37,103 nucleotides of DNA, from positions 1-37,103 of the forward strand of contig NZ_JAAHHT010000077.1 in NCBI RefSeq assembly GCF_010672085.1, in the 5' to 3' direction. Source of the DNA: Okeania sp. SIO3I5 (GTDB lineage: Bacteria > Cyanobacteriota > Cyanobacteriia > Cyanobacteriales > Microcoleaceae). The notes under the pieces were generated by a model. It saw nothing but the letters and a program-made list of their open reading frames with translations. It was not told the origin of the DNA and made no database searches. Positions 1-37,103 of the stretch are shown piece by piece (positions within the stretch are counted from its first letter, which is position 1; each line of letters begins with the position of its first letter). A program made the position numbers and the translations under genes.

Positions 1-844
1 GAGATACTTCAAAAGTAGGAAGCAAAATTACATCAAAGTTTTTAACTAAAAATAAAGCTGTTTTGTGGTGCAATTCATCTACTAGGTTTCTAATTTTTAA
101 CCTTAGTCGATTAGCTGCTTTTTTCATACGTTGTTTGGTTTTAGATTTAGCTTTGGTTAGTCTGGAAATTAAATCATCCAAATGATAGCAGAGTCGCTGG
201 ATTCTTCCGATATCACCAGAACCTATCCAACCAAAACTATTTTCAGAGAATAACGTTAAAAAGTTTCTGACGCCTGGATCTAAAGCCACAATCCGGTTTT
301 GATTTTCAACTGGATATTTTGTGCTCTTCACTGGCAAACAAAGATAACATTGTCCTCGCTCCACAACTAGCCTACAATCTCCAAAATCTTCTGGTAGTGA
401 TTCAGAAAATTTAATTTCTCCTAACTTTGTGTAATAAACACCCTTGGCCGAAACTGCTGATTTAGGAATATAGCTTGATTGTATTGGATTCTTTCTAGAT
501 TTAAACTTGACTTGTTGAAATTGGCCAGTCTGAGAATATTTAATTTTTGCTTCTTTGACTGAATTACAAGCATCACGAACAGCAATAGATTTAATCTGAT
601 CAGGAACAGGTTTAGCCCATTCAGGAAGATTCCTTAAAATCTCTCCTTTAATTGCTTTCCAGTTAGCTTTGGTATCAGGTTGCTGAAGATATTCAACAGT
701 GCGGTTATAGGTAAATCTAGCAACACCTATCCATTGTCTAAGTAGTTGTCTTTGTTCCCGGTTGAGGTAAATCCGAATCTTCTTTGATTTTTGAAAAGGA
801 CTTTCTAAGTCCGTGGATTCTACAGGAGAAAATATGGATGACAC
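1..844 (-). CDS. tnpB: IS607-type TnpB (RNA-guided endonuclease family), partial
   Basis: The minus strand is open from about 844 to the left edge, so the C-terminal catalytic part lies outside the window. The translation contains KSKKIRIYLNREQRQLLRQW, then FTYNRTVEYLQQPDTKANW, and later IVALDPGVRNFLTLFSENSF. The last is the first RuvC-type block, with its aspartate in LDPGV. This is the OrfB/TnpB pattern of IS607 and IS605 transposons, whose proteins are RNA-guided DNA nucleases acting near the element end. No ATG lies in frame upstream; GTG at 844 is only the nearest plausible start. A palindromic repeat at 847-889 sits where the start region should overlap tnpA, so the original start was probably lost. 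The RuvC glutamate and zinc finger cannot be judged here. Confidence 0.8.
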   Translation of the reverse strand, partial: MSSIFSPVESTDLESPFQKSKKIRIYLNREQRQLLRQWIGVARFTYNRTVEYLQQPDTKANWKAIKGEILRNLPEWAKPVPDQIKSIAVRDACNSVKEAKIKYSQTGQFQQVKFKSRKNPIQSSYIPKSAVSAKGVYYTKLGEIKFSESLPEDFGDCRLVVERGQCYLCLPVKSTKYPVENQNRIVALDPGVRNFLTLFSENSFGWIGSGDIGRIQRLCYHLDDLISRLTKAKSKTKQRMKKAANRLRLKIRNLVDELHHKTALFLVKNFDVILLPTFEVS

Positions 845-846
845 AG

Positions 847-889
847 ACCCACCCCCATCCCTTCCTGGGAGGGGGGCTAGAAGGGTGGA
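847..889. repeat. REP-like palindromic repeat, copy 1
   Basis: It begins acccacccccatccc, has a central cctgggaggg and ends agggtgga, forming an imperfect hairpin. The same sequence with minor changes occurs at 10420-10463. Here it separates the broken tnpA from tnpB, which normally overlap or abut in IS607 elements. Confidence 0.7.
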
Positions 890-890
890 T

Positions 891-1361
891 TTATGATTCT
901 GGGCAGTGTAGAGTGTGGTTGAGAACCAGGATTTCTCCACCGTTTTGTTGGACCAAACACTGTATAAGCTCGAATCCAAATCTCGTGAGTCTGTCCCTAC
1001 AGGCAACAATAATTTGGAGCTGATCTCTTGGCAAGATTCTGTCCAGTATGGCTCTAAGACCTTTTCTTTTAAAGTTGAGTCCCCTACCGATGTCTTTGAT
1101 GACTTCAGGTCCTGGGTACTGGCTTTGCATGAACTCAACAAGTCTATTGAGGTGGTCTCTTTGTTTTGCTGATGAGACTCGGCAGTAGCAAACAGTGGAA
1201 GCTCTAGCTGCACCCATTATGTAGGACTTTGTGTCAGACAATCTTGGCCATCCTTCGTTTTTGATGATTTTGATTTTGCCCTCATCGACCTATTTCCGTT
1301 TTTTTTATTTAGGATGTAAGCCAAGTATTTCTACTGCTTTTCTAAGGTTCACATAACTCAT
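891..1361 (-). pseudogene. tnpA: IS607-type serine recombinase TnpA, broken
   Basis: Read from the ATG at 1361, the frame gives MSYVNLRKAVEILGLHPK, then TAA (1305-1307), five codons later TAG (1290-1292), then continues in the same frame through VDEGKIKIIKNEG, ASTVCYCRVSSAKQRDHLNR and CRDRLTRFGFELIQ to LHCPES. It is an IS607 transposase: an N-terminal MerR-like helix-turn-helix followed by a serine-recombinase catalytic domain with the catalytic Ser in the CRVSS block. Because both sides of the stops share one frame, nonsense point changes rather than a frameshift killed the gene. The C-terminus stops soon after the catalytic domain, at the point where the 847-889 palindromic repeat begins, so it is truncated too. 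The element cannot transpose with its own recombinase. Confidence 0.85.
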
Positions 1362-1476
1362 ATAGTTTTTGTGAACTTATATGAGTATATATAAGCTAAT
1401 CAAAAACTGTTTGTCAACCTTTTAAAAATTAATTGAACATTGGTAAGTAGAAAGTAGGGAATAAAAAATATAGAGC

Positions 1477-1614
1477 AGTGGTCATTTCAGTTATCAGTTA
1501 TCAGTTATCAGTCAACCTCCGATTGAAGTCGGAGGTTTGAAATACTGAATTAAATATTTTTTTCATCCTCTTAAAAGGGGAGGCTTTAGACCTCGTTTTT
1601 TGGTAAAAATAATT
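1477..1614 (-). repeat. Dispersed composite repeat with internal heptamers, copy 1
   Basis: On the minus strand the order is: ggtctaaagcctcccc, a gatgaaaaa block, tatttaattcagtatttc, a small cggaggt hairpin, about 3.5 tandem actgata heptamers (1488-1512), then gaaatgacc. The same order occurs at 4893-5094 on the plus strand and, more diverged, at 22950-23090. No coding potential is visible. The rest of the gap 1362-1756 holds nothing recognisable. Confidence 0.7.
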
Positions 1615-1756
1615 TTTTCTAGCTATTTTATCAGACCATCAAAATATACAATTAATTTGGCTTACCTAATTAATTGTATTTACCCAAAATCATCCACATC
1701 TTATATTTCTAACTTCCTAAAGTTTAAACTTAAAGGCTTAGTCTAGAGGGGATGAT

Positions 1757-2452
1757 TCAATATGAATTTTTAATTAAACGTTGTTTCAAAAGTTCAGGAT
1801 GGCCTTGGTCTACTACTTGGCCTTTATCTAGTAGAAATGCTCCATCAGAATAATCCAACTCATTTAAGCGATGAGTAACCCACAGAGCAGTAATACCTCG
1901 CTTTTTCACCAAACTTTGAACTTGACTCACCAAATCTAATTGACTATCTGGATCGAGTAAAGCTGTAGGTTCATCCAAAAGTAAAATATCGCAGTTGCGG
2001 GCAATAGCACCAGCAATAGCAATTCTTTGTTTTTGTCCCCCGCTCAAAGCATATATTGGTCGCCGTTGTAATTCTAATAAATTTACGGCACTTAAAGCAT
2101 CTTCTACCCGATGACGAATTTGAGGTTGAGACAATCTCTCCTCAACTAACCCAAAAGCGACATCTGCTCCTACTGTAGGCATCACAAGTTGATGGTCAGG
2201 ATTTTGGAAAACAAACCCTATTTGTCCTTCAAAATGAATTGTTCCAGACTGAGGAGACAAAAGTTGGGCTAATAATCTTAATAGAGTTGATTTACCACTG
2301 CCATTAGTACCCAAGAGCATCCAAAACTCTCCCTTGGGTACTTTTAGAGAACAAGAGCGTAATACTTGGCTACCGTTAGGCCAATTAAAACAAATATCCT
2401 CTACTAAAATTGCTGGATTAGTAACTTTAATAGTTTTATCCTTTGGCTTCAT
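1757..2452 (-). CDS. ECF/CbiO-like ABC transporter ATP-binding protein
   Basis: A 231-residue ABC ATPase that would hydrolyse ATP on the cytoplasmic face of an importer. Walker A is GTNGSGKST (48-56), the Q-loop is FQNPDHQ (82-88), the signature is LSGGQ (136-140), Walker B is DILLLDE (155-161) and the switch histidine is H194. The Q-loop wording and single short domain resemble the cobalt/nickel and vitamin ECF-type ATPases (CbiO/EcfA). No permease or substrate-binding gene is adjacent, so the substrate is unknown. Its ATG overlaps the stop of the upstream UPF0367 gene by four bases, which indicates translational coupling in one transcript. All catalytic motifs are intact. Confidence 0.88.
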   Translation of the reverse strand: MKPKDKTIKVTNPAILVEDICFNWPNGSQVLRSCSLKVPKGEFWMLLGTNGSGKSTLLRLLAQLLSPQSGTIHFEGQIGFVFQNPDHQLVMPTVGADVAFGLVEERLSQPQIRHRVEDALSAVNLLELQRRPIYALSGGQKQRIAIAGAIARNCDILLLDEPTALLDPDSQLDLVSQVQSLVKKRGITALWVTHRLNELDYSDGAFLLDKGQVVDQGHPELLKQRLIKNSY

Positions 2453-2715
2453 TGGGTCAGAGCGACAAAACCTGGTGGCCTACCAGTAGCAGTAGCACCA
2501 GATTTTTGGGAAATTTGAACACCAGAAACTTCACTGATTACTACAGCAATTTTTTTCTCTGGCATTTTCTCACAAGTAAGTTCTAAAAGTTGAGGGTTTC
2601 CAGAACGAATAGACTCAACAATTTGTTGATAAACAGCCTCAGCGTCCTCAGCGGACTTACGTTGTACTGAAAATGGCACGGGGGTGTACTTCACAATGAT
2701 GTCAATAGTGAACAT
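2449..2715 (-). CDS. UPF0367 family conserved cyanobacterial protein
   Basis: An 88-residue protein containing PFSVQRKSAEDAEAVYQQI, QLLELTCEK and SGATATGRPPGFVAL. These match the UPF0367 family, a small protein conserved across cyanobacteria with no established function. The length is normal for the family. No signal peptide or membrane segment is seen. It is the first gene of a two-gene unit and overlaps the ABC ATPase gene by four bases (ATGA junction). The association with an ATPase is the only functional hint here. Confidence 0.85.
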   Translation of the reverse strand: MFTIDIIVKYTPVPFSVQRKSAEDAEAVYQQIVESIRSGNPQLLELTCEKMPEKKIAVVISEVSGVQISQKSGATATGRPPGFVALTQ

Positions 2716-2832
2716 TTTTTAATTTAGTGAGCTTGAAGGGCAATTTTATCCCATTTTAACCGCAAGCAGTATAACGATAAATTTCCAACCTTGCATATAG
2801 AGCTTATTGGTTCAAAAACTGTTTACCTACTT

Positions 2833-3150
2833 CTTGACATCCTCCCGACGCTGCTCTGCGAGACAGCAAGGGATTCCCATCCACCAATCAAACAGACTAA
2901 GCTGACTGAACGACTCAGGGAGGGTTGACACCTCGCTGGAAAATGCTGGCTTACCAGTCTAACGCTTCCTCCGTGTCCGTTTTAAGTCTCCGAGTGCCCC
3001 TCGGCGACTTGATTAAAAAGTGATAGTAGTCTTAACCTTGGTTTTTGGTTAAGTAACATTTGCATTTTAACATGCTTATCTGTAAAACCACTCTTATTGA
3101 TTGGTTTTCAGGCCCTAGCTCCCCTACGGGAGAGCGCGGGTCTTCAACCA
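2833..3150 (-). mobile_element. Internally deleted IS200/IS605-type element (MITE-like)
   Basis: On the minus strand the left end agacccgcgctctcc (3133-3147) resembles the left end of the complete element at 24002. The right end gtcgggaggatgtcaa (2834-2849) matches the right end at 25467-25482. Between them lies only the 3' tail of tnpB, including the cggacacggaggaagcgt block found near 25338. Most of tnpB is gone. It is therefore a non-autonomous derivative about 318 bp long, mobilisable only in trans. Confidence 0.75.
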
Positions 3151-3215
3151 ACGTTGAGATAAATTTTATGATGAAAAATACATCTTAATTCCTTGATTAA
3201 GTTAATGCTCTGAAT

Positions 3216-3308
3216 CAGGACTTACGCACGCATATCAAATTGTACACCACCTGTAGGGGCTATTTGTGAATCGCCCCTACTAGATATGGTGCTTCTGCGT
3301 AAGTCCTG
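3216..3308. mobile_element. Small palindromic MITE
   Basis: Perfect 13-bp inverted ends, caggacttacgca (3216-3228) and tgcgtaagtcctg (3296-3308), enclose a second inverted pair, gtaggggc and gcccctac (8 bp). The whole 93 bp can fold into one hairpin. It lies about 350 bp upstream of psbD. Confidence 0.7.
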
Positions 3309-3494
3309 TGAATATACGTTTTTACACCAATATGACCCACTCAGTGAATTGTACAATTATTTATCCTGGCTACAGTTCCGTTGTACTTTAAATAGAAGTT
3401 ATTTTTCCAAGAGAGATTGTATTGCGACATTGAGATTGCTACTTGAAAATCTAAAATCTAACAAAATAATGTCCGAAAAAACTTATTTTTCTGG

Positions 3495-3523
3495 TTGCCC
3501 CAATTGAAAATTACCTTTATAAT
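3495..3523 (+). promoter_or_regulatory. Putative sigma-70-type promoter of psbD
   Basis: A perfect TATAAT at 3518-3523 lies 17 bases after TTGCCC at 3495-3500. This would give a 5' untranslated leader of roughly 125 bases before psbD, containing a small ttctgctttagcagaa hairpin. Predicted from sequence only. Confidence 0.5.
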
Positions 3524-3656
3524 GAGAATCACGGTAACAAAATTAAACAATTTTGATAAAAGCTCTCATATTCTGCTTTAGCAGAACGTCATAACTATAT
3601 TATGGTGGAGAAAAAACATTAACCGTAGTTATCATAATTATTTGGAGAATTCCGTA

Positions 3657-4715
3657 ATGACTGCAGCAGTCGGACGCCCACAAACTCAAAGAGGACCATT
3701 CGATGTCCTTGATGACTGGCTCAAACGCGATCGCTTTGTATTCGTTGGTTGGTCAGGTATACTATTGTTCCCTTGTGCATTCCTGGCCATAGGAGGATGG
3801 TTAACTGGTACTACCTTTGTAACTTCCTGGTATACTCATGGTTTAGCCAGTTCTTACTTAGAAGGCTGTAATTTTCTAACTGTTGCAGTTAGCAGTCCAG
3901 CTTATAGCATGGGACATTCCCTACTATTCCTCTGGGGTCCAGAAGCTCAGTGGGATTTTGCCCGTTGGTGTCAAATCGGCGGCCTTTGGTCATTCGTTGC
4001 CTTACACGGTGCATTTTCTCTCATTGGTTTCTGCCTACGTCAGATTGAAATTGCCCGTTTGGTTGGAATACGTCCTTATAACGCTATTGCCTTCACAGGA
4101 CCAATTGCTGTATTTGTGAGTGTATTCTTAATGTACCCATTGGGTCAATCAAGCTGGTTCTTTGGACCTAGTTTCGGTGTTGCTGGTATCTTCCGATTCA
4201 TCCTATTTTTACAAGGATTCCATAACTGGACACTCAACCCATTCCACATGATGGGTGTAGCAGGAATATTGGGTGGTGCACTTTTGTGTGCTATTCATGG
4301 TGCTACGGTAGAAAATACACTTTTCCAAGATGGAGAGGCAGCAAATACCTTCCGCGCATTTGAGCCTACTCAATCCGAAGAAACATATTCCATGGTGACA
4401 GCTAATCGTTTCTGGTCTCAAATCTTCGGTATTGCATTTTCCAACAAGCGTTGGTTACACTTCTTCATGTTGTTTGTACCAGTAACAGGATTGTGGATGA
4501 GTTCCATAGGTATCATAGGTTTAGCATTTAACCTACGAGCTTATGACTTCGTATCTCAAGAGTTACGGGCAGCAGAAGACCCAGAGTTTGAAACATTTTA
4601 TACCAAAAACATTTTGCTGAACGAGGGTATCCGAGCTTGGATGTCTCCTGCAGATCAGCCACATCAAAACTTTATCTTCCCTGAAGAAGTATTACCTCGT
4701 GGTAATGCTCTGTAA
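3657..4715 (+). CDS. psbD: Photosystem II D2 protein (divergent, solitary copy)
   Basis: The D2 reaction-centre subunit, a five-helix thylakoid protein that with D1 binds P680, pheophytin, plastoquinone QA and the non-haem iron. The 352-residue length is exactly canonical. Key residues stay: H117 (accessory chlorophyll), Y160 (TyrD), H189 and H197 in [10 protein letters not shown], and the C-terminal [12 protein letters not shown]. The start is ATG 3657, with GGAG at 3644-3647 nine bases upstream; an in-frame TTG at 3642 overlaps this ribosome site and is unlikely to be used. psbD normally overlaps psbC, but no psbC follows, so this is a psbD2-type paralogue. It is unusually divergent: against the usual D2 as I remember it there are some 40 changes, including G99W, D83Y, M126C and F130I. 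A terminator follows. Confidence 0.97.
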
Positions 4716-4764
4716 TATACCATAATTTATCACAGAATAAGTTTAATACTTATCCTTTAATGAA

Positions 4765-4801
4765 TAGTTCCTACATGAATGTGTAGGAGCTATTTTTTTT
4801 G
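4765..4801 (+). terminator. Rho-independent terminator of psbD
   Basis: An 11-bp stem, tagttcctaca with tgtaggagcta (one G-T pair), is followed by eight T residues at 4793-4800, about 50 bases after the psbD stop. Confidence 0.85.
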
Positions 4802-4860
4802 TCCAAAAAGCCATCCATACAGGATTTGTCAAAAATCCATAGAGGGAGGTATGATTCAAA

Positions 4861-4893
4861 AATTAATAATTAATAATTAATAATTAATAATTA
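4861..4893. repeat. Tandem heptamer (aattaat, about 4.7 copies)
   Basis: Perfect head-to-tail copies of the 7-base unit aattaat between the psbD terminator and a composite repeat. This is the short tandemly repeated repetitive class common in filamentous cyanobacteria. Confidence 0.9.
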
Positions 4894-5094
4894 CCAAAAA
4901 ATTAGGTCTAAAGCCTCCCCTTGGATAGGGGATGAAAAAGCGGTCGAGGGATGGCGAGGTTTCCTCGCCATATCCAATCGACCAAGAGAAATATTTAATT
5001 CAGTATTTCAAGTCTTTGATTTTAGTCGGAGGTTCACTGATAACTGATAACTGATAACTGATAACTGATAACTGATAACTGAAATGACCTCTCC
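4893..5094 (+). repeat. Dispersed composite repeat with internal heptamers, copy 2
   Basis: Same module order as 1477-1614 but on the opposite strand: ggtctaaagcctcccc, gatgaaaaa, an extra segment with a ggcgaggtttcctcgcc hairpin, tatttaattcagtatttc, agtcggagg, then about 6.7 actgata heptamers (5036-5082) and gaaatgacc. The extra segment (agcggtc to ccaagagaaat) recurs at 33212-33292. Confidence 0.7.
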
Positions 5095-5209
5095 TTGAAA
5101 ACGGATAGGATTGACTAATCATGAAAATTTTTATTTATTATCCCCTATCCAAGGGGAGGCTTAATACCAAAATTTTTCGGTAAAGTTTTGAGGACAATTA
5201 TTGATTCTT

Positions 5210-5345
5210 GAGATTTCCCGACGCTGCTATGCTCGAAATAGCATAAGAAATCTAAACCTCACGATTTAGGTTTCTGTTTCAGAACATCGGCCTCTTTCAG
5301 GCTCTTGTTTACACAACTGGACTGAACATTGGCATAGCTTCAAAA
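5210..5345 (-). mobile_element. Solo IS605-like right-end remnant
   Basis: On the minus strand, ctgaaacagaaacctaaat, then cgtgaggttt and the agcagcgtcggg hairpin arm, resemble the right end at 14970-15076 and the hairpin at 25467. No open frame of useful length remains. It is read as the 3' tail of a decayed tnpB element. The terminal gatgtcaa is replaced by aatctcaa, so this end is diverged. Confidence 0.4.
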
Positions 5346-5361
5346 AAAATTAACCAGACAA

Positions 5362-5392
5362 TTGCATTCTAAAATTTTTGTGCTAATATAAT
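5362..5392 (+). promoter_or_regulatory. Putative promoter of the structured RNA unit
   Basis: A perfect TATAAT at 5387-5392 with TTGCAT at 5362-5367 (19-base spacing) points to a start near 5399, just before the structured segment. Prediction only. Confidence 0.45.
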
Positions 5393-5398
5393 AAACGT

Positions 5399-5690
5399 AA
5401 ATAAAGTAAAAAAACCGCTTAGGGAAAAAAGGAGGTGATGCCTATGCCAGATAGTAGTAAACGCATGGGTCACCTGATTGGAAAATATCGGCTGTGCGCC
5501 GGGGCTGCTCTCTAGTAGTTAGTCTTTGTTCCTCCCTAGGAACTATAAAATTAACCTTAATTAGGCTGACCTAGGGTTCCGCCCGGCAGTCAGATTCCAA
5601 TTAGTGTGATCCTCTAGACCGCTCTTGTCTAAAATTAGTGCTTAGGTATTTACTAAAACACTATCCGAGATAAGAGCGGATAGTTTTTTG
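5399..5690 (+). ncRNA. Structured RNA unit of unassigned class (possible solo HEARO/omega RNA)
   Basis: Four stems can be traced. The first is aggtga (5433-5438) with tcacct (5470-5475), extended by cctatg with catggg. The second is ccctagg (5534-5540) with cctaggg (5570-5576). The third is a 12-bp stem of 5619-5630 with 5668-5679, one G-T. The fourth is a terminator stem, actatccg (5660-5667) with cggatagt (5677-5684), followed by TTTTTT. The last two overlap and are mutually exclusive. The unit has its own likely promoter and ends just before the dehydratase gene. GC content is visibly higher than the surroundings. From memory the layout, and a vestigial TTG frame reading MSNF right after it, recall the RNA that precedes iscB genes; no iscB follows here. 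A riboswitch-like leader is the alternative. Confidence 0.5.
5444..5515 (+). CDS. Possible 23-residue peptide within the structured RNA
   Basis: The ATG at 5444 is eight bases after a perfect GGAGG (5431-5435) and encodes MPDSSKRMGHLIGKYRLCAG plus AAL. The reading frame overlaps the first hairpin (5433-5475), which would sequester both the ribosome site and the start. It may be a regulated leader peptide, or simply a chance frame in a structured RNA, where the GGAGG is part of the stem. I do not recognise the peptide. Confidence 0.25.
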   Translation: MPDSSKRMGHLIGKYRLCAGAAL

Positions 5691-5711
5691 AGCAATTTTA
5701 GGAATAGTTCA

Positions 5712-5993
5712 ATGACTGAATTACTAACTGTAGAAGAAATTAATCAACGTACCACTCAACTATCAGATTGGAAATTAGAAGGTAACAAGCTTAAGTGTAT
5801 AAAAATATTTAAAGATTTTGTTGAAGCGATTGCTTTTGTGAATAAATTAGTAGCTCCTGCTGAAGCATCACAACATCATCCAGATTTGGAAGTATCCTAC
5901 AATCAAGTGACAGTTATATTAACAACCCATGATGCTGGTGGCTTAACAGAAAAAGATTTTAGTATGGCTCAAACAATATCTAGCTTAGGTTAG
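5712..5993 (+). CDS. 4a-hydroxytetrahydrobiopterin (pterin-4a-carbinolamine) dehydratase
   Basis: A 93-residue PCD/DCoH family protein that dehydrates 4a-carbinolamine pterin. In cyanobacteria, where phenylalanine hydroxylase is usually absent, it may serve pterin or molybdopterin metabolism instead. The family signature is complete: E51 and three residues later H55-H56-P57, then Y63, H73 and D82 (ASQHHPDLEVSYNQ and TTHDAGGLTEKD). The start is ATG 5712 with AGGAA at 5700-5704. An in-frame TTG at 5688 overlaps the T-run of the preceding terminator and is unlikely. The gene follows the structured RNA by about 20 bases, so read-through or attenuation could control it. Confidence 0.93.
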   Translation: MTELLTVEEINQRTTQLSDWKLEGNKLKCIKIFKDFVEAIAFVNKLVAPAEASQHHPDLEVSYNQVTVILTTHDAGGLTEKDFSMAQTISSLG

Positions 5994-6986
5994 TCTAACT
6001 TTAAAAATCTACAGGGAAATATTTTAGGTAGTAGTAATAGTAATTATAGAATAAATGGTATAGCAAGGTTTTTTCAGGGTGCTATAGGAGAGAAACTCAA
6101 GAATATTTTCTGAATCAAGATTAGGCGTGAAACCAAGTTTGACTTAAAGATTATAACTAAAATTGGAGTAAGGAAAAGTTCTTAGTATTTTTCTGTATCA
6201 CCATTTCCCGATATCTCTAATCCCTATTTGACTCAAAAATTATACCTTGATTTTTGGGTAATAACTTTTTTAGATTAGGTCATATCAAAATAATGATTTC
6301 CCTTTAAAGTCTCCCCTTTAAAGCGCGAAAAAATTTATTTTTTTTCCTTTTAGTCAATCCTCTCCCTAAAAGGAAGAGGTAATTATCTATTAATGAAAGA
6401 ACCTTTTTTAGTTCTTAAACTACTTAGCTAATAATATTTTTATAGGTAAGTATAATATAAAATCCCCCGAAAGGGAGGGTTGTTTCAAAAATTAATAAGT
6501 TAGTTAGCTCTGGGTAGGTTTGAGTAATGTAGAGGTGGAAAATGGGAAAAGATTACTCAATTTAGTTATTTGAACGAATTAACTCTTCTTAAATAGGCTA
6601 ATTATTCTGATTAAATCAGCTTTTTTTCAATTACTGTTAGATGAGTAGAATAAATTTGATGATTTCCTAACTATTGATGAAAAATTCTCTCACATCACCG
6701 ATTTACTATCTATACATTTAGATATATTTTTACGCTTATGAAAGCTGTTTTCCTTAAATGAAAAATGCTTTAGACACAAATGTTAGATAACTAAAAAGTA
6801 TTTTTTCTTATCTGTTTTTTTTATTAGAACTTTTTGAAAAAATGTTATGAGTGAGTACCATAAATAGAGAATAGGGAATGGGCAATGTTTGACTGTTAAT
6901 TTTCTGCATTTATCCACTCAGGTGAGAAACAAATACCTGGTTTTTGATATTGATTTAATGACTTTTTTTTACACTTTTTAAACCTC
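5994..6986. other. Gene-poor AT-rich intergenic region
   Basis: No frame with recognisable protein similarity on either strand. A block at 6297-6372 (aaagtctcccctttaaag, then ccttttagtcaatcctctcc) belongs to the same dispersed family as 4893-5094 and 33178-33350. The rest shows nothing identifiable. Confidence 0.5.
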
Positions 6987-7231
6987 TAATTAGGGTTTGC
7001 TGAAAAAGTCTTCTTGCTGTTTCTAGTAGTCAGTAGTCAGTAGTCAGTAGAAATGGTGGATTTAAAGAATCTAATTGGAACAATTATTTCTCAAAACTTC
7101 CCGTTTTATTTTCTCCTCATCCTTGCTTTTTGTAGCTCACGAGAGCAAAAAACTGGCAGTTTTTTCACACAGATAATCGCTCAAATCTTTAGTTGATCAG
7201 CTTGATATATTTATTCAGCAAGCCCTAATTA
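6987..7231. mobile_element. 245-bp TIR element (MITE), copy A
   Basis: Ends taattagggtttgctgaa (6987-7004) and ttcagcaagccctaatta (7214-7231) are inverted repeats of 18 bp with one mismatch. The interior carries agtagtc heptamers at 7025-7050 and no gene. The same ends bound 32481-32734. Single ends with this motif recur near 14868 and, inverted, near 29497-29525. The remaining bases to the HD-GYP gene (7232-7428) show no feature. Confidence 0.75.
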
Positions 7232-7428
7232 TAAGAATATCTATAGATTCATTATTTATTGAGCAGCTCCCAATGAAAAGTTAATTAGTTAAAATCCAGA
7301 AAGTTAATATTCTTTAGTTTAAAATAATTTTTTCTGAGTATACTTTCATTGCGAAAACTATTAAAAACTACTATATTAATTAATAACTAAGTTAATTTAA
7401 GGTCAAGGCTATTGACTAAGCCTAAACT

Positions 7429-9060
7429 ATGCTCCAGATAAATATGCTTAAGTGGTTACAAGAACCTACTGAAACCACAGAATTATTAATAGAGCAGCTA
7501 CTAGATATTGGTGTAGCTTTGTCTGACACTCATAATTTGGGTGAATTATTAAATTTGATATTATCCAAAAGTCGGGAAATAACTTGTAGTGATGCGGGTA
7601 GTATTTATTTAGTAGATGAAGTAGATAATAAACAAAAGAAGTTACTGTTTAAGGCAGCCCAAAATGATTCTTTTCCCGAACTAGCTTTTCAGGAACTACG
7701 ATTAGCTATGACAGATGAAAGTTTGACTGGGTATGTTGCATTAACTGGTCAAACTTTAAATTTACTTGATGTTTACAATCTTCCTGATAATACTCCCTAT
7801 AAGTTTGATAAAAGTTTTGATAATAAAATAGGTTATCGTACTTGTTCAGTCTTAATTTTACCAATACAAAACCGACATCAGGAAATTATTGGAGTGCTTC
7901 AGCTAATTAATCGTAAGGTTGAATCTAATGTTGTACTAACAAAAGAAAATGCCAAAGAATTAACTCAGCCATATTCAAAATGGGAAGAGAGAATATTAAT
8001 TTCTCTAGCTTCTCAAGCTGCTATATCTATAGAGAGAAATTATCTACAAGAAAATATAGAAAATTTATTTGAGGGTTTTGTCAAAGCATCAGTACAAGCG
8101 ATAGAAGCAAGAGATCATTGCACATCAGGTCATTCAGAGCGAGTAGCCAAATTAACTGTAGGACTGTGTGAAGAAGTAAATATGATTACTAATGGAGTAT
8201 TATCGCCGATATATTTTAGTAATCAGCAAATTAAAGAAATCCGTTATGCAGCCCTGTTACATGATTTTGGTAAAATAGGTGTGCCAGAGGCTATTTTAAC
8301 AAAACGCAAAAAATTATATCAAGAACAATTAGAGCTAATCCAACAAAGATTTTCTGTAGCCCAACGTACTTTAGAAATGGAATCGGCTCAAACTAAGTAC
8401 AAATATTTACTTGAACATTTATCAGGTATATCTCAACTACATACTCAAGAAAATTGTCCTTTGTGCGAAAAAATTCAAAATTTAGATTTAGAACTAGAAA
8501 CAGCAATTGGTCAGTTAAACAACTATTGGCAAACAATACTAACAGCTAACGAGCCTACAGTTCTAGCAGAAGAACCACTGAAGCAACTACAGGAAATATC
8601 ACTTTATACCTACAAAGATGTAGATGGTCAAATTAAACCTTTGATTACACCAGATGAAATGGCTCAACTTACAGTTCCTAGGGGCAACTTGACTCCTATA
8701 GAACGACAAGCAATTGAGGCTCATGTAACAGATTCTTACAAATTTTTAAAGCAGATTCCCTGGACAAAAAATCTACAGAAGATACCAGAAATTGCTTATG
8801 GACACCATGAGAAGTTGGACGGTAGTGGTTATCCTAGGGGACTAAAGGAAAATGAAATTTCTATTCAAACTCAGATAATAGTTATCGCAGATATATACGA
8901 TGCTTTAACGGCTGGCGATCGCCCATATAAACAAGGCTTACCTGTAGAAGTTGCTCTCGGAATTATGCGTTCTGAAGCAGCCCAGAATAAAATTAACAGC
9001 CATTTCTTGGAACTATTTGAACAAAAGCAAGTATACTCGATACTAGGACATATTCATTAA
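7429..9060 (+). CDS. GAF domain / HD-GYP domain protein, probable c-di-GMP phosphodiesterase
   Basis: A 543-residue cytoplasmic signalling protein with no membrane segment. The N-terminal part (about 20-205) reads as a GAF sensor, with DAGSIYLVDE, CSVLILPIQN and IGVLQLINRK. The C-terminal part is HD-GYP, a metal-dependent cyclic-di-GMP hydrolase: H235 in SGHSERV, H278-D279 in LLHDFGKIG, H432, H459-H460 in HHEKLDGSGYP, then IADIYDALTAGDRPY. The metal ligands look complete. About 180 residues separate the HD pair from the HHE motif, whereas roughly 60-65 is usual for the family, so an insertion of some 115 residues with a C343-x-x-C346 pair (CPLC) interrupts the domain. The start is ATG 7429; ATG 7444 is equally possible, as neither has a clear ribosome site. 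No operon partner. Confidence 0.9.
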   Translation: MLQINMLKWLQEPTETTELLIEQLLDIGVALSDTHNLGELLNLILSKSREITCSDAGSIYLVDEVDNKQKKLLFKAAQNDSFPELAFQELRLAMTDESLTGYVALTGQTLNLLDVYNLPDNTPYKFDKSFDNKIGYRTCSVLILPIQNRHQEIIGVLQLINRKVESNVVLTKENAKELTQPYSKWEERILISLASQAAISIERNYLQENIENLFEGFVKASVQAIEARDHCTSGHSERVAKLTVGLCEEVNMITNGVLSPIYFSNQQIKEIRYAALLHDFGKIGVPEAILTKRKKLYQEQLELIQQRFSVAQRTLEMESAQTKYKYLLEHLSGISQLHTQENCPLCEKIQNLDLELETAIGQLNNYWQTILTANEPTVLAEEPLKQLQEISLYTYKDVDGQIKPLITPDEMAQLTVPRGNLTPIERQAIEAHVTDSYKFLKQIPWTKNLQKIPEIAYGHHEKLDGSGYPRGLKENEISIQTQIIVIADIYDALTAGDRPYKQGLPVEVALGIMRSEAAQNKINSHFLELFEQKQVYSILGHIH

Positions 9061-9886
9061 TGGATAATGGATAATTATATCTCCCTTTTAGAGCTATACT
9101 TGAGACGCATCTTTTTTAACAAATCACTTGACAAAATAGACTCGTTATGCTTGAGTTTTGGAGAGGCTTTTTGAGGAGAAAAAGTATATTACATTTTTTT
9201 AAGGAATTAAGTAGGGATTGCTGATTAAATATTAAAGCATTTACAGATAAGGACTTCAACATTTTTAAGCCCTTAAAAAATGCTTCGTTTTCAGTTGAAA
9301 ACTCTCAGAAAGTTTAGCATTTTGGGTAAGAATTGGGCATAAAAATTACTCCCGTACGGACGTTTTTGTTATGCAACGTCCCTACCCACTCCCCTATTCC
9401 CTAGCTCTCCACATCAAGGTCTTAAAAATTTTGAAAAAAGGTTGTTGATACAAAAAAATTGTGATAGTCTGTCAATCATCTACTTAACTTATTTATATGG
9501 ACAGGCTGTTGCTTTTATAGCGATCAGCTTGGAATATTATTCAAAAGTAATTCCTGCTCTCTTTGACCAAGGATAAAGGGTTTGCGGTTTAACTATGTGG
9601 TGCTTGATCCACTCGCGTTTGACTAGACTTTCAGACCTTTGAGTAACTTTAGTTGAGTGGTATAGCTAAAATCTTAATGTAAAAAATCTAAAAAATTTGT
9701 AGTAAAGGTCATAAAAGATTCTGTTTGTGCTATAAAAAAGTCGAACAAATATCAAAATTTGTTCTAGGGTGGGAATTATTTTAATATTGCTGGAAGCCAA
9801 CCTGATTCTAGAAAGATATATCTGGACTCCGATCAAAAATTGGAGTAGGTTTTGTAACCCACAAATTTAACTTTCCTGGCGGGAAG
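9061..9886. other. Intergenic region without recognisable genes
   Basis: I see no coding frame, tRNA or clear terminator. A short segment around 9353-9395 (gtacggacgt and aacgtccctac) resembles the palindrome at 14907-14932. Otherwise it is AT-rich and unassigned. Confidence 0.5.
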
Positions 9887-10140
9887 TCCCGCGCTCTCCA
9901 TCCCCCCTAACCCCCCGTGCATAGGGGGGAGGGGGAGCGTCGGGATGAAAGCCTAGGTCTGGATTCGGATACCTTCATAAGCTAAAGGAATGTTGCCCAA
10001 GACACAAGCTAGGAGCATTTTGTTATTGTAAAAGTCAAAACAGGGGGAGGACATCACCTCTGTCATGCGCAGCGGTCAGGGTTTCCCAGACGCTCAGAAT
10101 CCCGCGTTGTCCCGTAAGGGCAACGTCGGGAGTATGTCAA
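9887..10140 (+). mobile_element. Gene-less IS605-like element (left and right ends)
   Basis: The left hairpin at 9887-9945 (tcccgcgctctcc paired with the gggggagcgtcggga side) is nearly identical to the left end of the complete element at 24002-24056. A right-end hairpin, tcccgcgttg with caacgtcggga, ends in gtatgtcaa at 10140. Nothing coding lies between, so it appears to be a deleted, non-autonomous copy. Confidence 0.6.
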
Positions 10141-10369
10141 AACTAGGCGTCTTGTTCTTATCAGCAAGACAATACCTGGAACAGCCATTACTTTAACTGG
10201 TGATGCTATACAGATTCTTGGTTATGTACCCGCCAAGTCTCATAAATACTGTATAAAAGAAGACCTTTGTCGAAACTCCTTCAGTTGAGAGCTGAACAAG
10301 GGAAGCTTATCTTTCAATGAGCAGCTTAAACTTGAAGGCACAGATAAGGGTCTATAAGAATTCTTCATA

Positions 10370-10546
10370 AGTCGCGGGAGGGCATTCTGAGACAAAAAAC
10401 GGACGTGGAGGCAAGCGTAACCCACCCCCATCCCCTCCTGGGAGGGTAGTAAGAGGGGTGGGTGCAGCAGCCAATGAAAGGTCAACTCACCGAGGAGCTA
10501 CGGCTCGGTAGGAAGCCCCGTACCTTTAGGTCGGGGAGGATGTCAA
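10370..10546 (+). mobile_element. IS605-like right-end remnant interrupted by a REP-like repeat
   Basis: The cggacgtggaggcaagcgt block resembles the tnpB tail near 25338. It is split by the palindromic repeat at 10420-10463, then resumes as aaaggtcaactcaccgagg and ends with a hairpin and tcggggaggatgtcaa at 10531-10546. The start is approximate. The segment 10141-10370 between the two remnants has no recognised content. Confidence 0.5.
10420..10463. repeat. REP-like palindromic repeat, copy 2
   Basis: The ends acccacccc and ggggtgggt are exact inverted repeats. The body matches 847-889. Both copies sit inside decayed transposons. Confidence 0.75.
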
Positions 10547-10586
10547 AAACTTTATAAAGCAATATTGGTGTGAGGATGAGGGGAAA

Positions 10587-12500
10587 ATGTCAAAAATATT
10601 CTGGAATTGTCTACTATTTAGCCCAGCAGTCTTAGGAGCAACTCTTGTTGCATCCTCAACTGCTGTGGCGATTGACAGTCAACCAACTAATACAGTTATT
10701 CAGCCTCAAGCTGCAACAACTGAAAATTTATCAACAAATATAATAGATACACAGGGAACTGAACTATTAGCTCAAGTTACTGGAACCAATTCGGCTAATT
10801 CTGTTGCTAATACACCAGCAACTACCATACGACAAATTAACCGCTATGGTAGAGAAGGTCGCAATCTTCGTCAACCAGGTCTTCGTAATATTACGAGAAG
10901 TCGGAGGCGAAAGGGACAAGTTACTTCTGTATCCCAACTTTCTGATGTTCAACCTACAGATTGGGCATTTCAAGCACTACAGTCCTTAGTTGAGCGTTAT
11001 GGATGTATTGTTGGATATCCAGATGGTACTTACAGAGGCAACCGTGCCTTGACTCGTTTTGAATTTGCTGCTGGTGTTAATGCTTGCCTAGATAGAATTA
11101 CAGAACTTTTACAAGCAGCCATAGCAGATACAGTAACTAGAGAAGACTTAGCAATTCTGCAAAGGTTACAGGAAGAATTTTCTGCTGAATTAGCAATTCT
11201 CCGGGGTCGTGTTGATGCTCTAGAAGCTCGTGCTGCTGAATTGGAGGCCAATCAATTTTCCACAACTACTAAACTTAGAGGTGAGATAATTTTTGCCCTT
11301 GTTGATAACTTTGAAGACGAAGGGCGATTTGGAGCGTTCAGTGATAATGTCCAGGACGAAGACCAAACGGTATTTCAATATAGAGTACGTCTGAATTTCA
11401 ATACTAGCTTTTCTGGTGAAGACTTATTATTTACTAGGTTACAAGCAGGCAATGCTCAAGCATTTAACCAGAAAATAGCTGAGTCTGAAGGACAGCAAAC
11501 TTTTAATATTCTTGACCGCACAGATGATACGGTTCAGTTAGATAAGCTTTTCTACAAGTTCCCTGTCAGAGATAACATCAGGGTAACTATTGCTGCTAAT
11601 AAGGTAAGTTGGTACGACTTTGTTCCTACACTTAATCCTTACATGGAAGACTTTGATGGAGGAAGTGGTTCTCTCAGTTCTTTTGGTCAAAGGAACCCCA
11701 TCTATCGTTTAGGGGGGGGTAAAGGACTTGGAGTTGAGTATGATTTTGGTTGTAAAGACCAATATGCTTGTACCTATAGTCCGTTTGCTGTATCTTTTGG
11801 CTACTTAGCAGCAGAAGGTGAGAATCCTCGTGAAGGAGCAGGTCTGTTTAATGGAGATTATGCTGCACTGGCGCAACTAACGTTTACTCCCATCAGAAAT
11901 TTCCAAATTGGACTTACCTACAACAAAGGCTATTTTGGACCAGGAAACTTTGGATTTGATGATGGTGCAGCTACAGGTCTAGGTGATAGTGGTAGTTTAA
12001 ACAGTGGATTTGTGGGAACTGGTATTGCTAATAGTGTGTATGGTCTAAATGCTGGACTTAATGACCGCCGACCAGGTTCAGTTAATATTGCTAAGTCAGT
12101 TTCTACTAATGCTTATGGTGTAGAAATGTCTTGGCGAGCTGCTGATTGGGTAACCATTAATGGGTTTGGTATGTATCTTGATGGGAAGCTAATTGGCTTA
12201 GGTGATTTTGAAATATGGACTTATGGAACTACTATTGCTTTCCCTGATTTATTTAAGGAAGGTAGTTTAGGTGGTATTGTTGTAGGCCGGGAACCTTACT
12301 TGAATGATTTAGAAGTTCCTAATGGGTTAGCTTCAGGATTGCGAACAGATATGTCATGGCATCTTGAAGCATTCTATAAATATCAAGTTACAGATCACAT
12401 TTCAATTACTCCTGGTGTGACTGTAATTACAAATGCTAACCAAGATGATGATAATGATGAGTTAATTATTGGTACTATCAGAACTACGTTCCAGTTCTAG
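10587..12500 (+). CDS. SLH-domain outer-membrane porin (OprB / iron-uptake porin type)
   Basis: A 637-residue outer-membrane channel. Residues 1-29 are a signal peptide (LLFSPAVLGATLVASSTAVA). An SLH domain follows at about 115-185 (VSQLSDVQPTDWAFQALQSL through GYPDGTYRGNRALTRFEFAA) and would anchor the protein to peptidoglycan. A short coiled coil comes next (LRGRVDALEARAAELEANQ). From about residue 230 to the C-terminal phenylalanine (IGTIRTTFQF) is an OprB-type beta-barrel, rich in alternating hydrophobic strands. The order signal-SLH-coiled coil-barrel is the common major porin form of cyanobacteria, involved in solute and possibly iron uptake. GAGG lies about 10 bases upstream of the ATG. 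A small hairpin follows the stop. It has no operon partner. Confidence 0.93.
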   Translation: MSKIFWNCLLFSPAVLGATLVASSTAVAIDSQPTNTVIQPQAATTENLSTNIIDTQGTELLAQVTGTNSANSVANTPATTIRQINRYGREGRNLRQPGLRNITRSRRRKGQVTSVSQLSDVQPTDWAFQALQSLVERYGCIVGYPDGTYRGNRALTRFEFAAGVNACLDRITELLQAAIADTVTREDLAILQRLQEEFSAELAILRGRVDALEARAAELEANQFSTTTKLRGEIIFALVDNFEDEGRFGAFSDNVQDEDQTVFQYRVRLNFNTSFSGEDLLFTRLQAGNAQAFNQKIAESEGQQTFNILDRTDDTVQLDKLFYKFPVRDNIRVTIAANKVSWYDFVPTLNPYMEDFDGGSGSLSSFGQRNPIYRLGGGKGLGVEYDFGCKDQYACTYSPFAVSFGYLAAEGENPREGAGLFNGDYAALAQLTFTPIRNFQIGLTYNKGYFGPGNFGFDDGAATGLGDSGSLNSGFVGTGIANSVYGLNAGLNDRRPGSVNIAKSVSTNAYGVEMSWRAADWVTINGFGMYLDGKLIGLGDFEIWTYGTTIAFPDLFKEGSLGGIVVGREPYLNDLEVPNGLASGLRTDMSWHLEAFYKYQVTDHISITPGVTVITNANQDDDNDELIIGTIRTTFQF

Positions 12501-12518
12501 TGGTTAGTTGAAAAAGTT

Positions 12519-12541
12519 AGGGTGGTATTTGCCACCCTTTA
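12519..12541 (+). terminator. Probable terminator of the porin gene
   Basis: A 7-bp stem, agggtgg with ccaccct, loop tatttg, starts 19 bases after the stop. The T-run is short (TTTAA), so it is a weak candidate. Confidence 0.55.
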
Positions 12542-12543
12542 AG

Positions 12544-12576
12544 GAAGTCAGAAGTCAGAAGTCAGAAGTCAGAAGT
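12544..12576. repeat. Tandem heptamer (gaagtca, about 4.7 copies)
   Basis: Perfect head-to-tail heptamers directly after the porin terminator. Confidence 0.9.
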
Positions 12577-13895
12577 TATCTTTGTAATGGGGATTTGATC
12601 AAGTCTCCAAAAATATTTCGCCGATCTTGATCGGGTTTTAGACCCAATTAGTTTGATAAATTAATGGAATAGGACTTATGAACGCCGAACCCAGAAAGCA
12701 AATTTTTGCCTAGATCAATATATTATTCAAACCAAAGATTGATCTTAGTAACTGAATTTTTTTGCTTAAGTTATATACAGTTAAATATGCTATTTGGTAG
12801 AAGTTAACACTCAGAAGTTGAACAACTGAAATAGAAATAATTTTAAGTTTATCCTAGCTATTATTCGATTATTGAAAATTTATGGTAGTAGTGTAGAAGT
12901 AATAATGTTCGCTCTCAAAATTTAAGTAGTTGCTAAACACTGTTTCCTGAAAACCTGTTAATTAGTAGTATTTTTTTGACCAGTTAAGTCCTGCCTTTCT
13001 CTACAAGAAATCACTACATATACATAACTACGAAGTTTATTTTATTTAGGATTACCACAGCTACAGATAATTCTAAAATTTAGGTTTTTTTTGTTGATAA
13101 GGTATAAAGTTTTAGGAACTTAGGGAATATGGGGGAGAGAAAAGAAGTTAATATTAAACTGTACCTTAACACCCTAAAAATTGGTATGATGAAAAATTTA
13201 AGCATCTTATCTAATTAGAGTGGTTTAAAAGTGTGAATAATTTAATGTATTGGTTTTAATAAAAAAATTATACTAATGAGTAGTTGTGCAAAATTAATTA
13301 CACATATTTAGCAATAGGAATATATACTAAAAAAGCCAAATAAATATTGATGAGATTATGAGATTTATTAGAGATTTCAATCCAGAAATTAGAAAGTTTT
13401 GAGAAAGAATGACACCGAACAGCTTACTTAAATATCTCAAAAAAGTGATTGATAATTTAGGAACAAAATAGGTAATTAATTTTGCTTATGCACTTAGTAT
13501 ATTATTTATTGTATTTAAAATTAACTTAATAGCAACGGCAAGATAGATCATCTTAGAAAGATAAAGAAAAAGCAAAGATGTATTGATTGGTCAAAATCAG
13601 TACATAATTTCTCTCTAAACTAAAGCAATCATAACTAGATATTGGGTTTCTATCGAAAAATTATACCTAAGTCTCTCAAGAGTGATTTGGACTATAAAGG
13701 CAATTAAGCTTATGGTTGAGGTCTGAATACTTACGATTAAGTAATAATTTTCTATCATGTTACACCAATTTGAATAATTCCTGCAAAGTACAAGACTTTT
13801 TGAGAAAGACTTGTAGGATCTTATTTGTCATATTCCTTTTTCAAATAAGTATTATTCGTAGAACCCTAAACCTTAAGATTAGTGATAAATATATC
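12577..13895. other. Long intergenic region with no recognised feature
   Basis: About 1.3 kb of AT-rich sequence upstream of the cysteine synthase gene. Frames on both strands are short and unlike known proteins. No tRNA, clear terminator or inverted element was found. The in-frame extension of cysK from 13716 lies here and is judged non-coding. Confidence 0.5.
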
Positions 13896-14858
13896 ATGCG
13901 TATTGCTCATAATATTACAGAATTAGTAGGCCGTACTCCCCTAGTACAATTAAATCGTATTCCTCAAACAGAAGGTTGTTTAGCCAAAATAGTAGTAAAG
14001 CTAGAAGGCATGAACCCTGCTGCTTCAGTTAAAGATCGTATTGGTGTAAATATGATTAATGTAGCGGAGCGCGAAGGTTTAATTGGACCAGGAAAAACAA
14101 CTTTGGTTGAACCAACTTCTGGAAATACAGGTATTGCTTTGGCAATGGTAGCTGCTGCTAGGGGTTACAAGTTAATTTTGACCATGCCAGAAACAATGAG
14201 TATGGAGCGTCGTGCTATGTTACGCGCTTATGGAGCAGAGTTAGTGTTAACTCCAGGTAGTGACGGTATGAAAGGTGCTATTTCCAAAGCACAAGAACTT
14301 GTGGATTCAACTCCTAAAACATATTATATGTTACAGCAATTTCAGAATCCAGCTAATCCAGAAATTCATAGCAAGACTACGGCGCTAGAAATATGGGAAG
14401 ATACAGATGGTAAGGTGGATATTCTGGTGGCTGGCGTTGGTACTGGTGGGACAGTTACCGGGGTGGCAGAGACTATTAAGGCAAGAAAGCCTGAGTTTCA
14501 AGCGATCGCTGTTGAACCTTCTAATAGTCCGGTATTGTCTGGTGGAAAACCAGGGCCACATAAAATTCAGGGAATAGGAGCTGGTTTTGTGCCAGATGTT
14601 TTGGATACGAAGATTATTGATGAGATAATTCAGGTTCCTGATAGTGAGGCGATCGCTTTTGGCCGTCGTATAGCGAAGGAAGAAGGTATTTTATCTGGTA
14701 TTTCTACGGGAGCTGCTCTTTGTGCGGCGATCGAAGTGGGTAAGCGTCCAGAGAATGATGGGAAGTTAATTGTGATGATTCAGCCTAGTTTTGGGGAGCG
14801 TTATTTAAGTACCCCATTGTTTCAAGAAGCAGAACCAACTATGGCCACGGTAGGTTAG
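13896..14858 (+). CDS. cysK: Cysteine synthase A (O-acetylserine thiol-lyase)
   Basis: A 320-residue PLP enzyme that makes cysteine from O-acetylserine and sulfide, the last step of sulfate assimilation. The Schiff-base lysine is K46 in [17 protein letters not shown] (74-79) binds the substrate carboxylate, GTGGT (182-186) binds the PLP phosphate, and SGISTGAA (267-274) completes the cofactor pocket. I place the start at ATG 13896 ([20 protein letters not shown]), which gives the normal family length. A longer frame upstream adds 60 residues with no family similarity. No ribosome site is obvious. It stands alone, with no cysE or sulfate-transport gene nearby. Confidence 0.95.
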
Positions 14859-14906
14859 ATACTTAGGGTTTGCTGAAAAATTCTTTTTAAGAGGTGGGGG
14901 AGTGGA

Positions 14907-14932
14907 TAGGGACGTTATGTGTAACGTCCCTA
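14907..14932. repeat. Perfect palindrome downstream of cysK
   Basis: tagggacgtta and taacgtcccta form an 11-bp stem with a 4-base loop. No T-run follows, so it may be a repeat rather than a terminator. Forty bases upstream, agggtttgctgaaaaa (near 14868) matches one end of the 245-bp TIR elements. Confidence 0.6.
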
Positions 14933-14969
14933 CAGAGTGGAAAATGTCTGTGGAGGCGATGGGTTGGGG

Positions 14970-15076
14970 ACAAGTCGTAAGATTTGTCTAGATGGCAGTT
15001 TGAGAAGCAGAAAACCCAAGGCGTGAGTTTTGAGAATCTCCCGATCAATCAAAGATTATGTCGGGAGAGGATGTCA
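14970..15076 (+). mobile_element. Solo IS605-like right end
   Basis: gagaagcagaaaacccaagg is followed by aatctcccgatc, then the other hairpin arm and gtcgggagaggatgtcaa, ending at 15076. This resembles the right end at 25482 without any left end or tnpB. It lies 50 bases before the J-domain gene. Confidence 0.5.
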
Positions 15077-15125
15077 ATGATAGTCGCTATATTTATTATT
15101 GTAGTTATTAAATAGAAATGGCTCA

Positions 15126-15794
15126 ATGGTAACTTCCAACTATTATAAAACCTTAGATGTTAATCCCACTGCAACTCAGGGAGAAATTAGACAAGCATAT
15201 CGTCGTTTAGTTAAATTATTTCACCCAGATACAAATACAGAAGTAGCAAACCATGAACGTATTATTAGTATTAATGAAGCTTATGAAGTATTAGGCGATC
15301 CTCAACGAAGGAAATCTTACGATCGCCAACTTAATCAGAATTATCAGAGATATAGAAATATTAGTCAAGATTACCAGAAGCATCATAAAAGAAGGCAAAA
15401 TGTTGACGAAGATTTGCAAAAATGGATAAATAATGTCTACAAACCAGTTAACAAAATTATAATTCAAATACTAAAACCTCTAAAAAGTGAAATTGATGAT
15501 TTAGCTGCAGATCCATTTGACGACGAATTACTTGAATCTTTTCAGGATTATTTAGAAACTTCTCGAAATCTACTTAAAAAAGCTCATAACTTATTTAATT
15601 CTCAGCCAAACCCATCTAATTTTGCTGGAGTAGCAGCTCATTTATATTATTGTTTAAATCAAGTTAGCGATGGAATAGAAGATTTAGAATTATTTACTCT
15701 AAATTACGATGATTCTTATCTACATACAGGTCAAGAACTATTTAGAATTGCTGATAGATTGCGTCAGGAAGCACAAGCAGCAATAAAACAATAA
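15126..15794 (+). CDS. J-domain protein with helical C-terminus
   Basis: A 222-residue Hsp40-type cochaperone. Residues 5-68 are a J domain with YYKTLDVNPTATQGEIRQAY, the invariant H33-P34-D35 and the NEAYEVLGDPQRRKSYD end, so it should stimulate a DnaK ATPase. There is no Gly/Phe region, zinc finger or DnaJ C-terminal substrate domain. Residues 80-222 are charged and look all-helical (type III/C-class J protein). Client and partner are unknown. The start ATG is supported by direct entry into the J domain. A second J-domain gene lies at 25583. Confidence 0.88.
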   Translation: MVTSNYYKTLDVNPTATQGEIRQAYRRLVKLFHPDTNTEVANHERIISINEAYEVLGDPQRRKSYDRQLNQNYQRYRNISQDYQKHHKRRQNVDEDLQKWINNVYKPVNKIIIQILKPLKSEIDDLAADPFDDELLESFQDYLETSRNLLKKAHNLFNSQPNPSNFAGVAAHLYYCLNQVSDGIEDLELFTLNYDDSYLHTGQELFRIADRLRQEAQAAIKQ

Positions 15795-16091
15795 AATAAA
15801 AGGTCTAGCTGAAGTCATACCGTTTCATGGAAATCAAAAGTAAAAAGTAAGATTTTATAAGCTAAAAACTTTGACAATACAATCGTTTTAGGCAATGATT
15901 TTATATTTAAAGTTTGAAACTATTTGTGGCATTCTTAAAGTGAATTTGTATCAGAAGTTAAATTTGCAGCATAGACTAAATTTACAACTTTGAAAATTTC
16001 TTAATGGTAATGCTGACTGCTATATTTATAAGTTTTTATAAGTGATACAAATTATCGAAAGTAGGTAGAGAGATAATGCCTTTAAAATATA

Positions 16092-16737
16092 TTCTTAAAC
16101 TGACTTATAAATTTCTATTTTTACCATTACTAACGGGTGCATCTCATATTTGCCAAAATACTTTTTTCCTATTCCCAAATCTGCTGTTCCCAGTTAAGTG
16201 TTCCCTGTTCCCTATGCATCAATAAATTTTTGGCTTTCTTCTTGCATTGAGATGCACCCTTACTAACATTGACTTTTCTGATGATTGTACATCTATATAT
16301 TAAGTTTCCATTTACTTTTTATAATTGATATAAAATTCTAGTAATGGGTGGAAGTTCTATGAAATAGACTTCTCCAAAAATAAAAAATAAAACCAATTAT
16401 TATCCATAAATTATCAATAAATTATCAATTACTCCTACCTATTCCCTATTCCCTTTATCAATTCTCGAAAATACTCAAACTGACTTATAAATTTCTATTT
16501 TTACCATTCCTGAAATTGAATTTTCTTATGATTATACATCTATATATTAAGTCTCCAGTCACTTTTGATAATTGATATAAAATTCTAGTAATGGCTGGAA
16601 GTTATATGAAATAGACTTCACCAAAAATCAAAAATAAAACCAATTATTATCCATAAATTATCAATTACTCCTACCTATTCCCTGTTCCCTATTCCCTATT
16701 CCCTGTTCCCTGTTCCCTGTTCCCTGTTCCCTGTTCC
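16092..16737. repeat. Tandem duplication of about 250 bp with heptamer tail
   Basis: Copy 1 (about 16092-16460) and copy 2 (about 16475-16737) share actgacttataaatttctat, tacatctatatattaagt, taaaattctagtaatgg and gaaatagactt in the same order. Copy 1 also carries the MITE at 16135-16259. Copy 2 ends in eight or nine ttccct(a/g) heptamers (16676-16737) that abut the stop codon of the channel gene. The stretch 15795-16091 has no feature. Confidence 0.8.
16135..16259. mobile_element. 125-bp MITE with 8-bp target duplication
   Basis: Perfect 12-bp inverted ends gggtgcatctca and tgagatgcaccc are flanked by the direct repeat ttactaac (16127-16134 and 16260-16267). The neighbouring duplicate copy lacks the insert and reads straight through the equivalent site. 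The transposase family is not assignable from this alone. Confidence 0.85.
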
Positions 16738-16739
16738 AT

Positions 16740-18239
16740 CTAAATACCAAAAAGAGTTTGAATCCTATTTCTAATTCGAGTCAAGGGAGTATCTTCAGAA
16801 GAACTCAAATCTAATAATCCTAACTCTCGTAATTCTTCTCTACGTTCATAAAGTTTTTGGGAAATATCAACAGCTAAACTTGGAGATTCTTCTAAGAACC
16901 TTTGTAAATCGTGTTGCTCTATTACAAATAAAATTGAATCTTCGACAGTCTTTACTGTAGCTGTACGAGGAGAACCTAACAATAAAGACATTTCTCCAAA
17001 AAATTCTCCTTCGTGGAGAGTGGCGATATACTTACAATTTTTTTCAGAAATAACTTCAACAGCACCGGAAAGAATAATATAAAAAGAATATCCCACATCA
17101 TTTTCTTGACATACAATTTGTCCTTTAGGGAATAATTGTCTATAGCCATATTCTATTAATTGTCGGAGCTTTAAGTCGCTAAAACTTTCAAAATAAGTTA
17201 CTCTCTTAAGTAAATCGCGTAAAGTCAAATTACTAAGAGATACTGGTGTTGATTTTTTACTTTTAGGTTGAATACTATTCTGTTTCTGCTCCGAAGAAAT
17301 ACCATCTGGCAAAAACACTTCACTTTCACTTGTATTGATAGTATTAATATTATTAAATAACCAACTTAAATCTTGTGGATTTTTTAACCATAAATCTCTC
17401 TGGGGAAAAGGGATAACTATATCTCGCTGATTAAATTCATGCTCAATCAAAAAATTTAAAGAACTTGTAATTGGATCGATATCTTGAGGATGATCGATCC
17501 AAACTAATAACTCAAAATCTAAAGAACTATCACCAAAACCTTTAAACCATACTTTAGGAGAAGGATTTTTTAATATATTTCTTTCAGTTCTAGCAACATC
17601 TAATAATGCTTCTGTTACTAACACCGGATCTGTACCATAAGCAACTCCAACCGGAATATGCAGACGACTTTTCGGATCTTTGTAACTCCAGTTAATAATA
17701 TTATTTTCAACAAATTTAATGTTAGGTACAATTACAAATATACCATCAAGAGTACGCACAGTTGTAGATCGAATAGAGATACTTTCTACTGTACCTAATA
17801 AATTGTCTACCTCAATAAAATCTCCTACTTTAATTGGCTGTTCAAATAATAGGGTTAAACCACTGATAAAATTACTTGCAAGATTTTGCAGTCCAAAACC
17901 AATTCCTATTCCTAAAACACCAGCTAAAACAGTAAGAGTTCTTAAGTCTATACCTGCTCTTTGTAAAACAATTAAAATTCCTAAAGTTGCAATTATATAA
18001 ATAATAACTGTGGCGATCGCTTCTTTACTACCTCGGTCTAAACCCATACGAGTTAGCAATAATCTTTTGATTCCTATTCCAATGGTACGGGAAATAATTA
18101 ATACGACTACGCCTAATAGAATTAGTCTGACAATAGCACTTATAGAAAGATGATTATCTCCAATATAAAAAAGTGGATTTGTTAATGTTCTTGATAGGTT
18201 TTGAAACCATTGTTTCCCTTGTAAAATAATCCAATTCAT
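16740..18239 (-). CDS. MscS-type mechanosensitive channel with cyclic-nucleotide-binding domain
   Basis: A 499-residue inner-membrane channel. Hydrophobic segments lie at about 30-50, 75-95 and 100-130. The third is the pore-lining helix, with VLAGVLGIGIGFGLQNLASN, followed by FIEVDNLLGTVESISIRSTT of the beta domain, so the MscS core is clear. Residues about 355-475 form a CRP-like cyclic-nucleotide-binding domain, including GEFFGEMSLLLGSPRTATV, the phosphate-binding cassette with Glu and Arg. Channels with this fusion are known to be modulated by cyclic nucleotides in bacteria. An adenylate cyclase is encoded at 30976-32382 in this window. The start is ATG 18239; no strong ribosome site. The stop abuts a heptamer array. 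Confidence 0.92.
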   Translation of the reverse strand: MNWIILQGKQWFQNLSRTLTNPLFYIGDNHLSISAIVRLILLGVVVLIISRTIGIGIKRLLLTRMGLDRGSKEAIATVIIYIIATLGILIVLQRAGIDLRTLTVLAGVLGIGIGFGLQNLASNFISGLTLLFEQPIKVGDFIEVDNLLGTVESISIRSTTVRTLDGIFVIVPNIKFVENNIINWSYKDPKSRLHIPVGVAYGTDPVLVTEALLDVARTERNILKNPSPKVWFKGFGDSSLDFELLVWIDHPQDIDPITSSLNFLIEHEFNQRDIVIPFPQRDLWLKNPQDLSWLFNNINTINTSESEVFLPDGISSEQKQNSIQPKSKKSTPVSLSNLTLRDLLKRVTYFESFSDLKLRQLIEYGYRQLFPKGQIVCQENDVGYSFYIILSGAVEVISEKNCKYIATLHEGEFFGEMSLLLGSPRTATVKTVEDSILFVIEQHDLQRFLEESPSLAVDISQKLYERREELRELGLLDLSSSEDTPLTRIRNRIQTLFGI

Positions 18240-18479
18240 ACTTGTTTTGAAAATATTTTTACTTATACTAAATTTCGTGTATTCTGCCTACAGATTATTG
18301 AGATTAAGGAGTAGGGTTTTTAGGTATAATAGATTTTGGCTTAATGGTTACTAATTGTTAAAAATATTATGGAACCTTACTACTTATTAGTTAATAACTG
18401 AAGTTTTGAGAAAATGAGGAAATATAGCATTATTTCTAGGAATTGGTTTTACAGATAAAATTTTTCAGCTAACCACAAT

Positions 18480-19648
18480 AAATGAAAATGTTTGTGCTTT
18501 TCCGCTAAGAAGAGATAAATGGAAAGATTTGATCGAGGAAAAACAAGCAGACATTTTTTTTGTGGAGGAGCTTCACAGGATGAAAGTTTTCTGGCATCCT
18601 TTCTGGGGAAAATTCCTAGATATTTGATTATCTCTGAGCTAGGAAATTTAGTTGAATAATAAGTCATGCTTAGGGGCGAGTAAACCACACTAACATTTAT
18701 AATATCAGAATTTTTGAAAGGATGCAACTAAAAATCCTTTGACGCGCCGTTTTTTTAGGAGCTTTAGAAAATGCAAATGTTGGTGGTTTTCACTAAGCAG
18801 AGATAAATGGAAAGATTTGATCGAGGAAAAACAAGCAGACATTTTTTTTGTGGAGGAGCTTCACAGGATGAAAGTTTTCTGGCATCCTTTCTGGGGAAAA
18901 TTCCTAGATATTTGATTATCTCTGAGCTAGGAAATTTAGTTGAATAATAAGTCATGCTTAGGGGCGAGTACACCCAACTAACATTTATAATATCAGAATT
19001 TTTGAAAGGATGCAACTAAAAATCCTTTGACGCGCCGTTTTTTTAGGAGCTTTAGAAAATGCAAATGTTGGTGGTTTTCACTAAGAAGAGATAAATGGAA
19101 AGATTCGATCAAGGAAAAACAAGCAGACATTTTTTTTGTGGAGGAGCTTCACAGGATGAAAGTTTTCTGACATCCTTTCTGGGGAAAATTCCTAGATATT
19201 TTATGATCTCTGAGCTAGGGAATTTAGTTGAATAATAAGTCATGCGTAGGGGCGAGTACACCCCACTAACATTTATAATATCAGAATTTTGGTGAGGATG
19301 CAACTAAAAATCCTTTGACGCGCCGTTTTTTTAGGAGCTTTAGAAAATGCAAATGTTGGTGGTTTTCACTAAGAAGAGATAAATGGAAAGATTCGATCAA
19401 GGAAAAACAAGCAGACATTTTTTTACGGGAGGAGCTTCACAGGATGAAAGCTTTCTGGCATCCTTTCTGGGGAAAATTCCTAGATATTTGATTATCTCTG
19501 AGCTAGGAAATTTAGTTGAATAATAAGTCATGCGTAGGGGCGAGTACACCCCACTAACATTTATAATATCAGAATTTTTGAAAGGATGCAACTGAAAATC
19601 CTTTGACGCGCGGTTTTTTAGGAGCTTTAGAAAATGAAAATGTTTGTG
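18480..19648. repeat. Four tandem copies of a 288-bp repeat
   Basis: The marker gatgcaacta falls at 18721, 19009, 19297 and 19585, exactly 288 bp apart. The outer edges, aaatgaaaatgtttgtg at 18480-18496 and 19632-19648, are 1152 bp (4 x 288) apart, while inner junctions read aaatgcaaatgttggtg. Copies are nearly identical, with scattered substitutions and one change in the T/A-rich segment of copy 4. Each contains possible hairpins (ttcctag with ctaggaa, aggatg with catcct). Minus-strand frames of 64-92 codons recur but end between units and vary in sequence, so I do not call them genes. The flanks 18240-18479 and 19649-19728 have nothing recognisable. Confidence 0.95.
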
Positions 19649-19728
19649 ATTTGTAGTTATAGAAAATGAAGATATCTAGTTATTAACCAGGGAAAAATTC
19701 CCTGGCTAAAATAATAGGAAAGTATTCT

Positions 19729-20967
19729 CTATTTTAAAATTGTTTTAGAGACAATTCTTGTTTTTTTCCGGTCTGCTTCTGAAAGTTCTCCTCCATCTTG
19801 TAAGCGAGTAGCACTGGTTTGTAAAACAGTTGCCGCCCCTGTATCTCCCATTTGTAATGCCGTTTTAGCTGCTGTTTGTAACATTGTAGCTGCACCTGCT
19901 CTGTCGCCCTGTTGTAATTTTGTTTCAGCTATTTGAGTTTGCCTATATTTTGCTAAAGCTAAAATATGATTTTGTACTTGAGGGTCAATTTGAGGTTGGT
20001 ATTTTTGCATAAAATTAGCTTCAACTAAAATCGATTCCGAAAGTAAACCTTCTTGACTTTGAGCAGGGTCATCATAACGAATTTGTAATTTAGCAATTGT
20101 TTGTTTTCCTTCTGGTAATTGCCCAATATAAATATTAACTAAAACGACTCTTTCGACATCTTTCATTAAATCTCCCAGTCTGACCATAAACTCATCACCC
20201 TCTTTTTGTACTGGCAATTCAATAGTATCTGGCGCCACTTGTGCAATAGGTTTAAGTTCTGCCAACCTAACTTTAGGCATTAAAGAAAATCGTAAATAAG
20301 AGTTAGTAAGTCCTACAGATTGAATCCGATTAAATAATTTTCCAAATTCTTCTATTGCCTGTTCTGGTTGTTGAATATAAGCAAGAGTTCCCCCTCCAGC
20401 ATCAGCAATTTTTTCCAAAATATCTTGATTCCAATCATCACCAAATCCTAGAGAATTTAGAGTTAAATTATAGTCTGTTGCCAACTTTGCTAACTTGAGA
20501 CAACGGTCATTATCTCCATGTTCATTTTCTCCATCAGTTAATATAAATGCCTGAGAAATAGAATCTTTTTGACCCTTACCTAACTCTTCTATTCCTAACT
20601 TTAAACCTTCATCAATAGCAGTACCACCAGACGCTCTTAACTTATTAATTTCACGCTTAATACTAGCAGAATCATTAATAATTTGATTACTAACAATTAC
20701 TTTAGCACGATGATCAAAAGCAACAACCGAAAGGCGATCGCCTGACTTCAATTTCTCCACAAGTTGTCCTGCTGCTTGTTTGACTGTTTCTAGTGGTTTT
20801 CCTTCCATAGAACCACTGTGGTCTAAAATTAAACAGAGGTTTAATGGTACAGTCCTTTCTAATTCATCAGTTATAGCCGAAATAGATAAGGCCACTTGCC
20901 GTTGAGATGAAGATTGAGAGGCATCAATATTAGTATCGTTGAGAGCTGAATTTAGATTAACTTTCAT
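19729..20967 (-). CDS. VWA (von Willebrand factor A) domain protein
   Basis: A 412-residue protein without signal peptide or membrane helices. A VWA domain spans about 42-225, with a complete metal-ion-dependent adhesion site: D49-x-S51-x-S53 in DHSGSM, T116 in SGGTAID and D145 in ILTDGEN. The C-terminal half includes beta-rich stretches and an alanine/glutamine-rich helical end (QGDRAGAATMLQTAAKTALQ), as in cytoplasmic bacterial VWA proteins similar to those beside FHA or protein-kinase genes. No such partner is adjacent. The function is therefore only metal-dependent protein binding, partner unknown. Start ATG 20967, without a strong ribosome site. Confidence 0.9.
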   Translation of the reverse strand: MKVNLNSALNDTNIDASQSSSQRQVALSISAITDELERTVPLNLCLILDHSGSMEGKPLETVKQAAGQLVEKLKSGDRLSVVAFDHRAKVIVSNQIINDSASIKREINKLRASGGTAIDEGLKLGIEELGKGQKDSISQAFILTDGENEHGDNDRCLKLAKLATDYNLTLNSLGFGDDWNQDILEKIADAGGGTLAYIQQPEQAIEEFGKLFNRIQSVGLTNSYLRFSLMPKVRLAELKPIAQVAPDTIELPVQKEGDEFMVRLGDLMKDVERVVLVNIYIGQLPEGKQTIAKLQIRYDDPAQSQEGLLSESILVEANFMQKYQPQIDPQVQNHILALAKYRQTQIAETKLQQGDRAGAATMLQTAAKTALQMGDTGAATVLQTSATRLQDGGELSEADRKKTRIVSKTILK

Positions 20968-21697
20968 AAATGTACTAGGAATTTTTCTACTACTTATTTA
21001 AATATATCTCCACAAATACAGGGAAAAATTTCGATATTTTTATCAAAAAACTAGGTTACTCAATCAGTTATCGGTTATCAGTATCTCTTTTATCCCTTTG
21101 CAAGATGAGAATTGAGACTTTATTTCTTGGTCAGCAGAAAATATCTTAACAATTTTATCTAAATTTTACTGTAACTATCTATGGATGAATTTGGTATAAT
21201 TTTAGCAAAATATTTACTCAGACAAAAAAGCAATATACTCTGCCAATTATTTAGAGTCTGCTAAAAAAGTATTCTGTAAGGATAAAGGATAGGGAAGAAT
21301 GAACAGTTTTCGTGTTAATTTAATCCCATTACTTGCCTAATTTATTTTCAAAAAATGTATTCGGAATTTTCCAATAAAAAAATATATGATTACTCTGAAT
21401 TTAGTGAGTAGGGAAATTAGGCAGCAAAACAAATATGTCTACTTCAAAAATTGGATAATTTATTTTTTTGTATACCCTTAATGTGGGATATTATCAAATC
21501 TCTTAACTGCCAGTTAGTTAAAAAATTTGAGACTTCTTATTCCTCTTAATGGATCGAAAACTTAATTTGATTGAGTAAGTAGTATAATAAGAGTCAATAA
21601 TAATAAAAATTTATAAATGCTCTGAGGATTTAGTAATTCTAACCCCTTGATTTATGAGATTAGTTGAGAGATTTATGATTCAGAAACATCATTTGAC
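20968..21697. other. Intergenic region with no recognised gene
   Basis: AT-rich; a short cagttatcggttatcagta near 21066 is a degenerate heptamer. agagtctgctaaaaaagta near 21250 weakly resembles the TIR ends of the 245-bp elements. Nothing else is identifiable. Confidence 0.45.
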
Positions 21698-21836
21698 TAT
21701 AGCAATCCTCAATAGGTTGTAACAATTCAAAAACTAGAAATAAACTCCAAAACTCTTACCCATTGCCCATTGTCCCAAACCTCCATGCCAAAAATAAAGC
21801 AGCATTTTTGCCACGAATATGCGGAGGATTGCTATA
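21698..21836. mobile_element. 139-bp MITE
   Basis: Perfect 13-bp inverted ends tatagcaatcctc (21698-21710) and gaggattgctata (21824-21836) with a non-coding interior. It is about 215 bases upstream of clpR; the stretch between them shows no further feature. Confidence 0.75.
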
Positions 21837-22051
21837 TATTTTTATCAACTATTTAGTCAAAAAATCAAGTAATTGTAAATCAATCATGTTTATTTTTGCC
21901 TAATAATTATCGTAAAATCCACACCTAGACAGAAAAAGTTATTTTTGGTATAAATATCAAGGTTACATTATAAAGAAAGACTTGCTCAGATAAAATTACA
22001 ACACGCTAATATAATAACAAGATAGTACAATCATTATTAGGAATTATAGTC

Positions 22052-22741
22052 ATGGAATCACCAATCAAAGCAGTTCAAACAAGCACTTACTATGGAGACT
22101 CCTCTTTTCGCACGCCACCCCCTGACTTAGAATCTTTAATGTTAAAAGAGCGAATCGTTTATTTGGGATTACCATTATTTTCATCAGATGAAGTCAAAAG
22201 AAATGTCGGTATTGATGTTACCCAATTAATTATTGCTCAACTACTTTATTTACAATTTGATAATCCCGAAAAACCAATTTATTTTTATATCAATTCTACA
22301 GGCACTTCTTGGTATACAGGAGATGCAATTGGTTTTGAAACAGAAGCATTTGCTATTTGTGACACCATGAGTTATGTCAAACCACCAATTCATACAATAT
22401 GTATTGGTCAAGCTATGGGTACAGCAGCAATGATTTTGTCTGCAGGCACAAAAGGATTTCGGGCAAGTTTACCTCATGCTACCATCGTTTTGAATCAAGC
22501 TAAAACAGGAGCAAGAGGTCAAGCAACAGATATTTCGATTAGAGCAAAAGAGGTTTTAGCTAATAAGACAACTTTTTTAAATATTCTGTCTAAAAATACA
22601 GGTCAATCAGTAGAAAAGATTGCTAAAGATACAGATAGAATGCTCTATATGACCCCAGAAATAGCTAAAGAATATGGTCTAATAGATCAAGTTTTGGCAA
22701 GTAGAAAAGAACTACCAAAACCTTTACCTGCTACTGTTTAA
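22052..22741 (+). CDS. clpR: ClpR, catalytically inactive ClpP paralogue
   Basis: A 229-residue ClpP-fold protein that in cyanobacteria and plastids forms a mixed ring with an active ClpP (ClpP3) and works with a Clp ATPase. Aligned to the active paralogue at 23119, the catalytic serine position is G123 (IGQAMGTAAM) and the histidine position is N148 (IVLNQA). The aspartate D193 remains (KDTDR). Two triad residues missing is diagnostic of ClpR. The fold motifs EKPIYFYINSTG and GARGQATDI are kept. A typical N-terminal extension is present. An AGGA ribosome site precedes the ATG. It lies 377 bp upstream of clpP3 on the same strand, as in the known clpR-clpP3 pair, but with repeats inserted between them. 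Confidence 0.95.
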   Translation: MESPIKAVQTSTYYGDSSFRTPPPDLESLMLKERIVYLGLPLFSSDEVKRNVGIDVTQLIIAQLLYLQFDNPEKPIYFYINSTGTSWYTGDAIGFETEAFAICDTMSYVKPPIHTICIGQAMGTAAMILSAGTKGFRASLPHATIVLNQAKTGARGQATDISIRAKEVLANKTTFLNILSKNTGQSVEKIAKDTDRMLYMTPEIAKEYGLIDQVLASRKELPKPLPATV

Positions 22742-22789
22742 GTTATCAAGAAAATTAACAACTTTTGGTAAGTAGAAAATAATTATCAG

Positions 22790-22935
22790 GTAAGTATTCA
22801 GCTATCAATTTCATTATCTTGAAAGAAGGAATTGGTATCTTCGTGATTTAAAAGAATTAAAAGTATCGGTAAAAGCTGATTCTTGCTTCATTTTTTAAAA
22901 AGCTGAGAGCTGAGTGCTAATAGCTGAATTCTTAC
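22790..22935. mobile_element. 146-bp MITE between clpR and clpP3 (family C, copy 1)
   Basis: Inverted ends gtaagtattcagct (22790-22803) and agctgaattcttac (22922-22935) differ at one position. The same ends and the interior taaaagaattaaaagt block recur at 33673-33857. It interrupts the expected clpR-clpP3 spacing. Confidence 0.75.
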
Positions 22936-22949
22936 ATTACCAGTACAAT

Positions 22950-23090
22950 ATATTAACTAGAAAATCAGGTCTCAAGACTCCCCTTTTAAGGGCATGAAAA
23001 AAATCAACTTCAGTATTTTCGTTCCCTATTCGGTGGAGGTACTGATAACTGATAACTGATAACTGATAACTGATAACTGAAGTAAGTCCT
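22950..23090 (+). repeat. Dispersed composite repeat with internal heptamers, copy 3
   Basis: Contains ggtctcaagactccccttt, a gatgaaaaa-like block, cttcagtatttt, ggtggaggt and about 5.9 actgata heptamers (23041-23081), in the same order as 4893-5094. It ends about 30 bases before clpP3, so it forms much of that gene's leader. Confidence 0.7.
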
Positions 23091-23118
23091 CAATAAAATC
23101 AAACGGAAAAAAAGTATT

Positions 23119-23709
23119 ATGCCTATAGGTGTTCCAAGTGTTCCTTATCGTCTTCCTGGTAGTCAATATGAAAGGTGGATAGATATTTATACCCGTCTTG
23201 GTCAGGAAAGAATTGTTTTTCTTGGCCAAGAAGTCACAGATGCACTAGCTAATAGAATCGTAGCTTATATGTTGTATTTGGACTCTGACGATCCGAATAA
23301 ACCTATTTATCTTTATATAAATTCTCCTGGTGGTTCTGTAACAGCAGGATTGGCAATTTACGATACTATGCAGTATATCAAAGCAGATATCATTACTATC
23401 TGTTTAGGTTTAGCAGCTTCAATGGGTTCATTTTTATTAGCTGCTGGAACTAAAGGTAAAAGACTAGCTTTACCTAACTCTAGAATTATGATTCACCAAC
23501 CTATGGGAGGTACTCGTGGTCAAGCTACGGATATTGAGATTGAAGCTAAGGAAATTTTACGGGTTAGATCGGAATTAAATAATATGTTGGCAGAGTGTAC
23601 AGGTCAATCTTTGGAAAAGATAGAAAAAGATACTGACCGTGATTATTATATGTCTGCTGAAGAAGCTAAAGAATATGGTCTAATTGACCAAGTAATTGAA
23701 GAACGTTAA
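23119..23709 (+). CDS. clpP: ATP-dependent Clp protease proteolytic subunit (ClpP3 type)
   Basis: A 196-residue serine protease subunit forming the proteolytic chamber for ClpA/C/X-type ATPases. The triad is complete: S101 in [10 protein letters not shown]126 in [10 protein letters not shown] and D171 in [29 protein letters not shown] is canonical. The N-terminus [20 protein letters not shown], with no long propeptide, is that of the cyanobacterial ClpP3. Position next to clpR supports a ClpP3/ClpR mixed ring, the essential form in Synechococcus. Start ATG 23119 with an A/G-rich leader. Confidence 0.95.
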
Positions 23710-24001
23710 AAGTTAAATGAAAGAAGTAGAAAGTAGGAAGGAGTAAAAAGGAAAAAGAAAGTTAGTTGAGGAAATAAATCACTACCGACTGAAGATAGCT
23801 AAGTTCAAAAAAATTGGTGGAAAGTTAAACTAAATGTCTCTATAAAAAAGAGAGAGAGAAATAAATCATTCCGGAAATTTTAACTGAACTGTCTTTCTTT
23901 TTTCCTCTTTCCTCTTCTTTCAAAGGAAGTTAGTTAAATTCAATATTTCCCAAACCAGACTTACTCAAAGAAACTATGTTTATCTAAATGTTGGTAGAAG
24001 A

Positions 24002-25482
24002 CCCGCGCTCTCCATCCCCCCTAATCCCCCTTTGAAAGGGGGGAGGGGAGCGTCGGTGATTAATACCAAACCATGCTATAGTATAGTAACTAATATTAGT
24101 AACGGGTCGATAAAATTGAAAGCCAGGTACAAATACCGCATCTATCCAAACCATGTTCAAATAACTAAATTAAATCAACTATTTGGTTGTTGTAGATATG
24201 TTTGGAATCAAAGTTTAGCACATTGTAATCAATTATATGCCAATGGTCAAAAGAAACCAACTTACGTTGATTTAACTAAGCAATTCATTACTCAGGTCAA
24301 GCAAGAATTAGTTTGGTTAAAAGCAGTCGCATCTACTCCATTACAACAGTCTCTCAAGGATTTAGACCAAGCTTACAAAAACTTTTTTGATGGTTGCAAA
24401 GGTAAACGAAAAGGGATTAAGGTTAAGCCTCCAAAGTTTAAGTCTAAAAAATCTAGGCAATCTGCAAGATTTGTAGGTGATAATTACAAGATTGGTCAAG
24501 ATAAAATTTACTTACCAAAAGTAGGTAATATTAAAATAGTTTGGTCTAGAGAACTACCTAATAAGCCTACCTCTTTGACAATAATCAAAGATTCAGCAAA
24601 TCGTTATTTTGCTAGTTTTGTAGTAGATATAAATCCTGAGCCTTTACCTAAAACTAATAATTCAATAGGAATTGATTTGGGGATTTCGACTTTTGCAACC
24701 TTGAGTAATGGAGATAAAATTAATGCTCCAAAACCTCTCAAGCAAAACCTTAAGAAACTGGCTAAATTCCAGCGTAAATTTGCTCGTACTGAAAAAGGCA
24801 GCAAGCGTCGTGAGAGACGTAGATTAAGAGTAGCTAAACTTCATGCTAAAATTAAAGACATTCGCACAGATTTTCTGCACAAACTGTCAACTGATTTGGT
24901 CAAAAAAAACGACATTATTGTGTTAGAAGATTTGAATGTTTCTGGAATGGTTAAAAACCGCAAATTAGCTAAGGCAATCTCAGACTTAGGCTGGAGAGAA
25001 TTTCGGACTTTAACTGAGGCTAAGTGTGACAAATATGGTAGAGAATTTAGGGTTATTGATAGATGGGAAGCTACAAGTCAAAAATGTTCTAATTGTGGTT
25101 TTAAAGGTGGCAAAAAAGAGCTGAACATTAGAGAATGGACTTGTTTAAATTGTGGTGCATTCCATGATAGAGATCTAAACGCTGCTATTAACATCTTAGA
25201 AATTGTTCAACCAAAAACCAAGGTTGAAATATTTGAAGAAACAGTAGAAGAGAATCCAGTGCCTCCTGCGGAGGAGCTACGCTATCAACTATCACTTTTC
25301 AATGAAGTCGCCGAGGGGCACTCGGAGACAATTAAACGGACACGGAGGAAGCGTCAGACTGGCAAGCCAGCATTTTTCAGTGAGGTGTCAACCCGTTCTG
25401 AGTCATTTGTTCAGCTTAGTCTGTTTGAATGATGGATGGGAATCCCGCGCTGTCTAGTAGAGCAGCGTCGGGAGGATGTCAA
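24002..25482 (+). mobile_element. IS200/IS605-family element with tnpB only (IS1341-like)
   Basis: The left-end hairpin (24002-24056, cccgcgctctcc paired with the ggggagcgtcgg side) and right-end hairpin (about 25443-25472, cccgcgct with agcgtcggg, then aggatgtcaa) bracket one tnpB gene. No Y1 transposase gene is present, so movement needs TnpA in trans. Ends match remnants at 2833-3150, 9887-10140 and 10531-10546. Exact tips are uncertain. The rest of the gap after clpP3 (23710-24001) has nothing recognisable. Confidence 0.8.
24116..25432 (+). CDS. tnpB: TnpB, RNA-guided nuclease of IS200/IS605 transposon
   Basis: About 438 residues from a TTG start that gives the family N-terminus (L/M)KARYKYRIYPN. 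The frame stays open 28 codons upstream, into the left-end hairpin. The RuvC triad is complete: D187 (IGIDLGI), E271 (VLEDLNV) and D353 (HDRDLNAA). The zinc finger has C324, C327, C343 and C346 (CSNCG, CLNCG). The protein should be a functional transposon-encoded nuclease guided by RNA from the element's right end. Residues after about 365 form a low-conservation tail, with PPAEELRYQLSLF and SFVQLSLFE. DNA for that tail overlaps palindromic right-end sequence and is also kept in the deleted copy at 2833-3150. Confidence 0.9.
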   Translation: MKARYKYRIYPNHVQITKLNQLFGCCRYVWNQSLAHCNQLYANGQKKPTYVDLTKQFITQVKQELVWLKAVASTPLQQSLKDLDQAYKNFFDGCKGKRKGIKVKPPKFKSKKSRQSARFVGDNYKIGQDKIYLPKVGNIKIVWSRELPNKPTSLTIIKDSANRYFASFVVDINPEPLPKTNNSIGIDLGISTFATLSNGDKINAPKPLKQNLKKLAKFQRKFARTEKGSKRRERRRLRVAKLHAKIKDIRTDFLHKLSTDLVKKNDIIVLEDLNVSGMVKNRKLAKAISDLGWREFRTLTEAKCDKYGREFRVIDRWEATSQKCSNCGFKGGKKELNIREWTCLNCGAFHDRDLNAAINILEIVQPKTKVEIFEETVEENPVPPAEELRYQLSLFNEVAEGHSETIKRTRRKRQTGKPAFFSEVSTRSESFVQLSLFE

Positions 25483-25582
25483 CCCTGGGGTAAGTCACCG
25501 CAGAAATCAGGAAAAAGGGAAAGAAATTATTCCCGAAATTTTCACGAAACCTTCTGTCCTTTTCCCTCTTCTTTCAAAATCT

Positions 25583-26224
25583 ATGAATATTGCAGATTAT
25601 TATAGAAAATTAGAGCTAAATTTAGGAGCTAGTTTAGGAGAGGTAAAAGCTTCTTATCGACGACTAGCAAGAATGTATCACCCAGATGTTAACCCAAAAG
25701 ATCGGCAAGCTAAAGATAAGTTTATTGCAGTGACGGAAGCTTACAAAATTTTGCTGAGGGTTGCTCCTACTCAAACTGAATTAGCATACAATTCTACTCC
25801 AACATCAACAACTAATAAAAAGTCAAAATCAGAAACTGTATCTTCACAAACTACAGCTCCAAAACAAACAAAAGTTAGGGTAACTCCCAAACAAAAACAA
25901 GATAAAAATCAATTCCACACCTCAGAGATAGAAAAGCAACTTAAACAAAATTATTATTTACAATTAAAACAGTTATTAAAATATAAGAGATATCCCCGGG
26001 CAGTTGCTATAGTAGAAGGTTTAGCTCAGAGAATGCCACAAGACTGGGAAGTCCGACAGTGGCAAGCGATCGCCTATCAACGTTGGGCACGTCACCTTAT
26101 TAGTGAGAGAAAACTAGATAAGGCCAGAAACTATCTAAAGAAAGCACTCAAAACAGACCCCCAAAACCGCGCTCTCTCAGCGGAAGTAGAACATGATTTT
26201 CGTCAATTGGAAAAGATTTATTGA
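25583..26224 (+). CDS. J-domain protein with TPR-like C-terminus
   Basis: A 213-residue protein. Residues 4-65 are a J domain (ADYYRKLELNLGASLGEVKA, H33-P34-D35, TEAYKILL) and would act as DnaK cochaperone. A polar Ser/Thr/Lys-rich linker covers about 70-110. Residues 120-213 are helical and end with a TPR-like repeat (ARNYLKKALKTDPQNRALSA). The start ATG 25583 opens directly into the J domain; the longer frame from 25436 begins inside the right end of the upstream transposon and is rejected. It is followed by a TPR-methyltransferase gene on the same strand after 240 bases that include heptamers. Confidence 0.87.
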   Translation: MNIADYYRKLELNLGASLGEVKASYRRLARMYHPDVNPKDRQAKDKFIAVTEAYKILLRVAPTQTELAYNSTPTSTTNKKSKSETVSSQTTAPKQTKVRVTPKQKQDKNQFHTSEIEKQLKQNYYLQLKQLLKYKRYPRAVAIVEGLAQRMPQDWEVRQWQAIAYQRWARHLISERKLDKARNYLKKALKTDPQNRALSAEVEHDFRQLEKIY

Positions 26225-26247
26225 TTATTTGTATTGTCAGTATAGAA

Positions 26248-26272
26248 GGGAACAGGGAACAGGGAACAGGGA
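26248..26272. repeat. Tandem heptamer (gggaaca, about 3.6 copies)
   Basis: Head-to-tail gggaaca units, followed by degenerate gggaatag units, in the 240-bp gap between two genes. It is the reverse complement of the ttccctg unit at 16676-16737. Confidence 0.85.
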
Positions 26273-26464
26273 ATCAGGAATAGAGAATAGGGAATAGTTG
26301 GAAAAACATTTCTTAGTCTAAGATTAATATCAGTCTATGTCCTAACCAATTCTTTCTTCGTTAGGAACATAAAATATAAAACAGATTCAGTGGTTAATGT
26401 GGTATAACTGACAAGGTAAATATTTTTTGCTTATTTCCTATTATATTCCCTATTCCCTAAAATT

Positions 26465-27712
26465 ATGACAGACATAAATCAAGAATTCCAAACAGCTCTC
26501 AAATTCCAAAAAGAAGGAAAGTTACAAGAAGCAGAATCAATATATATAAAGATACTAAAATCTGATAGTAATCATGTAGCTTCCCTAATTAACCTTGGTT
26601 TAATAGAGCAAGGCAAAGGCAAATTAGATGAAGCAACTCAATATTATAAATATGCTTTTTCCCTAGATTCAAATAATATATCCCTACTGTATCTTTTAGC
26701 CAGAATTACACAAGAGCTAAACCAATTAAATGAAGCTATTACCTACTGGCAAAAATTAGTAGAACTTAAACCAGATTCAGCTTTAGAATTTTATGGCAAT
26801 ATTGGTAATAGTTTAGTACAACAAGGTAGATTTGATGAAGCACTAAATTATTTTCGTCGCGCTCTAGAAATATCACCTAAGAGTTTTCAAGCTCATCAAG
26901 CGATCGGTAATTTGCTGATTAGACAAGATAAACTTTTGGAAGCTAAATCAGAATTTAGCAAAGCATTAGAAATTAATCCAAATTATCAAACAGCAAAAGT
27001 TTGGTTGACTTTAGTTGATAGGTTACTCAAGGGAGATAATTTAGTTACATTCAATTATCAAAATACTCCTATAACATTTGAAATAACAGGTAAAAATCTA
27101 GCGGTAGAAATTGCTAATGTTGGTGGAAATTTTTATGAAGTAGCTGAGTTAGAATTTATCCAGCAGAATCTCAAATCATCAAATCCAGTTATAGTTGATG
27201 TTGGAGCAAATACAGGGAATCATTTAGTCTATTTTGCTAAATTTATGCAGGCAGCAAAAGTCATTCCTATAGAATTTCATCCAGATATTATTGCAGCGTT
27301 GAACAGACACATCTCAATTAATCAAGTTAGTAATATTGATTTATCTAAATTAGGTTATGCTATTGGCAAAAATCGTGGTACATCTTTTATAAAAGAACAT
27401 CCTGCTAAAGATTTCTGTTTAACAGAAATTGATGATAATATTATCAATGGTACAGAGGTAGAAGTTATGACTTTAGATGAATTAATTAAAGAAAAAGTAG
27501 ACTTCATCAAAGTTGATGTACAAGGTACAGAAATAGAAGCTTTGGCAGGAGCAAAAAATTTGATATCTAGTTATCAACCTGATATGTTAGTTGAAGTTGC
27601 CAAAAATCATATTAAGGAGTTTCGTAAATTTTTAGAAGCAGTCAGGTATCAAAATATTAAGGCATTTGATCGTGGAAGATATGTTAACTTCTATATTCAA
27701 CATACTAACTAA
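26465..27712 (+). CDS. TPR repeat protein fused to FkbM-type methyltransferase
   Basis: A 415-residue protein in two parts. Residues 1-195 contain about five tetratricopeptide repeats (for example LEFYGNIGNSLVQQGRFDEA, then FRRALEISPKSFQAHQAIGN). Residues 230-400 are a SAM-dependent methyltransferase of the FkbM family: PVIVDVGANTGNH is the SAM-binding loop, IPIEFHPDIIAALNRH the acidic strand-2 region, and VDFIKVDVQGTEIEALAGA the conserved VDVxGxE motif. FkbM enzymes typically O-methylate sugars or polyketides. TPRs may dock a substrate or partner. No glycosyltransferase lies next to it. Soluble, no signal peptide. Confidence 0.9.
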   Translation: MTDINQEFQTALKFQKEGKLQEAESIYIKILKSDSNHVASLINLGLIEQGKGKLDEATQYYKYAFSLDSNNISLLYLLARITQELNQLNEAITYWQKLVELKPDSALEFYGNIGNSLVQQGRFDEALNYFRRALEISPKSFQAHQAIGNLLIRQDKLLEAKSEFSKALEINPNYQTAKVWLTLVDRLLKGDNLVTFNYQNTPITFEITGKNLAVEIANVGGNFYEVAELEFIQQNLKSSNPVIVDVGANTGNHLVYFAKFMQAAKVIPIEFHPDIIAALNRHISINQVSNIDLSKLGYAIGKNRGTSFIKEHPAKDFCLTEIDDNIINGTEVEVMTLDELIKEKVDFIKVDVQGTEIEALAGAKNLISSYQPDMLVEVAKNHIKEFRKFLEAVRYQNIKAFDRGRYVNFYIQHTN

Positions 27713-28104
27713 AACTAAAATTTAGATTTGCTCGAAATATATAAGACCTCTTGCAAAAGTTTTAATTAAATCAATTTCAAGATATGAAATCAACAATTTC
27801 ATTCCCTCCATACCTATTCCTTATTCCCTGACTTCTACAAAAAGTCTATAGTAGTCAAAGTATATAATATCTATATCTGGCTTCTATAGAAAATATCGGG
27901 TCAAAAGTAATAGGCAAAATGATGTAAAATTTCCGATCTATTTTTTGATTTGTAAAAGATCATTTAAAATAGCTATATATGAGAAAATCACACAAAAATC
28001 ACAGCTATAATGTGCTTTGTGTTTTTCTCAAATTTACTATTTCTTGATTATCCTCTAATCTTGACTTTGCTTAAAATATGTCAATGTAGACAATAAATAA
28101 ACTA
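27713..28104. other. Intergenic region, nothing recognised
   Basis: AT-rich with one degenerate attccttattccctg segment. No gene, terminator or inverted element was found. Confidence 0.45.
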
Positions 28105-29049
28105 ATGCAAGACTTAATTTTTTGGCTAATAATATTTATAGTTAGCTTGTTCGTTCTAATCAAAGCTTCTGACTTCTTTACAGATGCAGCAGAAAAAATA
28201 GGTATATCATTAGGAATTTCTCCTTTTTTAGTAGGAGTAACAATAGTATCAGTAGGTACATCTTTACCAGAATTAGTATCATCGATTATAGCAGTATATC
28301 AAAACTCCTCGGAAATTGTTTTTGGTAATGTTATAGGTTCTAATATTGCTAATATTTTCTTGATCATTGGTACCGCATCATTGATCAGCAGTCCTTTAAG
28401 AATACAATATGAACTAATTAATGTAGATTTACCACTATTTGTTGGTTCTGCTTTTTTATTAAGTTTAACAGTTTTAGATAATAATTTTTCTATAAGTGAA
28501 GCTATTATCTGTATTTTGGGATATGTTGTTTACGTTTTGTATACAATTAGTAGTGGTAAAGAAGAACAGGATTCACAAGAAACCAATAGTTCACAAAAAA
28601 GTTTCCCACTCAAACAAATAGCAATTGTGATTGTTAGTTCATTATTTGTATTTTTGGGTGCTACTTATACAATTGAATCTGTTACTAAAATCTCCGAAAT
28701 CTTGGAAATTGCTAAAGGGTTAATTGCTTTAAGTGCAGTCGCCCTTGGTACATCATTACCAGAACTAATAGTTACCATTTCTGCTGCTAGAAAAGGAAAC
28801 CCAGAAATAGCAGTAGGAAATGTTTTGGGTTCTAATATTTTTAACTCATTAATGGTAATGGGAATACCAAGATTGATAGGTAACTTAGAAATTCCTGATG
28901 ATGTTATTGGTAGTGGGTTATTAGTTTTATTAGTGGGAACAATTTTATTCTTTTTTGTCACTCAAGATAAGCAGGTAACTCGTTGGGAAGGATTAATATT
29001 TTTCATATTTTATGGGTGGTTTATTGGCAACATCTTTGGGTTGGTTTGA
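28105..29049 (+). CDS. Calcium/sodium (cation:proton) antiporter, CaCA family, YrbG-like
   Basis: A 314-residue inner-membrane exchanger with about ten hydrophobic segments. The two inverted alpha repeats are clear: GVTIVSVGTSLPELVSSIIA with GNVIGSNIANI, and SAVALGTSLPELIVTISAAR with GNVLGSNIFNS. The Glu residues in the two TSLPEL motifs coordinate the transported cation in this superfamily. A hydrophilic loop rich in Ser/Gln/Glu (about 152-170) divides the halves. The ion could be Ca2+ exchanged for Na+ or H+; the sequence does not decide. Start ATG 28105. No operon partner. Confidence 0.92.
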   Translation: MQDLIFWLIIFIVSLFVLIKASDFFTDAAEKIGISLGISPFLVGVTIVSVGTSLPELVSSIIAVYQNSSEIVFGNVIGSNIANIFLIIGTASLISSPLRIQYELINVDLPLFVGSAFLLSLTVLDNNFSISEAIICILGYVVYVLYTISSGKEEQDSQETNSSQKSFPLKQIAIVIVSSLFVFLGATYTIESVTKISEILEIAKGLIALSAVALGTSLPELIVTISAARKGNPEIAVGNVLGSNIFNSLMVMGIPRLIGNLEIPDDVIGSGLLVLLVGTILFFFVTQDKQVTRWEGLIFFIFYGWFIGNIFGLV

Positions 29050-29140
29050 TAACTTAATAACGATAACTCCTAACATAACCATTAGAGAGAAAAGAGGGAG
29101 TAGGGGGCAGGGAGAAATCATCAATTATTCCACACTCCCC

Positions 29141-29490
29141 GACTCCCTCACTTCCCTACTTCCTAAATAGCTGCAAAAAGTTAGGATAAAAGACAGAATA
29201 ATTGCAGAAAAATTACTCTGACTTTCATATCCGACTACCTCCTCTATAATTTTCCGTTTCTCCGAACTCCTCCCGACTCCCTAATTATTTGTGATTTGAA
29301 TCTCCCCCACTTCCCTACTTCCTAAATAGCTGCAAAAAGTTAGGATAAAAGACAGAATAATTGCAGAAAAATTACTCTGAAAAAATATCCGACTACCTCC
29401 TCTATAATTTTCCGTTCCTCCTAACTTCTCCCTACTTCCTAATTATTTGTGATTTCCATCTCCCCCACTTCCCGACTCCCCTACTCTCCT
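29141..29490. repeat. Tandem duplication, 159-bp period
   Basis: cctaaatagctgcaaaaag starts at 29162 and 29321, followed in both by gaataattgcagaaaaatta and tcctctataattttccgtt. A third partial unit begins near 29439 (aattatttgtgatttccatc). The frame on the plus strand here is low-complexity and not judged a gene. agactttttcaacaaacctt at 29502-29521 resembles an inverted end of the 245-bp TIR family. Confidence 0.85.
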
Positions 29491-29519
29491 ACTCCCTGAA
29501 AAGACTTTTTCAACAAACC

Positions 29520-30096
29520 TTAAATAGTCACTGGAGAATCAACATAAATATTTGGTTCTTGCATATTAAACTCTATGCCAAATTTTTTCAGTTCCTTAGA
29601 AAAATTCTGATTTACAACTTCCAGAAGTTGCTTCCTTAGTTGAATAGAATTTTCACTAGAACCAAAAATAAAAAATGTCATTCTTGCACGACTTTTAAAA
29701 GAGGAGACTTGATACCTCGTTTTTTAGTCAAAAATATTCATTCTTTAAATTAAACAACATTAATCTGGAATTTGCTGAATTGACTGATACTATTGATTAT
29801 CCATTAATTATGCTTGGTGAAAACTAATTTGTACTTTAGTCTTTTTCCCGAATTTTCTAACACTTAAAATTTAGTAGCAAATATCTTTTTGAGAATTTAT
29901 TTGAAGATATAATAATCTTATATGCTTCGGGAATTTCTGTAGATACTATTTTTCCTATTAGTTTAGGCAATTTACGAATTCCCAGAATTGCAACTATTGC
30001 TATTACTCCTATTGCAAGTAAGCGCAAAATGCTACTAACATCTGTAACTATCTCTTTGGGAAAATTAAAATAATCTAGCATAGATAATTTGACTTC
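29520..30096 (-). pseudogene. MscS-family channel gene with internal deletion
   Basis: Two fragments of one gene remain. The N-terminal piece (about 30096 down to 29920) encodes LRLLAIGVIAIVAILGIRKL, then PKLIGKIVSTEIPEAYKIII, a first-helix region as in cyanobacterial MscS proteins. The C-terminal piece (29690 down to stop 29520) encodes MTFFIFGSSENSIQLRKQLL and KKFGIEFNMQEPNIYVDSPV, the usual end of that protein. The central pore and beta domains are missing. The space between holds unrelated AT-rich DNA plus a ctcctcttttaaaagtcgtgc-like dispersed repeat. The frame at 29857-30162 is the N-terminal relic with a random tail. A different, intact MscS gene lies at 16740. Confidence 0.7.
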
Positions 30097-30162
30097 AATA
30101 TTAACCTCTAATGTTTTGATTAGTGATACTCTAAAATTTACAAAAATATTTAGCTTTAACAT

Positions 30163-30524
30163 AGCGATCGCTCCAATCAGATTGCCAATTCAAGAATAAG
30201 ATAGCGACCGCTAAATAGAACATACTTTTATCGTTTAAGCAGTCTAATAAATATTGATTTTATTAACATTGCACAATCAGGAATCATGAAATCTGAAGCA
30301 TAGATATTTTTGGATAATTCTTGGCATTGGTAAATCCAAAGATGAAACTTTAAGAGTAATCTGTTTCTAATACCTCTAAATATTTAACTAGAGTAAGTGA
30401 TGGATATTACCCTTATTAGAAAATCATTCCATCAATTACCAACACCTAATTCTTTGCTCAATATATGTATAGATGAAAATCTATGATCATTCTTTAATAT
30501 GCAATCCCATTTTATTTATCTTTC
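30163..30524. other. Intergenic region, nothing recognised
   Basis: AT-rich sequence with one HIP1-like gcgatcgct at about 30164. No gene or inverted element seen. Confidence 0.45.
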
Positions 30525-30728
30525 TTACTGAGGAAGATCGGGAATAATCCATTTAGGAGGAGCAATTCTTTTTTTCTTCACTGCTTCTTCAGCCATTTCT
30601 AACATTTTATCTAAGGAAGTATTATCAATAAACTTTGATGTTTCCTCTACATATTCTTTGTTAGGACAGCGATCGCTTGAAACGCAGCCATTTACACAAG
30701 CTTCTGCACAATTTATAGTATTTTCCAT
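30525..30728 (-). CDS. Small Cys-rich hypothetical protein
   Basis: A 67-residue acidic protein I do not recognise. The N-terminus holds four cysteines (C7, C11, C15, C21 in NCAEACVNGCVSSDRCPNKE), spaced CxxxCxxxC then six residues to the last, which could bind a metal or a cluster. The rest is helical and charged, ending PPKWIIPDLPQ. There is no signal peptide. A good ribosome site (AGAGGAAAA, about 5 bases before ATG 30728) supports that it is real. It lies between a mscS relic and an adenylate cyclase, same strand, about 250 bases downstream of the cyclase. Confidence 0.7.
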   Translation of the reverse strand: MENTINCAEACVNGCVSSDRCPNKEYVEETSKFIDNTSLDKMLEMAEEAVKKKRIAPPKWIIPDLPQ

Positions 30729-30927
30729 ACAATTTTCCTCTGTTAATTTAGTAATTTTATACTAGACAACTTTTTTTAGTTATCCAGTTCAGAACTTAAT
30801 CATTATTTGATTAACTCTACCATATTTGTATTTAATCTTCAATTTTTTTTGCTTCAGTAATAAACATCTTCAATAAGAAAAAAAATTAATTATCCCACAT
30901 AAATTATCAATTATTTCCCCTTACTCC

Positions 30928-30978
30928 CGTACGGGCGATTTCCGTTTGTCATGCTCCTAATTACGGGAATCGCCCCTA
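30928..30978. repeat. Inverted repeat at the 3' end of the cyclase gene
   Basis: gggcgatttccg and gggaatcgcccctac form an imperfect stem about 50 bases long, touching the cyclase stop. The gaatcgcccctac half also occurs in the MITE at 3216-3308. It could serve as a terminator on the minus strand, though the T-run is poor. Confidence 0.5.
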
Positions 30979-32382
30979 CCTCCTACCAAGTAAAAAATAA
31001 GTATTCATCTCCCCTTTACCCTTAATCATAATAGTTCGTTTTGGCTCGAATATATATTTACCTTTTAAATAATCGTAAGTTGATTCTGTAACTTGAATTT
31101 TATCAGGTTCACCGTGAGATTCCATGCGACTCGCAGTATTAACTGCATCACCCCAGAGGTCATAAATAAACTTTTTCCTACCAATAACACCAGCAATAAC
31201 AGGACCAGTATTAATGCCAATTCTCATACTAAGCTGCATATTATTTTTTTGATTAAAATCGGCAATTGCTGTCTGCATATCCAAAGCCATTTCAGCAATT
31301 GCCTCAACATGATCTACCCTTGGTTCTGGTAAACCTCCAACCACCATATAAGCATCTCCAATAGTTTTAATTTTTTCCAAATAATATTTATCAGTTAACT
31401 CATCAAAGCAAGAAAATATTTGATTTAGCAAATCAACTAATTGTGGAGGATTAATATTTTCTGATAGCTCAGTAAACCCTACTAAATCTGCAAATAAAAT
31501 AGTAACTTCTTCAAAATAATCAGCAATATTTTCCTTCCCTTCCTTTAATTTTTCTGCAATTGACTGAGGCAAAATATTTAACAACAGTCGTTCTGATTTT
31601 TCTTGTTCAGCTAATAAGATTTTTTCTGCTTGTTTGCGTCGATCAATTTCTGTGGAGACTCGCTCAAACATTTGATTAAAAGCAATCATTACTTCTCCCA
31701 GTTCATCTTGACGCTGAATAGAAACAGAATAAAATTTTACCTTATTTCCGTTTTTACCTAAAGCTTCTCCAGCAGCAATTAAGTCATCTCTTAGCTTCAA
31801 AATAGGATGAATTAATTTAACTCCTAATACTGCCATTGTCACCAAGGTAACGAAAGCAGATATCAGTATTACAAGCAGTGTTATTCTACCAATAAAAGCA
31901 TATAATTCTGGTTGAATTTTAGAAGCATCGTGACGGGCAATTAATGTGTAATTAATTCCCAAATAATTTGCGGATAATGCCACATCATATCGTTTACCAT
32001 CTCGACTTCTAACACGGAGAATATCTTTGTCCCCAATATCGGAAAAATCTATTTCTGGAACTTCACCAATAGTTTCAATTAATTCTCCTTGAGAATCATA
32101 AATTTTGACTCCCAAAATTACAGAATCTTCCGTTAATGTTTTTACCTTGATCTGAAAGGTATCATCAGATTTCATACTGGTTTCAGTTAAACGTACAATA
32201 GAATTAAAAATTGCTCCAGAAACATCTTCTAATTGGTGAAGTAGTTCCTCTTCTCGCCGATAATAAGATGGAATTAAAATTAAAGTCTCAATTACTACAA
32301 TACTGGCAAATACCCACAAGACTATTTGTCGGGATAAACGCGCTCTCAAAGGAGAAAATAATCTTGAAATTTTAGGAACCAT
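30976..32382 (-). CDS. Membrane-bound class III adenylate cyclase with HAMP domain
   Basis: A 468-residue sensor-cyclase from ATG 32382; a GTG at 32442 adds 20 residues and cannot be excluded. One helix at about 17-38, a periplasmic sensor domain of some 125 residues, a second helix at 164-190, a HAMP region to about 250, a coiled-coil linker, then a class III cyclase domain (291-465). Metal-binding D299 (LFADLVGF) and D343 (KTIGDAYM), adenine-specifying K339 and D408, and transition-state N415 and R419 (GDAVNTASRM) are all present. It should therefore make cAMP from ATP, not cGMP. It works as a homodimer. A cNMP-binding channel is encoded at 16740. Downstream on the same strand is a small Cys-rich gene. 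Confidence 0.93.
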   Translation of the reverse strand: MVPKISRLFSPLRARLSRQIVLWVFASIVVIETLILIPSYYRREEELLHQLEDVSGAIFNSIVRLTETSMKSDDTFQIKVKTLTEDSVILGVKIYDSQGELIETIGEVPEIDFSDIGDKDILRVRSRDGKRYDVALSANYLGINYTLIARHDASKIQPELYAFIGRITLLVILISAFVTLVTMAVLGVKLIHPILKLRDDLIAAGEALGKNGNKVKFYSVSIQRQDELGEVMIAFNQMFERVSTEIDRRKQAEKILLAEQEKSERLLLNILPQSIAEKLKEGKENIADYFEEVTILFADLVGFTELSENINPPQLVDLLNQIFSCFDELTDKYYLEKIKTIGDAYMVVGGLPEPRVDHVEAIAEMALDMQTAIADFNQKNNMQLSMRIGINTGPVIAGVIGRKKFIYDLWGDAVNTASRMESHGEPDKIQVTESTYDYLKGKYIFEPKRTIMIKGKGEMNTYFLLGRR

Positions 32383-32458
32383 ATAAAATTTATTTGTTGG
32401 GAAATTTACTAAAAGCTCGCACAGCTTACCCTCAAATAACACCCTTAAATATTAGTTA

Positions 32459-32482
32459 CCAGTTATCAGTTATCAGTTATTA
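32459..32482. repeat. Tandem heptamer (cagttat, about 3 copies)
   Basis: Runs into the left end of the TIR element at 32481. The same unit is inside the composite repeats. Confidence 0.8.
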
Positions 32483-32734
32483 ATTAGGGTTTGCTGAAAA
32501 AGTCTTTTAGTAGGGGTAGGAGACAGGAGATTCGAGACTCGAGACTGGAGAAATGGCTCGGGAGCGAGGAGGTACGAGTAAGAATTGTCTCAAGATTTTT
32601 GTGCCCAACTATGCGTCTAAAATACTAAATTTTTGAGTGTTTTAGACTGAAACAGGCGCACTTTTTAAAGGAAAAAAAAAGGCTAAAGTCTTTATATGTC
32701 AATGGTTTTATATTTATTCAGCAAGCCCTAATTA
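32481..32734. mobile_element. 254-bp TIR element (MITE), copy B
   Basis: Ends taattagggtttgctgaa (32481-32498) and ttcagcaagccctaatta (32717-32734) are identical to those of copy A at 6987-7231. The interiors are not alike beyond the ends, although the sizes are close. No gene lies inside. Confidence 0.75.
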
Positions 32735-32815
32735 TCAGTTCTGGGTTTAGTAGGAGGCAAGAAAATCCTATATCAGTTATCAGTTCTGGATTTAGTAGGA
32801 GGCAAGAAAATCCTA
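32733..32815. repeat. Direct repeat of 38 bp, two copies
   Basis: tatcagttctgg(g/a)tttag followed by taggaggcaagaaaatccta occurs at 32733-32770 and 32778-32815, one mismatch, 45-bp period. The stretch 32816-33119 shows nothing recognisable. Confidence 0.85.
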
Positions 32816-33119
32816 AATTACCTTATTAATCAGAGAGTCTGCTTTAATACCATTTTGAAAAAATAATTTTACGAATAATAAGGGTATATATAATAAAGAC
32901 TTGAAAAGACTTGACAGGATATATCTCTTTGACTAAAAAGATGAGTTATGAACTAAGAAATGGCATCGAAGTTAACTACCAGGACAGAATTAATTTTGCA
33001 TTTTTGATTGCTCTATCATAGAGCTATCAAGGGATAAAAACAAATTTATATACAAATAATTTTGTCTACTTACTTATTCATTACTTTAAGTCGCTAATTC
33101 GATGGCTACCTTACCGAAA

Positions 33120-33175
33120 CAATTAAACAATTAAACAATTAAACAATTAAACAATTAAACAATTAAACAATTAAA
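33120..33175. repeat. Tandem octamer (caattaaa, 7 perfect copies)
   Basis: Seven exact head-to-tail 8-base units. This differs from the 7-base period of most tandem repeats in the window. Confidence 0.95.
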
Positions 33176-33177
33176 TA

Positions 33178-33350
33178 ATTCAGGTTTAAAACCTCCCCAA
33201 TAAAGGGGAAAAAAGCGGTTGTTTGCGGAGCAGTCCGTTAGGATGGGATGGATGGGTTACCGGCGCCATATCCAATCAACCAAGAGAAATAAACTTTTTC
33301 CTTTTAGTCAATCCTCTCCCTAAAAGGGAGAGGTAATTATCCATTATCCA
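33178..33350 (+). repeat. Dispersed composite repeat, partial copy
   Basis: Shares aaagcggt, gccatatccaatc and ccaagagaaat with 4893-5094. ccttttagtcaatcctctcc and taaaagg(g/a)agaggtaatt are shared with 6335-6372. The remainder of the gap 33351-33672 has no recognised feature. Confidence 0.6.
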
Positions 33351-33672
33351 TTATCCATTATTGAACTGAGTCCTAAAACTCCTCCTCTAGCTATTTGTAG
33401 TAAACATTTATCAAATTAGAATAACTTCTGCTCAAAAAGTATGCATGAATTTTGGTAGTAGTCAGGAGTCAGAAATCAGGAATTAGAGAGAAGTTTTTTT
33501 CCTAACTAAGTAGGGATAATTCACACTCTTGTTTTAGCTCAAAAATTACATTATTAGGAATTTCATACGCTAAAATCAGTAACCTTAAAAAATAAAACCG
33601 ATATCCAGAAAAAAATTGACTAGATATCAGTTTTAAAGGTACATAAAAACACAAACTATGGATAATATAAAC

Positions 33673-33857
33673 GTAAGTATTCAGCCGTCAGCTCTCAGCT
33701 ATCAACTTTACTACTTTTAAAAGAGGAAAAAGTAATAAGCGAGATTTTAAAGAATTAAAAGTCTGGGTAAAAATCCATCAGTTAACCTTAAAAGTCTATG
33801 GAGCTACATTGTTCATTTTCATTGCTAAAAGCTGACTGCTAATAGCTGAATGCTTAC
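33673..33857. mobile_element. 185-bp MITE (family C, copy 2)
   Basis: Ends gtaagtattcagcc (33673-33686) and agctgaatgcttac (33844-33857) match the element at 22790-22935, with interior similarity around ttttaaagaattaaaagt. It lies just downstream of the holin-like gene. Confidence 0.75.
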
Positions 33858-33871
33858 ATATAAACATTGGT

Positions 33872-34237
33872 TTAACTTACCACTACCCGATTAAGTAACT
33901 CATAAAGAAAAGAGTTAATAAAACCTAATGCCAAAGCACCAATTAATGCACTCCAAAATCCCCAACGTAGACGAAATCCACTTACAAACCAGGCAGCCAA
34001 ACCAAAGATAGCCATATTCATAACTAGAGTAAAAAGAAAACCCGAAAGTACAATCTTAATAGGCAAAGCTAAAGCAACTAAGAACGGACGAACAAGAGCA
34101 TTTAATAACCCAAAAACTGCCGAAGAAATCAAAGCAATATTAAAATCATCAATTTCTACTCCAGTAGGCAACTTGGAGATAATAAACAAACTAACAGCAG
34201 TAACAAACCAAAGAATCAAAAGTTCTACAATACTCAT
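33872..34237 (-). CDS. Phage-holin-like 4-TM membrane protein (holin superfamily IV / YvlD type)
   Basis: A 121-residue integral membrane protein with four hydrophobic segments (about 3-20, 32-57, 60-85, 90-118), and FGLLNALVRPFLVALALPI, the recognisable N-half motif of this family. Such proteins are widespread in non-lysogenic bacteria, so the holin label is historical and a lytic role is not implied. The function is unknown. A strong AAGGAG ribosome site sits 7 bases before the ATG. The gene stands alone between two repeat-rich gaps; the short gap 34238-34531 contains degenerate ctatcag heptamers. Confidence 0.88.
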   Translation of the reverse strand: MSIVELLILWFVTAVSLFIISKLPTGVEIDDFNIALISSAVFGLLNALVRPFLVALALPIKIVLSGFLFTLVMNMAIFGLAAWFVSGFRLRWGFWSALIGALALGFINSFLYELLNRVVVS

Positions 34238-34531
34238 TTTTTTCTCCTTAATTAACTAGCTATCAGCTATCAGGTATTAGCTATCAGCTTTGAGCAGCTC
34301 TGGTTAAAACTCAGGGCTATTTCATTCTAGAATCAAGTTAAGATTTTAGTAGCTTTTAGAGATTAGTTAATATAACCTTTAATCCTGGAAAAAGCATACT
34401 TTTCTGAATCCACAAAAAGTCAGAAATTAGAACGGATATAGTCCTGGGTTAAAATCCCCTTTGCTAACTTTAAAAAAAATAATTTTGCTGACTGCTGACT
34501 GCTAAACGCTGACCGCTTCTTTGACAGAAAT

Positions 34532-35623
34532 CTAAACATTAAATCGGAAGAGCATAACATCCCCTTCCTTAACAAGATAATCCTTACCTTCACTCCTCAA
34601 CAAACCTTTTTCCTTAGCAGCAGTCATTGAACCAGTAGCTACTAAGTCCTCATAGGCAATTGTTTCTGCTCGAATAAAACCACGTTCAAAATCAGTATGA
34701 ATTACACCAGCAGCTTGAGGAGCTAACATTCCAGCTTTAATCGTCCAAGCTTTAGTTTCTTTTTCTCCAGTAGTAAAATAAGTACGCAATCCCAACAATT
34801 CATAAGTTGCCTTAATTAGAGATTTTAACCCACCTTCTTCTACTCCTAGAGATTCTAAATAATCAGCTCTTTCCTCCTCTGGTAACTCAATTAATTCTGA
34901 TTCTACCTGAGCTGAAATTATCACAACTTCAGCATTTTCTACAGCAGCAATATTGCGGACTTTTTCAACCCAATCATTCCCACTCGCTAAGTCATCTTCT
35001 GAGACATTAGCAGCATAAATTATGGGTTTGGAAGTTAATAGATTTAAAGGCTTAATTAGCAAAGATTCGTCTTCATTTAAACCAGCCATTCTCACCGACT
35101 TACCTTCGTTTAAAACAGCCTCTAATTTTTCTAAAACTTCTAATTCTGCCTGAGCTTCTTTACTGGTACGAGCTTGTTTTTTAGTTCGTTCAATTCGTCG
35201 TTCTACCTGAGCTAGATCGGATAAAGCTAATTCTAAATTAATTACCTCAATATCTCGCACTGGATCGACGGAACCAGAGACATGAATAATATCCTCACTA
35301 TCAAAACAACGAACTACTTGAACAATGGCATCAACTTCTCGAATATTAGATAAAAATTGATTACCTAAACCTTCTCCTTTACTTGCACCTTTTACTAATC
35401 CAGCAATATCAACAAATTCAATTCTAGTAGGAACAGTTTGGACAGAATTAGAAATTTTAGTTAGTACATTTAACCGCTCATCTGGCACCGATACCACACC
35501 AACATTGGGTTCAATTGTGCAAAATGGGAAGTTAGCAGCTTCCGCCTTAGCATTAGCAACTAAAGCATTAAATAAGGTAGATTTTCCGACGTTGGGTAGT
35601 CCGACAATTCCAGCTCTGAGCAT
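34532..35623 (-). CDS. ychF: Redox-regulated ATPase YchF (OBG-family GTPase fold)
   Basis: A 363-residue protein of the universally conserved YchF/OLA1 family. It binds ribosomes and, despite the GTPase fold, prefers ATP. The P-loop is GLPNVGKSTLFNAL (8-21). FVDIAGLVKGASKGEGLGNQ is the G3/switch region. The G4 site reads ANVSED in place of NKxD, as expected for ATP preference. TGEKETKAW starts the TGS domain, and the C-terminus YLVKEGDVMLFRFNV is canonical. Length and start (MLRAGIVGLPNVGKS) are normal. There is no operon partner. Confidence 0.96.
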   Translation of the reverse strand: MLRAGIVGLPNVGKSTLFNALVANAKAEAANFPFCTIEPNVGVVSVPDERLNVLTKISNSVQTVPTRIEFVDIAGLVKGASKGEGLGNQFLSNIREVDAIVQVVRCFDSEDIIHVSGSVDPVRDIEVINLELALSDLAQVERRIERTKKQARTSKEAQAELEVLEKLEAVLNEGKSVRMAGLNEDESLLIKPLNLLTSKPIIYAANVSEDDLASGNDWVEKVRNIAAVENAEVVIISAQVESELIELPEEERADYLESLGVEEGGLKSLIKATYELLGLRTYFTTGEKETKAWTIKAGMLAPQAAGVIHTDFERGFIRAETIAYEDLVATGSMTAAKEKGLLRSEGKDYLVKEGDVMLFRFNV

Positions 35624-35876
35624 AAATTTAAGTCAAAAATCAAAATTTAAAAGTTAAAAATTACAATTGCCTATGTACATAGGATAGCAGAAGGAAAAAA
35701 GAACCTTGATTCCTAAATTACTAAAGTTATCTAAATCAGTCTAATGAAAGAATTATTTTACTTCTCTTGTTATTAAAGAATATATTTTCAAAAATATATT
35801 CATAGAAAAAGTGATAGATTAAATTTTGTTAAGTTAGTAGTTTTTAGCTAGAAAATAAGTTAAAGTATTTTTTAAT

Positions 35877-35891
35877 TGATAGTTAAACTTA
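35877..35891. promoter_or_regulatory. Shared 15-bp upstream motif, site 1
   Basis: tgatagttaaactta ends 23 bases before the HTH gene. The identical 15-mer lies at 36488-36502, 17 bases before the ParA-fusion gene. It is a candidate operator for the HTH protein. Confidence 0.4.
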
Positions 35892-35914
35892 TAGAATAAT
35901 AAAACTATTGTACA

Positions 35915-36418
35915 ATGGTTAAAAAGAAAAACAAAAGAATTATCGGTACTACAGAAGCAGCATATTTATTGGGTATTTCCGGTCAACGTTTGCGAGTGTT
36001 ATTATCTCAAGGTAGAGTCAAAGATGCTGAAAAGAAAAATGGTTTTTGGCAAATTCCTGCTTATGGGCGTCAAGGTAGTGAAATGCCAATTATTTTCCCT
36101 GGTAGAAGGGGTCCGAAAGGGAATTGGTGCAAAGAAAAGCGCAATGACCCTACAATGATTCATGTTAACCAGCATATCATTAAGGCAAATGCCAAGACTC
36201 CACTAAAGAAATTAAAGCCTGTAGTCTCTGTAAAGGATACTAACCGTAATGACTACGGTTATCAGCTAGAAATTAAAGGTCCTTGCCGAATAGTATATCA
36301 TCCTCACGACCCTGCTAATTGTGGGGCACATTTGTGGATTGACACTTTTAGTCGAGTGCAATTTGTAGATATTAATTTTAATCCCATTACGGCCTGTCGA
36401 GCATACAAATATATATAG
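35915..36418 (+). CDS. Helix-turn-helix (excisionase/MerR-like) DNA-binding protein
   Basis: A 167-residue basic protein. Residues 10-50 are a winged HTH of the excisionase/MerR type (TTEAAYLLGISGQRLRVLLS, then a GFWQIPAYGR wing). The middle (51-105) is Lys/Arg/Pro-rich with a WCKEKRNDP segment. The C-terminal part (106-167) contains C124, C136 and C161, and a VYHPHDPANCGAHLW motif that I cannot assign. Start ATG 35915, no strong ribosome site. It is 101 bases upstream of the ParA-fusion gene on the same strand, and both carry the same 15-bp upstream sequence, which suggests regulation or partition-site binding. The function is not established. Confidence 0.75.
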   Translation: MVKKKNKRIIGTTEAAYLLGISGQRLRVLLSQGRVKDAEKKNGFWQIPAYGRQGSEMPIIFPGRRGPKGNWCKEKRNDPTMIHVNQHIIKANAKTPLKKLKPVVSVKDTNRNDYGYQLEIKGPCRIVYHPHDPANCGAHLWIDTFSRVQFVDINFNPITACRAYKYI

Positions 36419-36487
36419 ATATTATAGACGTAATTTTAAGTCGAGTAAATAAAATTTAGATTTTTTCCCGTCTCTGTCGTGCTAATC

Positions 36488-36502
36488 TGATAGTTAAACT
36501 TA
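36488..36502. promoter_or_regulatory. Shared 15-bp upstream motif, site 2
   Basis: Identical to 35877-35891 (tgatagttaaactta). It lies between the HTH gene and the ParA-fusion gene. Confidence 0.4.
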
Positions 36503-36519
36503 ACTACAATCAACGACAG

Positions 36520-37103
36520 ATGGATAATGCTGTGAAAAATCAAGCCCTTGTAGATGCTTTGGCAAAAAATCTACCGAAGGACGCATCTGAAGCTCTAGTC
36601 AGTCAGATTTTTGCATCTGAATTATTCAATTTTTTAGGTTTTGAAGTAAATGAAAGAATACCTTCTTTTTCTACAGGAACTGGTACTCAAGCAGTCGATC
36701 ATGCTCTGCGTCATAACACGGAAAATGACATATTTAATCAAACCAAAACTAATCCAGATGTGCTTGTAGAATTGAAAAAACGGAATCTTAATTTAGCTGC
36801 TGATTCGCCAGAATATAAAAAGACAGTTGTACAAATTAAACGGTATTTATTAGCAGAAAAATGTAAAGCAGCGAAGTGGGGAATAATTACCAATGCTAAT
36901 CACATCCAATTATTTAGAAAGCATGGAAAAATTATTCATCCGGCGACAGTTTGTGTGGAAATTAATTCAGAAAATATTATCAACATCGCTACATTAATTA
37001 AAGAAAAAATTGATAAACCACGAAAAGCATTAACAGTAGCAGTTTATAACAATAAAGGCGGGGTAGGAAAAACAACTACTACTGTTAATACCGCAGCCAC
37101 TTA
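36520..37103 (+). CDS. ParA/MinD-type ATPase with nuclease-like N-terminal domain, partial
   Basis: An open frame from ATG 36520 to the right edge (194 codons seen), too long to be chance given its content. Residues 1-165 resemble the N-terminal domain of type I restriction R subunits: NPDVLVELKK (P79, D80, E84, K86), then QIKRYLLAEKCKAAKWGIIT (starting Q105) and NANHIQLFRKHGK. Residues 166 onward begin a ParA domain, LTVAVYNNKGGVGKTTTTVN, with the deviant Walker A K179-G-G-V-G-K184-T-T. ParA ATPases move plasmids, chromosomes or protein cargo. The fusion suggests a DNA-linked role; the PD...ExK spacing is much shorter than usual, so nuclease activity is uncertain. The C-terminal part is outside the window. 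Confidence 0.8.
   Translation, partial: MDNAVKNQALVDALAKNLPKDASEALVSQIFASELFNFLGFEVNERIPSFSTGTGTQAVDHALRHNTENDIFNQTKTNPDVLVELKKRNLNLAADSPEYKKTVVQIKRYLLAEKCKAAKWGIITNANHIQLFRKHGKIIHPATVCVEINSENIINIATLIKEKIDKPRKALTVAVYNNKGGVGKTTTTVNTAAT

Follow-up and report, generated by a model that had tools for sequence, protein, structure and literature searches.

ParA motors move DNA and organelles, and in the ParABS system the motor (Soj/ParA) is paired with ParB, whose canonical Box II reads GERR. The type Ia plasmid proteins P1 ParA and SopA have an N-terminal helix-turn-helix (HTH) domain, and McdA of the McdA/McdB carboxysome-positioning system is, to our knowledge, without a nuclease domain. The ParA-binding motif of ParB has been given as LG(R/K)GL, with IGRTL as the divergent P1 form, and among the fusions detected in the available part of a ParB fusion survey, just ParB-DUF3850 stood consistently beside ParA (PMC12704722).

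The window analyzed here, that is, the whole stretch of 37,103 nucleotides from Okeania sp. SIO3I5, ends within the gene of a ParA ATPase fused to an apparently intact DNA-cutting domain. The conserved unit is this ATPase together with a ParB-like gene downstream of it, and not the HTH gene and the ATPase that a preliminary description of the locus had joined as a module pair. As in ParABS, the ATPase is a ParA-fold protein whose deviant Walker A motif and A′ motif are intact, and it is accompanied by an adjacent ParB-fold partner, the N-terminal motif of which resembles the ParA-binding motif; in contrast to ParABS, a PD-(D/E)XK-type domain precedes the ParA core, the partner shows no match to the ParB HTH, a changed Box II, and an end that is usually Rho_N/SAP-like, and no general parS was found at the loci searched. 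The type Ia plasmid ParA proteins likewise place an extra domain ahead of the ATPase core, whereas here this domain is HSDR_N-like instead of an HTH. The prophage ParB-CTPase-DUF3850 protein with its ParA, as presented in the available part of the same survey (PMC12704722), is also a noncanonical ParB-fold fusion beside ParA, but the fusion considered here is with Rho_N, resides on cyanobacterial chromosomes and plasmids, and faces a ParA with a nuclease-type domain. McdA/McdB shares the cyanobacterial ParA-family ATPase (McdA, 6nop, was among the Foldseek matches listed), whereas a ParB fold characterizes the partner of the present ATPase. The N-domain family and its active-site residues are those of the HsdR N-terminus of type I restriction systems, but the ParA-nuclease lacks a helicase motor, and HsdM/HsdS were not seen among the recurrent neighbors. 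No description of an HSDR_N-ParA fusion was found in open-license papers, in keeping with the earlier view of the locus as a candidate undescribed system.

Results

The window corresponds to the whole of contig G000:C538 of a 10.5-Mb genome, and the ATPase gene is therefore cut at the contig end. Its 5′ part (36520..37103, forward strand) comprises 194 of 457 codons and runs off the end of the window. A second contig of this genome, C532, opens with the window-end sequence (126 of 127 bases agree) and supplies the remaining codons (C532 positions 3-917, locus L065), giving a full-length ATPase of 457 aa. The rightward extension proposed in the preliminary description thus completed the ATPase and led to the ParB-like gene downstream, a conserved partner missed at that time because the window stops inside the ATPase gene. 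The partner of this genome (264 aa) lies outside the window, and 670 nt separate it from the ATPase. Upstream, also on the forward strand, a gene for a 167-aa HTH protein (35915..36418) is a neighbor and probably not a component. As originally reported, the HTH and ATPase genes are preceded by two identical copies of a 15-mer, TGATAGTTAAACTTA, at 35877..35891 (23 bases before the HTH start) and 36488..36502 (17 bases before the ATPase start), both on the forward strand. An inverted repeat, CTGTCGT (36474-36480)/ACGACAG (36513-36519), spanning 36474..36519 of the forward strand, flanks the ATPase-side 15-mer and abuts the ATPase start, and a near-palindrome, ACTATTGT/ACAATGGT (35904..35919, forward strand), overlaps the HTH start codon in a form common to HTH paralogues.

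Residues 1-165 of the window ATPase (36520..37014, forward strand) were assigned to an HSDR_N-like PD-(D/E)XK domain from the Pfam family HSDR_N_2, the alignment, residue conservation, and the secondary-structure order of a model. PF13588 (HSDR_N_2) matched this domain with an E value of 1.6e-4, under the Pfam gathering score; the same family matched 19 of 19 aligned ATPase members (best E, 1.3e-7), and PF04313 matched nine of the 19. Residues were counted over 71 ATPases, namely that of the window and 70 of the 79 ATPase open reading frames (ORFs) obtained from a contig scan, leaving out nine shorter ORFs, some of them broken and some cut at contig ends. The PD-(D/E)XK residues were retained in almost every case (D60 in 70/71; E84 and K86, arranged as E84-x-K86, and Q105 in 71/71 each). 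Walker A (KGGVGKTT; 37054..37077, forward strand) was present in all 71 with V/I at one position as the sole variation, and the Walker A′ aspartates were found in 71/71 and 70/71. An AlphaFold2 model was examined for the G250 homologue (mean pLDDT, 78.5), and in our reading it places the PD-(D/E)XK residues in the strand-strand-strand-helix order expected for the nuclease fold. Foldseek placed the full G250 model closest to Soj/ParA (6iub; E, 7.7e-13), and the 50 matches listed were ParA/MinD-like and other P-loop proteins with no nuclease among them; for the N-domain, sequence-profile searches gave no PDB match. A BFVD fold search at ≤0.001 returned just one phage ParA (E, 4.4e-6) and one CpaE-like protein. 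The earlier recognition of a ParA Walker A following a domain like that of type I restriction R-subunits was thus borne out by the PF13588 matches and the intact PD-(D/E)XK residues, while the fold check suggested for this domain gave the HSDR_N profile matches and active-site residues described above and no solved nuclease structure. The ATPase of genome G068 (L076:6658-8421) has an extra N-terminal extension of ~130 residues ahead of the HSDR_N domain, which had no Pfam match at an E value of 0.05.

The gene directly 3′ of the ATPase encodes a ParB-fold protein of 225 to 311 aa where intact. An AlphaFold2 model of the L068 homologue (mean pLDDT, 89) matched ParB, Noc, KorB, PadC, and sulfiredoxin in Foldseek (best, 7bnk; E, 1.3e-5), and because the TM-scores for its ParB matches were low (0.3 to 0.4), only the N-terminal fold was taken as common with ParB. 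Across 20 partner members, ParB_N matched all 20, weakly and below the gathering score where a score was given, and Rho_N matched 17; the partners of the window's genome, G250, and L082 are without Rho_N and have instead a second copy of a middle unit of ~75 residues. No HTH family corresponding to the central HTH of ParB was among those listed for the 20 members. The Box II position reads (G/A)NSF(I/V)(Y/F)A (N in 73/73; F in 72/73), a sequence indicating that the usual phosphate-binding motif of the ParB CTPase (CTP switch) is missing from the partner. An N-terminal (I/V)G-x-L motif (G8 in 71/73; L10 in 73/73) resembles both LG(R/K)GL and the IGRTL of P1. A Rho_N-type ParB-fold partner appears to be unreported in the available part of the ParB fusion survey (PMC12704722). 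At several Okeania-type loci (L065:918-1593, L105, L107, and L109), at least one degenerate copy of a unit made up of the ATPase 3′ end and the partner up to about residue 68 sits between the ATPase and the partner, and in L115 the partner gene itself is seemingly broken.

The two genes were adjacent in all 20 first-examined loci, with a 4-bp overlap in 14 of them. The contig scan covered the best 80 of 112 confirmed relatives, all 80 titled cyanobacterial; 79 loci gave an ATPase ORF, and a partner match lay downstream in 74 of the 79 (L107 and L115, with partner fragments only, included), two of the five others (L160 and L180) running out of DNA. L107 and L109 come from one assembly, and the pairing counts are therefore not independent. 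In a survey of 291 genomes of the host's order (Cyanobacteriales), the loci of which overlap with the contig scan in source genomes (e.g., L066 and L106), the N-domain was found in 87 genomes, as a single copy in 84; the corresponding figures were 81 of 255 good-quality genomes and 48 of 121 genera. The partner profile matched 118 of the 291 genomes at 1e-3, many of them weakly; counting matches to about 1e-40 and two weaker ones (G009 and G116), 81 of the 87 N-domain genomes also carried the partner, and four genomes carried the partner alone. A partner was located downstream on the same strand at 78 of 90 N-domain places, and the 12 without it include the window itself, where the contig stops short of the partner. 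The distance matrices of ATPase and partner were correlated (r, 0.80; 56 dereplicated pairs; maximum of 1000 shuffles, 0.19), due partly to their common species history. A tree of the 71 ATPases required 14 label changes for eight orders (least, 7; shuffled mean, 36.9; 0 of 200 shuffles as low) and put the window protein among Okeania and Trichodesmium; ATPase descent largely follows the cyanobacterial lineage, and some transfer may have occurred.

Two plasmids of Nostoc sp. UHCC 0870 (L185 and L186) each carry their own pair with an integrase gene close by, identity between the two copies being 53% for the ATPase and 58% for the partner, and both plasmids also encode ParM and other ParA genes. 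A distant pair (27 to 32% identity to the queries) resides on Leptolyngbya boryana pLBA, where HSDR_N matches the ATPase weakly (PF04313; E, 0.0033, below the cut-off) and the partner has no Pfam match. A phage origin of the module was rejected, as a search of the phages collection with the N-domain gave no match, though one viral contig carries the ATPase-partner pair. On L185 (unnamed9), a TGTCT-rich array (24169-24490) located 0.6 to 0.9 kb upstream of the pair contains 10 TGTCT/AGACA words in 322 nt, against at most 3 in other such stretches of L185, and all four copies of TGGTGTCTA on this plasmid fall within it. The array is iteron- or centromere-like and possibly parS-like, and it may serve other plasmid functions. 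On the sister plasmid L186, palindromes precede the pair but TGTCT words are not enriched (4; up to 7 in other stretches), the regions preceding another 71 ATPases showed no enrichment either (mean, 1.0 versus 1.1 for the loci), and a repeat search at two chromosomal loci gave nothing convincing as a centromere. No general centromere was found at these loci, and the candidate array was seen on one plasmid; its presence on L185 speaks for partition and its absence elsewhere speaks against it. In 17 genomes measured by hand, the module lies about 30 kb from dnaN at the closest and 2.6 Mb at the farthest, and within 100 kb in two; a link to dnaN was not evident in these genomes and was rejected. 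Canonical ParB (TIGR00180, 1e-10) was present in 143 of the 291 genomes and absent from the window's own genome. The pair as a replacement of canonical ParB was likewise rejected, since the two were not associated (canonical ParB in 48/87 genomes with the N-domain versus 95/204 without; Fisher p, 0.20).

The HTH protein had no Pfam or NCBIfam match and no convincing PDB sequence match (best E, 0.078); its N-terminus is excisionase-like and its C-terminus corresponds to phrog_8676. It belongs to a cyanobacterial family present in 52 of the 291 genomes, nine of which had at least 12 matches, and the window's own genome gave 54 first-look candidates; the family had no plasmid match and partial matches in six phage records. 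Its paralogues (L085-L104) carry an ACTATTG-N2-CAATAGT or AACTATAGTGC motif a short way upstream of the start codon, and neighbors in common were not seen among them; the family may regulate itself or be associated with mobile elements. The HTH gene was rejected as a general partner of the ATPase, being upstream in only 7 of 79 loci (71 of the loci checked have at least 800 nt upstream), all from Okeania or Trichodesmium; C-terminal remnants of it were found in Hydrocoleum L108 and Trichodesmium L112 and none in L111.

The two forward copies of the 15-mer TGATAGTTAAACTTA are the only ones in the 10.5-Mb genome, with no reverse copy, and a shared run of 15 bases in the regions upstream of the two genes (290 and 101 nt) was rarer than chance, being reached by 1 of 5000 dinucleotide-shuffle pairs. 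Conservation of the 15-mer upstream of both genes, which the preliminary description had suggested testing, was not seen in the relatives: the exact 15-mer was found in none of 80 loci, though a related site was kept on the ATPase side in close kin. On that side, a 10 to 13/15 match lay 16 to 18 bases before the start in all 10 Okeania, Trichodesmium, and Hydrocoleum loci, with TGATAGTTA exact in six of them. On the HTH side, the best matches in seven relatives were 9 to 12/15; L106 (12/15) alone clearly beat shuffled sequences (5 of 500 as good), whereas in the other six 51 or more of 500 shuffles were as good. Among the loci examined, the identity of the two sites is private to the window's genome, and the 15-mer was rejected as a conserved shared operator. 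The ATPase-side site is likely a promoter or operator element, and the inverted repeat around it is approximately kept, by eye, in most Okeania and Trichodesmium relatives.

Discussion

The reading that we tentatively prefer, while holding it to be slightly short of an even call, is a two-gene DNA-positioning module of the ParA/ParB type whose ParA carries a nuclease domain. In this scenario, a ParA with an N-terminal HsdR-N-type PD-(D/E)XK domain and a ParB-fold partner would be co-transcribed as a two-gene operon. The partner, which usually ends in a predicted Rho_N/SAP-like DNA-binding domain in place of the ParB HTH, would load on a DNA cargo via this C-terminal domain and contact ParA via its (I/V)G-x-L motif, while ParA, dimeric with ATP, would associate with the nucleoid until partner-stimulated hydrolysis released it. 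The nuclease domain could be restrained or directed by the ParA cycle and could act on the bound DNA cargo by resolving, linearizing, or clearing it. That ParA possesses its own active nuclease, which the ParB-like partner leads to specific DNA for cutting there, is possible but doubtful. The positioning reading is supported by the gene pairing, the Soj/ParA and ParB folds, the partner's N-terminal motif, the correlated distance matrices, the plasmid copies, the array on L185, and the lineage-following tree. It is weakened by the failure to find a general centromere or a fixed dnaN distance, by the ParM and other ParA genes on the pair-bearing plasmids, by a partner without the usual Box II and the ParB HTH, by the share of species history in the matrix correlation, by the independence of the pair from canonical ParB, and by an N-domain that matched no solved nuclease in the searches made.

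The main rival is a defense module in which the ParB-fold protein recognizes foreign or unmodified DNA and recruits the ParA-nuclease to cut it, which we consider rather unlikely. Its main support is the near-invariance of the PD-(D/E)XK residues over 71 ATPases, and HSDR_N domains are typical of restriction systems. The patchy presence of the module (87/291 genomes) also fits, as do ParB-fold proteins such as DndB in DNA-modification systems, as presented in the available part of PMC12704722. No third recurring gene was seen in the first 20 loci beyond closely related species, and the 30 most recurrent neighbor clusters of 91 loci, read by eye, were mostly housekeeping genes or shared synteny, with no methylase, known defense gene, or HsdM/HsdS recognized among them; defense-island association was rejected on these two sets. 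A few loci have neighbors that we read as integrase-like (L070, L122, and L124) or Uma2-like (L079, L120, and L146), in favor of defense, but a PADLOC scan of eight proteins gave weak matches only (best, PDC-M28B; 3.2e-9, to the ParA part), and the ATPase tree mostly follows lineage.

Less probable still is that plasmid partition systems left the pair behind on chromosomes as a relic, with a present role limited to occasional plasmid stabilization. The Nostoc plasmid pairs, the distant form on pLBA, the degenerate duplications in some Okeania copies, the seemingly broken partner gene of L115, and the nine of 79 ATPase ORFs too short for the counts (some broken, some cut at contig ends) would suit such a relic, but the motifs are near-invariant in 71 proteins from many genera and synteny is stable both in Microcystis and in Okeania/Trichodesmium, which speaks for selection still acting on the chromosomal copies. 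We consider it similarly improbable that the N-domain is a nuclease fold kept for DNA binding or autoregulation only, in replacement of the type Ia HTH, the position of which in P1 ParA and SopA it shares; retention of the catalytic D, E, K, and Q in 70, 71, 71, and 71 of 71 proteins would be unexpected if binding alone mattered. The original model of an HTH regulator and a ParA-nuclease self-regulated via the shared 15-mer is very improbable, since the gene order, the paired sites, and their partial counterparts in close kin (7/79 loci with the HTH gene, 10/10 ATPase-side sites, and the HTH-side match of L106) are outweighed by the absence of the exact 15-mer from 80 loci, an HTH side no better than shuffles in six of seven relatives, the lack of any HTH match beside the pair outside Okeania/Trichodesmium, and an HTH family that has an upstream palindrome of its own and many copies in certain genomes; the partition- or defense-like part of that model is supported, whereas the HTH gene as the general partner and the paired 15-mer as a conserved shared operator are not.

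If the ParA does carry an active nuclease led to specific DNA by its partner, DNA positioning and cleavage would be joined in one two-gene machine widespread on cyanobacterial chromosomes; a ParA fused to an intact nuclease-type domain, with a ParB-fold partner that has lost the HTH and the usual nucleotide motif, would couple the two in a way for which we found no description. A widespread alternative of the ParA/ParB type matters in this setting, since cyanobacteria are often polyploid and canonical ParB was found in about half of the genomes surveyed.

Two minor observations were made alongside. On the minus strand of the window, four consecutive, closely similar ORFs at 18449-19591 (18449-18727, 18764-19015, 19109-19303, and 19397-19591), with starts reading MHPFKNSDIINVS or MHPHQNSDIINVS, represent a repeated DNA unit. 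In Nostoc and in genomes resembling Leptolyngbya (L161, L174, L177, L159, L168, L171, L165, and L175), a different, GTGGGCACACTAGA-like motif, often after CCC, was recognized by eye ahead of the ATPase gene and is perhaps a promoter plus operator.
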